Assembly: GCA_945280365.1 (NCBI GenBank)
Contig: CALYQD010000005.1
Coordinates: 84,571-148,570 of the forward strand
Source of the DNA: an uncultured Apibacter sp.
GTDB taxonomy: Bacteria; Bacteroidota; Bacteroidia; Flavobacteriales; Weeksellaceae
DNA length: 64,000 nt
Direction: 5' to 3'
Shown here: positions 1 through 64,000 of the stretch, piece by piece
How positions within the stretch are numbered: position 1 is the first letter of the stretch
Layout of the letters: each line of letters begins with the position of its first letter
Made by a program: the position numbers and the translations under genes
Notes under the pieces: model-generated
Told to the model about the DNA's origin: nothing
Seen by the model: the letters and a program-made list of their open reading frames with translations, nothing else
Database searches by the model: none

Positions 1-1151
1 TCGGATAATATAAATTGAACTTCAGCATATTCCATAAGAACCTCACCTCTATCTATATGTAAAACATCATAACTTGGATATGAAATTTTGTCAGCGGAGA
101 AAACTTCAGAAGCCATTGCACTTGTAATACCGTATGGCATACCTTCATAATCACTTAAATTTGAAGAAGAAACATAAGTATTATTTTTAACATCATCAAT
201 TTTTGCCTTTTTAGGAGATGCAAATTTGTGAAGTCTTGGATCAGCAGAAAAAGTACCTAATTTTCCTTTTAATAAGTCAATAAAAGTATTGGTGACAGCA
301 AAGTCGGTTCTATTTTTAACAAAATAGGCCCTCCACATAGGATTAGCATCTGAGGTAGTAGTTCCATAGGCAAATATGGCATTATCTTCATTAGAAGTAA
401 ATACACCCTGCGAAATTGCATCATTTGCTTCAGTTATTACTTTAGGCATTATCTCTTTTAAACGATTGGCTAAACGTAAACGTAAAGAATTAGCAAATTT
501 TTTCCATTTTGCTGCATCTCCATTATACATATGATCTCCTGTTGAAACATTTTTATTCAGAATAAGTTGAGCTGAGGCTTCTTTTAATTCTTTCAAGATG
601 TCTTTATAAATAGTATCTTGTCTTACAAACTTGGGAGTTTTGTACTTTTCAACTTGTAAGGCTTGAAAATCTGGATTTGATTTTCCACCATAAGACCAAT
701 AAGGAACATCTCCATATGTATCTGTAAGTTGCATAAATAAATAGCTTAGCATAATCCGTGCAATTGCTGTTTGGTTTTCAATAGCACCAAATTGTACATT
801 AGTTAAAGGATCGGATTCTACCAGTTCTATAGAAGTTTTAAGATTTTCAGCGGCTCGATAATAATCTTTCCATAAATTTTGATTAGCACCATCTCTATAT
901 TGATAAAGATCTTCTTCCGTATAATTTAGTTGACACCAGTATTGGATCCAAGGTAAAACCATCCTTCCTGACCCCCATTCATCTCTGGTATTATCAATAA
1001 AATATCGGCATCCAAATCTAAAAGTTGTATAACCCGGTACTTTCTTCGGATTATTAGGATCAGTATTTATATTATCAAAATCATTATCACAAGATATAGC
1101 TGAAAATAATAGGATAATGAGAGAACTGATATATGTAAGTAGTTTTTTCAT
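1..1151 (-). CDS. SusD/RagB-type outer-membrane nutrient-binding lipoprotein (3' end outside window)
   Basis: Reading the minus strand from the ATG at 1151 gives 383 uninterrupted codons that run off the window edge. The N-terminus is a lipoprotein signal (MKKLL, hydrophobic stretch, then AISC with the lipobox cysteine), followed by the D-N-D-F-D-N-I-N-T-D-P-N-x-P region typical of SusD-like proteins of the SusD_2 group. Members sit as a lid on a SusC barrel and capture the ligand. Its start lies 15 bp beyond the stop of the susC gene upstream in transcription, so the two form one operon. The ligand cannot be read from the sequence; no glycoside hydrolase or peptidase is adjacent inside the window. 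The C-terminal part is missing only because of the window boundary. Confidence 0.88.
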   Translation of the reverse strand, partial: MKKLLTYISSLIILLFSAISCDNDFDNINTDPNNPKKVPGYTTFRFGCRYFIDNTRDEWGSGRMVLPWIQYWCQLNYTEEDLYQYRDGANQNLWKDYYRAAENLKTSIELVESDPLTNVQFGAIENQTAIARIMLSYLFMQLTDTYGDVPYWSYGGKSNPDFQALQVEKYKTPKFVRQDTIYKDILKELKEASAQLILNKNVSTGDHMYNGDAAKWKKFANSLRLRLANRLKEIMPKVITEANDAISQGVFTSNEDNAIFAYGTTTSDANPMWRAYFVKNRTDFAVTNTFIDLLKGKLGTFSADPRLHKFASPKKAKIDDVKNNTYVSSSNLSDYEGMPYGITSAMASEVFSADKISYPSYDVLHIDRGEVLMEYAEVQFILS

Positions 1152-1166
1152 GGTTGAATTTTTAAA

Positions 1167-4100
1167 TTAGAATTTGACTTGCACATTAAGTCCAAAAGAT
1201 CTCGTAGTAGGCATAGAACCTCCCTCAATTCCTGAAGCATTTCCACTTCCATAATTTGCAACTTCAGGATCCATGGATTTCCAATCAAGCCCCCAAGCAA
1301 AGAGATTTCTTCCAAATGCCGAAAAAGTAATAGAATTGATATAATCACCTAAGTATTGGCCGGTAAGTGTATAAGATACTGATAGTTCACGTAATTTTAC
1401 AAAATCTGCATCAAAAACATTTTGAGCGGAAGGACCATTAAAAAAATGTTTAGAATATTCTGATGCTGATACTCTAATATCGTTAGGAGTACCATCTTCT
1501 TTAACACCATCTACAATAATACCATTTTCTCTTATATTGTTATCTGCTGTTTGAGGAAGTATTCCTGAATTCATTCCTAACATATAAGTGGTCGAAAAAT
1601 ATTTTCCGCCTTTTTGCCAATCAATTTGTAAACCTAAACTCCAATTTTTATAAGTAAAAGAATTTCTAAAACTCATATTGAAATCAGGAAGTATTGATCC
1701 TAATGGTACATTATTTACGGTTTTTAAATATAATCCATCCTTACCTACAACTTTTTTTCCATCCTTGTACACAAAATCAGTACCGTATATTTGCCCATAT
1801 CTATAGCCGGGAATTGCTACAACAAATGCATTGAAAGGTGCTTTAGCTATTGTTAGGGATGTTAAATCTTCTGCAAGAGATTTGATTTCATTATCAGATT
1901 TTGAAAAATTATAATTAAAATTCCATTTAAAATTTTCTGTTTTAATTGGGACAATATTAAGAGATACTTCTACGCCTTTATTAACTAGTTTTCCTGCGTT
2001 CATCAATGCATTATAGAACCCTGCAGAGCCATCTAAAGGTACTTTAGTAATTAGATCCTTTGTCGTAGTTTGATAAAATGAAATATCTCCACTTAGTCTA
2101 CTTTTAAACAGTTGAAATTCTAGTCCAACTTCATAAGATTCTAATTTTTCCGGTTTCAGATTATTAGTTTTAGCTGTAGTTGTTAGCCAAAACCATGGAT
2201 CTTTTAAAAATAAACTTTCATAGTCTGGTTCGCTTTCAATGTCAAAATTATAGAATGTATTAATTAATTGATATGGATCAGTATCATTCCTTACTTCAGA
2301 ATATCCTCCTCTGATTTTCAAGAAATTCAACCAATTGCTTTCAAGGTATCTAGTGATAACAAAGCTTGTAGCTACAGAGGGATAGAAAAAGGAATTATTT
2401 TTAGAAGGAAGTGAAGATGACCAATCATTTCTCCCGGTTGTTTCTAAAAATACAAAATTATCGTATCCTAGGCTGAAAGAATAAAATAAACTATTTACTC
2501 TTTTTTTCTCCTTTTGATTCAACACTATCGAAGGTTCCATTGAATTGTTTAAATTATACCAATCTCTGATGATTAAACCTCCTTTGGTTTTTCCATACAT
2601 ATATCTATATTTATAATCTCTTCTATTTGTTCCAGCAAAAGAATTAAGAGAGAAATTGCCTATGTTTTTATCGTAATGAAAAGTGGCTTCGTAGTTTAAA
2701 TCTGTATATTTTCTTTCAGAAGTTATATATTCAGAAAGCGAATGAGAACCTACTGCTGTTTTTTCACTTATATGGGTCGTATAGGTATCAAGCATTACTT
2801 TTCCGTTAACATATAAGTCATTAGTAATGTTATAAATTAATCCTGCTGTACCGAAAAGGCGATCCCTATTATCTTCATTAGTATTTTTGTATACCGTCCA
2901 ATATGGGTTGTCAGAATATGCGGGATTTGAGTTATTCCAACTTCTTCTATTCCAAGTTCTTTGAGTTCCATCAGCTAACTGATATTTTTGGAGGTCTTTA
3001 TAATCTAAAGATGTTTGTCCAAATTGAAACATTTTCTGCAAAATATTGTTGTTACTATATCCAACTTCTGGTCTATTAAATCCTTTAGTTGATGTATAAG
3101 TTGCTGAAGCATCCAATTTTAGATCGTCAGATAATTTGGAATTTAAATTCATTGATAATGAATTTTTTGTTAAATCTGAATTAGGCGTTATTCCCGATGA
3201 TTTTGAATTGTTATAGCTTACTCTTACATTGGTATTTTCAATGCTCCTACTAAATGAAATACCATTATTATGAGTGATTCCGGTTTTAAAAAATTCTTTA
3301 TAATCGTTTTTCGGGTAGATCCATGGTTTTGCCTTTAAATAATCGTCAGCAAATTCCGGGTCAAATGCATTCCAATGTAAGACATTTACATTAGGATCGT
3401 ATTTTGGTCCCCACGATTCATCTGTTCTATAATCAACGATTAAAAAATCTTCCCCATTAATATTTTGAGTAACGAACTTATTACTTCCACCTCCGCCATA
3501 TAATTTTTGTTGACGAGGCATTTTATATATTTTATCAAATACAACCCCTGAATTAAGGACAATTTCGGTTTTTCCTCTTTTTGCCTTTTTAGTAGTAATC
3601 ATGATAGCACCATTCATAGCTCTTGATCCATATAAAGCAGCTGCCGTTGCGCCTTTAAGTACTGATATATTTTCGATATCGTCAGGGTTTATATCGCCAA
3701 ATGTATCCCCATAATCTATACCACCAGCTCCTCTTTCTGTGCTTTTTGAATTTATATTTTGATCAATTAATGGTATTCCATCTACCACTATAAGTGGCTT
3801 ATTAGATTGAGAAAGAGATCTCATACCTCTTAGTCTTATTTGCGTTGAACCTCCCATAGTTCCACTATTATTGATCACTTGTAGTCCTGAGACCTTTCCC
3901 GAAAGTGAATTTATAGGATTAGTTTCTCTGGTTTTAGAAAGATCATCTCCATTTACAGATTGAGTTGCATATCCTAAAGATTTTTTTTCTCTTGTAATTC
4001 CTAAAGCCGTTACAATGACATCATCGAGTACTTTTTCTTTTCTTTTTGAGGGATCATCCCTTTCTGTTTTCAAAGGTTTAAGTACAACATCATAAAAACT

Positions 4101-4364
4101 TTGGTCATTAACAATAAAACTTGCGGTTTCATCATCAAAAGATAAAATTTCAATCGTCTGTCCTGGTTCAGCATCTATTGAAAATTCTCCTGCGTCATCA
4201 GTATAAGTTTTTTTGGTAGATCCTTGTATCATAACGGAAACATCTGCTTGAGGCTGTCCATCAATCCCAAGAACTTTCCCGCTAATCGTTTTCATCTGAG
4301 CCCAAACAAAAGCCGTGCTCATGAAGATAAACAAAAATCCTAAGAAAATTCGGTTTATTCTCAT
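1167..4364 (-). CDS. SusC/RagA family TonB-linked outer-membrane transporter
   Basis: A 1065-residue protein with an N-terminal signal peptide (ending near FVWAQ), a carboxypeptidase-regulatory-like beta-sandwich (about residues 25-95, starting with the I-S-G-K-V pattern), a linker with the V-I-V-T-A-L-G-I sequence that marks the start of the plug in SusC proteins, the plug domain to about residue 260, and a long beta-barrel ending in an aromatic residue (V-K-F). Length is normal for the family. With the downstream SusD-like lipoprotein it should form a TonB-dependent importer for a glycan, peptide or similar large ligand; the substrate is not deducible. No ECF sigma/anti-sigma pair is next to it, so regulation is not evident beyond a possible promoter just upstream. 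Confidence 0.95.
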   Translation of the reverse strand: MRINRIFLGFLFIFMSTAFVWAQMKTISGKVLGIDGQPQADVSVMIQGSTKKTYTDDAGEFSIDAEPGQTIEILSFDDETASFIVNDQSFYDVVLKPLKTERDDPSKRKEKVLDDVIVTALGITREKKSLGYATQSVNGDDLSKTRETNPINSLSGKVSGLQVINNSGTMGGSTQIRLRGMRSLSQSNKPLIVVDGIPLIDQNINSKSTERGAGGIDYGDTFGDINPDDIENISVLKGATAAALYGSRAMNGAIMITTKKAKRGKTEIVLNSGVVFDKIYKMPRQQKLYGGGGSNKFVTQNINGEDFLIVDYRTDESWGPKYDPNVNVLHWNAFDPEFADDYLKAKPWIYPKNDYKEFFKTGITHNNGISFSRSIENTNVRVSYNNSKSSGITPNSDLTKNSLSMNLNSKLSDDLKLDASATYTSTKGFNRPEVGYSNNNILQKMFQFGQTSLDYKDLQKYQLADGTQRTWNRRSWNNSNPAYSDNPYWTVYKNTNEDNRDRLFGTAGLIYNITNDLYVNGKVMLDTYTTHISEKTAVGSHSLSEYITSERKYTDLNYEATFHYDKNIGNFSLNSFAGTNRRDYKYRYMYGKTKGGLIIRDWYNLNNSMEPSIVLNQKEKKRVNSLFYSFSLGYDNFVFLETTGRNDWSSSLPSKNNSFFYPSVATSFVITRYLESNWLNFLKIRGGYSEVRNDTDPYQLINTFYNFDIESEPDYESLFLKDPWFWLTTTAKTNNLKPEKLESYEVGLEFQLFKSRLSGDISFYQTTTKDLITKVPLDGSAGFYNALMNAGKLVNKGVEVSLNIVPIKTENFKWNFNYNFSKSDNEIKSLAEDLTSLTIAKAPFNAFVVAIPGYRYGQIYGTDFVYKDGKKVVGKDGLYLKTVNNVPLGSILPDFNMSFRNSFTYKNWSLGLQIDWQKGGKYFSTTYMLGMNSGILPQTADNNIRENGIIVDGVKEDGTPNDIRVSASEYSKHFFNGPSAQNVFDADFVKLRELSVSYTLTGQYLGDYINSITFSAFGRNLFAWGLDWKSMDPEVANYGSGNASGIEGGSMPTTRSFGLNVQVKF

Positions 4365-4388
4365 ATTTAATACATTAATTTATCTCTT

Positions 4389-4396
4389 CAAAGATA
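4389..4396 (-). promoter_or_regulatory. possible -7 promoter box for susC
   Basis: On the minus strand the sequence TATCTTTG fits the Bacteroidota -7 consensus TAnnTTTG and lies 24 bases before the susC start codon, giving a short leader. No TTG is found at the expected 19-bp spacing upstream, so only half of the promoter is supported. Confidence 0.45.
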
Positions 4397-4525
4397 TAAT
4401 ATATTTTTTAATTATGTTAAAATAATTGTTAAATAATTAAATAATTCTCAAATTTAATTAGTTATTTAGTTGGCTATATTATAAAATTACGCTTCTTTTA
4501 TGATGTTAGTAATTAATATATTAAC

Positions 4526-4556
4526 AAAAAAAGCCGAGATATATCTCGGCTTTTTT
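4526..4556 (-). terminator. intrinsic terminator after the rpoC-DUF3467 operon
   Basis: Perfect 8-bp stem GCCGAGAT / ATCTCGGC around a 2-nt centre, flanked by seven A on one side and six T on the other, so it can work in both directions. It lies 24 bp beyond the stop of the DUF3467 gene and probably ends the long minus-strand rpl-rpo transcript. Confidence 0.85.
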
Positions 4557-4579
4557 ATAAATAATTTGTTTATTTTTAT

Positions 4580-4882
4580 TTATGCTTGACCTTTTGGTCC
4601 AAAATTTAAATGATAGGTATCATCTTTAACAGCTCCAAATTGTTGCTCATATTTTTGAATATTATCAGTTAAAGCTGTTAATAATCTTTTTGCATGTTCA
4701 GGAGTTAAGATGATTCTTGATTTAACTTTAGCTTTAGGTACACCCGGCATAATCTGAATAAAATCTACAACAAATTCAGTCGGTGAATGATTTATTAGTG
4801 CCAGATTTGAAAATACTCCTGAAGCTACTTCATCAGTTAATTCAATATTTAAGTCTTGTTGATTCTGATTTTGATTTTCCAT
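4580..4882 (-). CDS. DUF3467 domain protein
   Basis: A 100-residue soluble protein. The central part (N-x-x-x-I-x-H-S-P-T-E-F-V-V-D-F, then P-G-V-P-K-A-K-V-x-S-R-I-I-L-T-P-x-H-A-K-R-L-L) is the pattern of the DUF3467 family, found widely in Bacteroidota and other bacteria; its function is not established. The gene starts 12 bp after rpoC and is followed directly by the operon terminator, so it is co-transcribed with the RNA polymerase genes, an arrangement seen in many Bacteroidota. The Gln/Asn-rich first ten residues look disordered. A role with RNA polymerase is suggested only by position. Confidence 0.85.
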   Translation of the reverse strand: MENQNQNQQDLNIELTDEVASGVFSNLALINHSPTEFVVDFIQIMPGVPKAKVKSRIILTPEHAKRLLTALTDNIQKYEQQFGAVKDDTYHLNFGPKGQA

Positions 4883-4894
4883 TTCGAATTGTTT

Positions 4895-7800
4895 TTAAAT
4901 TTTTTCGGTTATCATTTCCTCAAATTCTTTATTCGAACCTACCACAACATTTTGATATTCTGTTAAACCAGTACCAGCAGGGATTCTGTGCCCTACAATT
5001 ACATTTTCTTTCAATCCGTTTAGGTAATCGATTTTACCTGCAACAGCAGCTTCATTTAATACTTTAGTAGTTTCTTGGAAAGAAGCTGCAGAAATAAATG
5101 ATTTAGTTTGTAATGACGCTCTTGTAATACCTTGTAAAACAGGACTTGCAGTAGCCGGAAGTGCTTCACGAGCTTCAACTAGTTTTTTATCTTCACGTTT
5201 TAATTTAGAATTTTCATCTCTAAGTTCTCTTGAAGAAATTATTTGCCCTGGTTTTAATTCTAGGCTGTCTCCAGGTTCAGTTATAACCTTCATTCCGAAA
5301 ATACGATCGTTTTCTTCGATGAAATCAATTTTGTGCTCTAAATTTCCTTCTAAGAATTTGGTATCACCAGCATCTACAATTTCAACTTTAGTCATCATCT
5401 GACGAACAATAATTTCAAAATGTTTGTCATCGATTTTTACCCCTTGTAATCGATATACTTCTTGGATTTCGTTTACTAAATATTCTTGAACTGCTGTTGG
5501 GCCTTTAATGTTAAGAATATCATTCGGGGTTATTGCACCGTCTGACAAGGCATCTCCTGCATGTACAAAGTCATTTTCCTGAACAAGAATCTGATTGGAT
5601 AATTTAACCAAATATCTTTTTATCTCACCGTTTTTAGACTCTATAGCTATTTCACGATTACCTCTTTTTATTTTACCATAACTTACAACACCGTCAATTT
5701 CGGAAACAACAGCTGGATTAGAAGGATTTCTTGCTTCAAATAGCTCGGTTACACGTGGTAAACCACCGGTAATATCACCGGCTTTTGCTGACCTTCTAGG
5801 AATTTTTACTAAGATTCTTCCAGCTTTAATTTTTTCACCGTCATTTACAATAAGGTGTGCACCAACAGGTAAATTTATTGATTTTAGTACCTCATCTTTT
5901 GTATCTAGTATTTTTAAAGTAGGGATGAGTTTTTTGTTTCTTGATTCAGAAATTACTTTTTCCTCGAATCCTGTTTGTTCATCAATCTCTAACTGATAAG
6001 TTGAACCTTGCTCAATTTGTTCGTATTCGATCTTACCGGCAGTTTCTGAAAGAATAATTGCATTGTACGGATCCCATTTGCAAATTATATCTCCTTTTTT
6101 AACTTCATCTCCTGATTTAACCAATAATGTAGATCCATAAGGTATATTGGTAAGCATTTGTATATTTCCTTCAGCATTTAATAATTTAAATTCTGTAGAA
6201 CGGGAAACAACAATTAAAACTTTATTACCGTTTTCATCTTCACTTTCTACAGTCCTTATATCATCAAATTCAACTTTACCGTCTCTTTTTGCAACAATGC
6301 TGCTCACTTCTGCAACGTTTCCAGCAGTACCGCCTACGTGGAATGTTCTTAATGTAAGCTGTGTACCTGGCTCACCAATAGACTGAGCGGCTATTACACC
6401 AACTGCTTCGCCTTTGTTTATCAATTTGTTGGTAGATAGGTTTACTCCATAACATTTTGCACATATACCTTTTTTAGATTCGCAAGTTAATGGAGAGCGA
6501 ACTTCTACTGACTCTATTCCGGATTGTTGAATTAATTTGGCTGTCTCAGATGTGATCATTTGATCTGCTTCAATTAATAGTTCATCTGTATCCGGGTGGT
6601 AGATATCGTGAAGTGATACACGACCTAATATTCTTTCAGAAAGAGGTTCTACAATTTCATCATTCTTTTTCAATGGGGAAATTTCAATACCTCTTAAGGT
6701 TCCACAATCTTGTTCATTAATTATTACATCTTGAGCCACATCAACTAAACGACGAGTCAGATATCCAGCATCAGCAGTTTTTAATGCAGTATCTGCAAGA
6801 CCTTTACGAGCTCCGTGTGTAGATATAAAGTATTCCAAGATGGAAAGTCCTTCACGGAAATTTGAAATAATAGGGTTTTCAATAATTTCACCTCCTGATG
6901 AACCAGCTTTTTGCGGTTTTGCCATCAATCCTCTCATACCTGCTAGCTGACGAATTTGTTCTTTAGAACCCCGTGCACCCGAATCAAGCATCATGTATAC
7001 TGAGTTGAAACCACCTTTGTCGGTTTTCATTCTTTGCATGATTAAATCTGTTAATCGTGCATTTGTATTAGTCCAAACGTCAATTACCTGGTTATATCTT
7101 TCATTATTGGTAATTAATCCCATATTATAGTTTGCTCTAATTCCGTCAACTTGTTCATTAGCTTCCTGAATCATAATTTTCTTTTCATCAGGAGTTTTGA
7201 TATCTCCTAAGCTGAATGAAAGTCCTCCTTTGAATGCAGTAGCATATCCTAAAGTTTTCATATCATCCAAAAACTTAGCAGTAGTAGGAAAATCAGTTCT
7301 TTGTAATATGGTACCAATAATGTTACGTAATGATTTTTTAGTTAAAACCTCATTAATATAACCCACTTTCTTAGGTACGATTTTGTTAAATAATACTCTT
7401 CCTACTGTGGTTTCAATCATCTTTTCTACTAGTTCTTCTCCTTCTATAACCGTTGCTTTTACTTTAATTATAGCATTTAAATCTACGGCTTTTTCATTAT
7501 AAGCAATATCTACTTCTTCAGAGGAATAGAAAATAGAACCATGACCTTTAACTTTAATTTCTTCAGTAGGTGTTAATGGCTTAGTCATATAATATAGTCC
7601 TAAAACCATATCTTGAGAAGGTACTTGAATAGGCGAACCATTTGCTGGATTTAAAATATTTTGAGAGGCCAACATTAATAATTGAGCTTCTAAAATTGCT
7701 TCTGGTCCTAATGGTAGGTGTACTGCCATTTGGTCTCCGTCAAAATCCGCGTTAAATGCTGTACAAACTAACGGGTGAAGACGAATTGCTTTACCTTCAA

Positions 7801-9169
7801 TCATCCTTGGTTGGAAAGCCTGAATACCTAAACGGTGAAGGGTAGGGGCACGGTTTAATAAAACCGGATGTCCTTTCATCACATTTTCTAAGATATCATA
7901 AACTACCGGTTCTTTTCTTTCTATAATTCTTTTTGCAGATTTTACTGTTTTTACAATTCCTCTTTCAATTAATTTTCTAATGATAAAAGGTTTATAAAGC
8001 TCAGCTGCCATATCTTTAGGTAAACCACATTCATGAAGTTGAAGTGAAGGACCTACAACAATAACCGAACGAGCAGAATAGTCCACACGCTTACCTAATA
8101 AGTTTTGACGAAAACGTCCTTGTTTTCCTTTTAATGAATCGGAAAGTGATTTTAATGGTCTATTAGATTCAGATTTTACAGCTGATGATTTTCTGGTATT
8201 ATCAAATAATGAATCCACGGCTTCCTGAAGCATACGTTTTTCATTTCGCAAAATTACTTCCGGAGCTTTGATTTCTATTAATCTTTTTAAACGATTATTT
8301 CTGATGATAACTCTACGGTATAAATCATTTAAATCGGAAGTAGCAAAACGTCCTCCGTCTAAAGGTACTAATGGACGTAAATCTGGAGGTATAACAGGTA
8401 TCACTCTCATGATCATCCATTCTGGGCGATTGATACGACCGTCGGAATTAGCATCTCTGAATGATTCCACTACTTGTAATCGTTTTAATGCTTCGGTTCT
8501 TCTCTGTTTAGAAGATTCAGTATTTGCTTTATGTCTTAATTCATAAGATAAGGCATCTAAATCTATTCTTTTTAATAGCTCTTCCAAACATTCTGCCCCC
8601 ATTTTAGCGACAAATTTATTTGGATCAGAATCATCCAAATATTGATTTTCAATTGGAAGTGTCTCCAATATGTCTAAATATTCTTCCTCTGTTAAAAACT
8701 CAAGATGTTCTAACTCTTCACCATTTAATTTTTTTGCTATTCCTGCCTGAATAACTACAAAGCGTTCATTGTAGATAATCATATCCAACTTTTTGGAAGG
8801 AATACCTAATAAATATCCGATTTTATTCGGTAAAGAACGAAAATACCAAATATGTGCCACCGGCACTACTAAATTAATATGTCCAATTCTTTCACGTCTT
8901 ACTTTTTTTTCCGTTACCTCTACACCGCATCGATCACAAACAATTCCTTTGTAACGTATTCTTTTATATTTACCGCAAGCACATTCATAATCTTTTACCG
9001 GACCGAAAATTCTTTCACAAAATAAACCATCACGTTCAGGTTTATGAGTCCGATAATTGATTGTTTCAGGTTTTAAAACTTCTCCTCTGGATTGTTGTAA
9101 TATACTTTCTGGAGAAGCTAATCCGATTATAATTTTACTAAATTTGCTAGTTCTTTGTTTAACTGCCAT
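4895..9169 (-). CDS. rpoC: DNA-directed RNA polymerase subunit beta'
   Basis: A 1424-residue RpoC. The N-terminal zinc-binding cluster is visible (C-A-C-G-K ... C-D-R-C-G, near residues 65-85), as is the catalytic magnesium loop N-A-D-F-D-G-D-Q near residue 471, and the second zinc site ([11 protein letters not shown]) in the C-terminal half. It forms the clamp and active centre of RNA polymerase together with RpoB, encoded 63 bp upstream. The start MAVKQR fits flavobacterial RpoC proteins. Nothing is unusual in length or motif content. Confidence 0.99.
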
Positions 9170-9232
9170 TATTTTGTAATCAATTAAATTGAAAAAAATT
9201 TAAATTTATTAAGATTAAAAAGAATGAAATAA

Positions 9233-12200
9233 CTAATCTTCTAATCTTACATCCAATCCTAAACCTTGTAATTCATGTAGAAATACATTAAATGATTCAG
9301 GTATGCCTGGTTCAGGCATTGGTTCACCTTTAACAATTGATTCATAAGCCTTAGCTCTACCAATCACGTCATCAGATTTAATGGTTATAATTTCTCTTAA
9401 GATGTTTGAGGCTCCAAAAGCTTCTAAGGCCCAAACCTCCATCTCTCCAAATCTTTGGCCTCCAAATTGTGCTTTACCTCCTAACGGTTGCTGAGTAATT
9501 AATGAATAAGGTCCGATTGAACGTGCGTGCATTTTGTCATCAACCATATGTCCAAGTTTCAACATATAGATAACTCCAACGGTAGCTTTTTGTTCAAAAC
9601 GTTCTCCTGTTCCTCCGTCGTATAAATATGTAGTACCCCATTGAGGTACGCCGGCTTCTTTAGTGAGTTCGTCGATTTGCTCAGAAGTTGCTCCATCAAA
9701 GATAGGAGTTGCAAATTTTTTACCCAGTTTTTTTCCGCACCAACCTAAAATAGTTTCATATATCTGACCTATGTTCATACGGGAAGGTACTCCTAGTGGA
9801 TTAAGTACAATATCAACCGGTGTTCCATCTTCTAGGAATGGCATATCTTCATCACGCACAATTCTTGCAACAATACCTTTATTACCGTGACGACCCGCCA
9901 TTTTATCACCTACATTTAATTTACGTTTTTTTGCGATATAAACTTTAGCAAGTTTTACAATACCTGCCGGTAATTCGTCTCCAACAGAAATAGTATGTCT
10001 TTCGCGATTTAGTGAACCTAGTAGATCGTTATGTTTTATTTTATAATTATGAAGCAATTCCTTAATAGAATTGTTTTTATTATCATCTAATGTCCAATTT
10101 TCTCCAGCTAAGTTAAAGTAGTCATCAATGCTTGATAAAAGCTTTTGAGTAAATTTAACTCCTTTTGGTATTACTTCTTCATTTAAATCATTATAAATTC
10201 CTTGAGAAGTTTTTCCATTTAAAAGGACATATAATTTCTCTAATAATTGATTTTTTAAATCATTAAGTTTAACCTTAAATTCAGCTTCTAATTGCTCAAT
10301 TTTTAATTTTTCATCGCCTCGTTTACGTTTATCCTTAATGTTACGGGTAAATAGTTTCTTATTAATTACTACACCTTTTAAGGAAGGTTCAGCTTTTAAC
10401 GATGCATCTTTAACATCTCCGGCTTTATCTCCGAATATGGCGCGAAGTAATTTCTCCTCTGAAGTTGGGTCTGATTCTCCTTTTGGAGTAATTTTACCAA
10501 CTAATATATCTCCCGGTTTAACTTCTGCTCCAATGCGAATCATTCCGTTCTCATCAAGATCTTTAGTGGCTTCTTCACTTACATTCGGAATATCTGGTGT
10601 AAGTTCTTCCATACCTAATTTTGTATCTCTAACTTCTAGAGAATACTCGTCAACGTGAATAGAAGTAAACCAGTCCTCACTTACTGCTCTTTGATTAATA
10701 ACAATCGCGTCCTCAAAGTTATATCCTTTCCAAGGCATGAAAGCTACTAATAAGTTTCTACCTAATGCAAGCTCTCCATCTTCAGTTGCATAGCCTTCTG
10801 TTAAGACCTGACCTTTAGATACTCTATCCCCAGCTTTAACGATTGGCTTAAGCGTAATAGATGTACTTTGATTTGTTTTTCTAAATTTAGTTAATTTATA
10901 AGTTTTACTTGCAGAATCAAAGCTAACTAATTCTTCTTCTTCAGTTCTGTCATATTTTATGGTGATAATATTAGCATCAACATATTCAACAATTCCTTCA
11001 CCTTCAGCATTAATCAAGATACGTGAATCTTTTGCAACCTGGAATTCTAAACCTGTTCCTACAATTGGAGCTTGAGGTTTTAATAAAGGTACCGCTTGAC
11101 GCATCATGTTAGATCCCATCAATGCACGGTTAGCATCGTCGTGTTCAAGGAAAGGAATTAATGAAGCGGAAATACCAGTAATTTGATTAGGTGCAACATC
11201 CATCAAATCTACTTTATCTGGATCAACAACTGGATAGTCAGCTTCTTCTCTAGCTACAATTCTTTCATCAAGAATTTTTCCTTCACTATCCATATTAATG
11301 TTTGCTTGAGCAATAATTTTTCCTTCTTCTTCTTCTGCAGTTAAATATTCTGGTTCGGATTCCAAGTCTACTTTACCGTTAATAACTTTTCTATATGGAG
11401 TTTCCATAAATCCTAAGTCATTAATTCTGGCATAACAACCTAAAGAAGATATCAAACCGATATTTGGTCCTTCTGGTGTTTCAATAGGACAAATTCTACC
11501 ATAGTGAGTATAGTGTACGTCTCGTACTTCGAATCCGGCTCTTTCTCTTGATAGACCTCCGGGCCCTAAGGCAGACATACGTCTTTTATGTGTAACCTCA
11601 GATAATGGATTTGTTTGATCCATAAATTGAGATAATTGATTTGTTCCAAAGAAAGAATTTATAACTGAGGTTAAAGTTTTTGCATTGATAAGGTCGATAG
11701 GGGTAAAAACTTCATTGTCACGAACATTCATTCTTTCTTTAATAGTACGTGCCATACGAGCTAGCCCAACCCCAAATTGTCCGGCTAATTGTTCTCCTAC
11801 GGTTTTAACACGTCTATTGGAAAGGTGGTCGATGTCATCAACTTCAGCTTTTGAATTTATCAATTCAATTAAATACTTAACAATAGCAATAATATCGTCT
11901 TTTGTTAAAACTTGAATATCTTCAGAGATATTTAAATTCAATTTTTTATTAATTCTGTAACGCCCCACTTCTCCCAATGAGTATCGAGCATCAGAGAAAA
12001 ATAATTTATCAATGATACCTCTTGCAGTTTCTTCATCAGGTGGTTCTGCATTACGCAATTGACGGTAGATATACTCTACAGCCTCTTTTTCGGAATTGGT
12101 TGAATCTTTTTGTAAAGTATTATGAATGATAGAAAATTCGTTGCTGTTCTCTTTATGAACTAAAATGGTTTTAATTCCGGAATCTATGATCAAATCAAGA

Positions 12201-13057
12201 TGTTCCTTTTCTAAAATAGTTTCGCGGTCAAGTATAATTTCATTTCTTTCTATAGAAACAACTTCACCGGTATCTTCATCAACAAAATCTTCAAACCAAG
12301 TATTTAAAACTCTTGCAGCTAAAGTTCTTCCTAACATTTTTTTTAGGTTGGATTTGTTTACTTTTACCTCTTCTGCAAGATCGAATATTTCTAATATATC
12401 TTTATCACTTTGATAACCAATTGCACGAAGCAAGGTTGTCATCGGAAGTTTTTTCTTTCTGTCAATATAAGCATACATCACACCGTTGATATCGGTGGCA
12501 AATTCCATCCAAGATCCTTTAAATGGTATAATTCTAGATGAGTATAATTTTGCACCGTTGGCATGATAGGATTGTCCAAAAAATACACCAGGTGAACGAT
12601 GTAATTGGGATACCATAACTCTTTCAGCACCGTTTATGATAAACGAACCGCTTGGTGTCATATAAGGAATAGGCCCTAAGTATACATCTTGAACTACAGT
12701 TTCAAAATCTTCGTGTTCTGGGTCTGTACAATATAATTTGAGACGTGCTTTAAGTGGTACACTATAAGTTAATCCTCTTTCAATACATTCATCAATAGAA
12801 TATTTTGGAGGATCAACAAAATAATCTAAAAATTCTAAAACGAACTGATTCCTTGTATCTGAAATAGGAAAATTTTCAGTAAACGTTTTAAAAAGTCCTT
12901 CGTTTTTTCTTTGATCAGGACGAGTTTCTAATTGAAAAAAATCCTGAAATGATTTAACCTGTATGTCTAGGAAATCAGGAAATTCAATTTGTCCTTTAGA
13001 GTGAGAGAAACTAAATCTCTTTGGGTTTTGAGTTTTTGACGCCAATGATTTACTCAT
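9233..13057 (-). CDS. rpoB: DNA-directed RNA polymerase subunit beta
   Basis: RpoB of 1274 residues when started at the ATG at 13057 ([10 protein letters not shown]). An in-frame start 18 codons earlier (13111) exists, but it would lie inside a strong RNA hairpin and adds residues unlike RpoB N-termini, so the downstream start is preferred. The rifampicin-binding cluster near residue 466 reads Q-L-S-Q-F-M-D-Q ... T-H-K-R-R-M-S-A-L, so the positions matching E. coli Q513, D516, H526 and S531 are wild type and rifampicin sensitivity is expected. The G-R-H-G-N-K-G motif and the C-terminal [10 protein letters not shown] are present. It is fourth after rplJ and rplL in the classical rpl-rpo order. 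Confidence 0.98.
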
Positions 13058-13087
13058 ATGATATATTAAAATCTTTAAAACACAAAT

Positions 13088-13128
13088 AGGCTTAGACCTT
13101 ACCAATGTCAAATTGGAGGCCTAAACCT
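13088..13128 (-). promoter_or_regulatory. RNA hairpin between rplL and rpoB
   Basis: On the minus strand an 11-bp stem (AGGTTTAGGCC with GGTCTAAGCCT, two G-T pairs), a 1/3-nt internal loop, a further 5-bp stem CCAAT/ATTGG and a 5-nt loop. It occupies the 91-bp rplL-rpoB gap and ends 30 bp before the preferred rpoB start. There is no clean T-run after it, so it looks more like a partial attenuator or an RNase processing site than a full terminator. Confidence 0.6.
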
Positions 13129-13148
13129 TTATTTTTAGGTAGAATGAA

Positions 13149-13526
13149 TTATTTCAATTCAACTTCAGCTCCAGCTTCTTCAAGCTGTTTTTTAAGACTC
13201 TCTGCTTCGTCTTTAGCTACTCCTTCTTTAATTGGAGTAGGAGCTCCATCTACAGCATCTTTAGCTTCTTTTAGACCTTTACCTGTAAGGTCTTTAACTA
13301 ATTTAACAACAGCTAATTTATTAGCACCTGCAGCTTTAAGAATAACATCAAATTCAGTTTTTTCTTCAGCAGCTCCTGCCTCTGCACCAGCAACTGGAGC
13401 AGCCATAGCTACAGCAGCAGCAGCAGGTTCAATACCATATTCTTCTTTTAATATTTCAGCTAATTCATTAACTTCTTTTACTGTTAAATTTACTAGTGTT
13501 TCAGCTAATTGTTTTAAATCTGCCAT
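13149..13526 (-). CDS. rplL: 50S ribosomal protein L7/L12
   Basis: A 125-residue acidic, alanine-rich protein: N-terminal dimerisation helices ([12 protein letters not shown]), an Ala/Glu hinge around residues 34-54, and the C-terminal factor-binding domain ([14 protein letters not shown] and G-L-K-E-A-K). It forms the multimeric stalk on L10 that recruits EF-Tu and EF-G. It lies 51 bp after rplJ and before the rpoB hairpin, which is the classical place for adjusting stalk protein against polymerase output. Confidence 0.98.
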
Positions 13527-13577
13527 TTTAATTTTGTTTTAATTTTTGTTTAACAACTATTTATTATGAGTGTGAAA

Positions 13578-14102
13578 TTATTCTTCTTTTTCAGATAAGG
13601 TTTTAACTAAACCGGCAATGGTATTTCCACTTGATTTAAGAGCAGAAACAACATTTTTAATTGGAGATTGAAGTAGTCCAATAATTTCTCCAATAAGCTC
13701 TTCTCTAGATTTGAGATTTGCCAATGTATCTAATTGTACATCTCCTACAAATACTGCAGAATCTATCCAAGCAGCTTTTAATAAAGGCTTTTCAGTTTTC
13801 TTTCTGAAATTTTGTATTAATTTAGCCGGAGCATTTCCTCTTTCTGAAGTGAAAATAGTAGAATTTCCTTTTAAACTTTCAAAAACACCTGAAAAATCTT
13901 TATCTTCAACATTTTCCATTGCTTTTTTAAGAAGGGTGTTTTTAACAACTTTCATTGAAATTTCACCTTTGAAACAAGCTCTTCTTAATTCTGAAGTCTG
14001 TTGAGCATTTAATCCATCAGTATCAGCTATATATAATACATTTGTACTTTCAAGTACTTCCTGTAATTCTTTAATTACCTCTATTTTTTCTTGTTTTGTC
14101 AT
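13578..14102 (-). CDS. rplJ: 50S ribosomal protein L10
   Basis: A 174-residue L10 with the N-terminal rRNA-binding domain (M-T-K-Q-E-K, then L-Y-I-A-D-T-D-G-L-N) and a C-terminal helix for L7/L12 dimers. It anchors the stalk to 23S rRNA. The gap to rplA upstream is only 18 bp, so there is no room for a long L10-binding leader of the E. coli type; any autocontrol would have to work differently. Genes rplK-rplA-rplJ-rplL are in the standard order. Confidence 0.97.
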   Translation of the reverse strand: MTKQEKIEVIKELQEVLESTNVLYIADTDGLNAQQTSELRRACFKGEISMKVVKNTLLKKAMENVEDKDFSGVFESLKGNSTIFTSERGNAPAKLIQNFRKKTEKPLLKAAWIDSAVFVGDVQLDTLANLKSREELIGEIIGLLQSPIKNVVSALKSSGNTIAGLVKTLSEKEE

Positions 14103-14120
14103 GGTTTGGTAAAATTAAAA

Positions 14121-14813
14121 TTAGTTTATACCTTTTGGATCAATAGCAATACCCGGACTCATGGTAGAAGAAAGGTAAATGCTTTTAACATATACACCTT
14201 TAGCTGCCTGAGGTTTTAATTTTATTAAAGTTGAAATGATTTCTTGTGCATTTTCCTGAATATTTTTAGCATCGAATGATACTTTGCCTATTGCAGCATG
14301 TACAATTCCATATTTATCAACTTTAAAATCTATTTTACCTGCTTTTACTTCTGAAATGGCTTTTCCTATCTCAGTGGTAACAGTTCCGGTTTTAGGGTTC
14401 GGCATTAAACCGCGTGGACCTAATACTCTTCCTAAAGGACCTAATTTTCCCATAACTTGAGGTTGTGTTACGATTACATCAACATCGGTCCATCCTTCTT
14501 TTATTTTTTGTAGATACTCATCTAATCCTACATAATCTGCACCTGCATTTTTAGCTTCTTCTTCCTTATCCGGAGTAACTAAAGCTAAAACACGAGTTTC
14601 TTTACCTGTACCGTGAGGTAAGGATACTACACCTCGTACCATCTGATTGGCTTTACGAGGATCAACTCCTAAACGAACGGCTATATCAACAGATGCATCA
14701 AATTTGGTATAGTTAACTTCTTTAACTAAGCTTGAAGCCTCTTCTAATGTATAAAGCTTTGATTTATCTACTTTAGCAACAACTGCTTTTTGTTTTTTCG
14801 TTAAAACTGCCAT
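14121..14813 (-). CDS. rplA: 50S ribosomal protein L1
   Basis: A 230-residue L1 with the family signature near residues 118-142 ([21 protein letters not shown]) and the [11 protein letters not shown] stretch. It binds 23S rRNA at the L1 stalk and helps release deacylated tRNA. It starts 11 bp after rplK, consistent with one transcript and translational coupling. Confidence 0.98.
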
Positions 14814-14824
14814 GATTCCTACAA

Positions 14825-15268
14825 TTAATTATTAAAGGGATTTTGCCCAGTTACTTTAATACCCATAGATCTTGCAGTACCTGCAACCATACTAACCGCA
14901 GATTCAATTGTAAAGCAATTTAAATCTACCATTTTGTCTTCCGCGATTTGTTGCACTTGACTCCAAGAAACGGATGCTACCTTATCTCTGTTTGGTTCAC
15001 CGGAACCTTTTTTAGCTTTAGAAGCTGCTAAAAGTTGTACGGTTACCGGAGGAGTTTTGACAACAAAGTCAAATGATTTATCCTCATATACAGTAATGAT
15101 AACCGGTAATACCTGTCCTTGCTTATCTTGTGTACGGGCATTAAATTGTTTACAAAACTCCATAATGTTAACCCCGGCAGCACCTAAAGCAGGTCCTACA
15201 GGAGGTGAAGGGTTTGCTTGTCCTCCTTTCACCTGGAGTTTTACCATTTTAAAAATTTTTTTTGCCAT
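14825..15268 (-). CDS. rplK: 50S ribosomal protein L11
   Basis: A 147-residue L11 with the proline-rich N-terminal motif ([14 protein letters not shown]) that contacts the thiostrepton region of 23S rRNA, and the C-terminal RNA-binding domain (A-G-T-A-R-S-M-G-I). It is at the GTPase-associated centre. It lies 46 bp after nusG, first of the four ribosomal genes of the block. Confidence 0.98.
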
Positions 15269-15314
15269 TTTAATTTTTACTTAAAAATGTTTTATTTATA
15301 TCTGTGGAAGCAGC

Positions 15315-15869
15315 CTATATCTTTTCAACTTGAGAGAAACTTAGCTCAATAGGTGTTTTTCTTCCAAAAATCAACACCATGACATCTAATTTTCTTTTTT
15401 CCTCATTAATTTTTTCAATCGTTCCATTAAAACCATTAAATGGACCATCGATTACTTTCACGGTTTCACCAAATACGAAAGGAATGTTAACGGTATCTTC
15501 AGATTCAGATAATTCATCCATTTTACCGAACATTCTACTCACTTCACTTCGTCTCATTGGAAGCGGATCTCCTCCTTTAGTAGCACTTAAAAAACTAATT
15601 ACTCCAGGTATATTTTTAATGGTATGTGGTAACTCACCAATCAAATTAGCTTCAACCATAACATAACCGGGATAATAAACTTTTTCTTTACGAATTTTTT
15701 TACCGTTTCTAATTTGTACTACTTTTTCCATTGGTACGACTACTTGACCAAGATTCTTTTTAAGATGTTCATATCTTAAAACTTCATTTTCGATATACAT
15801 TTTCACCTTAGATTCTTGTCCACTGATCGTTTTCAGTACATACCATTTCATATCATCCATCACGTCCAA
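15315..15869 (-). CDS. nusG: transcription termination/antitermination factor NusG
   Basis: A 184-residue NusG: the N-terminal NGN domain (K-W-Y-V-L-K-T-I-S-G-Q-E), the P-G-Y-V-M-V element, and a C-terminal KOW domain (V-K-V-I-D-G-P-F-N-G-F-N-G). It binds RNA polymerase and links it to Rho or the ribosome. Three Met codons lie within the first seven residues (15869, 15860, 15851); the first is 5 bp after the secE stop and is given here, but the true N-terminus could be the MKWYV Met. Confidence 0.95.
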   Translation of the reverse strand: MDVMDDMKWYVLKTISGQESKVKMYIENEVLRYEHLKKNLGQVVVPMEKVVQIRNGKKIRKEKVYYPGYVMVEANLIGELPHTIKNIPGVISFLSATKGGDPLPMRRSEVSRMFGKMDELSESEDTVNIPFVFGETVKVIDGPFNGFNGTIEKINEEKRKLDVMVLIFGRKTPIELSFSQVEKI

Positions 15870-15874
15870 ATTTA

Positions 15875-16081
15875 TTAAGATTTTAATCCTACTAAAATAG
15901 AGTAAATATTTTGAAGTGCTTTAGCAAAAGTCCAATCTACGCCAAAACAAAATATAGCCAAAATGATCGACGTAATTGCTACAACTGTTGTTGAGGATTG
16001 CAAATCGGACCATTTAGGCCACTCAACGTGATCTTTGAATTCTTCTATTGCACCTTTTAAGTACTTAATGAGTCCGTTCAT
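15875..16081 (-). CDS. secE: preprotein translocase subunit SecE
   Basis: A 68-residue single-span SecE: an amphipathic N-terminal helix with the conserved E-x-x-K-V-x-W-P-type element (here D-H-V-E-W-P-K-W), then one transmembrane helix (T-V-V-A-I-T-S-I-I-L-A-I-F). It clamps SecY in the translocon. It lies between tRNA-Trp and nusG, the usual bacterial setting, 5 bp before nusG. Confidence 0.96.
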   Translation of the reverse strand: MNGLIKYLKGAIEEFKDHVEWPKWSDLQSSTTVVAITSIILAIFCFGVDWTFAKALQNIYSILVGLKS

Positions 16082-16095
16082 TTATTATTATTTTG

Positions 16096-16168
16096 CGCGG
16101 GCGGAAAGATTCGAACTCACGACCTTTGGTTTTGGAGACCACTGCTCTACCAGCTGAGCTACACCCGC
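16096..16168 (-). tRNA. trnW: tRNA-Trp (anticodon CCA)
   Basis: Minus-strand cloverleaf with acceptor GCGGGTG/CGCCCGC, D-arm GCTC...GAGC, loop CTCCAAA with anticodon CCA, and a TTCGAAT T-loop; discriminator G; CCA is not encoded. It sits between tuf and secE as in many bacteria. The anticodon stem has a G-A mismatch at its base (27-43) and the T-stem has a T-T mismatch. Confidence 0.97.
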
Positions 16169-16170
16169 TT

Positions 16171-16200
16171 AAAAAGAAAGAACTTTAAGTTCTTTCTTTT
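16171..16200 (-). terminator. intrinsic terminator after tuf
   Basis: A-rich palindrome, about 14 bp per arm (AAAAGAAAGAACTT with its complement), followed by A/T sequence in the tRNA-Trp direction. It lies 18 bp beyond the tuf stop. No -7 box is visible between it and tRNA-Trp, so tRNA-Trp and the secE-rpoC genes probably depend on read-through, processing, or a promoter inside tuf. Confidence 0.65.
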
Positions 16201-16218
16201 ATTATGATTTTAATTTAA

Positions 16219-17406
16219 TTAATCTAAAATCTCAGTTACCTGACCTGCACCTACAGTTCTACCTCCTTCACGGATAGCGAATCTTAAACCGTTATTAAGT
16301 GCGATTGGTTGATGTAATTCAACTGTAATAGTTAAGTTATCACCAGGCATTACCATTTCAGTTCCTTCTGGTAAAGTAATAGTACCAGTTACGTCAGTTG
16401 TTCTAACATAGAACTGAGGACGGTAGTTATTATGGAATGGAGTATGACGTCCACCTTCTTCTTTAGTTAAGATATAAACCTCAGCTTTGAATTTTTTATG
16501 AGGAGTAATTGATCCTGGTTTAGCGATAACCATACCACGACGGATATCAGTTTTTTCAATACCTCTTAACAATAACCCTACATTATCTCCAGCTTCTCCT
16601 CTATCTAATATTTTTCTAAACATTTCAACTCCTGTTACAGTAGATGTTAATTTTTCATCTCCCATACCAACAATATCTACGGCCTCACCAGAGTTTATAA
16701 CTCCTGCTTCAATACGTCCTGTAGCTACAGTTCCACGACCTGTAATAGAGAAAACGTCTTCGATTGGCATTAAAAAAGGTTTATCTTGATCACGAACCGG
16801 TAAATCAATCCAGCTATCTACAGCAGCCATTAATTCGTCAACAGTAGCAACCCATTTTGGATCTCCGTTAAGTGCACCTAAAGCAGAACCTTGAATTACA
16901 GGAGTGTTATCTCCATCGTAGTCGTAAGAAGATAATAAATCTCTTACTTCCATTTCTACTAAATCTAATAATTCGGGATCATCAACCATATCCACTTTAT
17001 TCATGAATACTACGATTTTAGGCACGTTTACCTGACGACATAATAAGATGTGCTCTCTTGTTTGAGGCATAGGGCCATCTGTAGCAGCAACCACTAGAAT
17101 AGCTCCGTCCATTTGTGCAGCACCGGTAACCATGTTTTTTACATAGTCAGCGTGTCCTGGACAGTCTACGTGTGCATAGTGACGGTTTTCAGTTTCATAT
17201 TCTACGTGTGCAGTGTTGATTGTAATCCCTCTTTCTTTTTCTTCTGGAGCAGCATCAATTTGAGAGAAATCTCTTTTTTCTGCTAATCCCTTTTCTGCTA
17301 AAACTTTAGTGATAGCAGCTGTTAAAGTCGTTTTTCCGTGGTCTACGTGACCGATTGTACCTATATTAAGATGTGGTTTGGTACGCTGAAAAGTTTCTTT
17401 TGCCAT
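16219..17406 (-). CDS. tuf: elongation factor Tu
   Basis: A 395-residue EF-Tu. The G1 loop G-H-V-D-H-G-K-T (about 19-26), G2 R-G-I-T-I-N, G3 D-C-P-G-H and G4 N-K-V-D are intact, followed by domains 2 and 3 and the usual C-terminus [10 protein letters not shown]. It delivers aminoacyl-tRNA to the ribosome. It has its own strong promoter (17443-17472) between it and the upstream tRNAs, and a hairpin after its stop. Confidence 0.99.
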
Positions 17407-17442
17407 GATAAATATGTTTGTTTATATTTCCAAAAATGAGTG

Positions 17443-17472
17443 CAAATATACTCAATTTTTTTTAAATAACAA
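17443..17472 (-). promoter_or_regulatory. tuf promoter (TTG - 19 bp - TATATTTG)
   Basis: On the minus strand TTG at 17472-17470, a spacer of exactly 19 bp, then TATATTTG at 17450-17443: a full match to the Bacteroidota housekeeping promoter. It lies 36 bp upstream of the tuf ATG and after the tRNA-Thr(GGT) gene. Confidence 0.85.
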
Positions 17473-17580
17473 TAGCTTATAAAAAATAAATACTTTTTTA
17501 TAAACAATTGTTTAATGATATATGTCTTTAAGAAAGTTTAGGCTTTTTTAATAATTATTTTTGTGGGTTTTGTATTTGAG

Positions 17581-17652
17581 AGCCAATGACGGGAATTGAA
17601 CCCGTGACCTCGTCCTTACCAAGGAAGCGCTCTACCCCTGAGCTACATCGGC
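17581..17652 (-). tRNA. trnT: tRNA-Thr (anticodon GGT)
   Basis: Cloverleaf with acceptor GCCGATG/CATTGGC, anticodon loop TTGGTAA, T-loop TTCAATT, discriminator T, no encoded CCA. Last of four tRNA genes before tuf. The anticodon stem (CTTCC with GGACG) holds one T-C mismatch. Confidence 0.96.
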
Positions 17653-17666
17653 TGAAAAAAAAATTG

Positions 17667-17739
17667 AGCGGAAGACGAGGGTCGAACTCGCGACATTCAG
17701 CTTGGAAGGCTGACGCTCTACCAACTGAGCTACTTCCGC
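17667..17739 (-). tRNA. trnG: tRNA-Gly (anticodon TCC)
   Basis: Cloverleaf with acceptor GCGGAAG/CTTCCGC, anticodon loop CTTCCAA on a full TCAGC/GCTGA stem, T-loop TTCGACC, discriminator T, no encoded CCA. Third gene of the Thr-Tyr-Gly-Thr-tuf cluster. Confidence 0.97.
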
Positions 17740-17820
17740 TTATTTTTTTGATTACCTTTGTAATTCGATGCAAAGGTAGAATATTTTTTTGATCTACAAA
17801 AATTTTTTTTCATTTTTTTG

Positions 17821-17903
17821 TGGGGAGAGGAGGATTCGAACCTCCGAAGGTAAAAACCAACAGATTTACAGTCTGTCCTCGTTGGCCGCTTGAGTATCTC
17901 CCC
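17821..17903 (-). tRNA. trnY: tRNA-Tyr (anticodon GTA)
   Basis: An 83-nt class II tRNA with a long variable arm, acceptor GGGGAGA/TCTCCCC, anticodon loop CTGTAAA on an ACAGA/TCTGT stem, T-stem GGAGG/CCTCC, discriminator A, no encoded CCA. Second gene of the cluster. Confidence 0.97.
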
Positions 17904-17913
17904 TTCAAAAACG

Positions 17914-17987
17914 AGCCGGTAGAGGGATTCGAACCCACGACCCCGAGATTACAAATCACGTGCTCTGGCCAACTGAGCTATACCGGC
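17914..17987 (-). tRNA. trnT: tRNA-Thr (anticodon TGT)
   Basis: First gene of the tRNA cluster: acceptor GCCGGTA/TACCGGC, anticodon loop TTTGTAA, discriminator T, no encoded CCA. Two T-T mismatches are seen, one in the anticodon stem (CGTGA with TCTCG) and one in the T-stem (GTGGG with CCCTC). Confidence 0.95.
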
Positions 17988-18056
17988 ATTAAATTTTTAT
18001 TTCAAAGAAAATATTTCGTTATTTTTCTAAGATCAATATCTTCGTCTAACGGATTG

Positions 18057-18086
18057 CAAAGGTAGATAATTTTTTATTATTTCCAA
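18057..18086 (-). promoter_or_regulatory. promoter of the tRNA-Thr-Tyr-Gly-Thr cluster
   Basis: On the minus strand TTG at 18086-18084, 19-bp spacer, TACCTTTG at 18064-18057, followed by CA. It points at the tRNA cluster, whose first mature 5' end is 69 nt downstream, and lies after the hpf stop. Confidence 0.85.
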
Positions 18087-18117
18087 ATTTTTATGAAAAA
18101 AAATACTTATTTTTTTT

Positions 18118-18408
18118 CTATATTTTTTCTTTCCTTTTGAGTATCATCTTTTTAACAGCTTCGCAAGCTAAATCAATGCTTTCTTCGAATGAGCTGGATG
18201 TTTTTTTGGCTACTAATTCATCTCCCGGAACTTCTAATATAATTTCTGTAGTCTTATTTTCTTTATTTCCAACATTTTCCAGTTTCAAGAATATATTAGC
18301 ATTAATGATTTTGTCATAATATTGATCTAATTTTAGAACTTTTTTATTTAAAAAAGCTAATAGAGTATCTTGTGCATTAAAGTTTACTGCTTGAACATTA
18401 ATTTTCAT
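18118..18408 (-). CDS. hpf: ribosome hibernation promoting factor, short form
   Basis: A 96-residue protein when started at MKINVQAVNF (18408). The pattern (V-N-F-N-A-Q-D-T-L-L-A-F-L, I-N-A-N-I-F-L-K-L, E-I-I-L-E-V-P-G-D-E-L-V-A-K, S-F-E-E-S-I-D-L-A) is that of the RaiA/HPF fold that binds the decoding site of idle 30S subunits. The long-HPF C-terminal dimerisation domain is absent. The gene overlaps the end of xerC by 11 bp, so it is translationally coupled to it, an arrangement common in Flavobacteriia. Confidence 0.88.
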   Translation of the reverse strand: MKINVQAVNFNAQDTLLAFLNKKVLKLDQYYDKIINANIFLKLENVGNKENKTTEIILEVPGDELVAKKTSSSFEESIDLACEAVKKMILKRKEKI

Positions 18409-19318
18409 TTTTTTTATTTTTATGCCCAAATGGATGGGACTGATTAAATACTTTTTTTAAATCTTCTATATTGTTGTGTGTATAAACTTGGGTTGCTGCT
18501 AAACTGCTATGTCCCAATATTTCCTTAATTGAGTTTATTTCTGCCCCATTGTGCAATAGATGGCTTGCAAAGGTATGGCGTAGCATATGAGGACTTTTTT
18601 TGTGTTTGGTAGTTGCGGTAGTTAGATAGTTGTGTATAAGGTTATATATATACTTTTCACTCAGAATTTTACCGGTTTCATTTGTAAATAAATATTCATA
18701 AGGTATACCAAACTTGTTTTTATAGGCTATAAATTGCCTTATCTTTTCGGTTAAGTCTTGGGTAATAGGTATAAGTCTTTCTTTGTTTCTTTTTCCAGTT
18801 ACAATTATAGATTTATTGGTTAAATCTATTTTTGAGGTTTTGAGTTGCAAAAGTTCCATCCTTCTGATGCCAGTTTGGTAAAAGATTTCAAAGATGAGAT
18901 GATTTCTAATTGTTTTAAAATGATCTTGATTCTTATTTTCTTCTTCACTAGTATTTATATATTTTTCTACTGAATAGATTTCTTCTTCTGTGTAGGGAAC
19001 TAAAACTTTTTTCTTTTGTTTTAAGTTTTGCAAAGAATGAGTTGGATTTATTTCAAGATAACCGATCTTAAGTAAAAATTTAAAAAAGCTTCTTATGGAT
19101 GAAATTTTTCTATTGATTGACCTTTCGGATAATTTTTTATGAGATAAATGTATGATGAAATTTCTTAATTGTTTAGCGGTAGCTTGATCAATTTCAGAAA
19201 TACTTTCTGTTTCTGAAAAGAATTGTTTAAGATCAAGCAGATCTCTTTCATAGCTTTGTATGGTTAAGGGAGAATACTGTTTCTCTAAATGAAGATATTC
19301 AAGAAATTTTTGTAACAT
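18398..19318 (-). CDS. xerC: tyrosine recombinase XerC/XerD
   Basis: A 306-residue site-specific recombinase: N-terminal SAM-like core-binding domain (about 1-90) and a catalytic domain with a complete active site, R152, K176, H244, R247, H270 and nucleophile Y279. Length and the H-x-L-R-H-T-F-A-S-H-L motif fit the chromosome-dimer resolvases rather than element integrases. It is embedded in housekeeping genes, between rpsU and hpf. Its ATG directly abuts the T-tract of the rpsU terminator, so expression must come from read-through or from the promoter-like box inside that hairpin. Confidence 0.92.
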   Translation of the reverse strand: MLQKFLEYLHLEKQYSPLTIQSYERDLLDLKQFFSETESISEIDQATAKQLRNFIIHLSHKKLSERSINRKISSIRSFFKFLLKIGYLEINPTHSLQNLKQKKKVLVPYTEEEIYSVEKYINTSEEENKNQDHFKTIRNHLIFEIFYQTGIRRMELLQLKTSKIDLTNKSIIVTGKRNKERLIPITQDLTEKIRQFIAYKNKFGIPYEYLFTNETGKILSEKYIYNLIHNYLTTATTKHKKSPHMLRHTFASHLLHNGAEINSIKEILGHSSLAATQVYTHNNIEDLKKVFNQSHPFGHKNKKNEN

Positions 19319-19366
19319 AAAAAAAGCCTACTTTTCAAAATTAAAAATAATTTTAAAAAATAGGCT
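19319..19366 (-). terminator. intrinsic terminator after rpsU, touching the xerC start
   Basis: On the minus strand an 18-bp stem (AGCCTATTTTTTAAAATT with AATTTTGAAAAGTAGGCT, two T-G pairs), a 6-nt loop, and a T-run that ends exactly at the xerC ATG (19318). It starts 22 bp beyond the rpsU stop. Confidence 0.85.
19336..19343 (-). promoter_or_regulatory. possible xerC -7 box inside the rpsU terminator
   Basis: TAATTTTG in the descending arm of the terminator hairpin fits TAnnTTTG and would start transcription about 11 nt before the xerC ATG. No TTG lies 19 bp upstream, so support is partial. Confidence 0.35.
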
Positions 19367-19388
19367 AATATTTTGTAGAAAAAGTTTT

Positions 19389-19583
19389 TTATGCTTCTTC
19401 TTGACTTTGCAATCTTTGTTTGTAAGCTGCTCTAATAACCTGTTGTCTTTTAGTAACAGAAGGTTTTATAAACTGTTGCCTTTTTCTTAATTCTTTAACA
19501 ACACCTGTTTTGTCGTATTTTCTTTTATATTTTTTTAGAGCTTTATCAATAGACTCTCCATCTTTTACAGGAATGATTAACAT
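19389..19583 (-). CDS. rpsU: 30S ribosomal protein S21
   Basis: A 64-residue basic protein: M-L-I-I-P-V-K-D-G-E-S-I-D-K-A-L-K-K-Y-K-R-K, then the F-I-K-P-S basic helix, typical of bS21 in Bacteroidota. In Flavobacterium johnsoniae bS21 with bS18 and bS6 is known to cover the anti-Shine-Dalgarno of 16S rRNA, and its own mRNA keeps a strong SD. Here GAGATG lies 5 nt before the ATG, a candidate for a variant SD. It has a full promoter (19624-19653) and its own terminator, so it is mainly a monocistronic unit. Confidence 0.96.
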   Translation of the reverse strand: MLIIPVKDGESIDKALKKYKRKYDKTGVVKELRKRQQFIKPSVTKRQQVIRAAYKQRLQSQEEA

Positions 19584-19588
19584 AATAA

Positions 19589-19594
19589 CATCTC
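19589..19594 (-). promoter_or_regulatory. candidate variant Shine-Dalgarno of rpsU (GAGATG)
   Basis: Minus-strand GAGATG preceded by an A-run, 5 nt from the rpsU ATG. Other genes of this window have plain A/T leaders at this place. It would pair with CAUCUC in 16S rRNA rather than the canonical CCUCC; 16S is not in the window. Confidence 0.5.
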
Positions 19595-19623
19595 TTTTTT
19601 GTTCTTCATTTATTTTCGAAGTG

Positions 19624-19653
19624 CAAATATATGAAGATAATTTGCAAACGCAA
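19624..19653 (-). promoter_or_regulatory. rpsU promoter (TTG - 19 bp - TATATTTG)
   Basis: TTG at 19653-19651, exactly 19 bp, then TATATTTG at 19631-19624 followed by CA. The predicted start of transcription gives a leader of about 34 nt containing the GAGATG motif. Confidence 0.85.
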
Positions 19654-19666
19654 ATTTATTTTTTAT

Positions 19667-19684
19667 AAATGAGAAATCTCATTT
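19667..19684. promoter_or_regulatory. 18-bp palindrome between divergent rpsU and glyS
   Basis: AAATGAGA-AA-TCTCATTT, arms of 8 bp around a 2-bp centre. Its right part AAATCTCATTT (19674-19684) recurs exactly at 19747-19757, just before the glyS -7 box. The palindrome lies 14 bp upstream of the rpsU -33 box. Candidate operator pair; no regulator is known. Confidence 0.4.
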
Positions 19685-19764
19685 CAATGAAAAAGTAAAA
19701 TTTTATTATTTTTATTAAAATAGGAGTATCGGTTAGTAATTTATAAAAATCTCATTTTTTATAG

Positions 19765-19772
19765 TAAATTTG
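19765..19772 (+). promoter_or_regulatory. possible glyS -7 box
   Basis: TAAATTTG fits TAnnTTTG and lies 34 bp before the glyS ATG. A TTG at 19-bp spacing is missing. Confidence 0.45.
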
Positions 19773-19806
19773 AACTTTGAATATAAATATCTAACCAAAA
19801 ATACAT

Positions 19807-21345
19807 ATGAAGTCTCAAGAAGATGTTTTAAAAAAGGTAGTTGCCCATGCAAAAGAATATGGGTTTGTTTTCCCTTCCAGTGAAGTATATGATGGATTAT
19901 CAGCTATTTACGATTACGGTCAAAATGGTGTCGAATTGAAAAATAACATTAAGCAATATTGGTGGAAAGCAATGGTGCAGATGAATGAAAATATCCTAGG
20001 CATCGATTCTGCTATATTTATGCATCCTACCATTTGGAAGGCTTCGGGGCATGTAGATGCTTTTAATGATCCATTAATTGATAATAAAGATACTAAAAAG
20101 AGATTTCGTGCAGATGTATTAGTGGAAGAGTTTGCAGAAAAATTTGAAGATAAAGCAAAGAAAGAAATCGAAAAGGCTAAAAAAAGATTTGGGGAAACTT
20201 TTGATCTTAAGCAATTTGAAAGTACCAATCCGAAAGTGTTGGAATATAGAAAACAAAAGGCAGATATATTACAAAGATTGGCAAAATCTTTAGAAACAAA
20301 TTTAGCAGATACTAAAGCTTTAATTGAAGAGTTGGAAATTGCAGATCCGGAGACAGGTTCTAAAAATTGGACCGAAGTTCGTCAGTTTAATCTAATGTTT
20401 GGGACCAAATTAGGTTCAACATCCGATTCTGCTACGGATTTATATTTAAGACCTGAAACAGCGCAGGGTATTTTTGTAAATTATTTGAATGTTCAAAAGA
20501 CAGGAAGAAAAAAATTGCCTTTTGGGATTGCTCAGATTGGAAAAGCGTTTAGGAATGAAATTGTTGCAAGACAATTTATTTTTAGAATGAGAGAATTTGA
20601 ACAAATGGAAATGCAATTTTTTGTACCTCCTGGCACTGAGCTTTCTTATTTTAAAGAATGGAAGGAAAAAAGGTTAAATTGGCATTTAGCATTAGGTCTA
20701 GGAAAAGAAAATTATAGATTTCACGATCATGAAAAATTAGCTCATTATGCGAATGCTGCGACAGATATAGAATTTCAATTTCCTTTTGGTTTTAAGGAAC
20801 TTGAAGGTATTCATTCCAGAACAAATTTTGATTTATCTGCTCATGAAAAATATTCCGGTAAAAAACTGCAGTATTTTGATCCGGAACAGAATGAGAGTTA
20901 TGTTCCTTATGTAGTAGAAACCTCTGTAGGGCTAGATAGGATGTTTTTGGCTCTTATGTCTAAATGTTTAAAAGAAGAAAAGCTTGAAGACGGAACTTCT
21001 AGGATAGTACTAAGTTTACCTCCTGCATTGGCTCCTAATAAAGTTGCTATATTTCCATTGGTTAAAAAAGACGGTCTACCTGAGTATGCAGAAAAGATTT
21101 TCAATGATTTGAAATTTGATTTTAATGTGATGTATGAGGATAAAGATGCTATTGGTAAACGTTATCGCAGACAAGATGCCATCGGTACTCCTTATTGTGT
21201 TACTATAGATCATGACACACTTTCAGATCATACGGTGACTATAAGGAATAGAGATACAATGAAACAGGAAAGAGTATCTGTAGATTCTTTGCGTGAAATA
21301 ATAGGGGAGAATGTAGATATTAAATCTTTACTGAAAAAAATATAA
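19807..21345 (+). CDS. glyS: glycine--tRNA ligase, one-chain type
   Basis: A 512-residue class II synthetase of the homodimeric (eukaryote/Bacteroidota/Gram-positive) type, not the alpha2-beta2 form. Visible: N-terminal A-K-E-Y-G-F-V-F-P-S-S-E-V-Y, motif 2 region with F-R-N-E-I-V-A-R and the L-R-P-E-T-A-Q-G-I-F element, motif 3 (V-E-T-S-V-G-L-D-R-M-F-L-A-L), and the C-terminal anticodon-binding domain (R-Y-R-R-Q-D-A-I-G-T-P). It charges tRNA-Gly, one of which lies 2 kb away. Divergent from rpsU with a shared 220-bp control region. Confidence 0.97.
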   Translation: MKSQEDVLKKVVAHAKEYGFVFPSSEVYDGLSAIYDYGQNGVELKNNIKQYWWKAMVQMNENILGIDSAIFMHPTIWKASGHVDAFNDPLIDNKDTKKRFRADVLVEEFAEKFEDKAKKEIEKAKKRFGETFDLKQFESTNPKVLEYRKQKADILQRLAKSLETNLADTKALIEELEIADPETGSKNWTEVRQFNLMFGTKLGSTSDSATDLYLRPETAQGIFVNYLNVQKTGRKKLPFGIAQIGKAFRNEIVARQFIFRMREFEQMEMQFFVPPGTELSYFKEWKEKRLNWHLALGLGKENYRFHDHEKLAHYANAATDIEFQFPFGFKELEGIHSRTNFDLSAHEKYSGKKLQYFDPEQNESYVPYVVETSVGLDRMFLALMSKCLKEEKLEDGTSRIVLSLPPALAPNKVAIFPLVKKDGLPEYAEKIFNDLKFDFNVMYEDKDAIGKRYRRQDAIGTPYCVTIDHDTLSDHTVTIRNRDTMKQERVSVDSLREIIGENVDIKSLLKKI

Positions 21346-21405
21346 AAAGATTCTTTATACTATATAAATGTTATATTTTTAACGAACAGTAGTTTATTGA
21401 TATTA

Positions 21406-21459
21406 ATTCCTATCTACGTGTCAAATAAAATTAATTTTTATTTATGAGTAGATAGGAAT
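21406..21459. repeat. inverted repeat downstream of glyS
   Basis: ATTCCTATCTAC at 21406-21417 and GTAGATAGGAAT at 21448-21459: a perfect 12-bp inverted repeat around 30 nt, which itself can fold (AAATAAAA with TTTTTATTT). No T-run follows, so it is not a classical terminator. It stands 60 bp after glyS and 77 bp before the next gene. Confidence 0.7.
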
Positions 21460-21536
21460 ATTAATTTTAAATGGTAAAAAATATTTATAGAAATAAAATA
21501 AATATTGAATTAAATAAATAGGATAAATTTACAAAT

Positions 21537-22091
21537 ATGAAAGAGCATACTTTTACTTATAAAATATCAGCAGAAGATTATTTGACTCATCAGCTCTTTG
21601 GTGCTTCAATGAATCAAATAGTTAAGGGACAAAGGAAAAAGGGCTTACTTTTATGGACTTCGGCTTTCTTTGTTCTTGCAATTATTTTTTTATTTTTAGG
21701 CAACTATGCCTTAGCAGCCTATTTTGGGATATTTGGAGTTGGCTTTATATTTATATATCCGATTTATTCTCGATGGATTTATAAAAGATATTATAAACGT
21801 TTTGTTTATCGGAATTTTAATAAAACAAAATTAGAGACTATTGGGTTGAAATTTTCAACTACTGATATTGTCCTTTCAAACGGAAAAAACGAGGGTGGAA
21901 TTCCTATATCAGAAATAGAAATAATATACGAAATACCTTCTCATTATTTTATAAAATTAGATAGGGGAAGGAATATTATAATTCCAAAATCGCAAGTAGA
22001 AGCTAAGGATATATTAGCTAAAAATATTATGGATTTAGCCGAAAATCATTCTATTCCGTTTGAAAAAATGTTAGATTGGAAATGGAGATAG
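21537..22091 (+). CDS. YcxB-like membrane protein
   Basis: A 184-residue protein with a short cytoplasmic N-terminus (K-I-S-A-E-D-Y-L-T-H-Q-L-F), two transmembrane helices around residues 38-80, and a soluble C-terminal domain (T-I-G-L-K-F-S-T-T-D-I-V, I-P-I-S-E-I-E-I-I-Y-E, F-I-K-L-D, I-I-P-K-S). This is the layout of YcxB-like C-terminal domain proteins, whose role is unknown. Its stop codon is immediately adjacent to the stop of the convergent membrane protein gene, with no spacer. Confidence 0.75.
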   Translation: MKEHTFTYKISAEDYLTHQLFGASMNQIVKGQRKKGLLLWTSAFFVLAIIFLFLGNYALAAYFGIFGVGFIFIYPIYSRWIYKRYYKRFVYRNFNKTKLETIGLKFSTTDIVLSNGKNEGGIPISEIEIIYEIPSHYFIKLDRGRNIIIPKSQVEAKDILAKNIMDLAENHSIPFEKMLDWKWR

Positions 22092-23747
22092 TTACTTTTT
22101 AATTTCTAATTTTTTAAGTATTAATAATAGTTTTTCTTTTTCTACATCTGTGAGTTTTTTCATATATATACCTTTCTTTATATTCGAAGAATCTTTTAAT
22201 TGTGGAAATATTGATAGATCACAATATGTTTTTAACATATATAAGGTAAATGCCGGTGCAGGTATGTCAAAAGTATATCCGTAGCTTTGGGTAACATTAA
22301 AGTTGAGCGTACCGAGCTTTTCTTTTGAATATTTTTTTATTACATAATTTTCAGGTCTAATTAAAGCCTTTTTAGAAAAACCATGAATGTAATTAGATAG
22401 TTTAAATTGTGGCAATGTTTTTTTTAATATAGAAGGATAGCTAATGCATAATAGTGCCAAAAAATATAGAGAAGTAATAAGAATCAGAGTTGGCAAACGA
22501 GCAAAACGTATTTGTGAAATTAAAATAAAAAGCATAGGGTAAATACCGTCTAAGAAAAATCTATATTGTCCCGAAAATAAAAAGGTTATTATAAACTTAA
22601 GTAGAATAAGACTCCACAACGATAAGAAAATAAATTTCTTTTTATATATAGAAAAAAATCCAAAAACAATAGTTACTACACTTATAAAGATATTAACAAC
22701 AGTTTGCAACTCTCTTAGAGAAAACCAATAATAGATTTTTTCATAAATTGAAAAGTTATATGCTTTTTCAGCAGAAAAATAATGATCGAAAGTATAATAA
22801 GCAGCTTCTTGCTTAGAAATTTCCAGAATTTTACTATCTGTTAGCCAGTATGTGGGTATTTTTGTAAATGTTACAGGAAATAATAGGGTAGAGGAAACAA
22901 TGAAATTTTTAATCAAGTATAAAACTACCAATAGAATTGGAAAGAGGTAATAGTTGTAATGTAAGATTTTTCTTCCGTGCTTACTCAGACCTACTATAAA
23001 AACCCATAAAGGAATCCAAAATGCAACTGGTTTTACGATAAATGCAAAAGTAGATAGTATTAGTAGAGTTTGAAAATTAGTTTTTTCTGAATTTTTATAT
23101 AATTCATTTGTAATTAATAAGCACAAAAAAAATACAATTATATCCGGAGTTGCACTTTGTACGTATAAAAAATAGAATGGAATGAAAAGTAGTAATAAAA
23201 AAGCTTTTCTTTCAAAAATATAAATCAGAAAAATGACAGAAATACATACATTTAACCGAATATAAATGTCTAAGGTTGAATCGAAGCAAGCTTGAATGAA
23301 ATGAAATGAAGATAGCTGGCCCAATGCCCAGTTAATATTAGCTAATCCGCATACAGTTCCGTATTGATTAAGCCAATTTATAGTAGGAATATAATATCCA
23401 AAATGATCAGAGTTAAATGGATAATAAGAACCTACTAATAATATAAATGCTGTGAATAACCAAAACCAACATGATTTGAAGACATGATTTGAAGTTAATA
23501 ATTTATAAAGATGAAATTGCTTAAGAAAATAAGGTATGCTTGATAAGGCGATACATACAATTTCTATTTTTCCATCTAAAGGGCTCACTAAAGAAAGCAA
23601 AAAAGATAATACAAAAAGTAAGGCAAATCCCAATAAAGAAGTGATCGCTAAAGAGTTATTTTTTAAGTGAAGAAAATATTTTAGCCATGCTCCCCAGCCA
23701 ATAGAGGACAAAAAAATCCCCCAAACAGATAAAATTTCATAAAGCAT
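22092..23747 (-). CDS. multi-pass membrane protein, GT-C-like, unassigned
   Basis: A 551-residue integral membrane protein with roughly twelve hydrophobic segments and a short soluble C-terminus. The first large loop holds Y-P-F-N-S-D-H-F-G-Y-Y-I-P-T-I-N-W-L, reminiscent of the acidic loop after helix 1-3 in GT-C glycosyltransferases and of the LIC_10190 group of bacterial membrane proteins, so transfer of a lipid-linked sugar is conceivable. I do not recognise a specific family with certainty. It is a single gene, convergent with the YcxB-like gene and divergent from lpdA. Confidence 0.6.
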   Translation of the reverse strand: MLYEILSVWGIFLSSIGWGAWLKYFLHLKNNSLAITSLLGFALLFVLSFLLSLVSPLDGKIEIVCIALSSIPYFLKQFHLYKLLTSNHVFKSCWFWLFTAFILLVGSYYPFNSDHFGYYIPTINWLNQYGTVCGLANINWALGQLSSFHFIQACFDSTLDIYIRLNVCISVIFLIYIFERKAFLLLLFIPFYFLYVQSATPDIIVFFLCLLITNELYKNSEKTNFQTLLILSTFAFIVKPVAFWIPLWVFIVGLSKHGRKILHYNYYLFPILLVVLYLIKNFIVSSTLLFPVTFTKIPTYWLTDSKILEISKQEAAYYTFDHYFSAEKAYNFSIYEKIYYWFSLRELQTVVNIFISVVTIVFGFFSIYKKKFIFLSLWSLILLKFIITFLFSGQYRFFLDGIYPMLFILISQIRFARLPTLILITSLYFLALLCISYPSILKKTLPQFKLSNYIHGFSKKALIRPENYVIKKYSKEKLGTLNFNVTQSYGYTFDIPAPAFTLYMLKTYCDLSIFPQLKDSSNIKKGIYMKKLTDVEKEKLLLILKKLEIKK

Positions 23748-23826
23748 ATATTTAGAATATGTTCTTGTAGGTAAATATACTAAAATATCTATATAAATTT
23801 TTTTAACCGTCCTGATGTATTTTTTT

Positions 23827-23834
23827 TATATTTG
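23827..23834 (+). promoter_or_regulatory. possible lpdA -7 box
   Basis: TATATTTG fits TAnnTTTG and lies 28 bp before the lpdA ATG. No TTG is seen at the 19-bp spacing. Confidence 0.5.
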
Positions 23835-23862
23835 AATTCAATCCATTATGTATAAATAAATC

Positions 23863-25266
23863 ATGAATAATTTCGATATCATAATAATTGGATCCGGCCC
23901 CGGAGGCTATGTCGCTGCAATTCGTTGTACTCAATTAGGATTTAAAGTTGCTTTAGTTGAAAAATATTCAAGTCTTGGTGGGACTTGTTTACATGTGGGA
24001 TGTATTCCTTCCAAAACCCTATTAGATGCATCTGAACTTTATGAAAAAGCAATGTATAATTTTAAAGATTTAGGAATTGAAATTATTCAGCCTCAAATCA
24101 ATTTTAGTAGAATGGTTCAACGTAAATGCGAAGTAGTGGAACAAACAAGTAAAGGAATCAATTATTTAATGGAAAAAAATAAGATTACTGTTTTTCATGG
24201 AGTCGGTACTTTCAAATCTTATAAGGAATTAGAAATAAAAAATGCAGAAGGAAATATAGAAATACTTCAATCCAAATATTTCATTATAGCTACTGGTTCA
24301 AAGCCTATAAATCTTCCATTTACCCAAATCGATAAAGAACGAATTATTACTTCAACAGAAGCATTAAATCTTAAAGAAATTCCTAATCGCTTATTGGTAA
24401 TAGGCGGAGGTGTTATCGGCTTAGAACTTGGATCGGTATATAAACGATTAGGTTCGGAAGTTACGGTTATTGAATATTCAGATAGATTGATACCTACTAT
24501 GGATGGAGGGGTATCTAAAGAGTTATTAAAAGTAATGAAGAAAAAAGGCGTGAAATTTTCTTTATCTACTGAGGTGAAAAATATAATAAGAGAAGCTAAT
24601 AAAGTTATTGTAAAGGCTTCAGATAAAAATGGAAAAGATATGCTATTTGAAGGAGATTATTGTTTGGTGGCAGTAGGTAGAAAACCTTATACAGAAAATT
24701 TAGGACTTGAAAATGTTGGTATTGATATTGATGAGATAGGCAGGATAAAAGTAAATAATCAATTACAAACCAATATTCAGAATATATATGCCATAGGAGA
24801 TGTGGTACGAGGGCCTATGTTAGCGCATAAGGCTGAAGAAGAAGGAATTTTAGTTGCAGAGCAATTAGCTGGGCAAAAACCTCATATAGATTATGCACTT
24901 ATTCCTAATGTAGTCTATACCTGGCCTGAAGTATCAGGGGTAGGGAAGACCGAAGAGCAATTGCAGCAAGAGGGGTATAAATATAAAATCGGACAATTTC
25001 CGATGCGAGCCCTAGGACGTTCCCGAGCTAGTGGAGATACGGATGGTTTTGTGAAAATATTAGCTGATCAGGAAACGGATGAGGTTTTGGGTATACATAT
25101 TATAGGGGCTCGTGCAGCCGACTTAATTGCAGATGCCGTTACTTTATTAGAATATCGGGCTTCTGCTGAAGACATTGCACGAATGAGCCATGCACATCCT
25201 ACTTATGCGGAAGCTATAAAAGAAGCAGCTTTAGCTGCTACCGAGAATAGAGCAATTCATTTTTAA
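23863..25266 (+). CDS. lpdA: dihydrolipoyl dehydrogenase (E3)
   Basis: A 467-residue flavoprotein: N-terminal FAD-binding G-S-G-P-G-G-Y (about 10-16), redox disulfide C42-x4-C47 in G-G-T-C-L-H-V-G-C-I-P-S-K, NAD-binding G-G-G-V-I-G-L-E near residue 183, and the C-terminal H-P-T-Y-A-E motif with the catalytic His/Glu pair. It reoxidises lipoamide of the 2-oxo acid dehydrogenase or glycine cleavage complexes. No E1 or E2 gene is adjacent, so it is probably shared among complexes. Confidence 0.97.
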   Translation: MNNFDIIIIGSGPGGYVAAIRCTQLGFKVALVEKYSSLGGTCLHVGCIPSKTLLDASELYEKAMYNFKDLGIEIIQPQINFSRMVQRKCEVVEQTSKGINYLMEKNKITVFHGVGTFKSYKELEIKNAEGNIEILQSKYFIIATGSKPINLPFTQIDKERIITSTEALNLKEIPNRLLVIGGGVIGLELGSVYKRLGSEVTVIEYSDRLIPTMDGGVSKELLKVMKKKGVKFSLSTEVKNIIREANKVIVKASDKNGKDMLFEGDYCLVAVGRKPYTENLGLENVGIDIDEIGRIKVNNQLQTNIQNIYAIGDVVRGPMLAHKAEEEGILVAEQLAGQKPHIDYALIPNVVYTWPEVSGVGKTEEQLQQEGYKYKIGQFPMRALGRSRASGDTDGFVKILADQETDEVLGIHIIGARAADLIADAVTLLEYRASAEDIARMSHAHPTYAEAIKEAALAATENRAIHF

Positions 25267-25711
25267 AAGTATAAGAAAAATGTACTTCAATTATATTTTA
25301 TATTAGATGTATTCATTAAAGCAAATCAAAATTTTTTAATCAAATAATTAAATTTATGCTTTTTGAACTTGAAATTATATAATAAAAATATGACTGAGTA
25401 AATCAATAAGTTTCTAAATTTTTCTGATACTGTTATTCATATTTTAGTTTCAATATAAGGATTTAATAATATTTTTTATCAAGTTTAAAGAAACTAAGTG
25501 GGAATTTTTTGATCGATAATGGAAATTTTAGAATTTATATATATTAAATTATCTTTGGAAGAACTTAAATATTAAAATAGAAACTATTTTTCATAGAGTT
25601 TTTTGTGATGCTTAATGATATATAGGTTAGCTTTCTTAAAAATACAATTACTTTTTATAATTTCGTTAGAGGTTTTGGTATAATACCATAATAGGTCTTA
25701 GTTTAATTTTT
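25267..25711. other. AT-rich intergenic region without recognisable gene
   Basis: 445 bp between convergent lpdA and the beta-lactamase gene. Very A/T-rich, stops in all frames. The only structure noticed is a small palindrome TGGTAT-A-ATACCA at 25676-25688. Nothing else can be supported. Confidence 0.6.
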
Positions 25712-26614
25712 CTATAAACTAGTATAATTCTCTATATCGTTATAAAATTTAAAAACTGCTTTGGATATATTGGCAATAATATTCGCATTAGTTTGATCGT
25801 CTTCTTTTGAATCTTTTACAAAAATTGCAATGGTGTATTGTTTTCCATTAGGTAAGTATATAAAGCCAATATCATTATCTGCAGCTTTTAGCCCATTTGC
25901 GTTTCTTGAAGAGCTTCCTGTTTTGTGGCCTAAGATAATATTTTCAGGCAGTGAAGCTTTAAGCTTGTCATTGCCAGTAGAGGTATCTATCATGGCTTGA
26001 ATTAGAAAATCTTTAAAATTATTTGAAAAAAGATCTTTTTTTAGAAATATTTCCAACAATTTAGCTGCTTCTAAGGGCGTAGTCCAATTAACATATTGAT
26101 TGTTAAAATGACCTTCCATTTCCTTCTCTGTCATAGTAATGGAAAAGTTTTTAATTCCCAAAGTACGAATATACATATCGGTCATTAAGGTCCCATTCAT
26201 ATAATTAAATAAAAAATTGGAAGTATTATTATCGCTTTGCGAAACAGTATATTTTATTAAATCTCCAATAGATATATAAAAATTACCATTAGGACATTCC
26301 TTTGCGAGCGGGCTGTATGTTTCAGCATCAATATCTGAATTTTTTATAAATACTTTCGAATCCAACGAAAGTAAATTTTTGTTCATGAAATCCAAGAGTG
26401 CAAGTGATTGATGGAACTTGAAAACACTCATCGTTGGGTATTTATTATCGTTGTGTATTGTCAACGTATCTTTTCCATCATAAATGATAGCAACTCCTAT
26501 AGTTGCTTTTTTATTCTTAATTATAGAATAGATTTCATTTTCTAATCGCTGCTTTTGGGCGTTAAGAGAACAAAAGATCAATGAAAGAAAAATTAAAATT
26601 TTTAATTTTTTCAT
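25712..26614 (-). CDS. class A beta-lactamase, subclass A2 (PER/VEB/CfxA-like)
   Basis: A 300-residue periplasmic serine beta-lactamase with a signal peptide (cleavage near L-N-A-Q20). Active-site motifs are complete: S63-V-F-K66, S127-D-N129, an omega-loop glutamate in E165-M-E-G-H169 followed by Q-Y-V-N-W-T (the ExxxH and NWT pattern of the PER/VEB-like subclass), and K231-T-G233. It should hydrolyse penicillins and probably some cephalosporins; the spectrum cannot be read from sequence. There is no insertion sequence or integron around it and base composition matches the neighbours, so it looks like an intrinsic chromosomal gene as in many Weeksellaceae. Confidence 0.93.
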   Translation of the reverse strand: MKKLKILIFLSLIFCSLNAQKQRLENEIYSIIKNKKATIGVAIIYDGKDTLTIHNDNKYPTMSVFKFHQSLALLDFMNKNLLSLDSKVFIKNSDIDAETYSPLAKECPNGNFYISIGDLIKYTVSQSDNNTSNFLFNYMNGTLMTDMYIRTLGIKNFSITMTEKEMEGHFNNQYVNWTTPLEAAKLLEIFLKKDLFSNNFKDFLIQAMIDTSTGNDKLKASLPENIILGHKTGSSSRNANGLKAADNDIGFIYLPNGKQYTIAIFVKDSKEDDQTNANIIANISKAVFKFYNDIENYTSL

Positions 26615-26674
26615 GAAATAAATTTAAATGCAATTTTAGTAAAAAAGAAATAATTTTTATCACATAAACTAAAT

Positions 26675-27106
26675 TTATTTTATAATTAATTTCTTTTCCT
26701 TAATTAGGGCATTTTTTTTATCTTTATAAATTTTGTCTAGCTCACTTTTTTGGGTTTTTATTTGATTTTTCGTTAATTGATCATTATTTTCAATCCTTTC
26801 CTTATCTCTTTTGTAACTCTTTTCCAGTTGATCTATTTTACGGTCTATCTCCTCTTTTTTTCTTTCTGTATATAGATCTTGCTTATCATTAGATTCATGG
26901 CTATTATTATAATTTATATTATCATGTCTCTGGTTAATTCCAAGTTCACGTTTTTGTTGTTTTTTTTCATCTTCGGATAAATGCGGATTTTTACCAATTT
27001 CCTTATATTGTTTACCATATTCTTTATTCATTTCGTTCCTTCCACTTTGGGAAAAAGCGAAAGTTGATAACATAAAAAAAGATGCTAAGGTTAATAATTT
27101 TTTCAT
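26675..27106 (-). CDS. small secreted Lys/Glu-rich coiled-coil protein
   Basis: A 143-residue protein with a clear signal peptide (M-K-K-L-L-T-L-A-S-F-F-M-L-S-T-F-A-F-S-Q) and a strongly charged mature part. Residues from about 80 on form a heptad-like K/E/D-rich coiled coil (E-I-D-R-K-I-D-Q-L-E-K-S-Y). No enzymatic motif. Similar short exported coiled-coil proteins of unknown function occur in Chryseobacterium-type genomes. It lies 60 bp upstream of the beta-lactamase on the same strand and could share a transcript, but nothing links the functions. Confidence 0.7.
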   Translation of the reverse strand: MKKLLTLASFFMLSTFAFSQSGRNEMNKEYGKQYKEIGKNPHLSEDEKKQQKRELGINQRHDNINYNNSHESNDKQDLYTERKKEEIDRKIDQLEKSYKRDKERIENNDQLTKNQIKTQKSELDKIYKDKKNALIKEKKLIIK

Positions 27107-27246
27107 TTTTATTAGTTTATTAATTAATGTTTTTTATACAATTACAATCTAAAAATATGCCATATATTTTTCAATTGTATTCTTATTAATTAATAGCTGT
27201 ATAACCAATTTTTATATAAAATTTGAAAAATTAATCTAGAAAACTA

Positions 27247-28608
27247 TTATAAAAAATCTTCGACTTCAGCAATAGGTAAGTTTTTTTGTTCTCCGGTTTT
27301 AATATTTTTTAGCGTTAACGTTTTTGAGTTGATTTCGTCTTCACCGTAAAAAGCAACAAAAGGTATTTCCTTTTTTTCGGCATAGGTAAATTGTTTTTGC
27401 AATTTAGATTTTTCAGGATATAAATCACAGGCTATATTTTTATTTCTTAATTCCTGAATAAGCTTCAGGGCATGAACGCATTCTCGGTCTCCGAAATTGA
27501 AAAATAGAATTTGTTTCTGTTGCAAGGTATCCGAAGGAAAAAGATTAAGTTCATCCATTACCAAATAAATGCGGTCTAAACCAAAGGAAATACCTACACC
27601 CGGCATGTTTTTAACTCCAAATATTCCAGTAAGATTATCATATCGTCCTCCGCCTCCAATGGAGCCTAAAGAAATATTTTTAGCTTTAACTTCATAGATG
27701 GCTCCGGTATAATAGTCCAATCCTCGGGCTAGAGTAAGATTAAAGATGAGCTCAGAAGATTTAAGTTCTATTTCTTTTATTTGGTTATAAATGAATTCCA
27801 TTTCATTAATGCCGTCTTGCCCTATTTCTAAGTCCAATAGTATATCCTTTAATTTAGATATCTTTTCTTCAAAATTACCCGTAAGCTCTATTATCGGAAT
27901 TAGTTTTTGAAGAGAGTTTTGTCCAATCCCCTTACTAGCCATTTCTTCTAATACTTTATCTAATCCTATTTTGTCCAATTTGTCCAAGGCGACAGTAAAA
28001 TCTATTAATTTATCTTCAATGGATGCATATTGTGCAATGGCAGTTAAAAGCTTTCTATTATTTATATGGATTTCTACAGGAATATTCAAATCGGAAAAAG
28101 CTGAATCATATAATAAGATAAGATTAACTTCATGCCATAAGCTATTAGAGCCTACAATATCGGCATCACATTGATAAAACTCGCGATAACGTCCTTTTTG
28201 GGGTCTATCTGCTCTCCAGACCGGTTGTATTTGATATCGTTTAAAAGGTAAAGTAAGCTGCCCATGATTCATAGCTACATAGCGGGCAAAAGGAACAGTT
28301 AAATCATAGCGCAAAGCTTTTTCAGAAATAAAACGAGTAATGGATTTAGAATTCCATTGAGACATATCAGGATTCTTTTTTTTAGCTTCAGCTAGATAGT
28401 CACCGCTATTCAATATTTTAAAGATTAATCGGTCTCCTTCTTCTCCATATTTACCGGTAAGAGTATCTAAGTTTTCAAAAGAAGGTGTTTCTAATGATTG
28501 GAAACAAAATTTTTCAAAGTTAGATTGAAGTGTTTGAATTATATATCTTCTTTTTTGTAATTCTTTAGAGGTAAAATCTCTTGTGCCTTTAGGAATTCCG
28601 GGTTTCAT
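27247..28608 (-). CDS. hisS: histidine--tRNA ligase
   Basis: A 453-residue class II synthetase: G-T-R-D-F motif near the N-terminus, motif 2 ([10 protein letters not shown]), the HisRS signature A-R-G-L-D-Y-Y-T-G, motif 3 ([10 protein letters not shown]), and the C-terminal anticodon-binding domain ([11 protein letters not shown]). Start [11 protein letters not shown] is typical for Bacteroidota. Single gene with a -7 box 25 bp upstream. Confidence 0.97.
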
Positions 28609-28632
28609 GTTTATTTTTCTTATTAATTAAAA

Positions 28633-28640
28633 CAAAGGTA
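28633..28640 (-). promoter_or_regulatory. possible hisS -7 box
   Basis: Minus-strand TACCTTTG fits TAnnTTTG, 25 bp before the hisS ATG. No TTG at 19-bp spacing. Confidence 0.45.
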
Positions 28641-28716
28641 TAGAATAGTTTTCATTTTTTATAGAACTATGGTTTAAGTTTTGTGGATATAATAAATGAT
28701 TAGTTAATGAAAAAAA

Positions 28717-28763
28717 TATAAAAAGAAAAGGGGCTTAATTTTTAAGTCCCTTTTCTTTTTATA
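28717..28763 (-). terminator. intrinsic terminator after the YagU-type gene
   Basis: A 22-bp nearly perfect stem (arm AAAAAGAAAAGGGGCTTAA, complement on the other side, one G-T pair) around a 3-nt centre; the poly-A/poly-T ends allow termination in both directions. It lies 17 bp beyond the stop of the YagU-type gene. Confidence 0.85.
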
Positions 28764-28779
28764 CTAAAAAATTTTGAAT

Positions 28780-29322
28780 TTATCTAAAAGGAGAAAAGAC
28801 TGGGATTTCTGAATCCGGTTCTTTTGTAATTCGATTTCTTAAATCTCTACGGGTTATTTCTATAATCCATGTCCAAAAGGCATGTCCGAAAAATTCAGAA
28901 AAATGTTCCGCAAAGGGTTGATCCCATGGAGCCGGTACAGTTCCTAAAATAGGCATTATGATAATATGAAACAGTATATAAATTACTATTCCGTAAACCG
29001 TTCCTTGTCCTAGCTTTATTTTAGGATGGTATTCTGCAACCACGCAATAAATCATTGCACAAACAATTGAAAATGCAAAATGGATAATAAAGCTCATGAT
29101 AGGGCGTGGATTTTCATTAAAATAATACATCAAATGAGAAAGATCATGAGACATTCCTAATTGCTCAAGGAGCTGTTGTGGGGGATTTGTAAAATCTCGT
29201 TCAGGAGTACGAGGCGGAAAAGGTACTTCCCAACCGAATTTTATAAAACCAGAAATGATTCCTGATATAATTCCTACAAGTAGAGCTACATTTTTTTTAG
29301 GATGTAAAGGTATATTTTTCAT
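28780..29322 (-). CDS. YagU family inner-membrane protein (DUF1440)
   Basis: A 180-residue membrane protein with four hydrophobic segments; G-I-I-S-G-I-I-S-G-F-I-K-F-G-W-E-V-P-F-P-P-R-T-P near the N-terminus and the P-A-P-W-D-Q-P-F-x-E-H-x-S-E-F-F-G-H-x-x-W-x-W region are characteristic of the YagU group, linked in E. coli to acid resistance. The family is uncharacterised mechanistically. Single gene with its own terminator. Confidence 0.85.
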   Translation of the reverse strand: MKNIPLHPKKNVALLVGIISGIISGFIKFGWEVPFPPRTPERDFTNPPQQLLEQLGMSHDLSHLMYYFNENPRPIMSFIIHFAFSIVCAMIYCVVAEYHPKIKLGQGTVYGIVIYILFHIIIMPILGTVPAPWDQPFAEHFSEFFGHAFWTWIIEITRRDLRNRITKEPDSEIPVFSPFR

Positions 29323-29651
29323 AAATAAAATTAATAAAAGGGTTAATAAATAGTCAATTTTTTAATTTTAAAGACTTTTAAATAGTATGTTATTTGTTCA
29401 TGTAAAACGATTTTCAAAAAAAATGCCTAAAATTTATTTAATACACAATGAGCTAAATAAATAATTTTTAAATAAAATTTTATAAAGTAAAATCTAATAT
29501 AGATTGTATGTATTTACATTATAATGATTAAATATGATTTAAATTTAGGTTTTTATGAATTGTAATCATCTAAATAACTTTTTTACAAATACATTTGAAA
29601 GAATATAAATAATATTAAATTTATTAAATTCGCATTCAAATTTATTTTATA
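29323..29651. other. divergent intergenic region yagU-hemJ
   Basis: 329 bp of very A/T-rich sequence. The only signal seen is TACATTTG at 29590-29597 on the plus strand, a -7-like box 54 bp before the hemJ ATG. No ORF or RNA structure is supported. Confidence 0.5.
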
Positions 29652-30224
29652 ATGCATATTCCTGATATCCCCAGTTATTTTGCTTTAAAAGCAATTCATA
29701 TTATTTTTATGGTGAGCTATTTTGCGGGGATTTTTTACTTAATACGTCTTTTTGTTTATTTTATTGATACCAAGGAAAAGTCTGAACCCGAAGGAGAAAT
29801 TCTAAGAAAACAATACATTTACATGATTTCACGTTTATGGGATATTATTACCGTTCCGGCAGGAATCATTATGCTTATTACTGGAATTTTAATGATGATT
29901 AATACACGTGGAGATGTTTCTTTTTATATCTTAAGAGAGCCTTGGTTTCATATTAAATTGGTTTTTGTATGTGGGTTGGCTTTATACCATTACTGGAGCT
30001 GGAGATGCATAAGGAAAATAAAGCTTGGAAAATTCAATACTACCTCTATAAAGCTTAGAATGATGAATGAAGTTGCTACCATCATCCTATTTGCGGTTAT
30101 ATTTATAGTTATTTTTAAGCAATACTTTATGGGTATGTGGGTTAGTTTATTAATAAGCTTTATTGTATTGGTTTTGGTGATAATGTTGGTAGTAAAATTT
30201 GTAAATAGAAAAAAGAAAAAGTAA
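29652..30224 (+). CDS. hemJ: protoporphyrinogen oxidase HemJ (CopD-related)
   Basis: A 190-residue four-to-five-helix membrane protein. The N-terminal helix contains K-A-I-H-I-I-F-M-V-S-Y-F-A-G-I-F-Y-L-I-R-L with the conserved His16 that ligates heme in HemJ, and later K-L-V-F-V and Y-H-Y-W-S-W. HemJ oxidises protoporphyrinogen IX in bacteria that lack HemG/HemY. The C-terminus carries an extra hydrophobic helix ending in a lysine tail. It lies 7 bp before gldF, so it may share its transcript. Confidence 0.82.
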   Translation: MHIPDIPSYFALKAIHIIFMVSYFAGIFYLIRLFVYFIDTKEKSEPEGEILRKQYIYMISRLWDIITVPAGIIMLITGILMMINTRGDVSFYILREPWFHIKLVFVCGLALYHYWSWRCIRKIKLGKFNTTSIKLRMMNEVATIILFAVIFIVIFKQYFMGMWVSLLISFIVLVLVIMLVVKFVNRKKKK

Positions 30225-30231
30225 CAATAAC

Positions 30232-30960
30232 ATGTTTTCAATTTTTAAGAAAGAACTTTGGGCATATTTTGGAACCTTGGGCGCATATGTAGTTTCAGGT
30301 TTATTCCTATTGATATGTTCGTTATTTTTATGGTTTTTTGATAATGATTTTAATGTTTTTAATATAGGATTGGCTTCGTTAAATAACTTTTTTGTACTTG
30401 CGCCTTGGATATTATTATTTTTGATACCTGCATTAACTATGAAGAGCATTGCTGAAGAAGAACAAAATGGAACTTTGGTATGGTTATTTTCTCAGCCGAA
30501 GTCAATAACCTCAATTGTTTTGGGAAAATACTGGGCAGTTATAGTATTGGTAGTGTTCGCTTTATTTCCAACTTCGTTATATGTATATACGATTTATAGT
30601 ATAAGTATGCCTGAGGGAAATATTGATCTTGGAATTATATGTAGCGGATATATTGGATTACTTTTTTTATCTATGACTTTTGCTTCTATTGGTATTTTTT
30701 CTTCTTCTTTAGTTAAAAATCAGGTATTAGCGTTTGTAATAGGTGTTTTCTTTTGTTTCTTTTGTTTTTATGGATTTGAAAACTTAGCTTCCTACAATCT
30801 TTTAGGAAATTTCGATTATACACTTCAAAAAATAGGTTTTTTTCAACATTATATCAGCTTTACAAAAGGTATAATAGATACGAGAGATATAGGATATTTT
30901 ATTTTTATCATTTTAATTTTTATATTATTTTCAATACAATTAATTAATAGAAAAAAATAA
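30232..30960 (+). CDS. gldF: gliding-motility ABC transporter permease GldF
   Basis: A 242-residue ABC-2-type permease with six hydrophobic segments. The start F-S-I-F-K-K-E-L-W-A-Y-F and the segment E-E-E-Q-N-G-T-L-V-W-L-F-S-Q-P are the pattern of GldF. Together with GldG and the ATPase GldA it forms an ABC system first described in Flavobacterium johnsoniae gliding. Its stop codon overlaps the gldG start by one base (30960), indicating coupling. The ATPase gene gldA is not in the window, as in other genomes where it is unlinked. Confidence 0.92.
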   Translation: MFSIFKKELWAYFGTLGAYVVSGLFLLICSLFLWFFDNDFNVFNIGLASLNNFFVLAPWILLFLIPALTMKSIAEEEQNGTLVWLFSQPKSITSIVLGKYWAVIVLVVFALFPTSLYVYTIYSISMPEGNIDLGIICSGYIGLLFLSMTFASIGIFSSSLVKNQVLAFVIGVFFCFFCFYGFENLASYNLLGNFDYTLQKIGFFQHYISFTKGIIDTRDIGYFIFIILIFILFSIQLINRKK

Positions 30961-32633
30961 TGAAAATTATAAAAAAGATACATATAAGTCTGCTATTTTT
31001 AATGTTCATTGGTCTTTTTTTAGCTCTTGGATTTTTATATAAACGATTTGATTTAACTTCAGATAAACGATATACGTTGACTGAAAATACGAAACGTTTA
31101 TTAGAAAAAATAGATGAACCTATGGTTATAGATGTTTATTTAGAAGGAGATTTTCCTGCTGATTTTAAACAGTTGCAAGCTGAAACCATGAGTCTTTTGG
31201 ACGAATTTAAGCGGATAAATTCGAATATTACTTATACCTTAGTAGATCCTATTAAAGAAAAATTATCTCAGGATACATTACAAGCAATGGGAATGTCGCC
31301 CTCAGCTTTGCGGGTTGAAAAAGACGGGATGTCTTCTCAAATAATTTTATTTCCTTATGCAACTATAAAATATAAAGGTTATGGGCAAACCGTTCCTTTA
31401 ATAATTTCTCAGGCTGGAATTACGGGTGATGAACAAATGGCTAAATCCATTGAAAATCTGGAATACGGTTTTATAAGTGCTATGGATAAGTTAACGGCTG
31501 AGCATTTGAAGAGTGTAGGTATCTTGACCAATCAGAAAGAACTGAATCGACTTGAAATGTTTAGTTTAGCCAATAGAATCATTCAAAGTTATAATTTCGG
31601 ACCTATTTTTCCTAAAGATAGTCAGTCGTTAACTCTTCAAGATTTACCCAATTTAAAAAGATATGATGCCATACTCATAGCTAAGCCTAGAAAAGCTTTT
31701 ACAGATAAGGAGAAAATAACTATTGACCAATATATCATGAATGGAGGGAAAACTCTTTGGGCAATAGATCAGGTAAATGCAGAAATGGACACTTTGTTAA
31801 GATCGAGTAAAATATTAGCCTATCCTAATGACTTGAATTTAACTGATTTATTATTTTCTTATGGTGTAAGAATTAATTCGGGTATCATAAAAGATATTAA
31901 AAGTCCCTCCTATATAAATTTACAAGTGGGTAGTATACAAGGAAACGCTCAAAATGCAAGAGTGCCATGGGTATACTTTCCTATGGGCTTTTCATTGAAT
32001 AACAATCCCATAACTAAAAATATAAATCCGGTTTCTTTTCAGTTTCCCACTTCAATCGATACTTTAGATACTCCGGAAGTGAAAAAAACTATTCTGTATC
32101 AAAGTTCTCTTTATACTGCTTTACAAGGGGTGCCCTCTTATATTTCATTAGAAGAAGCAAAAATATCAACTAAAGATAGTACTTATAGCTATGAATATAA
32201 TAAAGGTCCTAAAATTATGGCAGTATTGCTGGAAGGCAAATTTACATCAGCCTATAAGGATAGAATAGAATCCTTCGGAATTAAAAATTTTTTAAATCAA
32301 TCTAAAAAAAATAAAATGATTGTTATATCTGATGGAGATATCGCAAGGAATCAGGTTATTAAAGGACAACCTTTACCCTTAGGTTTTGATTATTCTACAG
32401 GGATTACATATGGGAATGAAGAGTTTTTAATTAATGCACTGGATTATTTACTTGATGATCATGGGTTGATGCTTTTAAGAAATCGAACTGTACAAATGAG
32501 AATGCTGAATAAACCTTTGTTAGTTCTGGATAAATCTTATTGGCAATGGCTAAATTTATGTGTTCCGTTGGTATTGGTTTGTATGATAGGGGGGATCATT
32601 ATATTTGTAAGAAGAAAAAAATTTAGCAAATAA
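30960..32633 (+). CDS. gldG: gliding-motility auxiliary protein GldG
   Basis: A 557-residue membrane-anchored protein: one N-terminal helix (I-S-L-L-F-L-M-F-I-G-L-F-L-A-L-G), a large periplasmic DUF4350/ABC-type_uncharacterised-like domain (D-L-T-S-D-K-R-Y-T-L-T near residue 35, then L-E-G-D-F-P-A-D-F-K-Q-L-Q-A-E), and a C-terminal helix (V-P-L-V-L-V-C-M-I-G-G-I-I-I-F-V). It is the partner of GldF. Followed 3 bp later by a methyltransferase gene. Confidence 0.93.
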   Translation: MKIIKKIHISLLFLMFIGLFLALGFLYKRFDLTSDKRYTLTENTKRLLEKIDEPMVIDVYLEGDFPADFKQLQAETMSLLDEFKRINSNITYTLVDPIKEKLSQDTLQAMGMSPSALRVEKDGMSSQIILFPYATIKYKGYGQTVPLIISQAGITGDEQMAKSIENLEYGFISAMDKLTAEHLKSVGILTNQKELNRLEMFSLANRIIQSYNFGPIFPKDSQSLTLQDLPNLKRYDAILIAKPRKAFTDKEKITIDQYIMNGGKTLWAIDQVNAEMDTLLRSSKILAYPNDLNLTDLLFSYGVRINSGIIKDIKSPSYINLQVGSIQGNAQNARVPWVYFPMGFSLNNNPITKNINPVSFQFPTSIDTLDTPEVKKTILYQSSLYTALQGVPSYISLEEAKISTKDSTYSYEYNKGPKIMAVLLEGKFTSAYKDRIESFGIKNFLNQSKKNKMIVISDGDIARNQVIKGQPLPLGFDYSTGITYGNEEFLINALDYLLDDHGLMLLRNRTVQMRMLNKPLLVLDKSYWQWLNLCVPLVLVCMIGGIIIFVRRKKFSK

Positions 32634-32636
32634 ATC

Positions 32637-33338
32637 ATGGCTATATTGTATCTACTGCCTGCCTATTTAGGCGAAACATCACCTAAAGATATATTTTCTC
32701 TTAAGGAGATCGATTTATTGAAAGAAATAAAATTTTTTGTTGCAGAAAATCAGAAATCAGCAAGAAAATTTGTAAAATTTCTTTGTCCGGAGATAACCCA
32801 AAGCGATTTAAGTTTTTCAATCTTAGATAAAAGAACTTCGGAAAAAGAGTTGGAATATCTTTCGAAACCATTAAAGGAAGGTAAAGATATAGGTTTGATT
32901 TCTGAAGCAGGTTTGCCTTGTATCGCTGATCCGGGTAATCTTCTTGTATCTTGGTGCCATAGGAATGATATACGAGTAATACCAATAACTGGTCCTTCTT
33001 CAATAATATTAGCTTTAATAGCTAGTGGTTTAAATGGCCAAAATTTTGCATTTAACGGCTATCTTCCCATAGATGCCGGAGAAAGAAAAAAGGCTATACT
33101 GAATTTAGAAAAAATAAGCAAGACAAATGGTTCTTCGCAAATTTTTATGGAAACACCTTATCGGAATCAATCTTTATTTGATGATCTGATTAAATATCTT
33201 AACCCTAATACCTTCTTATGTATTGCTACCAATGTTACCCTACCTAATGAATCTATTCGAACATTGTACTGCAAAGAATGGAGGACTAAAAAGCCTAAAT
33301 TTCATAAAGAGCCCACAATTTTTATCATACAATCTTAA
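32637..33338 (+). CDS. SAM-dependent methyltransferase of the tetrapyrrole-methylase/RsmI type
   Basis: A 233-residue protein. Recognisable RsmI-like elements: L-Y-L-L-P at the N-terminus, the glycine-rich G-L-I-S-E-A-G-L-P-C-I-A-D-P-G region near residue 85-98, and I-T-G-P-S-S-I-I-L-A-L-I-A-S-G-L-N-G-Q-N-F-A-F-N-G-Y-L-P. It is shorter than E. coli RsmI (no C-terminal RNA-binding extension), as in the short Bacteroidota paralogue. The substrate could be 16S rRNA C1402 ribose or another target. It is tightly linked (3 bp) to gldG. Confidence 0.83.
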   Translation: MAILYLLPAYLGETSPKDIFSLKEIDLLKEIKFFVAENQKSARKFVKFLCPEITQSDLSFSILDKRTSEKELEYLSKPLKEGKDIGLISEAGLPCIADPGNLLVSWCHRNDIRVIPITGPSSIILALIASGLNGQNFAFNGYLPIDAGERKKAILNLEKISKTNGSSQIFMETPYRNQSLFDDLIKYLNPNTFLCIATNVTLPNESIRTLYCKEWRTKKPKFHKEPTIFIIQS

Positions 33339-33456
33339 AATTTATGATACACTTTAGTATGTATATCTCCTTAGAAGAGAGGAGCCATTAAAAACGTACT
33401 ATTTACACTATAAAATAATTTTATTGATAATATCCTTTATAGATCAATATTTAAAT

Positions 33457-33464
33457 TACTTTTG
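33457..33464 (+). promoter_or_regulatory. -7 box of a possible orphan transcript
   Basis: TACTTTTG followed by CA. The same ten bases occur at the tRNA-Arg promoter (53020-53029). No protein gene starts behind it on this strand, and no TTG is seen 19 bp upstream. Confidence 0.4.
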
Positions 33465-33470
33465 CAATAA

Positions 33471-33595
33471 GAAAGTAAGAGATTTCTTTAAAAAGATTTT
33501 TTTTATTGATCTTTCAATACAAGATTACTTAATTGTAATCGCTTTCTCATTTTTTTGTGGTTTTAGTTTGAGGTCGCTTATGCGACCTTTTTATT
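33471..33595 (+). ncRNA. possible small RNA between the methyltransferase and aminotransferase genes
   Basis: About 125 nt framed by the -7 box at 33457 and a good intrinsic terminator at 33571. Short hairpins can be drawn: AAGAAA/TTTCTT (33469-33488), AAAGAT/ATCTTT (33492-33514) and GATTAC-TTAATT-GTAATC (33523-33540). There is no convincing reading frame: an ORF with a TTG start would run through the terminator into the opposite gene. The alternative is that this is simply the 3' untranslated region of the methyltransferase gene. Confidence 0.3.
33571..33593 (+). terminator. intrinsic terminator
   Basis: GC-rich stem AGGTCGC-TTAT-GCGACCT followed by TTTTATTTAT. Clear plus-strand terminator in an AT-rich gap, 233 bp after the methyltransferase stop and 8 bp before the end of the convergent gene. 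Confidence 0.85.
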
Positions 33596-33601
33596 TATAT
33601 T

Positions 33602-34435
33602 TTAGTAATTCACAACCTGTTTATATTGTTCAAGGGAATAGCCAATGAATTTTTTTGTAAGTAAGCCGATTATATCCTTTTTAAAAGTTTTTTTTCTAAA
33701 TTTAGTTATGGGTATTATTCCATTTTCATCACTTAAAATAAAAAATTCTTCTGCTGACTGTGCACTAAATGGGGATAGAGGCATCTCTCTGTAAACATAA
33801 TCTGTTTTTTCTCGTAAAAAAATGATGAAATTTTTTTTCAATACTGATAATATAGATCCCTCCGTAGAAGAAGGGGTCATAATCATATTATCTTGTATTA
33901 AAAATATATTGCCTAGAATAGATCTTGCAATTCTTTTTTCGTTATTGAGCAAAATAACGTCTTGTAAATCATTTTCATTTGCATATTGCTTAGCTATACT
34001 ATCAATTGGCTGGTATAGTAACATTTCAGTCAATAAATTTGGATATGTAAGTATTTCTTTAAAAACGTCTATTTCATTTTCGCTATCAATAATAAAATTT
34101 TTATAGGGTAAAAATTTTATTACAAATGAAGGAGATTTACTTTGCGTGTTTCTATAAACTGTTATTTTTATTCTTCCTTGTGTAATATGCAATTCTTCAG
34201 AGAGTATTTTGATTTGGCTTTCGAATAATTTGGGAGTAAATGATAAAGGAATATCAATTCTCATTTTTCTCATAGAAGCCATTAATTGAAAATAAACGTA
34301 TTCCCAATAAAGAATTTTATTTTGAAATAACCAGCAAAATCCATTTACAAAATCGCCGGAAAAATAATTGTTTTCAGTGTAATTTATATTTAATTGATTT
34401 TCTTCAATGCATGTTTGATTGAAAATTATTTTCAT
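33602..34435 (-). CDS. aminotransferase class IV-fold protein, probably inactive as a PLP enzyme
   Basis: A 277-residue protein aligned by eye to PabC/IlvE-like proteins: W-x-F-Q-N-K-I-L-Y-W-E-Y-V-Y-F-Q-L-M-A-S-M-R-K-M-R near residue 36-59, D-V-I-L-L-N-N-E (159-166), G-N-I-F-L-I (175-180), T-P-S-S-T-E-G-S (187-194), S-A-E-E-F-F-I. The lysine that forms the Schiff base falls at about Met138 and the glutamate that holds the pyridine nitrogen (five residues before N-I-F) is Arg171; the usual G-x-F-E-T motif near residue 30 is also altered (V-N-G-F-C). So the fold is retained but the chemistry seems lost. Flavobacteria usually carry an active version. The frame is intact over full length. Confidence 0.75.
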   Translation of the reverse strand: MKIIFNQTCIEENQLNINYTENNYFSGDFVNGFCWLFQNKILYWEYVYFQLMASMRKMRIDIPLSFTPKLFESQIKILSEELHITQGRIKITVYRNTQSKSPSFVIKFLPYKNFIIDSENEIDVFKEILTYPNLLTEMLLYQPIDSIAKQYANENDLQDVILLNNEKRIARSILGNIFLIQDNMIMTPSSTEGSILSVLKKNFIIFLREKTDYVYREMPLSPFSAQSAEEFFILSDENGIIPITKFRKKTFKKDIIGLLTKKFIGYSLEQYKQVVNY

Positions 34436-34501
34436 ACTAAAAATATTAGTATTTTGATTTATTGATGATGGTTTTTAAAGGTCAATTAATATAAAGATAA
34501 T

Positions 34502-34882
34502 TTAAGATCCTATAATCTTTTTTAAGGCTTCAATCAAATTTTCCCAATATAATTTGGAATGTTCAAGCTCATTCTCTTCAGCAAAATCTGTTATAACAAG
34601 GGCTACATCGCTAGTCACGTCATCCACATTAATAGCCAATTCCCAGTAATATTTGGTACCTTCATCTTCTTCCCATCTAAATCTTACAAAAGACTCTTCT
34701 TTGTATCGGATTAAATTGGCTGATTCTTCTTGATCTCCCCATATGAAAGTAAATTTATCTCCCCTTTCTACCACATCGTCTGCCAGCCATTCACTCATTC
34801 CTGAAGAAGTTCCAATATATTCAAATAAAAGAGTAGTGGAACATTTCATAGGAAATTCTAGCTGATATTTTGTCTTATTCAT
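34502..34882 (-). CDS. START-like domain protein
   Basis: A 126-residue soluble protein with the AHSA1/START-like pattern of a Bacteroidota family: Y-Q-L-E-F-P-M-K-C-S-T-T-L-L-F-E-Y-I, G-M-S-E-W-L-A-D-D-V, F-x-F-x-W and a C-terminal helix L-Y-W-E-N-L-I-E-A-L-K-K-I-I-G-S. The ligand and role are unknown. It is 66 bp upstream of the aminotransferase-like gene on the same strand, an order common in Flavobacteriia. Confidence 0.85.
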   Translation of the reverse strand: MNKTKYQLEFPMKCSTTLLFEYIGTSSGMSEWLADDVVERGDKFTFIWGDQEESANLIRYKEESFVRFRWEEDEGTKYYWELAINVDDVTSDVALVITDFAEENELEHSKLYWENLIEALKKIIGS

Positions 34883-35190
34883 ATTTAAATATTCTTTTCA
34901 AGTTGCAATATATAAATTTGTTCTATATTTTGAAAATATATTAATCTATACAAAAATTTTCAATTTCGCAAATATGATATCAATATCCTTTAATTGTTTT
35001 ATATAAAACAGTTAAATAAGTAATATTTATATGAGATAATTTAAAAATTATATTTTTATTAACATTTTTTAGTTTTTTTTAAAATTTTATATATACATTT
35101 GTTCACTAATAAAGTTGTATTAATTGAAATTTAGAATATGTAATTATAAGATATAATTTTACTCTGTTAACTAACAAAATATCATAAAAA
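34883..35190. other. divergent intergenic region before the sigma factor gene
   Basis: 308 bp of A/T-rich sequence. TACATTTG at 35094-35101 (plus) fits the -7 consensus and would give the sigma gene a leader of about 80 nt. No TTG at 19 bp. No ORF or stable hairpin seen. Confidence 0.45.
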
Positions 35191-35793
35191 ATGATACAAA
35201 GGACTGACTGTGAATTAGTTCATTCTTATATAAATGGAAATGAAAGTGCTCTTAAAGCATTGTTGGATAGACATAAGTTGAAGATATTCAATTATATTAA
35301 CAGGAAAGTTAATAATCCCGAATTAGCTGAAGACTTATTTCAAGATGTATTTATAAAAGTTATATTAACCCTTAAGGAGAAAAAATATAATGAAGAAGGA
35401 AAATTTCTGCCGTGGGTTTTAAGAATTTCACATAATTTGATTATCGATCATTTCAGAGTTACTAATAAAACGAAAATAATTAATGAATCGAGCGGTCAAA
35501 ATGAGGATTATAATATTTTCGATTTTGTGAAGGTATCAGAACTTTCTATTGAAGATATAATGATTAATGAACAAATTAATCAAGATCTTAAAAAATTAAT
35601 AGATGAACTTTCTGAGGATCAAAAAGAAGTTTTGGAATTACGCTTTTATAAGGGTTTGAGCTTTAAAGAAATAGCGGAAGAAACAAATGTGGGAATAAAT
35701 ACTGCTTTGGGTAGAATGAGATATGCAATTTTAAATTTAAGAAAACTGATAGAAAGTAAAAATTTAACATTCGTTTATAATAATAAAATTTAA
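35191..35793 (+). CDS. RNA polymerase sigma factor, sigma-70 family (ECF-like)
   Basis: A 200-residue two-domain sigma factor. Region 2: A-L-L-D-R-H-K ... A-E-D-L-F-Q-D-V-F-I-K-V and W-V-L-R-I-S-H-N-L-I-I-D-H-F-R (about 25-92). Region 4: L-S-E-D-Q-K-E-V-L-E-L-R-F-Y-K-G-L-S-F-K-E-I-A-E with the helix-turn-helix G-I-N-T-A-L-G-R-M-R-Y-A (about 138-185). No FecR-type anti-sigma gene follows, so it belongs to the stand-alone flavobacterial group rather than the SusC-linked ECF pairs. A tiny gene lies 48 bp downstream. Confidence 0.93.
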   Translation: MIQRTDCELVHSYINGNESALKALLDRHKLKIFNYINRKVNNPELAEDLFQDVFIKVILTLKEKKYNEEGKFLPWVLRISHNLIIDHFRVTNKTKIINESSGQNEDYNIFDFVKVSELSIEDIMINEQINQDLKKLIDELSEDQKEVLELRFYKGLSFKEIAEETNVGINTALGRMRYAILNLRKLIESKNLTFVYNNKI

Positions 35794-35841
35794 TCTAACA
35801 TCGTTATCTCTACTATAATAATTAAAGTAAAGATAACTTCG

Positions 35842-35982
35842 ATGTATAAGAAATCTATTAATTTTTCAAATGAGAGAAGAGGTCCTTCCGATTGCACTAT
35901 AAATTTTATTTTAAATTTTTCCAAAAGCATAAAAACTCTCGAATTAAGAAAGCTCAAAGAGTCAATAATATATTGTAATTGA
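35842..35982 (+). CDS. small conserved-looking protein downstream of the sigma gene
   Basis: ATG at 35842, 46 codons, stop TGA at 35980. The sequence has the motif R-R-G-P-S-D-C-T-I-N-F-I-L-N-F-S-K-S-I-K-T-L, which resembles short flavobacterial proteins with a P-S-x-x-T-I-x-x-I-L-x-x-S-K-S pattern next to this sigma factor. It is preceded by an imperfect hairpin (ATCG-TTATCT ... AGATAA-(CTT)-CGAT, 35804-35843). Function unknown; an anti-sigma or accessory role is only a positional guess. Confidence 0.5.
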   Translation: MYKKSINFSNERRGPSDCTINFILNFSKSIKTLELRKLKESIIYCN

Positions 35983-36016
35983 GTTATAAATTATATTTTC
36001 TATCCTTGTTTATTTT

Positions 36017-36679
36017 TTAATTAACCTTATTTTTCTGAAAAAACAATTTGAATACTACGGGAGTAGTAGTTACGACTACCATTATTAAAACTATAGTCTC
36101 AATATGACGCTTTAAATCAAAATCAAATTCATTGAGAAATATATGATAAAGATAATGTCCGGCAAATATTAAAGAAAATGACCAAGCCGTCGAACCTAGA
36201 ATATTATATAATAAATATTTACCTTTATTCATTTGGACAATTCCGGCTATTATAGGAGCAAATGTTCTAAGTATCGGTAAAAAACGAGCTAGAATAATAG
36301 CTCTTCCTCCGTGTTTTTCATAAAATTCTTTTGCTTGGAATAAATATCGTTTTTTAAACAATAATGTATCTTTTTTATTATAAAGATAGGCTCCACTTTT
36401 TTTCCCAAACCAATAACCTATTTCATTACCTATAATGCCTGTAATTGAAATTAGGCAAGACAATAATAAAACACATAAAAAGTCTGATTCAATATATGTA
36501 ATTTCTCGAATTAATTCTTTGCTATATATTCCGGAAAGAAATAATAAGCTGTCTCCTGGAAGAAAAAAACCTGCAAATAAACCAGTTTCTGCAAAAACTA
36601 TAAATAACACTAAATAAATACCCCCTAACTTTATATAAAACTCCGGATTAACTAATTGTCCCCAACTAAAATCATTCAT
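36017..36679 (-). CDS. DedA family membrane protein
   Basis: A 220-residue protein of the DedA/VTT (SNARE-associated) family: F-A-E-T-G-L-F-A-G-F-F-L-P-G-D-S-L-L-F near residue 27-46, G-N-E-I-G-Y-W-F-G-K-K-S-G, and F-Y-E-K-H-G-G-R-A-I-I-L-A-R-F-L-P-I-L-R-T-F-A-P-I-I-A-G (about 115-145), with several membrane helices. DedA proteins are linked to undecaprenyl-phosphate or phospholipid flipping. A -7-like TATCTTTG lies at 36719-36712. Confidence 0.92.
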   Translation of the reverse strand: MNDFSWGQLVNPEFYIKLGGIYLVLFIVFAETGLFAGFFLPGDSLLFLSGIYSKELIREITYIESDFLCVLLLSCLISITGIIGNEIGYWFGKKSGAYLYNKKDTLLFKKRYLFQAKEFYEKHGGRAIILARFLPILRTFAPIIAGIVQMNKGKYLLYNILGSTAWSFSLIFAGHYLYHIFLNEFDFDLKRHIETIVLIMVVVTTTPVVFKLFFQKNKVN

Positions 36680-36797
36680 ATGAACATGATAAAATTAAAT
36701 ATTTACAGGTGCAAAGATATTAATATTTACTTAAGAAAAATATTGTTATGAGATTAGAGTTAAATGTTAAAGAATTTATAGATTCTATTATAATTAA

Positions 36798-38216
36798 TTA
36801 TCCAAAAAAATAATAAGTTATAAAAATTGCTGCTATTACACCCAATAAATCGGTAAGTAATCCTGCAGATAATGAATAACGTATTCTCTTAATACCAACA
36901 CTTCCAAAGTAAAGAGCAATAATATAAAAAGTTGTATCGGCGCTTCCCTGAAATATACATGTAAGTCTACCTACAAAAGAATCTGCGCCATAGGCTTGCA
37001 TAGTTTCAATCATAAGGGCGCGACTACCGCTGCCACTAAGCGGTTTCATTAATGCTGTTGGCAAAGCCGGAATAAATTCAGTTGAAATATGTAAAGAAGA
37101 CAAGCAATAGGTAACAGAATTAATAATATAATCCATAATGCCACTGGTCCTTAATAAGCTTATAGCAGCTAACATGGCTATTAGATAAGGAATTATTTTT
37201 ACGGATACTCCAAAACCTTCTTTAGCTCCTTCGATAAAACTATCGAAAACGTTTATTTTTTTTACAAAAGCTCCTGTTATAAATATAACGGGAATTAATA
37301 ATAAAAGAACATTGCTTAAAACTCTTGATGGAGTGCCTTGTTCAAAATTGATATATTCCTGATTAGTTTTATTAATAAGTTCAGGTGTTATTTTTTTGTC
37401 TTTTATCTTTATTTCATTTTGAAATGTGGTCGGATATAATTTTATTAAATCATTGGTTGAAGTATTTTCTATATCGATAGATTTAGGGGTGATTTTTGAA
37501 ACATATTCAACTGCAGCTTTAGTACGAGAAGCAGTAGAATATTTAATAAAATAAGAAAGACCGAATATAATCAATATTGCTAAAAGTAATCCTAATACTA
37601 CATCACGACTTAATAAATTAAGTCGTTGCTTTATTCCGACAATTATAATACCAAATAGGGTAGTACAAAAGGTTCCAATAATACATGGAATAAAAATATC
37701 GGTTGGATCTTGAGCTCCGTTTAGATAGCGAAAAAGCATGATAGACGTAGGTATTAATGTTAATCCAGAGGTATGCAATACTAAAAACATAATTTGGGCA
37801 TCTGTTGCCGTATCTTTTTTATTATTTAAAGTTTGCAAACTATTCATTGCTTTTAGTCCTAAAGGAGTTGCTGCATTATCTAAACCAAGCAAATTTGCAC
37901 TAAAGTTCATCATCATATTTCCTATTGCCGGATGCCCTTTAGGTATTGAAGGAAATAATTTTGAAAAAAATGGAGATACTATTTTAGATAAAAATCTGAT
38001 AGCTCCGGCTTTTTCTCCGATTTTCATTATTCCTAACCAAAAAGTCATCATACCGGCCAAAGGTAGGGCAATATCCATTACGGCAATTTTTGTGGTACTA
38101 AATAAACCATCGACCATGTACTTAAATACGACAGTATCTCCTAAAAATATAAGTTTAAATAATCCTACTAAAAAAGATATTACAATAAAGGCAATCCAAA
38201 TATAATTAAGAGTCAT
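36798..38216 (-). CDS. fused SpmA-SpmB nucleoside-recognition (Gate) membrane protein
   Basis: A 472-residue membrane protein made of two Gate domains: an N-terminal SpmA-like half (M-T-F-W-L-G-I-M-K-I-G-E-K-A-G, M-M-M-N-F-S-A-N-L-L-G-L-D-N-A-A-T-P-L-G-L-K-A-M, about 55-125) and a C-terminal SpmB-like half (F-I-E-G-A-K-E-G-F, P-L-S-G-S-G-S-R-A-L-M, F-Q-G-S-A-D-T-T-F-Y, about 325-440). In Bacillus these are separate spore maturation proteins; in non-sporulating Bacteroidota the fusion is common and its substrate is unknown. Single gene. Confidence 0.88.
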   Translation of the reverse strand: MTLNYIWIAFIVISFLVGLFKLIFLGDTVVFKYMVDGLFSTTKIAVMDIALPLAGMMTFWLGIMKIGEKAGAIRFLSKIVSPFFSKLFPSIPKGHPAIGNMMMNFSANLLGLDNAATPLGLKAMNSLQTLNNKKDTATDAQIMFLVLHTSGLTLIPTSIMLFRYLNGAQDPTDIFIPCIIGTFCTTLFGIIIVGIKQRLNLLSRDVVLGLLLAILIIFGLSYFIKYSTASRTKAAVEYVSKITPKSIDIENTSTNDLIKLYPTTFQNEIKIKDKKITPELINKTNQEYINFEQGTPSRVLSNVLLLLIPVIFITGAFVKKINVFDSFIEGAKEGFGVSVKIIPYLIAMLAAISLLRTSGIMDYIINSVTYCLSSLHISTEFIPALPTALMKPLSGSGSRALMIETMQAYGADSFVGRLTCIFQGSADTTFYIIALYFGSVGIKRIRYSLSAGLLTDLLGVIAAIFITYYFFG

Positions 38217-38261
38217 TAGTTTAAATAAGTATTGAAGATTTGAAATTAGATGAGATGAATT

Positions 38262-38294
38262 AAAAAAAGAAAAGCTAATAAAAATTAGCTTTCT
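38262..38294 (-). terminator. intrinsic terminator after accD
   Basis: Stem AAAGCTAAT/ATTAGCTTT with a 4-nt loop, followed on the minus strand by TCTTTTTTT. It lies 17 bp beyond the accD stop. Confidence 0.7.
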
Positions 38295-38310
38295 GTGATT
38301 GTATAAAATT

Positions 38311-39165
38311 TTAATTTATTTCTTTATTCATTAGCATATCCACACATTGTGAAATGGTATTTTTTAAATCTTTTCTATGTGAAATAATGTCTATAAATCC
38401 TTTTTCTAGAAGAAATTCAGATGACTGAAAGCCTGGAGGTAGATCTTTACCAATAGTTTCTTTAATTACTCTAGGTCCTGCAAATCCTATCAATGCACCA
38501 GGTTCTGCAATAATAATATCTCCGGTTGAGCCATATGAGGCCGTAATTCCTCCAAATGTTGGATCGGTTAAAACTGATATATAAGGTAAGCCTGCTTGGC
38601 TTAATTGTGCTAATTTTGCTTCAACTTTTGCCAATTGCATGAGGGATAGACCTGCCTCTTGCATTCTAGCTCCTCCAGATTGGCTTATAATCACATAAGG
38701 TAAATTATGTTTAATGCAATAATCAATGGCTCTTCTAATTTTTTCACCTACTGCAGAACCTACAGATCCTCCGATAAAACTAAAATCCATGCAAGAAATG
38801 TAAATTTCTTTACCATTTACTTTGCCTACAGCATTTCGTATGGCTTCAGTTAAATTAGTTTTGGATTGGGCTTCTTTTAATCGATCTTTATAAGGTTTAG
38901 AATCGGTGAAATTTAAAGAATCTTTACTATGGACTTTAGTATCAAGTTCTTTGAATTGACCATTATCAAATAAAATTTCATAATATTGGGTACTTCCGAT
39001 TCTCACATGAAAATCATCTTCCGGACTTACATAATAATTAGCTCTTAATTGATCGGTCTCGATAATTTTTCCTGATGGAGTTTTATACCATAACCCCTTA
39101 GGAACATCCATCTTTTCGCTAATATCAGTACTGATGTTTTTCTTCTGTCTAGTAAACCATCTCAT
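38311..39165 (-). CDS. accD: acetyl-CoA carboxylase carboxyltransferase subunit beta
   Basis: A 284-residue AccD with the crotonase-fold core ([19 protein letters not shown] and [24 protein letters not shown]). It transfers carboxyl from biotin to acetyl-CoA with AccA in the first step of fatty acid synthesis. The four zinc-ribbon cysteines of the E. coli enzyme are all replaced (K-T-P-S-G-K instead of K-C-x-x-C, and V-S-P-E-D-D instead of V-C-P-K-C), as I recall for other flavobacterial AccD proteins. accA is not nearby. Confidence 0.95.
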
Positions 39166-39246
39166 ATATTCTGTTTTACATTTTGATTGTAAATATAGGA
39201 AAAAAATGAAGAAATGAAATTTTATGTTAAAAGATCCTTAATAAAA

Positions 39247-39603
39247 TTAGTTTATATAGTTTATTATTATAGTATCTTTACATTTGGTGAATTTAACCTC
39301 AAGAGATTTGTAGTTAAGAATATAATCAGGGCAGGGGACTTCCTGAGCATGACTTTTTTTGAAATTTATTTTTCCTTTAACAAGAACAGTATCTTTTATA
39401 TAATCGAGTGACAATTTTCTAAATTTTAATTGGCGAATACTTTGGTCCGAAAGCTTCAAAGGCTTAGTTTTGATTTCAGCGAGAACTCTATCATTGGGTA
39501 GATAAGACCAAGAAAATATCTTTTTTCCGAATATAAATAAAATAAATATTAAACTGATGAAAAATCCGGAAAGATATAGGCTTAACCTCTTAGTAAAAGT
39601 CAT
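39247..39603 (-). CDS. small membrane-anchored protein, DUF4258-like
   Basis: A 118-residue protein with one N-terminal membrane helix (Y-L-S-G-F-F-I-S-L-I-F-I-L-F-I-F-G) and a soluble part with S-Y-L-P-N-D-R-V-L-A-E-I and C-P-D-Y-I-L ... V-K-F-T-K-C, two cysteines about 20 residues apart. The layout matches a Flavobacteriia family usually annotated DUF4258 and found next to ald. Function unknown. It begins 2 bp after the ald stop and is co-transcribed with it. Confidence 0.65.
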   Translation of the reverse strand: MTFTKRLSLYLSGFFISLIFILFIFGKKIFSWSYLPNDRVLAEIKTKPLKLSDQSIRQLKFRKLSLDYIKDTVLVKGKINFKKSHAQEVPCPDYILNYKSLEVKFTKCKDTIIINYIN

Positions 39604-39605
39604 AA

Positions 39606-40799
39606 TTAAATAATTAATAAATGAATGTCTTGATAGGGAAGGTCGTACCAGTTGGATATTTGCCTATTAGTTATTCTCCCTCTATACATATAAATACCTT
39701 GACAAATTCCACGATGCTTTCTAAACATAGCTTCAAAACCTCCTTGATCACATAAATTTAAAAAATAACTTAAAAAGAAATTGCTTAATGCTTTAGATGA
39801 TGTTCGAGCGAATTTAGAAGTTATGTTGGGAACACAATAATGTAAAACTTCATGTTTAATAAATGCTTCATTTTTAGGATTTATCTCTGAAGTTTCAAAT
39901 ATACCTCCATTATCAATACTAACGTCAATAATTACAGAGCCCGGTTTCATTCTTTTAACAACGGATTCAGGGACAATAATGGGAGCTCTTAATTCTCCTT
40001 TTAAACATCCTATGACTACATCGCAACGAATAAGTGCTTTACTAAGCTCTTTAGGATCCAAGGTTGAGGTATATACTCTTCTTCCTAATAGTTCCTGGAA
40101 TCTCCGTAAACGAGTAAGAGAATTATCAAAAACTTTTACGGTAGCTCCTAAGCCTAATGCCGATCTGGCTGCACTTTCTCCTACACTTCCTGCTCCTATA
40201 ATTACAACATTAGTGGGCCGAACGCCAGTTATTCCTCCTAGCAAAAGTCCACTACCATTATGTGATGAAGATAGTAATTCTGCTGCTATAAGTATGCTTG
40301 ATGTTCCTGCCATTTCACCTATAAGCCGAACAATTGATAATTCATTATGTTCATCCCTTATATATTCATATCCTAAAGCTGTTATCTTCTTCTTTGAAAG
40401 ATTTTCGAAATATTCTTTAGATTGAGTATTAATTTGTACGGCAGATATTAGATAAGTATTAGGTTGTAAATGTTTTATTTGGTCTACAGTTAGTGGCTTA
40501 ACTTTTAAAATTATTGGTTGAGATAATACTTCTTTAGGGTCGTATGATATTTTTGCTCCTGCCTCGGAATATAGCGTATCTGAATAATGTGCTCCTAATC
40601 CAGCTCCACTTTCCAATATTACATCAATTCCATTGGAAGTAAGAACTGATACGGCATCAGGGGTAAGCGCAATCCTACTTTCAATCAGATGATCTTCTTT
40701 AGGAATACCTATGCTAACTTTTCCTCCTTTTTTTATTACATCGATCCTTTCCTCTAGAGGAATAAGTTCTTCTTCAGAAAAAGGTGTATAAATACTCAT
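39606..40799 (-). CDS. ald: alanine dehydrogenase
   Basis: A 397-residue protein of the AlaDH/PNT family: N-terminal substrate domain (R-I-A-L-T-P-D-A-V near residue 46 and Y-L-I-S-A-V-Q) and an NAD-binding Rossmann domain with G-A-G-S-V-G-E-S-A-A-R-S-A (about 203-215). The protein is longer and more divergent than the classic 370-residue AlaDH, as in the Bacteroidota form. It interconverts L-alanine and pyruvate with NAD. A one-base gap follows tsaE, so they form an operon tsaE-ald-DUF4258. Confidence 0.88.
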   Translation of the reverse strand: MSIYTPFSEEELIPLEERIDVIKKGGKVSIGIPKEDHLIESRIALTPDAVSVLTSNGIDVILESGAGLGAHYSDTLYSEAGAKISYDPKEVLSQPIILKVKPLTVDQIKHLQPNTYLISAVQINTQSKEYFENLSKKKITALGYEYIRDEHNELSIVRLIGEMAGTSSILIAAELLSSSHNGSGLLLGGITGVRPTNVVIIGAGSVGESAARSALGLGATVKVFDNSLTRLRRFQELLGRRVYTSTLDPKELSKALIRCDVVIGCLKGELRAPIIVPESVVKRMKPGSVIIDVSIDNGGIFETSEINPKNEAFIKHEVLHYCVPNITSKFARTSSKALSNFFLSYFLNLCDQGGFEAMFRKHRGICQGIYMYRGRITNRQISNWYDLPYQDIHLLII

Positions 40800-40800
40800 T

Positions 40801-41202
40801 TTAATTAAATGTTATATACCTGGTTTGATCCACCAAATTTAATAAAATTTTATGATGCTCGGGTAATTCATTTTCACATATACTTGGCCATTCTATAAAA
40901 CAATAATTATCAGAATCTATGTATTCGTTAAATCCAATATTAAATAATTCTTCAACATAATTGATACGGTATAAATCAAAATGAAAGATTTTTCCCGAGA
41001 TTGAAAGATATTCATTGACTAATGAAAAAGTTGGGCTCGTTACAGAATCCGTACAATTTAATACCTTACAAAGGTATTTCACTAATGTAGTTTTTCCTGC
41101 ACCTAAATTTCCATTAAGTGTAAAAATTTTATATTTTGACTTTGAAATTATCTCTTCAGCTGCCCTTTCTAAATCAAAAAATGTATTTATAATAAAGTTC
41201 AT
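40801..41202 (-). CDS. tsaE: tRNA t6A threonylcarbamoyladenosine synthesis ATPase TsaE
   Basis: A 133-residue P-loop protein when started at MNFIINTFFD (41202); an upstream in-frame Met would add ten hydrophobic residues not seen in the family. Walker A G-N-L-G-A-G-K-T-T near residue 29, then S-P-T-F-S-L-V-N-E-Y, F-H-F-D-L-Y-R, and C-F-I-E-W-P, the TsaE signature. It drives the TsaB-TsaD cycle for t6A37 in ANN-decoding tRNAs. Confidence 0.95.
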   Translation of the reverse strand: MNFIINTFFDLERAAEEIISKSKYKIFTLNGNLGAGKTTLVKYLCKVLNCTDSVTSPTFSLVNEYLSISGKIFHFDLYRINYVEELFNIGFNEYIDSDNYCFIEWPSICENELPEHHKILLNLVDQTRYITFN

Positions 41203-41288
41203 AATGAAAAAAATTATAATAAATATGTACAAAATTAAGTAAATAATTATTTCTATATTTGTTATTTAGAATTCTTCAAAAAAGAAGT

Positions 41289-41483
41289 ATGAGAATTACT
41301 TATAAATCACTTTCTTTATTCATAGGGATAGGATATTTTATAATAGGAATTTTAGTTATTATTTATAAAAAATTTTTTATTGAATTGGAGCCTATATATT
41401 CTTGGATTTTAGGGGCTTTATTCATTATATATGGTTTATTTAGGGCTTATAGGTCTACAAGATATATAAAAAAGAATGAATAA
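41289..41483 (+). CDS. small two-helix membrane protein
   Basis: A 64-residue protein started at ATG 41289 (M-R-I-T-Y-K-S-L). Two transmembrane helices (F-I-G-I-G-Y-F-I-I-G-I-L-V-I-I and I-L-G-A-L-F-I-I-Y-G-L-F) and a basic C-terminus. It overlaps the start of the PstS-like gene by 8 bp, so it is coupled to it. Similar small proteins precede pstS-like genes in Flavobacteriia, often after exbB/exbD/tonB, which are not in this window. Function unknown. Confidence 0.75.
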   Translation: MRITYKSLSLFIGIGYFIIGILVIIYKKFFIELEPIYSWILGALFIIYGLFRAYRSTRYIKKNE

Positions 41484-42360
41484 CAAAGTATTTATAAAAT
41501 TTACTTTATTTTTAGCTTTTATAATAATGTTGATTTCTTGCCAAAAAGATATCCAAAAGAAACAAGCATATCGTAAAGGTACTTTAATTTTAGCTATAGA
41601 TCCGTCTTTAACTAATTTAGGTTCTTCATTAGCAGAGGTTTTTCAATCTACATATCCAGATTCGAAGATCATATTCAAGCAAGAAGTAGAAGATTTAGTA
41701 ATTGCTGATCTTTTGAATGGAAAGATTTCAATGGCAATGACTACAAGAGATTTGACTTTAGATGAAGCAAAAATTTTATATAACAGGACGAATGTAAATT
41801 ATATATCCTCGCAAATAGCTTGCGATGCAACTATTTTTATCGCATCAAAGCAAAGTTCAATAAGTGAATTGGATCTTAGTTCATTAAAATCCAATATCGA
41901 ATCGAAAGAGAGTAAAGTTGTGTTTGATGGTGGTAATTCAAGCAATTTTAATAACTTAAAAAAAAAGTTAGGATTTAATCTTTCTAAAGATCAGAAAATA
42001 AATTCATTTACTAATGGTAAAGAAGTAATCGATTTTGTAAGTAAAAATACGTCACATATTGGGGTTATAGGATTTGATGAGCTTAGTGAAGAAAATAATA
42101 ATGAAGTTAAAAAGTTTCTATCAAAAGTAAAAATTTTACCAATAAAAATTAAGGATACTAGAATATACCCGACAGTTCCCAATCTAAGAGAGGGTATATA
42201 TCCGTTTACAAAAAGAATATTTCTGTTAAATGCAGAAAACAGTTTTAAGGTTGGTAGTAGTTTTGCAAGATTCTGTGGATCTCAAAGGGGACAACTTATT
42301 GTCACTAGGGCTGGGCTACAACCTTACTATTTATATGAGAGAAGAGTAGAATTACATTGA
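41476..42360 (+). CDS. PstS-like phosphate-binding lipoprotein
   Basis: A 294-residue lipoprotein (signal with L-I-S-C at Cys22) of the periplasmic binding protein II fold, PstS type: G-T-L-I-L-A-I-D-P-S-L near residue 35, I-S-M-A-M-T-T-R-D-L-T, V-F-D-G-G-N-S-S-N, H-I-G-V-I-G-F-D-E-L-S. No pstCAB permease or ATPase genes follow; instead a TPR protein gene does. In Flavobacteriia this PstS-like gene sits in the exb/tonB/TPR neighbourhood, so its role may not be classical phosphate import. Confidence 0.78.
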   Translation: MNNKVFIKFTLFLAFIIMLISCQKDIQKKQAYRKGTLILAIDPSLTNLGSSLAEVFQSTYPDSKIIFKQEVEDLVIADLLNGKISMAMTTRDLTLDEAKILYNRTNVNYISSQIACDATIFIASKQSSISELDLSSLKSNIESKESKVVFDGGNSSNFNNLKKKLGFNLSKDQKINSFTNGKEVIDFVSKNTSHIGVIGFDELSEENNNEVKKFLSKVKILPIKIKDTRIYPTVPNLREGIYPFTKRIFLLNAENSFKVGSSFARFCGSQRGQLIVTRAGLQPYYLYERRVELH

Positions 42361-42481
42361 TTAATTATGCTTAAGAGATTAATAAAATAAATTTGCTAAA
42401 TTTTTTATATTCTTAAAATGATACTAACTAAACATAAGTAAATTTAATAAAATTAAGTACAATAAAAAAATAAGATATAGA

Positions 42482-44140
42482 ATGAATTACACGAAAAAAG
42501 AAATGGGTGCCACATTTGTAATTTCTGCTATGATGTTATCAGGATTTATGAATGCACAAAGTATTCAAGAAGGTATAAAGTATTTAGGAAGCGACCAATT
42601 CAGCAAAGCAAAAAATACTTTTGAAAGTTTAGTAGCTCAATCTCCCTCTGCTGATAATTATTATTACTTAGGGTCTTATTATTTATCTATATCAAAGCCA
42701 AATATTGAGCTTGCTTCTAAAAATTTCAATAAGGGACTTGCCTTAGATTCTAAATCAAATTTAAATAGTATTGGGTTGGCAACCATAAAATTGTATCAAG
42801 GAAATAAAGCAGAAGCGAATACTGAGTTCGAAAATATAGCTAAAGGATCAAAATATAAAAATGCAGAAATTCTGTTTCAGATAGCAAAAGCTTATCAATT
42901 ATTTAATAATAAGCCGGAAAGCTCTGATTATGATAAAAGTATAGAATATCTTCAAAGACTGTTAGATTTAGTGAAAAGCAAAGATAAGGCTGAATATTAT
43001 ATTCTTTTGGGTAATGCCTATTTAGAAAAAAAAGATCCGGGTAAAGCATTGTCAAATTATAGCAAAGCTTTAGAAATTTCAGAGGATAAATCCCTACCAT
43101 ATTCATTAATAGGTAATATATGGGGAAGAACTAATGGACAAGTAAAATTAGCTACTGAAAATTTTGATAAGGCATTGGCTGCAAATCCCAATAACCCTTT
43201 AACATATAAATATTTATCGGAATTTAATTTTAGAACCGGTAATTATAATGATGCTTCAAATAATTTACAAAAGTACATTTCTTTGACTGAGAATAATGAT
43301 TCTTACACCCAATTCGAATTAGCCAAGATTTCTTATTATGTTAAAGATTATAGCAAATCTCTATCAATTTTGAATGCTAATTGGAATGATATTTCGGATC
43401 CATTAAAATATAAGTTAAAAGCTTTGGTATTAATTGAGAATTCAGAATTTTCTGAAGCATATAATGATATGAATCAATATCTTAAATCTACACCACAATC
43501 GAAAAGAGAAGGGTCGGATTATGGTATTTTGGGAAAAATTCAATCTTCTCTATTATCTTCAGCAACCGGTCAAGAAAAAGAAAAATTAGAGAAAGAGGCT
43601 GTATTCAATTTGACTAAAGCTTTAGAAGGAGGAGACAGAACTTATGATTATCAAGCCATTCTGTTGACCTTACGTCCTGGTGCATCTACTCAAACTGCAA
43701 TTACCAATTCCAAAATAGAAGCTTTAAAAAAATTGGTAGCTGCTAATGCTAATGATACTACATCGTGGTATAATTTAGCTTTAGAACAATATGAGGCTAA
43801 AGATTATTTAGGTTCTATTGAATCATGGGATAAGTTAATATCTTTAATTCCATCATGGGAAGTTGCATATGCAGGAAAAGGAATGGCTTTATATGCGTAT
43901 GACTCTAATGATAAAAGCGGTCTTGCGGCACAATCATTTCAAAAATATATAGATATGGTTGAACCTAAAAAAGAATATTCAGATAATGAAAAAGCCTATT
44001 TGACTATAGCTTATACATTCTTTTCCTATAAAGAATATCAAGCAGGCAATAAAGAAAAAGCAGAAAATTATTTGAATAAAACTTTATCAATAGATCCTCA
44101 AAATAAAGATGCTTTAAATCTTCAAAAATTATTACAATAG
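42482..44140 (+). CDS. exported tetratricopeptide repeat protein
   Basis: A 552-residue protein with a signal peptide (F-V-I-S-A-M-M-L-S-G-F-M-N-A-Q) and many TPR units over the whole length (for example Y-I-L-L-G-N-A-Y-L-E-K-K-D-P-G-K-A-L-S-N-Y-S and the last unit K-A-E-N-Y-L-N-K-T-L-S-I-D-P-Q-N-K-D-A). It should be a periplasmic scaffold. It follows the PstS-like gene after 121 bp on the same strand and is closed by a terminator, so the three genes 41289-44140 form a unit. Confidence 0.88.
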   Translation: MNYTKKEMGATFVISAMMLSGFMNAQSIQEGIKYLGSDQFSKAKNTFESLVAQSPSADNYYYLGSYYLSISKPNIELASKNFNKGLALDSKSNLNSIGLATIKLYQGNKAEANTEFENIAKGSKYKNAEILFQIAKAYQLFNNKPESSDYDKSIEYLQRLLDLVKSKDKAEYYILLGNAYLEKKDPGKALSNYSKALEISEDKSLPYSLIGNIWGRTNGQVKLATENFDKALAANPNNPLTYKYLSEFNFRTGNYNDASNNLQKYISLTENNDSYTQFELAKISYYVKDYSKSLSILNANWNDISDPLKYKLKALVLIENSEFSEAYNDMNQYLKSTPQSKREGSDYGILGKIQSSLLSSATGQEKEKLEKEAVFNLTKALEGGDRTYDYQAILLTLRPGASTQTAITNSKIEALKKLVAANANDTTSWYNLALEQYEAKDYLGSIESWDKLISLIPSWEVAYAGKGMALYAYDSNDKSGLAAQSFQKYIDMVEPKKEYSDNEKAYLTIAYTFFSYKEYQAGNKEKAENYLNKTLSIDPQNKDALNLQKLLQ

Positions 44141-44163
44141 TTTATAAAAATTATAAATTTGAT

Positions 44164-44200
44164 AAGCTATTTCATTATTAATGAAATAGCTTTTTATTTA
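44164..44200 (+). terminator. intrinsic terminator after the TPR gene
   Basis: Perfect 12-bp stem AAGCTATTTCAT/ATGAAATAGCTT with a 5-nt loop, then TTTATTTA. Confidence 0.85.
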
Positions 44201-44261
44201 AGTTATAAAATACGTAATGCTTTAAAAAAATAAATTAATAATCGTTATAAATAAAAAATAA

Positions 44262-44290
44262 AATTCTAACTTCTATAGGAAATTAGAATT
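44262..44290 (-). terminator. possible terminator after the cysteine dioxygenase gene
   Basis: 8-bp stem AATTCTAA/TTAGAATT, 13-nt loop, followed on the minus strand by TTATTTTTT. It lies 31 bp beyond the stop of the gene. Confidence 0.55.
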
Positions 44291-44321
44291 AAAAAATAGT
44301 TTGAATAAAAATATATTTTAT

Positions 44322-44906
44322 TTATATTTTAGTTATTTTCTCAAAATTGTCTTTAGGTAAATTCCAAGAACAAGATGTAGCCTTTTCATTTAAAATGCCT
44401 ATCATTTTATTTTCAATATCAAAAATTCTTACGCCTTTTAAAGAGGTTTGTGAAGTATGATATATATGTAAGCTAACCGAAATTTCCGGAGAATTATTTA
44501 CAACTGAATGTATGCCTCCCAAATCTTCTGGAAAAATTGCACCCTCTGAAGCTACGCCTTCTCCTTCATATTTTATAAAATTATTTTCTTCAACATAGCT
44601 TATTTCTGTAAGATTTCCTTTCAATACTTTTATTAAGCCATCATAGTTTAAATGATCATGAATAGCTGTTTTATTATTAATTCCCCATAGCATCAATATA
44701 GCACAGCAATTATCGGAATATATAGGTATTCTTACATAACTTTCTTCAGGAACATTAATTTCACTAATATTAAAAGCAGCGTCATAATCTTTAAAATCAT
44801 ATTTAAATAATTCTGATGCAACCTGTTTATAATCAGATTTGTTTAATTTTAAATTATCAATGCTTGTTAATAATTTTTCGCTTTTATTTTTAGATATTGT
44901 TTCCAT
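44322..44906 (-). CDS. cysteine dioxygenase family protein
   Basis: A 194-residue cupin. The first cupin motif contains I-H-D-H-L-N-Y-D-G-L-I-K-V-L-K-G-N-L (about 82-99), with the two iron-ligand histidines, and the second H-S-V-V-N-N-S (third His) and S-L-H-I-Y. The pattern is that of cysteine dioxygenases, which oxidise L-cysteine to cysteine sulfinate. The Cys that crosslinks to Tyr in mammalian CDO cannot be placed with certainty. A related thiol dioxygenase substrate is possible. A -7-like TATCTTTG lies at 44936-44929. Confidence 0.82.
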   Translation of the reverse strand: METISKNKSEKLLTSIDNLKLNKSDYKQVASELFKYDFKDYDAAFNISEINVPEESYVRIPIYSDNCCAILMLWGINNKTAIHDHLNYDGLIKVLKGNLTEISYVEENNFIKYEGEGVASEGAIFPEDLGGIHSVVNNSPEISVSLHIYHTSQTSLKGVRIFDIENKMIGILNEKATSCSWNLPKDNFEKITKI

Positions 44907-45066
44907 AAATATTTTTTTGTTTTTTAATCAAAGATAAGAAATTAGAATGTATATTCATTTAATTCCTATAGATTTAGTAGATATTAAAAGTATTTTACCT
45001 TAAATTGTTGGGATATGAAATTTTATAAGTTATCATTATGCGAATTTGTTGATTTATAATAGAGTA

Positions 45067-45090
45067 AAGACTATCATGAATGATAGTCTT
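45067..45090 (-). terminator. hairpin after lysS
   Basis: 11-bp stem AAGACTATCAT/ATGATAGTCTT with a 2-nt centre, 22 bp beyond the lysS stop. Only a short T-run follows on the minus strand, so termination may be weak. Confidence 0.55.
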
Positions 45091-45112
45091 ACGTATTTTT
45101 ATAATTAAAATT

Positions 45113-46813
45113 TTATTGGATTAGTTCAACAATCTTATTATCATTATTTACAATAACTTTAATTATTGAATGTTTGGAAAGAGATTTCATAGATTTGTCC
45201 CATTTTTTTCCGCTTAATCCAGATTGAGATTTTAATTCATTTAAATCCATTTGCGAATCATTATTCTGCAATAAATTAATAATAACCTTTTCTTCCTCGG
45301 TATGCTCAATAGATGACGATTTTTTTTCTGGCTTCATTTGTGGAAAGAATAATACTTCTTGTATAGAAGGATTATTAGTAAGGAACATTATTAATCGATC
45401 CATTCCTATTCCTAATCCAGCCGTAGGAGGCATTCCAAATTCCAGTGCGCGTAAAAAATCTTGGTCAATAAACATCGCTTCATCATCTCCCTTTTCTGAA
45501 AGTTTTAATTGTTCTTCAAAACGTTCTCGTTGGTCTAACGGATCATTTAATTCAGAGTAGGAATTTGCAATTTCCTTTCCACAAACCATTAGCTCAAAGC
45601 GTTCCGTTAAGTCAGGATTATCACGATGCTGTTTGGTTAAGGGCGACATTTCTTTAGGATAATCTATTATAAAGGTGGGTTGTATAAAATTACCTTCACA
45701 TTTTTCACCAAAAATTTCATCAATAATTTTACCTTTTCCCATGGTTTCATCTACCTCAATACCCATATTTTTAGCTGCCTCTCTTAATTCGTCTTCAGAT
45801 TTGCCGGTTATATCGAATCCGGTATATTTTTTTATGGCATCTGTCATGGTAATTCTTGCATAAGGTGCTTTGAAATCTATTTCACGATCTCCGAATTTAG
45901 TATTTGTTGTACCATTAACGGAAATAGCACAATATTCTAATAATTGTTCGGTAAACTCCATCATCCAATTATAATCCTTATAAGCAACATAAATTTCCAT
46001 TGCAGTAAATTCAGGATTATGAGTTCTGTCCATCCCTTCATTTCTGAAATTTTTAGAAAATTCATAAACCCCGTCAAATCCAGCAACGATTAATCTTTTT
46101 AAGTATAATTCGTTTGCAATTCTTAAATATAAAGGAATATTTAGTGCATTATGATGTGTTATAAAAGGTCTTGCTGCAGCTCCTCCGGGTATGGATTGAA
46201 GAATTGGAGTTTCTACTTCAAAGTATCCCTTTTGGTTAAAAAAGGTTCTCATTGCATTAAAAAGACGAGTTCTTTTAATGAAGATTTCTTTAATATGTGG
46301 ATTTACAACAAGATCTACATATCTCATCCTATATCTTAGTTCTGGGTCATTGAAAGCATCATGTACTTTTCCTTCTTCATCAATTTTAGGAAGAGGTAAT
46401 GGGCGCAATACTTTCGAAAGTAATGTAAAATCCTTAACCATTACGGTTTTTTCTCCCATTTTTGTTAAGAATAACTCTCCTTCAATTCCAATAAAATCTC
46501 CTAAATCAAGTAATTTTTTATAAAAATCGTTATATTTAAATTTATCATCGTCAGGACAAATAATATCTCTATTAAAATAAAGCTGAATTCTCCCTGTAGT
46601 ATCTTGTAATTCGGAAAAACCGGCTTTACCTTGAATACGATTAGACATTAACCTTCCGGCAATTACAACTTTCTCTCCTTCCTTAAATTTGTTTTTAATC
46701 TCTTGAGTAGTATGTGTTACCTTATATTCGGCTGCAGGATAAGGATTTATCCCGGCATCTTTAAGCTTTTGTAATTTTTCTCTTCGAATTAGTTCTTGTT
46801 CTGAAAGTTGCAT
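45113..46813 (-). CDS. lysS: lysine--tRNA ligase, class II
   Basis: A 566-residue LysRS when started at MQLSEQELIR (46813), the family-typical beginning; an in-frame ATG seven codons upstream is less likely. N-terminal OB-fold anticodon domain (V-V-I-A-G-R-L-M-S-N-R), motif 2 (F-R-N-E-G-M-D-R-T-H-N-P-E-F-T), motif 3 (P-T-A-G-L-G-I-G-M-D-R). After the usual end (V-L-F-F-P-Q-M-K-P-E) there is a further C-terminal part of about 70 residues that looks like a small winged helix, as found in many Bacteroidota LysRS. A -7-like TAAATTTG is at 46839-46832. Confidence 0.96.
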   Translation of the reverse strand: MQLSEQELIRREKLQKLKDAGINPYPAAEYKVTHTTQEIKNKFKEGEKVVIAGRLMSNRIQGKAGFSELQDTTGRIQLYFNRDIICPDDDKFKYNDFYKKLLDLGDFIGIEGELFLTKMGEKTVMVKDFTLLSKVLRPLPLPKIDEEGKVHDAFNDPELRYRMRYVDLVVNPHIKEIFIKRTRLFNAMRTFFNQKGYFEVETPILQSIPGGAAARPFITHHNALNIPLYLRIANELYLKRLIVAGFDGVYEFSKNFRNEGMDRTHNPEFTAMEIYVAYKDYNWMMEFTEQLLEYCAISVNGTTNTKFGDREIDFKAPYARITMTDAIKKYTGFDITGKSEDELREAAKNMGIEVDETMGKGKIIDEIFGEKCEGNFIQPTFIIDYPKEMSPLTKQHRDNPDLTERFELMVCGKEIANSYSELNDPLDQRERFEEQLKLSEKGDDEAMFIDQDFLRALEFGMPPTAGLGIGMDRLIMFLTNNPSIQEVLFFPQMKPEKKSSSIEHTEEEKVIINLLQNNDSQMDLNELKSQSGLSGKKWDKSMKSLSKHSIIKVIVNNDNKIVELIQ

Positions 46814-46913
46814 AATAACAATTTTATCGTGCAAATTTAATAATAATCTGTAAGTACTTTAAAGTATTTATTGCAATAATTTTATAATTTATTATAATTA
46901 AAATATTCTTAAT

Positions 46914-46949
46914 AAAAAAAGACAAACATTAAATTGTTTGTCTTTTTTT
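46914..46949 (-). terminator. intrinsic terminator after the 558-residue lipoprotein gene
   Basis: AAAAAAAGACAAACA and TGTTTGTCTTTTTTT form a perfect 15-bp stem (8 bp mixed plus A-T flank) with a 6-nt loop; works in both directions. It lies 22 bp beyond the stop. Confidence 0.85.
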
Positions 46950-46971
46950 ATTTAATGAAATGTATATTGAA

Positions 46972-48648
46972 TTATCTTGTTAATTTTATTTCATTTATTA
47001 GAATATCTGAAATTGGATCTGATATTCCATTTGCTACATAACCATTGGCATCCTTGATAGTTATGTTTTTTAGGTAACTTGTTTTAGCAGTATTGAATAA
47101 ACCAATTTTTCTAAAAGGAATGCACATTGGAAATTTAAAACTATTCGCAGTAATATCTTTTGGGTAAATTTTTATTTTTTTATTTAATTCTAGTATCGCA
47201 CCATTGTCTGCGTATACATCATAAGTCATTTCTAAATTTTCTGAAATTAATTTTCCAGATATAGGATACTTATAATTTAAAAATACATCATATCCATAGG
47301 ATGTTAATCCTCCGTTGCATGGTAGTATTGAAGCATTTCCAGGTATAAAATTTGAAAAATTCATAGTCCTTTCAAATTCTCCAATTTCCCATAGATCAAT
47401 AGATTTTTTGAAAATATCTGTAGAATAAACAGGAATTCCTAAGCTTCCGAATGAGAATAATGCAGAGGAATGAAAATGTCCTTTTGAATATGATTTTGGA
47501 GATTGAGAAATATTAACGTTACCAATATTATAAGTATTAACACCTAAAATGATTTTTCCATTTATATCTATGAGATTTGAATCGAATACTTTAATATTAG
47601 GTATAATTGAAATTTCCATATTAGTAGTAGCCTCTCCTGTCAAGTCACTATCTATTTCATTAACGTGATTAACCGAATTATCATAAATAAAAGTATTTTT
47701 TTCATTAGGGTCACTACAATATTTAAAACCTATTTTTAGGGATCGGTTAAAGTTATAACTAAGGTATGATTTATTTTGAATATTAGCCTCTAACTCTGTA
47801 GGAAAGTTGATTTGGTTTATGCTAATTCTTACCGGTATATCCCCTAAAAAACTACCCGTAGGTATATTGATGCCAACTTCAATTTTTTTTATTTGATCTA
47901 AAATTACATTAGGCATTTGCTCAACAAAATCATGTTTTAATTTTTTATTTATAGCTTTTTCAAATTTTATATGAGGATTAATTGATAAGTTTGTTTGATA
48001 AATCATTTCAACTTTATTAGGAAATTTCTGTGTATTAGTAAAACCTAATTTAATTGATAAGGCTGAGGTATATAAAGTATTAGGATTGAAAGATATTCCA
48101 TCAAATTTAAATTCTTTGTCAAAAATGATAGGCTTAAAAATATAATCTCTATCAAAAGAATTGGTAACTGCTTTTAAAGAATTATTATTTACAGTAGGTT
48201 CGGTAGAGGATAATGAAATTTTAAGAGAACCATTTTTAAAAATATCACCTATGCTCGCATCTGTTGTTTGTAAATCATAAATAGAGTTACTTTGATATAC
48301 TGATGTAATGTTTTTAATATAGGTATTTTCATCAGTAATCAAATAGATAGTATTCCCGGATATAAGTTCTTTAGTTAAATCTTCGGATAAAACCTCTAAT
48401 CTGAATATACCCTTTGACATTTCAGCTTGAGAACTAAGGATTTTACTATTTTTAGAATTTAATATGACTAAATTAGGATTAACCTCCACATTGTCGAATG
48501 TGTAATCTACCCCGTCTATTTTTCCTGACTTGTTAATTATATTTTTACTTAAAGAAGGAAGTGATGATGAATGGTCATAAAGATCTTCATTATTATTACA
48601 TGAATAAAGTGCTAAAATTGTGCAAATTGTTAAAATAATTTTTTTCAT
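46972..48648 (-). CDS. large lipoprotein of unknown function
   Basis: A 558-residue protein with a lipoprotein signal (I-L-A-L-Y-S-C at about Cys17). The mature part is rich in Asn, Ser, Ile and alternating hydrophobic residues, suggesting an all-beta surface or periplasmic protein; no catalytic motif is recognisable. It contains repeated short segments such as I-S-I-N-Q-I-N-F-P and I-S-I-I-P-N-I-K-V but no clear long repeat. Single gene, own terminator, and a long AT-rich upstream region. It may be lineage-specific. I do not recognise a family. Confidence 0.7.
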   Translation of the reverse strand: MKKIILTICTILALYSCNNNEDLYDHSSSLPSLSKNIINKSGKIDGVDYTFDNVEVNPNLVILNSKNSKILSSQAEMSKGIFRLEVLSEDLTKELISGNTIYLITDENTYIKNITSVYQSNSIYDLQTTDASIGDIFKNGSLKISLSSTEPTVNNNSLKAVTNSFDRDYIFKPIIFDKEFKFDGISFNPNTLYTSALSIKLGFTNTQKFPNKVEMIYQTNLSINPHIKFEKAINKKLKHDFVEQMPNVILDQIKKIEVGINIPTGSFLGDIPVRISINQINFPTELEANIQNKSYLSYNFNRSLKIGFKYCSDPNEKNTFIYDNSVNHVNEIDSDLTGEATTNMEISIIPNIKVFDSNLIDINGKIILGVNTYNIGNVNISQSPKSYSKGHFHSSALFSFGSLGIPVYSTDIFKKSIDLWEIGEFERTMNFSNFIPGNASILPCNGGLTSYGYDVFLNYKYPISGKLISENLEMTYDVYADNGAILELNKKIKIYPKDITANSFKFPMCIPFRKIGLFNTAKTSYLKNITIKDANGYVANGISDPISDILINEIKLTR

Positions 48649-49184
48649 TATAATTATTATTGAGAATTAGTTAGTATAATATTTTAAATCAGGCATTTAT
48701 ATTTTATATATAAATAAATAAAATATATTATAAAGATAAGTTTATTTTTTTATTTAAAGCATAAAAAAATATTTATTTTATTTAATTATTATTTTTATAT
48801 ATAAACAATTATTATAATGCAGTATATATTTTCTATTATTTAAGACGATAATTTGTTAAAAATATTGGATAATTATTATATGTGGGGATTAAATGATCTT
48901 ATTGCATAATTTAAGAAAGTGCAAAAAGCGTATCTAAACAATATGTGAAAAATTAAAGTTTTCAATTGTTTAAAAACAATAATATAATTTTATGTAAAAA
49001 TGATACTTAGTGATAAAGCTAACTATAATTTTATTGGAAAGATGTTTCTTGTATGTTAAAAATATAATTAATTAAAACAAGGGGGTGTCTTAAAAAAAAT
49101 AATAAAAATTATATTTATACATATTAAATTATGTGTGTTTATTTTATTTATAAATAAAAAATTATAATTTTGCCCTATAAATAT
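48649..49184. other. long AT-rich divergent intergenic region
   Basis: About 535 bp between the lipoprotein gene and amt, among the most A/T-rich of the window. Only the amt -7 box near its right end is supported; a GGGGGTGTC patch at 49081-49089 stands out in base composition but has no visible structure. No ORF of note. Confidence 0.5.
49165..49172 (+). promoter_or_regulatory. possible amt -7 box
   Basis: TAATTTTG fits TAnnTTTG and would place the transcription start only a few bases before the first usable ATG, so the amt mRNA would be nearly leaderless. No TTG at 19 bp. Confidence 0.5.
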
Positions 49185-50513
49185 ATGGGTATGCGTAACA
49201 AATTTTTAATTTTAATTTTAATTGTTGTAGGTATTATAAGCCTCTTTTCAAATTATTGGTTTGCAGATGGAACAGCTAAAGCGGTAGCAGAAGGCGTAAA
49301 TTTCAATGCGGCAGATGTATCCTGGATGCTGGTAGCCTCAGTGTTAGTATTTTTGATGACACCGGGAGTTGGTTTTTTTTATGGGGGAATGGTTAATAAT
49401 AAAAACATTATTAGTACTATTTTTCAAAGCTTTATAGCCATGGTTACCATAACTGTTTTATGGTTTATGTTTGGATTCGGATTAGCTTTTGGACCCGATA
49501 TAGGAGGAGTAATAGGAGATCCTATACCTCATATGTTTATGCAAGGAATTGGCACGACATCTTCATGGGTAGGTGCACCTACAATTCCCATTCTTTTATT
49601 TGCCTTATTTCAATTAAAATTTGCTATAATAACACCTGCATTAATTTCCGGAGGAGTGGCTGAGCGAATAAATTTCTGGGGATATTTACTATTCATTGTA
49701 ATGTTTTCAATTTTTATTTATTCACCTTTAGCACATGCTACTTGGCATCCAGAAGGAATTTTAGCAAAGGCTGGAATTTTGGATTTTGCCGGAGGTACGG
49801 TAGTACACATGAGTTCGGGGTGGGCAGCTTTAGCCGGAGCGATTTTTTTGAAAAAAAGAAGAGATACAACACTTACTGCAGCGCAAGTTCCTTATGTAAT
49901 TTTAGGCGCAAGCTTACTTTGGATTGGATGGTTTGGATTTAATGCGGGATCTTCGTTTGCAGCCAATGAGTTAGGTGTATTAGCTTTTGCAAATACAACT
50001 GCTGCTTCTGCATTAAGTGCCTTAACTTGGGGATTTTTGGAAAAAATTAATGGTAAAAAATTATCCTCTGTAGGAGTATGTGTTGGAGCTGTAGTTGGTT
50101 TAGTAGCCATTACTCCCGGAGCCGGATTTGTATCCTTAGGTCATTCCTTTTTTATAGGCTTAATAGCTAGTGTGATAAGTTTTTACATGGTTAAATTTTT
50201 TCATAATAATGATGTAGATGATACGCTGGATGTATTTCCATGCCATGGAGTAGGAGGGATGGTTGGAATGCTTCTTACGGGAGTATTTGCAGATAAATCT
50301 ATAAATAGTGATGTGCCTAGTAACGGATTGTTTTTTGGAGAAAGCGCCCTATTTATCCATCATTTTATAGCTATGATTGTAGTTTCCTTATTTGTATTTT
50401 TTGGGACTTTATTAATATTATTTTTAGTTAATAAAATCGTTCCTTTAAGAGTAGATCCTGAAAAAGAAGAATTAGGTTTAGATTTGTCACAACACGGTGA
50501 GAAAGTGATATAA
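49185..50513 (+). CDS. amt: ammonium transporter
   Basis: An Amt/Rh family channel of 442 residues if started at ATG 49185 (another ATG is at 49191; an upstream TTG would overlap the promoter box). Eleven-helix pattern with V-F-L-M-T-P-G-V-G-F-F-Y-G-G-M-V near the N-terminus, the first pore histidine in G-G-T-V-V-H-M-S-S-G and the second in F-P-C-H-G-V-G-G-M-V-G. It has an N-terminal signal-like helix. No glnK gene is adjacent in the window, so PII control is not evident here. Confidence 0.95.
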   Translation: MGMRNKFLILILIVVGIISLFSNYWFADGTAKAVAEGVNFNAADVSWMLVASVLVFLMTPGVGFFYGGMVNNKNIISTIFQSFIAMVTITVLWFMFGFGLAFGPDIGGVIGDPIPHMFMQGIGTTSSWVGAPTIPILLFALFQLKFAIITPALISGGVAERINFWGYLLFIVMFSIFIYSPLAHATWHPEGILAKAGILDFAGGTVVHMSSGWAALAGAIFLKKRRDTTLTAAQVPYVILGASLLWIGWFGFNAGSSFAANELGVLAFANTTAASALSALTWGFLEKINGKKLSSVGVCVGAVVGLVAITPGAGFVSLGHSFFIGLIASVISFYMVKFFHNNDVDDTLDVFPCHGVGGMVGMLLTGVFADKSINSDVPSNGLFFGESALFIHHFIAMIVVSLFVFFGTLLILFLVNKIVPLRVDPEKEELGLDLSQHGEKVI

Positions 50514-50561
50514 AAATGGCTGAATAAATTATTATTAAATATATTAATAGATGCTATGTAT

Positions 50562-50593
50562 AAAAAGGATTTCCTTGGAAATCCTTTTTCTTT
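50562..50593 (+). terminator. intrinsic terminator after amt
   Basis: 13-bp stem AAAAAGGATTTCC/GGAAATCCTTTTT with a 2-nt centre, followed by T-rich sequence; 48 bp after the amt stop. Confidence 0.85.
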
Positions 50594-50614
50594 TATATTT
50601 TTGTAATTATCATT

Positions 50615-51202
50615 ATGAAAAATAGTAAAATCATATTAGATTATTTATTAGCGATTTTATGTCTAATTATATTTATATTTCCCATCCTATTTATTTTTAT
50701 CTTCGTCACAATCGATATTGGGATGTCCGGGTTTTTTATTCAAGAAAGGGTAGGGAAAAATGGTAAAGCTTTCAATTTGTATAAGTTTAGAACAATGAAA
50801 GGAGAATATAGTTCTTCAATTACTACAGGAGAAATGCGAATAACTAAACTGGGCAAATTCTTGAGAAGATACAAATTGGATGAAATACCACAAATATTTA
50901 ATATATTAAAAGGCGATATGTCCTGGGTTGGTCCCAGACCGGATGTTTTCGGATATGCAGATAAATTAGAAGGAGAAGATAGAATTATTCTTTCAGTAAA
51001 GCCAGGAATTACTGGTCCGGCACAATTAAAATATAGAAATGAAGAAGAAATTCTTTCAAAAGTAAAAGATCCGAAATTATATAATGATAACATAATTTGG
51101 AAAGATAAAGTTAAGATAAATAAAGATTATATTGAAAATTGGAGCTTCACAAATGATGTTAACTATTTGTTAAGAACTATATTTGTCAATAAAAATAATT
51201 AA
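50615..51202 (+). CDS. bacterial sugar transferase (undecaprenyl-phosphate phosphosugar transferase)
   Basis: A 195-residue protein of the PglC/WcaJ C-terminal type: one N-terminal membrane helix, then F-I-Q-E-R-V-G-K-N-G-K-A-F, Y-K-F-R-T-M (about 57-62), K-L-D-E-I-P-Q (about 91-97), S-W-V-G-P-R-P (about 105-111). It puts the first phosphosugar on undecaprenyl phosphate. It is followed by a HAD phosphatase and an acyltransferase, so the trio may add or modify a surface sugar, but no polymerase or flippase genes are in the window. Confidence 0.92.
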   Translation: MKNSKIILDYLLAILCLIIFIFPILFIFIFVTIDIGMSGFFIQERVGKNGKAFNLYKFRTMKGEYSSSITTGEMRITKLGKFLRRYKLDEIPQIFNILKGDMSWVGPRPDVFGYADKLEGEDRIILSVKPGITGPAQLKYRNEEEILSKVKDPKLYNDNIIWKDKVKINKDYIENWSFTNDVNYLLRTIFVNKNN

Positions 51203-51206
51203 AATT

Positions 51207-51863
51207 ATGATAAAGTTAGCTATTTTTGATTTAGATGGAACATTGCTTAATACGATAAATGATTTGGCTGATTCATGCAATTACATATTGCAAAAAAATA
51301 ATTTTCCTACACATCCTGTTGACTCTTACAAATATTTTGTGGGTGATGGAATGAGCAAAGTAATAGAAAGAGCACTCCCGGTAGATATAAGTATAAACCC
51401 TGATATAGTTGAAAACCTAAGAAAAGAATTTATTGAATATTATAAAATTCATTCCATGTGCAAAACAGCGCCTTATACAGGAGTTATAGATATGTTAAAA
51501 ACATTATATTCCATGAATATAAAGTTAGCTGTTGCATCAAATAAATTTATTGAAGGAACTCAAATGTTAGTAAATCAATATTTTAGTGAAATCAATTTTT
51601 CTTCTGTATTAGGTCAAAGAACAGAAGTACCAATTAAGCCAAACCCGCAAATTGTATATGATATAATGAATGAAACAGAAATTAAGGATAAGAATGAAAT
51701 TCTATATATAGGCGATACAGGAATAGATATGCAAACCTCAAAAAATGCAGGAGTAAAGGGGATAGGAGTATTATGGGGCTTCAGGTCTAAGAAAGAGTTA
51801 ATAGAAAATGGAGCCGAATATATAATTGACAAACCGGAAGAAATATTTGAATTAATAAGATAA
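51207..51863 (+). CDS. HAD family hydrolase, phosphoglycolate phosphatase-like
   Basis: A 218-residue HAD protein started at MIKLAIFDLDGTL (51207), 4 bp after the sugar transferase stop. Catalytic D-L-D-G-T-L (about 7-12), V-A-S-N-K (motif II/III region), I-G-D-T-G-I-D-M-Q-T (C-terminal acidic motif). Cap type C1. Natural substrate may be phosphoglycolate or another small phosphate ester. Part of the 50615-52958 unit. Confidence 0.88.
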   Translation: MIKLAIFDLDGTLLNTINDLADSCNYILQKNNFPTHPVDSYKYFVGDGMSKVIERALPVDISINPDIVENLRKEFIEYYKIHSMCKTAPYTGVIDMLKTLYSMNIKLAVASNKFIEGTQMLVNQYFSEINFSSVLGQRTEVPIKPNPQIVYDIMNETEIKDKNEILYIGDTGIDMQTSKNAGVKGIGVLWGFRSKKELIENGAEYIIDKPEEIFELIR

Positions 51864-51893
51864 ATGAACAACTTACCATAATTTTAATATAAT

Positions 51894-52958
51894 ATGGAGA
51901 AATCCAGAGTTCCGGTCTTAGATGGATTCAGAGTTTTAGCTATAGGTATGGTTATGCTAGGACACTATTATAATTTTTCAAATAATAATATAGTAAAATA
52001 TTTAGCAATACATGGATATTTAGGTGTACAATTTTTTTTCATTATCTCTGGATTTGTTATTTCAATTTCTCTCAAAAACTCTAAGAATTATAAACAATTT
52101 TTAATAAAAAGATATATTCGGTTAGCTCCAGGAATGTTTGTTTGTTCTACATTGACTTTTCTATTTTTTAAATTTGTTTATACAGGGTCAGGATATGGAT
52201 ATTCAAAAGACCCAGTTAATTATATTATAGCCAATACTTTTATAGACCCCCATGTTATAGACGTGTTTGTAGGATATATTAAATATTATTACATTGATAA
52301 TTCCTATTGGAGTTTATGGGTAGAAGTAAATTTTTATATAATAATAGGATTTTTGTATTTCTTATCACCCAAAAAAGTGATAAGAAATTATACGCTGATT
52401 TGTATCATTGGCATACCGATATTTATTCTATTTTCCAGTAAAATGGGACATAGCATATTACAAAATTATATTACTCTCGAAAAAATAAAATATTTTAAAT
52501 TAATTGGCAGGTCTTTTGCATTTTTTCACGAATGTTTATGGTTTCTTATAGGTCTATTTTTACATAAATTATATCTTAACAAAAGAGATTATAAAAATAT
52601 ATTCATAATGTCATTTATAATTATTATTCTAGCATTATGGGGAAGGGAAATAAAGTTATTATTTATTTATTTTTTGATTCTATGTGTTTTTTTAGTTTTT
52701 ATTTATTTTCCCAAATACCTATCTTTTTTAAATAACAAATGGTTTTGTAAATTAGGTATAGCTTCTTATTCATTATATTTAATTCATTACCATATAGGAG
52801 TTGCTACTATAAAATGTATATTTAAATATTTAGGAAGAGAGGTACTTTTAGTTCCCTTAATAATAGCTTTTTTGGCATGTATGTTTTCCCTATATAGTTA
52901 TAAATATTTAGAAACTCCATTATCAAGAATTCTGAAAAAAATATTGCTAAGAAAATAA
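51894..52958 (+). CDS. acyltransferase 3 family membrane protein
   Basis: A 354-residue protein with about ten membrane helices. N-terminal L-D-G-F-R-V-L-A-I-G-M-V-M-L-G-H-Y (about 9-25) with the conserved His, then G-Y-L-G-V-Q-F-F-F-I-I-S-G-F-V-I, R-Y-I-R-L-A-P, and W-S-L-W-V-E-V-N-F-Y. The family O-acylates membrane or exported sugars, such as O-antigen or peptidoglycan. It follows the sugar transferase and HAD genes on the same strand. Confidence 0.92.
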   Translation: MEKSRVPVLDGFRVLAIGMVMLGHYYNFSNNNIVKYLAIHGYLGVQFFFIISGFVISISLKNSKNYKQFLIKRYIRLAPGMFVCSTLTFLFFKFVYTGSGYGYSKDPVNYIIANTFIDPHVIDVFVGYIKYYYIDNSYWSLWVEVNFYIIIGFLYFLSPKKVIRNYTLICIIGIPIFILFSSKMGHSILQNYITLEKIKYFKLIGRSFAFFHECLWFLIGLFLHKLYLNKRDYKNIFIMSFIIIILALWGREIKLLFIYFLILCVFLVFIYFPKYLSFLNNKWFCKLGIASYSLYLIHYHIGVATIKCIFKYLGREVLLVPLIIAFLACMFSLYSYKYLETPLSRILKKILLRK

Positions 52959-53019
52959 TGATATTGAAAAATATTAGTTAAATAAATAAAAAAAATTTTA
53001 AAAGAAAGAAAAAATATAC

Positions 53020-53029
53020 TACTTTTGCA
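53020..53029 (+). promoter_or_regulatory. tRNA-Arg promoter -7 region
   Basis: TACTTTTG followed by CA, 13 bp before the mature tRNA 5' end. TTA instead of TTG lies at the 19-bp spacing. Confidence 0.7.
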
Positions 53030-53041
53030 CGCAAATTAAAT

Positions 53042-53115
53042 GGCCGCGTAGCTCAATTGGATAGAGCGTCAGATTACGGCTCTGAAGGTTGAGGGTTCGA
53101 CTCCTTCCGCGGTCA
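53042..53115 (+). tRNA. trnR: tRNA-Arg (anticodon ACG)
   Basis: Cloverleaf with acceptor GGCCGCG/CGCGGTC, anticodon stem TCAGA/TCTGA with loop TTACGGC, T-loop TTCGACT, discriminator A, no encoded CCA. The A34 should be edited to inosine to read CGU/CGC/CGA. A decayed ORF begins 155 bp behind it. Confidence 0.97.
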
Positions 53116-53117
53116 CT

Positions 53118-53158
53118 AAGCTATAAACCTATCCTACAACCGGTTTGTAGCTTTTTTT
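53118..53158 (+). terminator. intrinsic terminator after tRNA-Arg
   Basis: 12-bp stem AAGCTATAAACC/GGTTTGTAGCTT (one T-G pair), 12-nt loop, seven T. Confidence 0.85.
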
Positions 53159-53270
53159 ATTAAATATCAAACTTGTAGTTACAAAACCACAATGCAAGCA
53201 GCAATGTAATTACTATGACAAAAGAAACAAAATTCGGGTGTTCATACTCTGAAATATAGATTATAGATAA

Positions 53271-53634
53271 GCTCAAAAAGACTGGAAAACTTCAAATAAG
53301 AAAAATCTTGATCGAGATTGCTTTGTTCAATGAAAATTCTACGGCTCTGCATTTAAGAAAAGATACCCTCAAGAATCTCAATTTAGAAAGAAAGTAAATA
53401 GACCTAAAACCTTAAATGGAACATATCTAGAAATTACAATGCGCCCATTATTCGATTCCGGATACAATTCTGTCAATGACATTATTATGGTGGAATCATT
53501 GATAAATCAAGATATTAGTCAAAAATCCCCCTGTTATTGAAGCTATGAAGTATATTTTGAATAAAAATGAATACAATGAAGTCGAAAAAGATTTGAAATC
53601 AGTATTAAAGTACTTTTTTGTCATTAATCCATAA
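53271..53634 (+). pseudogene. decayed ORF behind tRNA-Arg, function unknown
   Basis: One frame is open from 53271 to 53529 except for a TGA at 53331; the coding look then continues in the next frame through a CCCCC tract (53527-53531) to a TAA at 53632. Joined, this gives about 120 codons ending in E-K-D-L-K-S-V-L-K-Y-F; the middle contains M-R-P-L-F-D-S-G-Y-N-S-V-N-D-I-I. Local base use is less A/T-rich than the intergenic regions. I cannot name the family. The flanks 53159-53270 and 53635-53908 show only stops. A foreign-element remnant at a tRNA is plausible but no integrase or att repeat is visible. Confidence 0.45.
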
Positions 53635-53908
53635 ATCTTTTGGTTTATAACTTTTTTTGAATTAAGCGCATAATTAACGCAAATCTAATTTTAGAGGATA
53701 AAAAATAGATATTTTACAACTAGTTTGGAAAGTAATAAATAAAGCCGGTTATTATATTTATATCCATATTTTACTCATTTTGGGTCATGAATATATTCGA
53801 TAACAGTAACACAATCATTATAAATTTATTAATTTAATTTTAGATTTTTATAGGTAAATTTATTAAATATTATTTATCTTGTATATTATTAGGAATTTAA
53901 TTTTAACT

Positions 53909-55537
53909 ATGAAAATCAAACTTAATTATTTAATATTAATACTATTTCCAGCAATTTTTGTTGCTCAAGATAAATATCAATCAAATTTAGAAGATTTATT
54001 ATTAGGAAGTAATACAGAATATAGAAAAAAATGGGACGTAAAGCATTATGATCTTATAATTGAACCTGATTTTAAAAATAAATATATTAAAGGATCGAAT
54101 ACAATAAAATTCCAAAATAAAGGATCGAAGATCATACAAATAGATTTGAAAGAGCCTATGAAAATCGACAGCATATTTTCCTTAAAAAATAGAGTTGTTC
54201 CATTTAATAAGCAAGGAAATTTCTATTATCTAGATATAAGCGTTTTAAATAATGAAGATAATATAAATAATGAACTTACCATTTATTTTAGCGGAAAACC
54301 AATTATAGCCAAGAATGCACCTTGGGATGGAGGTTGGATTTTTACTAAAGATAGGAGTGGTAAAGATTGGATGAGTGTTGCCTGTGAAGGTATAGGGGCT
54401 AGTATATGGTATCCGTGTAAAGATTATCTTGGAGACGAGCCTGATGAGGGGATGACGTTGACTATTATTACAGACGATGATTTAAAAGGAATAGGAAATG
54501 GTAAATTAATAAAATATTGGAAAGAATTGAATAAAAACTATTTTAAATGGCAGGTTATAAATCCGATAAATAATTACAATATAGTTCCCTACATTGGAGA
54601 ATATGTCAATTTCAGTGATGAATATAAAGGAGAAAAAGGGATTTTAGAATTGAGTTATTGGGTAAAACCGTATAATTTAAATAAAGCTAAACAACAATTT
54701 ATACAAGTAAAGAAAATGCTTGAAGCATTTGAATACTGGTTCGGTCCTTATCCTTTTTATGAAGACGGATATAAGCTGATAGAGTCTCCCTATTTAGGTA
54801 TGGAACATCAAAGTGCTATCGCATATGGTAATAGATATAGGAATGGTTATTTAGGAGAGGATAGAAGCGGTACAGGAATAGGTTTAAAATGGGATTTTAT
54901 TATAATACATGAATCAGGGCATGAATGGTTTGGTAATAATATATCTAATGCAGATATAGCAGATATGTGGATACATGAAGCATTTACAACCTATTCGGAA
55001 ACTTTATTTATAGAATATTATTTCGGGAAACAAATGGCAAATAAATATATTATTGGTCAAAGAAAAAATATAATTAACGACATACCAATTATTGGTACTT
55101 ACCAAATACATAAAAAAGGAAGCCAAGATATGTATGATAAGGGGGCGAATATGATACATACCATAAGGCAAATTATAGATAATGATCAGTTATTTAGAGA
55201 TATTATGAGAGGTTTGAATAAAGAATATTTTCATCAAACAGTTACAACAAAGCAAATTGAGGATTACATATCAAGAAAAGCAGGAATCGATTTTTCAAAA
55301 ATTTTTGATCAATACCTTAGAACGATTAAAATACCTGAGCTGACTTATTATATAAAAGACAATTTATTATATTATAAATGGTCAAATGTTGTTCAAGATT
55401 TTTCAATGGAAATAAATACTTCTATTGGGAAAATTAAACCTTCGAGAAATTGGAAATCTAAAAAAATTAATGTAGATAATAAATATTTATATGTTGATGA
55501 AAATTACTATGTTAAAGTAGTTAATACAAATAATTAA
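53909..55537 (+). CDS. M1 family metallopeptidase, exported
   Basis: A 542-residue protein started at ATG 53909 (M-K-I-K-L-N-Y-L-I-L) with a signal peptide ending near F-V-A-Q. Substrate-recognition motif G-M-E-H-Q (the GxMEN equivalent) lies some 40 residues before the zinc site H334-E-S-G-H338, with the third ligand E357. The protein ends soon after the helical domain, so it is a short M1 enzyme compared with the 850-residue aminopeptidase N. It probably trims peptides in the periplasm. Its stop codon abuts the stop of the convergent small gene. Confidence 0.92.
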   Translation: MKIKLNYLILILFPAIFVAQDKYQSNLEDLLLGSNTEYRKKWDVKHYDLIIEPDFKNKYIKGSNTIKFQNKGSKIIQIDLKEPMKIDSIFSLKNRVVPFNKQGNFYYLDISVLNNEDNINNELTIYFSGKPIIAKNAPWDGGWIFTKDRSGKDWMSVACEGIGASIWYPCKDYLGDEPDEGMTLTIITDDDLKGIGNGKLIKYWKELNKNYFKWQVINPINNYNIVPYIGEYVNFSDEYKGEKGILELSYWVKPYNLNKAKQQFIQVKKMLEAFEYWFGPYPFYEDGYKLIESPYLGMEHQSAIAYGNRYRNGYLGEDRSGTGIGLKWDFIIIHESGHEWFGNNISNADIADMWIHEAFTTYSETLFIEYYFGKQMANKYIIGQRKNIINDIPIIGTYQIHKKGSQDMYDKGANMIHTIRQIIDNDQLFRDIMRGLNKEYFHQTVTTKQIEDYISRKAGIDFSKIFDQYLRTIKIPELTYYIKDNLLYYKWSNVVQDFSMEINTSIGKIKPSRNWKSKKINVDNKYLYVDENYYVKVVNTNN

Positions 55538-55828
55538 TCATTTTTTTTTCAATTTTTTTATTGTAATGATAGTAATACATATAAATCCTATCATAGTAGA
55601 AAAAAGGTAAGTAAGGAACATAAAATTTAAATAAATATCGGGAATTGGATCATAAAAATACTTAACAAATGTTTCAGCAATTTGGAAAAATAATAAAATA
55701 CCAATGATATACAGAATAATGTAAAACATAAACTTCATAATATCTATTGTTTTCAATAAAAATATATAAAGTTTTAATGATATTAAAATAAATACGATAA
55801 AAAATATGCTATAAATAAGATAAACCAT
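55538..55828 (-). CDS. small membrane protein, unassigned
   Basis: A 96-residue protein with three hydrophobic helices (Y-S-I-F-F-I-V-F-I-L-I-S-L, F-Y-I-I-L-Y-I-I-G-I-L-L-F-F, and T-Y-L-F-S-T-M-I-G-F-I-C-I-T-I-I) and a lysine tail. No family recognised. It starts 12 bp after the CNNM/HlyC gene and is probably its operon tail. Convergent with the M1 peptidase with zero spacing. Confidence 0.6.
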   Translation of the reverse strand: MVYLIYSIFFIVFILISLKLYIFLLKTIDIMKFMFYIILYIIGILLFFQIAETFVKYFYDPIPDIYLNFMFLTYLFSTMIGFICITIITIKKLKKK

Positions 55829-55840
55829 TTTAGAATTTTA

Positions 55841-57166
55841 TTAGTCTTTAGTTTCATCTTCATTTAAGATGTTATCAACCTCATCGATAGGCTTTAATTT
55901 TTCCATTAATACCTTATCTATCCTATAGGCATCCTTGTCTACTATTTCAAAAGAAAATCCATTGTAGTTAAATTTTTCAGCCACTTCCGGAATATATTCC
56001 ATATGATAAATTATAAATCCGGCTAATGTAACATATTCGTCATCATCTAAATCGATAATTACATCATCGAAGAATGAATTTAAATCTCTAATTCCAATAT
56101 TTCCATTAACTAAATAAGATCCGTCTTCACGTTCCACAATTTCAGTCTCTTCCTCGTCGCTTTCAGGCATATCACCAACAATACCTTCAATAAGATCCTG
56201 TAAGGTAATTATACCTTGAAAAGTACCATATTCATCAACTACAAACCCCATATGTTGCTTATTCTTTCGAAATTCTTGTAAAATATCAACTGAATGCATG
56301 TTTTCGTGTATGAATATTGGTGTTTTAAGAATTGACTTAATATCAAAATTGGGAGAATTTATATTTTCATAAAATTCTTTAATAGCTAAATAAGCATTGG
56401 CTTCATCTAAATCTCCGTCACAAACAGGAAATTTTGTAAAATTGCTTTCTTTAATCTGTTTCTCGATTTCCCCAAAGCTGTCTTTTAAATTTATCCATTC
56501 AACCCTTTTACGATACGTCATTAAACTTTTAGCTTTTTGCTCTGAAAAAGCAAAAACATTTTGATGTAACTCACTTTCCTCTTTTTCTAAAACACCTTGC
56601 AAACTAGCTGTTTTAAGCATATATATGAGTTCGTCTTCAGATATCTTTTCCCCTTCTACATTAGAAATTTTAAATATCTTATTAAATAAATGTGTTGAAA
56701 ATGATAGTATTTTAACAAATGGATACAAAGCCACTGAAAAAACTTTGATAATCGGAGCTACGAATAATGCAATCTTTTCCGGATTTCTCATGCCGAATGT
56801 TTTAGGAATAAGTTCCCCTAAAACAATAGATACAAAGGTAATTAATGCAATAATAACCATATATGAAAGCTCATTAGCATGAGATTGTGTCAATGAGAAA
56901 TGTTCGAAAAACGGTTCAATATATTTCACTAAAGTAGCTCCCCCATAGGCACCGGAAATAATTCCAATTAATGTAATACCTACTTGAATGGAAGATAAAA
57001 AGTCTTCTGGTTTTTCTAAGAGACTTAGTACTATTTGTGCCTTTTTATTACCTTTTTTAACTTTATTTTCAATCTTTTGCCTTTTAACAGATACTAAGGC
57101 AATTTCTGATACAGCGAAAAAGGCATTTAAAAGAGTTAATAATAAAAGAATTCCTATTTCTAACAT
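55841..57166 (-). CDS. CNNM/HlyC-CorC family transporter-like protein
   Basis: A 441-residue protein: N-terminal DUF21/CNNM membrane domain (N-A-F-F-A-V-S-E-I-A-L-V-S-V near residue 14-27, G-E-L-I-P-K-T), a pair of CBS domains (about 205-335; G-F-V-V-D-E-Y-G-T-F-Q-G-I-I-T-L-Q-D-L-I-E) and a C-terminal CorC/HlyC domain (D-L-D-D-D-E-Y-V-T-L-A-G). The family is linked to magnesium or cation efflux. It lies 21 bp after gldD. GldE belongs to the same superfamily but the sequence reads as the general type rather than GldE. Confidence 0.9.
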   Translation of the reverse strand: MLEIGILLLLTLLNAFFAVSEIALVSVKRQKIENKVKKGNKKAQIVLSLLEKPEDFLSSIQVGITLIGIISGAYGGATLVKYIEPFFEHFSLTQSHANELSYMVIIALITFVSIVLGELIPKTFGMRNPEKIALFVAPIIKVFSVALYPFVKILSFSTHLFNKIFKISNVEGEKISEDELIYMLKTASLQGVLEKEESELHQNVFAFSEQKAKSLMTYRKRVEWINLKDSFGEIEKQIKESNFTKFPVCDGDLDEANAYLAIKEFYENINSPNFDIKSILKTPIFIHENMHSVDILQEFRKNKQHMGFVVDEYGTFQGIITLQDLIEGIVGDMPESDEEETEIVEREDGSYLVNGNIGIRDLNSFFDDVIIDLDDDEYVTLAGFIIYHMEYIPEVAEKFNYNGFSFEIVDKDAYRIDKVLMEKLKPIDEVDNILNEDETKD

Positions 57167-57187
57167 TTTAATATAAAAAAATTAAGT

Positions 57188-57772
57188 TTATTTCCAGGTA
57201 GTTGTTTCAATCATTTTAATTATATCTCTTTCAATATATTCAACAGCAGGTTGTAATGAATCCGGTCGAGGTTGAACTTTAAAATAAAGTGTACCCGAAA
57301 GAAAATGTTTAACACTGTCTGTAACATAAAATTGAATATTTGAGGCAGTTTCGCCTCCTAATCGGTATAGATTTCCAAATATTTTTTTTTCAGGATAAGA
57401 AAACGTTTTAGCTTTTATAGAATTGGCTTTTATTGTATGCTCATATACAAGCCTCTGTGTCTCTTTTAGCAATGAATTCAAATTGCCGTTATTAACATTT
57501 GAATAGGTTAAATATAGGGTAGCTTTCATAGTTGGATAAGTGAAATTATACCAACAATTTTTTTGTTTGTCTATTACCCTTGCTAAGTCAGAATATTGAA
57601 ATTGATAGGGACAATCATCCTTCTTAAAAAGAATATATTTTGGCATAGGATATTCTAATCTTACTTGACCTTCCGGTTTAGGAAAGTAATCGTCTTTTTC
57701 ACAACTGATAAAGAAAATAATAAATAGTGCTGTAAGATATAAAAAATATAATTTATTTAATAATTTACTCAT
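57188..57772 (-). CDS. gldD: gliding-motility lipoprotein GldD
   Basis: A 194-residue lipoprotein (signal with I-S-C at about Cys24). Sequence Y-F-P-K-P-E-G-Q-V-R-L-E-Y-P, C-P-Y-Q-F-Q-Y-S-D-L-A, C-W-Y-N-F-T-Y-P and P-R-P-D-S-L-Q-P-A-V-x-Y-I are those of GldD, required for gliding in Flavobacterium johnsoniae. Its usual neighbours mutY, ssb are present upstream; gldE, normally between ssb and gldD, is reduced to a short ORF. It is followed by the CNNM/HlyC gene. Confidence 0.93.
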   Translation of the reverse strand: MSKLLNKLYFLYLTALFIIFFISCEKDDYFPKPEGQVRLEYPMPKYILFKKDDCPYQFQYSDLARVIDKQKNCWYNFTYPTMKATLYLTYSNVNNGNLNSLLKETQRLVYEHTIKANSIKAKTFSYPEKKIFGNLYRLGGETASNIQFYVTDSVKHFLSGTLYFKVQPRPDSLQPAVEYIERDIIKMIETTTWK

Positions 57773-57787
57773 TTAGGTATCTAAATT

Positions 57788-58042
57788 TTATCTTAAATCA
57801 AATAATATGTTTAACGGATTTTTAAATATAATATGTATGTTAGCCCATGTTTTACTAATAAATTGAAAATATTTTTTGATCAAATTTTTATATGTAAAAA
57901 CATAGCTAACCCAGTCTTGTAAAATTTTAATAACAATTTTAAAGATATCAATTCTCTTAAAATGATGCAAAATTAAGAGTAGACAAAAATGTAGTAATGG
58001 GAAATAATTTAATGAAATACTCGTGGGCCCGGGGTCTTCCAT
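57788..58042 (-). pseudogene. short ORF in the gldE position, possibly a gldE remnant
   Basis: An open frame of 84 codons starting M-E-D-P-G-P-T-S-I-S-L-N-Y-F. The beginning resembles the acidic/proline-rich start of GldE proteins (M-D-x-D/E-P-x-P-x-S). The following sequence has basic residues and no DUF21 membrane helices, CBS or HlyC domain. It lies between ssb and gldD, where gldE is found in other Flavobacteriia (about 430 codons). It could also be an unrelated small gene or noise. Confidence 0.35.
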
Positions 58043-58082
58043 ATGAATTTAAATTTTATTATAAGTAAGCTTCTTTTGCGTT

Positions 58083-58463
58083 TTAAAAATCATTCTGAAT
58101 TATTTCATCGTTATCAGGTTGTTTGCCTAATAAATTTGACAAAAATAAAATATTATCTGCAATAACTTCTGTAATATGCTTAGTGATACCGTTATCTTCA
58201 AATTTTCGGGTTTTAAGCTTACCTTCAATGTAAACTTTACTTCCCTTTTTAAGAAATTTCTCACAAAGTTCTGCTAATTTATTTCTAGCAGTTATATTAT
58301 GCCAATCTGTTACATCTACTTTTTCACCAGTTTCTTTGTTTATATAACTTTCAGAAGTAGCTACCGGAAAATTTACAACAATATTTCCATCACTAAATCT
58401 ATAAGATTTTACGTCAGTACCTAAATTTCCAACTAAAATTACTTTATTAATAGATGTACTCAT
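58083..58463 (-). CDS. ssb: single-stranded DNA-binding protein
   Basis: A 126-residue SSB when started at MSTSINKVILVGNLG (58463); a longer in-frame start is in the mutY region and unlikely. OB-fold with G-N-L-G-T-D-V, T-D-W-H-N-I-T-A-R-N-K-L-A-E, Y-I-E-G-K-L-K-T-R-K-F. The C-terminus is acidic and ends in N-D-F, a weak version of the DDDLPF-like tip. 46 bp downstream of mutY. Confidence 0.94.
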   Translation of the reverse strand: MSTSINKVILVGNLGTDVKSYRFSDGNIVVNFPVATSESYINKETGEKVDVTDWHNITARNKLAELCEKFLKKGSKVYIEGKLKTRKFEDNGITKHITEVIADNILFLSNLLGKQPDNDEIIQNDF

Positions 58464-58509
58464 TTTATATTTAAATTGATCGCATTGAAGAGCAAAAATA
58501 AGAAAAAAA

Positions 58510-59502
58510 TTAATTATAAAATAAAAAATTTTCCATCGGTTTTGGAAAAGCATAACTTTTTAAGTTGTTTTTATTCAAAATTATAGCCTTTGTCTTACTC
58601 GCAATTTTATAAAATTCAGCTTCATCAATTTTAATTTCACTTATTGTTATTAATAATAGTTTATGAGTAAGCTTGTGTTTTATCTGGTGGTTGTGTAGGT
58701 TATTATAATTTCCAAATTCTTTCTTATATAAAGGAAACTCATATAACCCTTTCCAAATAGAATTATTATCTCTCTTTTTTATTAAGATATAATTATTGTG
58801 ATAAAAATATGCGTAATGAATCTTTTCTTCTTTAATTTTAATAGCGGAAGATTTTATAGGAAGATCATTTTGTAAGTTATTTTTATAAGCCAAACATTCG
58901 TCTTTTATAACACATTGATTGCATTTAGGATTTAATGGAATACAAACTAAAGATCCGAAATCCATAATGGCTTGATTGAAATCGCCAGGATTATCAGGCA
59001 TTATAGGCTTTATTAAATTAAAAAAATATTTGAATGTACTACTTTTAGTAATATCTTTTTCAGAATTAAAAATTCGTGAATATACTCGAAAAGCATTTCC
59101 ATCAATAGCAGGAATTTTTTCATTAAAAGATATGGAAGCAATGGCAGCTGCTGTATATTTACCAATTCCCTTAAGCTTTATTATTTCTTGATAAGAGTTG
59201 GGGAAAATTCCATTTAGCTTATCTACAACATACTTAGCCGTAAAATGTAAATTATGGGCTCGAGAATAATATCCCAAACCTTGCCAGGAACTTAATACCT
59301 CATCTTCTGAAGCCTTAGCAAGAATTTCAATAGTCGGAAACCGATTTGTAAAATCTAAATAATATCTATATCCCTGATTAATACGGGTTTGCTGGAAAAT
59401 GATTTCCGAAATCCATATGTTGTAAGGAGAGAGAGTTTCACGCCACGGTAATAAGCGTTTATTAATTTTATACCACTTCTGTAAAAGACTAATAAAATTC
59501 AC
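58510..59502 (-). CDS. mutY: A/G-specific adenine glycosylase
   Basis: A 330-residue protein: R-x-L-P-W-R (about 15-20), helix-hairpin-helix L-K-G-I-G-K-Y-T-A-A-A-I (about 109-120) with catalytic Asp in A-I-D-G-N (about 134-138), 4Fe-4S cysteines in C-I-P-L-N-P-K-C-N-Q-C-V-I-K-D-E-C (about 187-203), and a NUDIX-like C-terminal domain. It removes adenine opposite 8-oxoguanine. Divergent from HU with a 97-bp gap. Confidence 0.96.
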   Translation of the reverse strand: MNFISLLQKWYKINKRLLPWRETLSPYNIWISEIIFQQTRINQGYRYYLDFTNRFPTIEILAKASEDEVLSSWQGLGYYSRAHNLHFTAKYVVDKLNGIFPNSYQEIIKLKGIGKYTAAAIASISFNEKIPAIDGNAFRVYSRIFNSEKDITKSSTFKYFFNLIKPIMPDNPGDFNQAIMDFGSLVCIPLNPKCNQCVIKDECLAYKNNLQNDLPIKSSAIKIKEEKIHYAYFYHNNYILIKKRDNNSIWKGLYEFPLYKKEFGNYNNLHNHQIKHKLTHKLLLITISEIKIDEAEFYKIASKTKAIILNKNNLKSYAFPKPMENFLFYN

Positions 59503-59543
59503 ACTTTTAAATGTTTATAAGTTTTAGTTTCCAAAAATAATAT

Positions 59544-59551
59544 TATATTTG
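59544..59551 (+). promoter_or_regulatory. -7 box of the HU gene
   Basis: TATATTTG followed by CA, 49 bp before the HU ATG. At the 19-bp spacing the sequence reads TTT rather than TTG. Confidence 0.6.
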
Positions 59552-59599
59552 CAAACTCAAAATTTAATTAGAAGTATAATAAGATAATATTTAAAAAGT

Positions 59600-59893
59600 A
59601 TGACAAAAGCAGATATCGTAAATTCGATTTCAAGTAAACTTGGTCTAGAAAAGGTTGAAACTCAAAAGGTCGTTGAAGTTTTTATGGATGAGATAAAAAC
59701 AGCTATGGCTAATGGAGATAATGTTTATCTAAGAGGTTTTGGAACTTTTTTAATTAAGAAAAGAGCAGCTAAAACAGGGAGAAACATTTCTAAGAATACA
59801 ACAATAAAGATACCGGCTCATAATGTACCTGCTTTTAAACCAGCTAAGTCTTTTGTAGAAGATGTAAAAACTAATGTTAAAGTTAAAAATTAG
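59600..59893 (+). CDS. HU family DNA-binding protein
   Basis: A 97-residue HU: M-T-K-A-D-I-V-N-S-I-S, V-E-V-F-M-D-E-I-K-T-A-M-A-N-G-D-N-V-Y-L-R-G-F-G-T-F, the DNA-embracing arm K-T-G-R-N-I-S-K-N-T-T-I-K-I-P, and V-P-A-F-K-P-A-K. It bends and compacts DNA. It is followed after 29 bp by a very basic small peptide gene and then rng. Confidence 0.96.
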   Translation: MTKADIVNSISSKLGLEKVETQKVVEVFMDEIKTAMANGDNVYLRGFGTFLIKKRAAKTGRNISKNTTIKIPAHNVPAFKPAKSFVEDVKTNVKVKN

Positions 59894-59922
59894 TAATAAT
59901 AAATAATAAATAAAAGAATACT

Positions 59923-60018
59923 ATGCCAAGCGGAAAAAAAAGAAAACGTCATAAGGTTGCGACCCACAAAAGAAAAAAAAGAAGAAGATTAAATCGTCAT
60001 AAAAAGAAAAATAAATAA
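59923..60018 (+). CDS. AURKAIP1/COX24 (mS38-like) short basic protein
   Basis: ATG at 59923, 31 codons, TAA ending at 60018: M-P-S-G-K-K-R-K-R-H-K-V-A-T-H-K-R-K-K-R-R-R, then more Lys/Arg. This is the COX24/AURKAIP1 motif, known in mitochondria as ribosomal protein mS38 and found in Bacteroidota between HU and rng. It is almost certainly an rRNA-binding peptide. Its length makes automatic calling unreliable. It precedes a clear terminator. Confidence 0.85.
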   Translation: MPSGKKRKRHKVATHKRKKRRRLNRHKKKNK

Positions 60019-60063
60019 TTTTCTTCTACCATAAAACTAAGGTTTTTTTACTTAAGATATTTT

Positions 60064-60101
60064 AACATTCTTTACCAAAGTAATAGGTAAAGAATGTTTT
60101 T
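60064..60101 (+). terminator. intrinsic terminator after HU-COX24
   Basis: 13-bp stem AACATTCTTTACC/GGTAAAGAATGTT, 9-nt loop, then TTT. It separates the HU-COX24 unit from rng. Confidence 0.8.
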
Positions 60102-60146
60102 GTTCAAAAGTGAATGTATATAAGATAGGAAAATTAATGTAAAAAA

Positions 60147-61706
60147 ATGAGTAAAGAATTAATAGTATCATATGAACATTCAAAAGTTAGAATTATAATA
60201 TTAGAAGGAGGAAGAATTCAAGAACTTCATGAAGAGGAGATAGGCAATAATTTTACTGTTGGAGATATTATTATGGGTAAGGTAAAAAAACTTGCCCCTA
60301 GTCTTAACGCTTGTTTCGTAAATATCGGTTACGAAAAAGATGCCTTTTTACATTATCACGATTTAGGTCCTCAAATTAAATCATCATTAAAATATTGTAA
60401 AGGAGTCTCTTCAGGTAAAATTAATTCTCCTAAATTAACTTCTTTCTCATTTGAAGAAGATATAAATAAAGACGGCGTTATACAAGACGTTTTAGTTCCC
60501 AACCAAGATATATTAGTGCAAATAACTAAGGAGCCGATCTCAACTAAAGGACCTCGTATATCATCCGAAATTTCTTTGGCAGGTAGATATCTTGTACTTA
60601 TTCCATTTGCATCAAAAACATCAGTGTCTAGAAATGTATCAACTGCTGAAGAAAAAGAGAGATTAAAAAAAATAGGAGAGCAAATTAGGCCTAATGGATT
60701 CGGCCTAATTATTAGAACTGTTGCAGAAGGAAAATCATCTCAGGAATTACAATCGGATTTAGTCTATTTATTAAACAAATGGAACAATATATGCTTCCGT
60801 AATATAAAGAAGAGTAAGTCTCCTGCTAAAATTTTGGGTGAATTGGATAAGGCATCTTCAATTCTAAGAGATAATTTTAATGAGGATTTTGTAAGCATCG
60901 TTTGTGATAATGAGGAATTAGCTGGAGAAATGAAAAATTATCTCAATATCATAGCTCCTGAAAAATCTAAATTGGTTAAATACTATGATTCCCATATTCC
61001 TATATTTGAATATTATAACATTGACAAACAAATAAAGCAATTATTTGGTAAACACGTTAATATATATCAATCAAAAGGTGCCTATTTGATTATTGAGCAT
61101 ACCGAAGCCTTGCATGTTATAGATGTAAATTCTGGAAATGTTACTGCCAATCAAAAATCGCAAGAAGATGCAGCTCTCCACATTAATAAATTAGCTGCAG
61201 CAGAAATTGCTCGTCAGTTACGTTTAAGAGACATTGGAGGAATTATCGTTGTGGATTTTATAGATTTAACTTCTTCACAGCATAAAAAGGATCTTTATGA
61301 ATATTTAAAACAAGTCATGAAAGATGACAAAGCAAAACATAAGATTCTACCACCGAGTAAATTTGGAATTGTACAGATTACGAGACAACGTGTACGTCCT
61401 CAAAAACAACTTAATACAACAGAAGAAAATCCTAATAGTAATGGAAAAATAGAATCTCCTATTGTATTAATAGATAGAATACAGCAACAAATTATAAATG
61501 CTATTGTTAACCATAAAGGCAAGCTATATTTACATACTCATCCTTTCGTTGCTGCATATTTAACAAAAGGTATTAAAAGTATTAGAAATGAATGGTTTTT
61601 AACCTATAAAAGATGGATTAGAGTAATACCTAGGGATAGTTTTAAATACCTTCAGTTCCAAATACAGGATGATAGAAAGGAGATAATTTCTCAATTTTCG
61701 AATTAG
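60147..61706 (+). CDS. rng: ribonuclease G (Rne/Rng family)
   Basis: A 519-residue endonuclease: S1 domain inserted near the N-terminus (G-D-I-I-M-G-K-V-K-K-L-A-P-S-L-N-A-C-F-V-N-I-G-Y-E-K-D-A-F-L), catalytic D-V-N-S-G-N and V-D-F-I-D-L with two Asp ligands, and the G-I-V-Q-I-T-R-Q-R-V-R element. It processes rRNA and mRNA from 5'-monophosphate ends. The rng-HU-mutY arrangement is typical for Flavobacteriia. Confidence 0.95.
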   Translation: MSKELIVSYEHSKVRIIILEGGRIQELHEEEIGNNFTVGDIIMGKVKKLAPSLNACFVNIGYEKDAFLHYHDLGPQIKSSLKYCKGVSSGKINSPKLTSFSFEEDINKDGVIQDVLVPNQDILVQITKEPISTKGPRISSEISLAGRYLVLIPFASKTSVSRNVSTAEEKERLKKIGEQIRPNGFGLIIRTVAEGKSSQELQSDLVYLLNKWNNICFRNIKKSKSPAKILGELDKASSILRDNFNEDFVSIVCDNEELAGEMKNYLNIIAPEKSKLVKYYDSHIPIFEYYNIDKQIKQLFGKHVNIYQSKGAYLIIEHTEALHVIDVNSGNVTANQKSQEDAALHINKLAAAEIARQLRLRDIGGIIVVDFIDLTSSQHKKDLYEYLKQVMKDDKAKHKILPPSKFGIVQITRQRVRPQKQLNTTEENPNSNGKIESPIVLIDRIQQQIINAIVNHKGKLYLHTHPFVAAYLTKGIKSIRNEWFLTYKRWIRVIPRDSFKYLQFQIQDDRKEIISQFSN

Positions 61707-61837
61707 ATATAATTATATATATTTTTCCACTTTTTTAATCAGAATTTTTTAATTTAATTTAATTCAAAATTATATTTTTATAAGTTTGGCTATTACAATA
61801 AGATAGATATAATTAATCAACTAATGATTTATATTTA

Positions 61838-62212
61838 TTAAATTTTAGAAATAAAATTTCCTAAAAAAACGCTTAATATTCCTATAAAAAGACTAAAAAA
61901 TATATATAAAGACAGAGTTGTTAAATTATTATTTTGAATTAATTGCAAATTTTCCGCTGAAAAAGTGGAAAATGTAGTATATCCACCGCAAAAACCTGTT
62001 ACTAAAAACAATTTTATTTCATTATTTATAAAATTAAATCTTTCGGATAATCCTAAGAATAAACCGATTAATAGACATCCCGTACAATTTATAAAGAATG
62101 TTGCTAATGGAAATCCATCTGAGCAATTTTTTTGGGTATAATAAGATATAAGGTATCGAATTATTGAGCCTAAAGAGCCACCCAATCCAACTAAAATAAT
62201 GTTATTAATCAT
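61838..62212 (-). CDS. crcB: fluoride efflux channel CrcB (Fluc)
   Basis: A 124-residue protein with four hydrophobic helices: G-L-G-G-S-L-G-S-I-I-R-Y at the N-terminus, F-I-N-C-T-G-C-L-L-I-G-L, G-F-C-G-G-Y-T-T-F-S-T-F-S-A-E. These are the Fluc motifs; the channel works as a dual-topology dimer. Only one copy in the window and no fluoride riboswitch is apparent upstream. Confidence 0.94.
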   Translation of the reverse strand: MINNIILVGLGGSLGSIIRYLISYYTQKNCSDGFPLATFFINCTGCLLIGLFLGLSERFNFINNEIKLFLVTGFCGGYTTFSTFSAENLQLIQNNNLTTLSLYIFFSLFIGILSVFLGNFISKI

Positions 62213-62411
62213 AAAAAGCTATTCAAAATAAATTTAAAAATTCATTGAATTATCCATAAAAATTAATAATTTAATAATCAACTGTATTATAAAACATCAT
62301 TACATTAAATTTATAATTAGGATTTTTTTGCTATTTGAAATTTAATCTAATAATTTAGAAGTAATTATTAGTTAAAAAGTTATAATTTGATTTAAAAAAA
62401 TTGATAGAAAA

Positions 62412-62957
62412 TTACATTCCCTTGTCATCCTCATTATCTTTATTCTTTCTATACCATTCGCTATATTTAATATAATTATTTGCAGTTTGTAGAATTTTTT
62501 CTTTTTGTAACTGGTGAGAAACCATTCCTATTTTTTGTGCAGGTATACCAGCCCATATTTCACCTTCAAATATGTGCTTTCTTTGTGTTACAACAGCACC
62601 AGCAGCTATAATAGCATTGCTTTCAACTGTTACGCCATCCATTACTATTGCCCCCATTCCAATTAAGACGTTATCGTAAATTGTGCAACCATGAATTATA
62701 GCATTATGACCTATAGATACATTGTTGCCAATAATAGTAGGATATTTCATATAAGTACAATGAATTACTGCATTATCTTGAATATTGACTTTATTACCAA
62801 TTTTTATAAAGTTAACGTCACCACGTATCACAGCATTAAACCATACAGAGCATTGATCTCCGATAGTCACATTACCAATTAGCACACATGTGTCTGATAA
62901 AAAGCATTCATTTCCGATTAAAGGATTTTTATCTAATATGTTTTTAATTAGAGCCAT
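62412..62957 (-). CDS. gamma-class carbonic anhydrase family protein
   Basis: A 181-residue left-handed beta-helix protein: N-A-V-I-R-G-D-V near residue 41-48, I-Q-D-N-A-V-I-H-C (first zinc His), S-I-G-H-N-A-I-I-H-G (two further His), G-M-G-A-I-V-M-D-G. The three zinc-ligand histidines are present. Families of this kind (YrdA/PaaY-like) are carbonic anhydrases or related acyl-transfer proteins. Divergent from nfu. Confidence 0.9.
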   Translation of the reverse strand: MALIKNILDKNPLIGNECFLSDTCVLIGNVTIGDQCSVWFNAVIRGDVNFIKIGNKVNIQDNAVIHCTYMKYPTIIGNNVSIGHNAIIHGCTIYDNVLIGMGAIVMDGVTVESNAIIAAGAVVTQRKHIFEGEIWAGIPAQKIGMVSHQLQKEKILQTANNYIKYSEWYRKNKDNEDDKGM

Positions 62958-63030
62958 AGTAAATAAATATTATTAACCTATAAAGATTTTTTGGCAAGTT
63001 ATGTAATTTTGAAGAATTAAACTAAATGAC

Positions 63031-63900
63031 ATGAAATTAAAAATTGAAAATACCCTCAATAAAAACATCATAAAATTTATAGCTCCTTCAACGCTGGTTG
63101 AAGGTAGTTATGAAATATCGGACATAAAAGATGCAGCCAATATTCCGTTAGCTCAAGAATTATTGCAATTACCGTTCATTACTAATATTTTTATAACGGC
63201 AAATTTTATCGCTATACAAAAAAATGATATGATTGAATGGGATATGGTTATAGATGAAGTAAAAGAATTAATTGAAGATGAATTATTAGCTAACCCTACT
63301 GTAGTTTTACAACCAAGCAAAGCTCCTATTTCAGTTTATGTGGAAATGACTCCTAATGCTTCCGTGATGAAGTTTGTTACAAACAGAATATTAGTTGAAG
63401 GAATCATTGAATTGAAAAATATAGAAGAAGCTAAAGAAGTTCCTTTGGCACAGTATTTATTTAGCTTTCCCTATATTAAAGAAATTTTTATTTCAGATAA
63501 TTTTGTATCAATAACAAAAACAGATAATTCTAAATGGGAAGACATTTCTATGGAAATAAGATTTAATATTTCTGAATATATTCGAGAGGAAAAAGAAATC
63601 AGTACCATTAAAAATTTTTCAACTTATAAATCTATAGATCATAATAATAGAGAATTTTCAGAAGCTGAACTAAGAATAAAAAATATTTTAGATGAATACG
63701 TGTTGCCTGCTATAGCCGGTGATGGCGGTAACATTGAACTTATTTCATTTGATGAAAATACAAAAATTGCTAAAATGCTGTTACAGGGAGCTTGTAATGG
63801 ATGTCCATCTTCTACATTTACCTTGAAAAATGGAATTGAAGAACTTTTAAAACAAATGTTACCCAATGAAGTTGAATCTGTAGAAGCGGTTAATGGGTAA
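63031..63900 (+). CDS. NifU-like Fe-S scaffold with two Nfu N-terminal domains
   Basis: A 289-residue protein: two consecutive Nfu_N domains (about 5-90: K-F-I-A-P-S-T-L-V-E-G; about 105-195: M-K-F-V-T-N-R-I-L-V-E-G), and a C-terminal NifU domain with the cluster-binding C-N-G-C-P-S-S (about 265). It carries [4Fe-4S] clusters to apo-proteins. The duplicated Nfu_N is the Bacteroidota layout as far as I recall. Confidence 0.92.
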   Translation: MKLKIENTLNKNIIKFIAPSTLVEGSYEISDIKDAANIPLAQELLQLPFITNIFITANFIAIQKNDMIEWDMVIDEVKELIEDELLANPTVVLQPSKAPISVYVEMTPNASVMKFVTNRILVEGIIELKNIEEAKEVPLAQYLFSFPYIKEIFISDNFVSITKTDNSKWEDISMEIRFNISEYIREEKEISTIKNFSTYKSIDHNNREFSEAELRIKNILDEYVLPAIAGDGGNIELISFDENTKIAKMLLQGACNGCPSSTFTLKNGIEELLKQMLPNEVESVEAVNG

Positions 63901-63945
63901 TCCTGCCGGTAGTATTGATGATTAAAAGATTAAGGAGTTAATAAT

Positions 63946-64000
63946 ATGATAGTCAGAATAGAACTCAATCAATTAGAAAATCGTAGTAATTATTACTTTT
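63946..64000 (+). CDS. start of an unidentified gene (cut by window edge)
   Basis: ATG at 63946, 18 codons open to the edge (M-I-V-R-I-E-L-N-Q-L-E-N). An AAGGAG sequence sits 8 nt before the ATG, an unusually canonical Shine-Dalgarno for this window. Too short to identify. Confidence 0.35.
   Translation, partial: MIVRIELNQLENRSNYYF

What the first reader, a model, noticed from the sequence alone, without database searches (positions are those of the whole stretch)
19584..19600. GAGATG in Shine-Dalgarno position before rpsU: sign of an altered anti-SD and bS21 autocontrol
Seen: minus-strand AAAAAAGAGATG, 5 nt, ATG of rpsU. Other genes here have featureless A/T leaders. Known: in Flavobacterium johnsoniae bS21, bS18 and bS6 hide the anti-SD, rpsU keeps a strong SD, and some Flavobacteriia have a changed anti-SD with a matching change before rpsU. 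Inference: this genome belongs to that subset, with CAUCUC at its 16S 3' end, and GAGATG is the covarying SD through which bS21 limits its own synthesis.
Basis: partly seen in the sequence, partly recalled or inferred. Interest (0 to 1): 0.7.

Follow-up and report, generated by a model that had tools for sequence, protein, structure and literature searches.

The report
Single-gene ribosome code of Apibacter rpsU
In a bacterium of the genus Apibacter, the gene for ribosomal protein bS21 carries, just before its start, a 14-letter stretch that is a perfect partner of an unusual 16S rRNA tail (UCUCU in place of the usual CCUCC) read in its close relatives, and through this match the protein likely limits its own production; tail and gene leader differ in step elsewhere in the family too.

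Summary
On the minus strand AAAAAAGAGATGTT (19600-19587) lies 3 nt before the ATG of rpsU; GAGATG itself is 5 nt before it. The window's genome (an Apibacter, Weeksellaceae) has no 16S in its assembly, but the 5 of 9 same-genus genomes with a 16S end GGAA[C/T]ATCTCTTTTTTAG, core UCUCU. The rpsU leader is the exact 14-nt complement in 4 of these 5. rpsU pairs best of 58 window ORFs and of 631 ORFs sampled from a complete relative; AGAGATG 3-9 nt before an ATG stands before no other credible gene of the window's genome.

The principle is published for Chryseobacterium-like bacteria with core UCUCA. This genus differs at the last base (U1539), and its rpsU leader differs at the matching base. Over 68 Weeksellaceae leaders none carries the wrong partner; 12 lack the element. 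Two genera whose AGAGATG leaders were read first proved to have UCUCU tails. So: a new variant of a known kind, with a third core state, matched differences, and losses that the published wording excludes. Autocontrol by bS21 is inferred by homology, not tested.

The parts
19587..19600 (-). Extended Shine-Dalgarno element AAAAAAGAGATGTT, exact complement of the 16S tail AACATCTCTTTTTT of the same genus
   Evidence: Sequence; tails in G001, G002, G004, G005; 14-nt perfect complement and -13.9 kcal/mol in these four
19589..19594 (-).
   Evidence: 1 of 58 window ORF leaders, 2 of 631 sampled ORF leaders of G005
19389..19583 (-). rpsU, ribosomal protein bS21, 64 aa, with Tyr at position 54
   Evidence: PDB 7jil chain z E 1.2e-22 with Tyr aligned to Tyr
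19577..19591 (-). AUG inside the SD element; it opens a 4-codon frame (ATG TTA TTA TGT TAA) that overlaps the rpsU start
   Evidence: Sequence. Meaning not tested
19624..19654 (-). Promoter-like TTTG-N19-TATATTTG (Bacteroidota -33/-7 type; consensus recalled, not from a call), which would give a short leader of about 35-45 nt
   Evidence: Sequence; the sigma-70 scan does not cover this type
19325..19366 (-). Terminator-like hairpin between rpsU and the next gene, followed by a T-run
   Evidence: 1 found, mean 0.1 in shuffles
18398..19318 (-). XerC/D-like tyrosine recombinase (family name recalled), downstream neighbour of rpsU
   Evidence: 83% identical to the copy of Apibacter mensalis

Best explanation
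AAAAAAGAGATGTT before rpsU is very likely an extended Shine-Dalgarno element, for it exactly matches the altered 16S tail (core UCUCU) read in other Apibacter genomes, and through it ribosomes that lack bS21 are predicted to translate rpsU preferentially, so that bS21 likely limits its own synthesis. Shown: the match, its rarity at other starts, the altered tail in all five same-genus genomes with a 16S gene, and the matched differences of tail and leader across the family. Inferred from work in F. johnsoniae (PMC9976891): bS21, bS18 and bS6 hold the rRNA tail in a pocket; a 30S lacking bS21 has a free tail, pairs with rpsU mRNA and makes more bS21, which then closes the pocket again. Inferred too: that the window's own 16S has the same tail, and that the helix runs from about A1531 to U1544, the six A of the leader facing U1539-U1544.
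For: Tails of 5 of 5 same-genus genomes with 16S are GGAA[C/T]ATCTCTTTTTTAG. Leader complement of 14 nt in 4 of these 5; the own 24-nt leader equals those of G002 and G005, whose bS21 is 100% identical. rpsU pairs best of 58 (-13.9, next -8.1 kcal/mol) and best of 631 ORFs (-13.9, next -10.7); with the tail written backwards as control the best values are -6.8 and -9.1, neither of them rpsU. Family-wide: of 61 leaders whose genus has a known tail, 39 TGAGATG with UCUCA, 10 AGAGATG with UCUCU, 0 crosswise, 12 without element. Genera g18 and g29: AGAGATG leaders seen, UCUCU tails found. Cross pairing costs 3.0-3.6 kcal/mol. In the family of L038's genome (its kinship to f1 is not told) 28 of 29 genomes with a 16S-like tail have CCUCC; two Olleya leaders have GGAGG, and the one Olleya tail read is CCUCC. 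bS21 keeps Tyr54, whose change to Ala raised rpsU reporter output 3-fold in F. johnsoniae (PMC9976891, passage).
Against: No 16S in the own assembly. No expression data. One relative, G003, has the altered tail (with a further C1533U) but no element (best pairing -1.6 kcal/mol), so the genus can live without it; 12 of 68 family leaders lack it, all 12 in genomes whose own tail was read and is altered. The bare pattern AGAGATGN{3,9}ATG is not rare in the genome (39 against 25 in the control). The mature 16S 3' end is not known here. The duplex energies come from a 12-nt tail without the ribosome.
Confidence: 0.85

Rival explanations
1. The element is an ordinary constitutive Shine-Dalgarno sequence that simply gives rpsU high translation, without feedback from bS21.
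For: The sequence evidence (match and covariation) speaks for pairing but says nothing about regulation.
Against: In F. johnsoniae the tail is held in a pocket in complete ribosomes, which still translate rpsU but less, and rpsU output rises when bS21 is lacking or changed (PMC9976891, passages). In the genes looked at here only rpsU bears the element; rpsR and rpsF do not, and one other of 631 sampled ORFs has AGAGATG, at a longer distance.
Confidence: 0.1
2. The AUG inside the element is used: a minimal upstream frame (AUG-UAA in most leaders read, 4 codons in Apibacter) controls rpsU by stalling or reinitiation, and the match to the rRNA is secondary.
For: All 56 leaders with GAGATG have an AUG there whose frame closes at once (47) or after 4 codons (9); in 44 of 56 it is in frame with rpsU.
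Against: The AUG is the necessary complement of C1533-A1534-U1535. The base that covaries with the tail (opposite 1539) lies outside the AUG and would be free under this reading. A-rich leaders give UAA easily.
Confidence: 0.04
3. GAGATG before rpsU is a chance purine run or a protein-binding site, unrelated to the rRNA.
For: None found beyond the absence of experiments and the modest enrichment of the bare pattern.
Against: 14-nt complement, 0 crosswise cases in 49 leaders with element and known genus tail, first place of 631 ORFs.
Confidence: 0.01

Closest known systems
rpsU extended SD with alternative ASD 5'-UCUCA-3' of Chryseobacteria and relatives (Jha et al. 2021, not held; known here through passages of PMC9976891 and PMC8710568)
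   Same: Same family Weeksellaceae, same gene, same C1535U change, full complement before rpsU, rpsU the outlier among genes
   Different: Core UCUCU: position 1539 is U, not A, and the leader has A instead of U opposite it; the passages read name UCUCA only, and PMC9976891 says that in all such organisms the full complement is seen before rpsU, which does not hold for 12 of 68 leaders here
bS21 autoregulation of Flavobacterium johnsoniae (PMC9976891, abstract and passages)
   Same: Strong extended SD at rpsU with pairing energy beyond -13 kcal/mol; bS21 with Tyr54; other genes SD-less
   Different: Canonical CCUCC tail there; here an A/U-rich helix that reaches -13.9 by length (14 pairs)
16S 3' ends that lack CCUCC (PMC6107228, one passage; PMC10783764, two passages)
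   Same: They list Chryseobacterium, Elizabethkingia, Riemerella, Weeksella among organisms without the canonical anti-SD
   Different: PMC6107228 reports no variant anti-SD perfectly complementary to a variant SD (a motif test over genes, as I understand it); here one gene has exactly that

Membership tests
Alternative ASD with covarying rpsU SD (Weeksellaceae type) | 16S core 1535-1539 altered from CCUCC | tested here: met
   5 of 5 same-genus genomes with 16S; own genome has no 16S, so met by relatives only
Alternative ASD with covarying rpsU SD (Weeksellaceae type) | Core is UCUCA as published | tested here: not met
   UCUCU in the genus; UCUCA in 50 and UCUCU in 13 of 63 family genomes whose tail was read
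Alternative ASD with covarying rpsU SD (Weeksellaceae type) | Fully complementary sequence before rpsU | tested here: met
   14-nt complement in 4 of 5 same-genus genomes with 16S; own leader identical to two of them; missing in G003
bS21 autoregulation by extended SD | rpsU stands out with the strongest pairing, beyond -13 kcal/mol | tested here: met
   -13.9, first of 58 and first of 631 sampled ORFs; a sample, not the whole genome; other program than the paper's, which ranks ribosomal protein genes
bS21 autoregulation by extended SD | bS21 with Tyr54 in the C-terminal part | tested here: met
bS21 autoregulation by extended SD | bS18 and bS6 form the pocket with bS21 | tested here: inconclusive
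   rpsF and rpsR genes are present and look alike to those of Olleya; single contact residues were not checked
bS21 autoregulation by extended SD | 16S tail hidden in complete ribosomes, rpsU raised when bS21 is short | not testable with these tools
   Needs ribosomes or reporters
Weeksellaceae with altered ASD | prfB frameshift site absent | not tested
   Reported for the Weeksellaceae analysed in PMC8710568 (passage); prfB was not looked at here

The most novel reading that the evidence does not exclude
The 16S tail and the rpsU leader form a private code for one gene, a natural orthogonal ribosome channel, that is free to drift because no other gene reads it: base 1539 has moved from C to A or U and switched between A and U more than once, and wherever the rpsU leader element was kept it moved along; where the element was lost (Empedobacter-like genera, Moheibacter, one Apibacter) the tail is left without a reader.
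Probability: 0.5. Interest if true: 0.65.

Novelty: new variant of a known kind. Interest (0 to 1): 0.52.

Why it matters
The anti-SD is among the most conserved stretches of any rRNA. Here it differs within one family, and the one gene predicted to read it differs in step. A further base of covariation (1539) strengthens the case that pairing at rpsU happens in living cells, and gives sets of related genomes with matched, differing and lost elements. That turns the questions what keeps the anti-SD conserved, and whether bS21 control is needed, into something that can be tested by comparison.

Tried and rejected
Own 16S: none found with the Rfam model or a tail pattern; taken from relatives instead. 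rpsR/rpsF as further targets: no element seen by eye (rpsR leaders printed for 8 of the 20 genomes, rpsF for 20). Leader folding: z -0.94, nothing special. A CCUCU core predicted from GAGGTG leaders of eight Flavobacteriales MAGs (L038, L042, L044-L049): no 16S tail was found in those MAGs, and 28 of 29 genomes with a 16S-like tail in the family of L038's genome are CCUCC, so the prediction is unsupported, though not tested in that very lineage. Direction of change at 1539: 16S alone does not reject one clade of UCUCU (p 0.18) or of UCUCA (p 0.14); 16S plus rpsF/rpsR/rplI (filled in 17, 13 and 8 of 17 rows) gives p 0.034 and 0.026, groups named after a tree was seen, so repeated switching is likely but not firm. 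One search stopped on an indexing slip of mine and was repeated; the printed core column is shifted by one base, its energies and complements are not affected.

Rows dropped and blind spots: 3 pattern hits and 8 were not 16S ends and were left out of the counts. 2 of the 70 genomes had no rpsU match (G013, G021). The pattern asks for TTT at a fixed place and cannot see an end like ACACCTCCTTTCTAG, so its 32 tails cannot show absence of CCUCC; the patterns can. Many genomes gave no tail (264 of 296, 19 of 40, 7 of 22). Tails were assigned by genus; for g29 leader and tail come from different genomes.

Full report
What is there. The minus strand reads AAAAAAGAGATG-TTATT-ATG, the ATG being the start of a 64-aa ORF at 19389-19583. 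The ORF is bS21: its best solved relative is chain 7jil_z, ribosomal protein S21, E 1.2e-22, and its Tyr54 lines up with a Tyr there. The gene is followed by a terminator-like hairpin and a tyrosine recombinase gene that is 83% identical to that of Apibacter mensalis.

Which organism. The window lies in G000, a 45-contig assembly of 2.57 Mb. Its genus g1 has nine genomes here, the own one included. G002 of that genus has its 16S tails at the same contig places as the assembly that holds the Apibacter mensalis locus L029, so g1 holds Apibacter mensalis; NCBI places Apibacter in Weeksellaceae. By the same kind of match G061 is Moheibacter sediminis and G108 is Algoriella xinjiangensis.

The 16S tail. 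The own assembly has no 16S. Five of the nine genomes of the genus have one. Eleven copies were read in these five: ten have GGCTGGAACATCTCTTTTTTAGAG, the one of G003 has GGCTGGAATATCTCTTTTTTAGAG. In E. coli numbering (recalled, consistent with the table in PMC8710568) this is C1535U and C1539U: core UCUCU in place of CCUCC. The leader AAAAAAGAGATGTT is the exact complement of AACAUCUCUUUUUU. According to the legend of Figure 2 in PMC9976891 (passage) the F. johnsoniae tail runs from A1534 to U1544; by homology the six A of this leader would face U1539-U1544. That the helix really has this extent is inference.

Rarity. Among 58 window ORFs (60 aa or more, first ATG) rpsU pairs best with the tail, -13.9 kcal/mol against -8.1 for the next; among 631 ORFs from 38 stretches of 20 kb of the complete genome G005 it is again first, -13.9 against -10.7. 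With the canonical tail rpsU is not among the six best in either set; with the tail written backwards the best values are -6.8 and -9.1, and rpsU (-5.7) is fourth in the window. AGAGATGN{3,9}ATG occurs at 39 places in the own genome and 38 in G005, against 25 and 16 for the reversed control. I read the open frames around all 39 own places: rpsU alone stands before a credible gene start, the others lie inside longer open frames or open only short ones (no annotation was used). rpsR and rpsF leaders, read by eye, lack the element.

Covariation in the family. Tails were read in 63 distinct Weeksellaceae genomes (32 of 296 searched, 21 of 40, 15 of 22; five occur twice): 50 UCUCA, 13 UCUCU, none CCUCC; the pattern could not have shown a Flavobacterium-type CCUCC end, those could. 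UCUCU is found in g1 (Apibacter), g10 (Moheibacter), g18 and g29. rpsU leaders were read in 68 of 70 genomes, 31 genera. Of the 61 whose genus has a known tail, 39 have TGAGATG with UCUCA, 10 have AGAGATG with UCUCU, none is crosswise, and 12 have no element. Seven more have TGAGATG in genera without a tail read. For g18 and g29 the AGAGATG leaders were seen first and the UCUCU tails afterwards; I had not written the prediction into the notebook beforehand. A wrong partner at 1539 costs 3.0-3.6 kcal/mol, and matched pairs lie at -11.9 to -13.9 kcal/mol, all but G037 beyond the -13 that PMC9976891 gives as typical of rpsU (abstract). In the family of L038's genome, 28 of 29 genomes with a 16S-like end are CCUCC; G352 has an odd AATATATCTTTTC. 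Two Olleya leaders have GGAGG.

Losses. G003 (same genus) has the tail AATATCTC and a leader without match (-1.6 kcal/mol). Genera g21 and g28 (nine genomes; Algoriella is one) have AAATAGATA-type leaders with UCUCA tails read in the same genomes; the named loci of Empedobacter, Chishuiella, Faecalibacter and Algoriella (L030, L032, L034-L037, L039, L040) have the same type of leader. G015 (g8) has none; the two Moheibacter-genus leaders read have a weak one (-6.3). [quoted passage not shown] with the genomes here that is too strong.

History. 16S alone leaves the order of these groups open. With three ribosomal protein genes added, a single clade of UCUCU is disfavoured (p 0.034), and so is a single clade of UCUCA (p 0.026); gaps are large and groups were named late. 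Matched switching between A and U at 1539 more than once is thus likely, not shown.

How it most likely works. In F. johnsoniae bS21, bS18 and bS6 hold the 16S tail, ribosomes without bS21 translate rpsU better, and the effect needs extensive pairing (PMC9976891, abstract and passages). By homology, Apibacter rpsU would be read preferentially by ribosomes short of bS21, with the altered tail as the key and the altered leader as the lock. The pairing is strongly supported by covariation; the feedback is inferred.

Literature. The library gave no paper with Apibacter and Shine-Dalgarno, none with the whole word UCUCU plus Shine-Dalgarno plus 16S rRNA, one with Weeksellaceae and Shine-Dalgarno (PMC8710568). 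It holds only open-licence papers, and Jha et al. 2021 and all supplements were not read, so the UCUCU state may be recorded there.

An oddity. C1533-A1534-U1535 forces an AUG into every matching leader. In 47 of 56 leaders with the element this AUG is followed at once by UAA, in 9 (8 of genus g1, and G037) by a 4-codon frame; in 44 of 56 it is in frame with rpsU. Pairing with the rRNA would cover this decoy start. Whether the stop is selected or comes from A-rich leaders was not tested.

Noticed in passing
window 19577-19591 (-) and 56 family leaders: The altered tail forces an AUG into the SD element; its frame is closed at once by UAA in 47 of 56 leaders and after 4 codons in 9.
   Followed up: partly
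L038, L042, L044-L049, leader of rpsU: Eight Flavobacteriales MAGs have AAAGAGGTGT leaders; the two leader parts tested would fit a CCUCU tail better (-15.5 to -15.7) than CCUCC (-11.7). No 16S tail was found in these MAGs.
   Followed up: partly
G003 (same genus): L007 leader and L014 16S tail: A same-genus relative has lost the rpsU element and has a further C1533U in its 16S tail.
   Followed up: partly
G352:C39:2845-2871: A 1.6-Mb genome in the family of L038's genome has a 16S-like end GGCTGGAATATATCTTTTC, core AUCUU, unlike its 28 CCUCC relatives.
   Followed up: no
window 19667-19684: Perfect 8-nt inverted repeat AAATGAGA-TT-TCTCATTT upstream of the rpsU promoter region; the part of it visible in the leaders printed is not shared by G002 and G005.
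   Followed up: no
window 19325-19366 (-): Terminator-like hairpin whose T-run ends just before the start of the recombinase gene.
   Followed up: no
G001:C24:157112-157811 and C37:106388-107087: Partial 16S pieces (about model positions 9-707) beside full copies in G001, perhaps assembly fragments.
   Followed up: no
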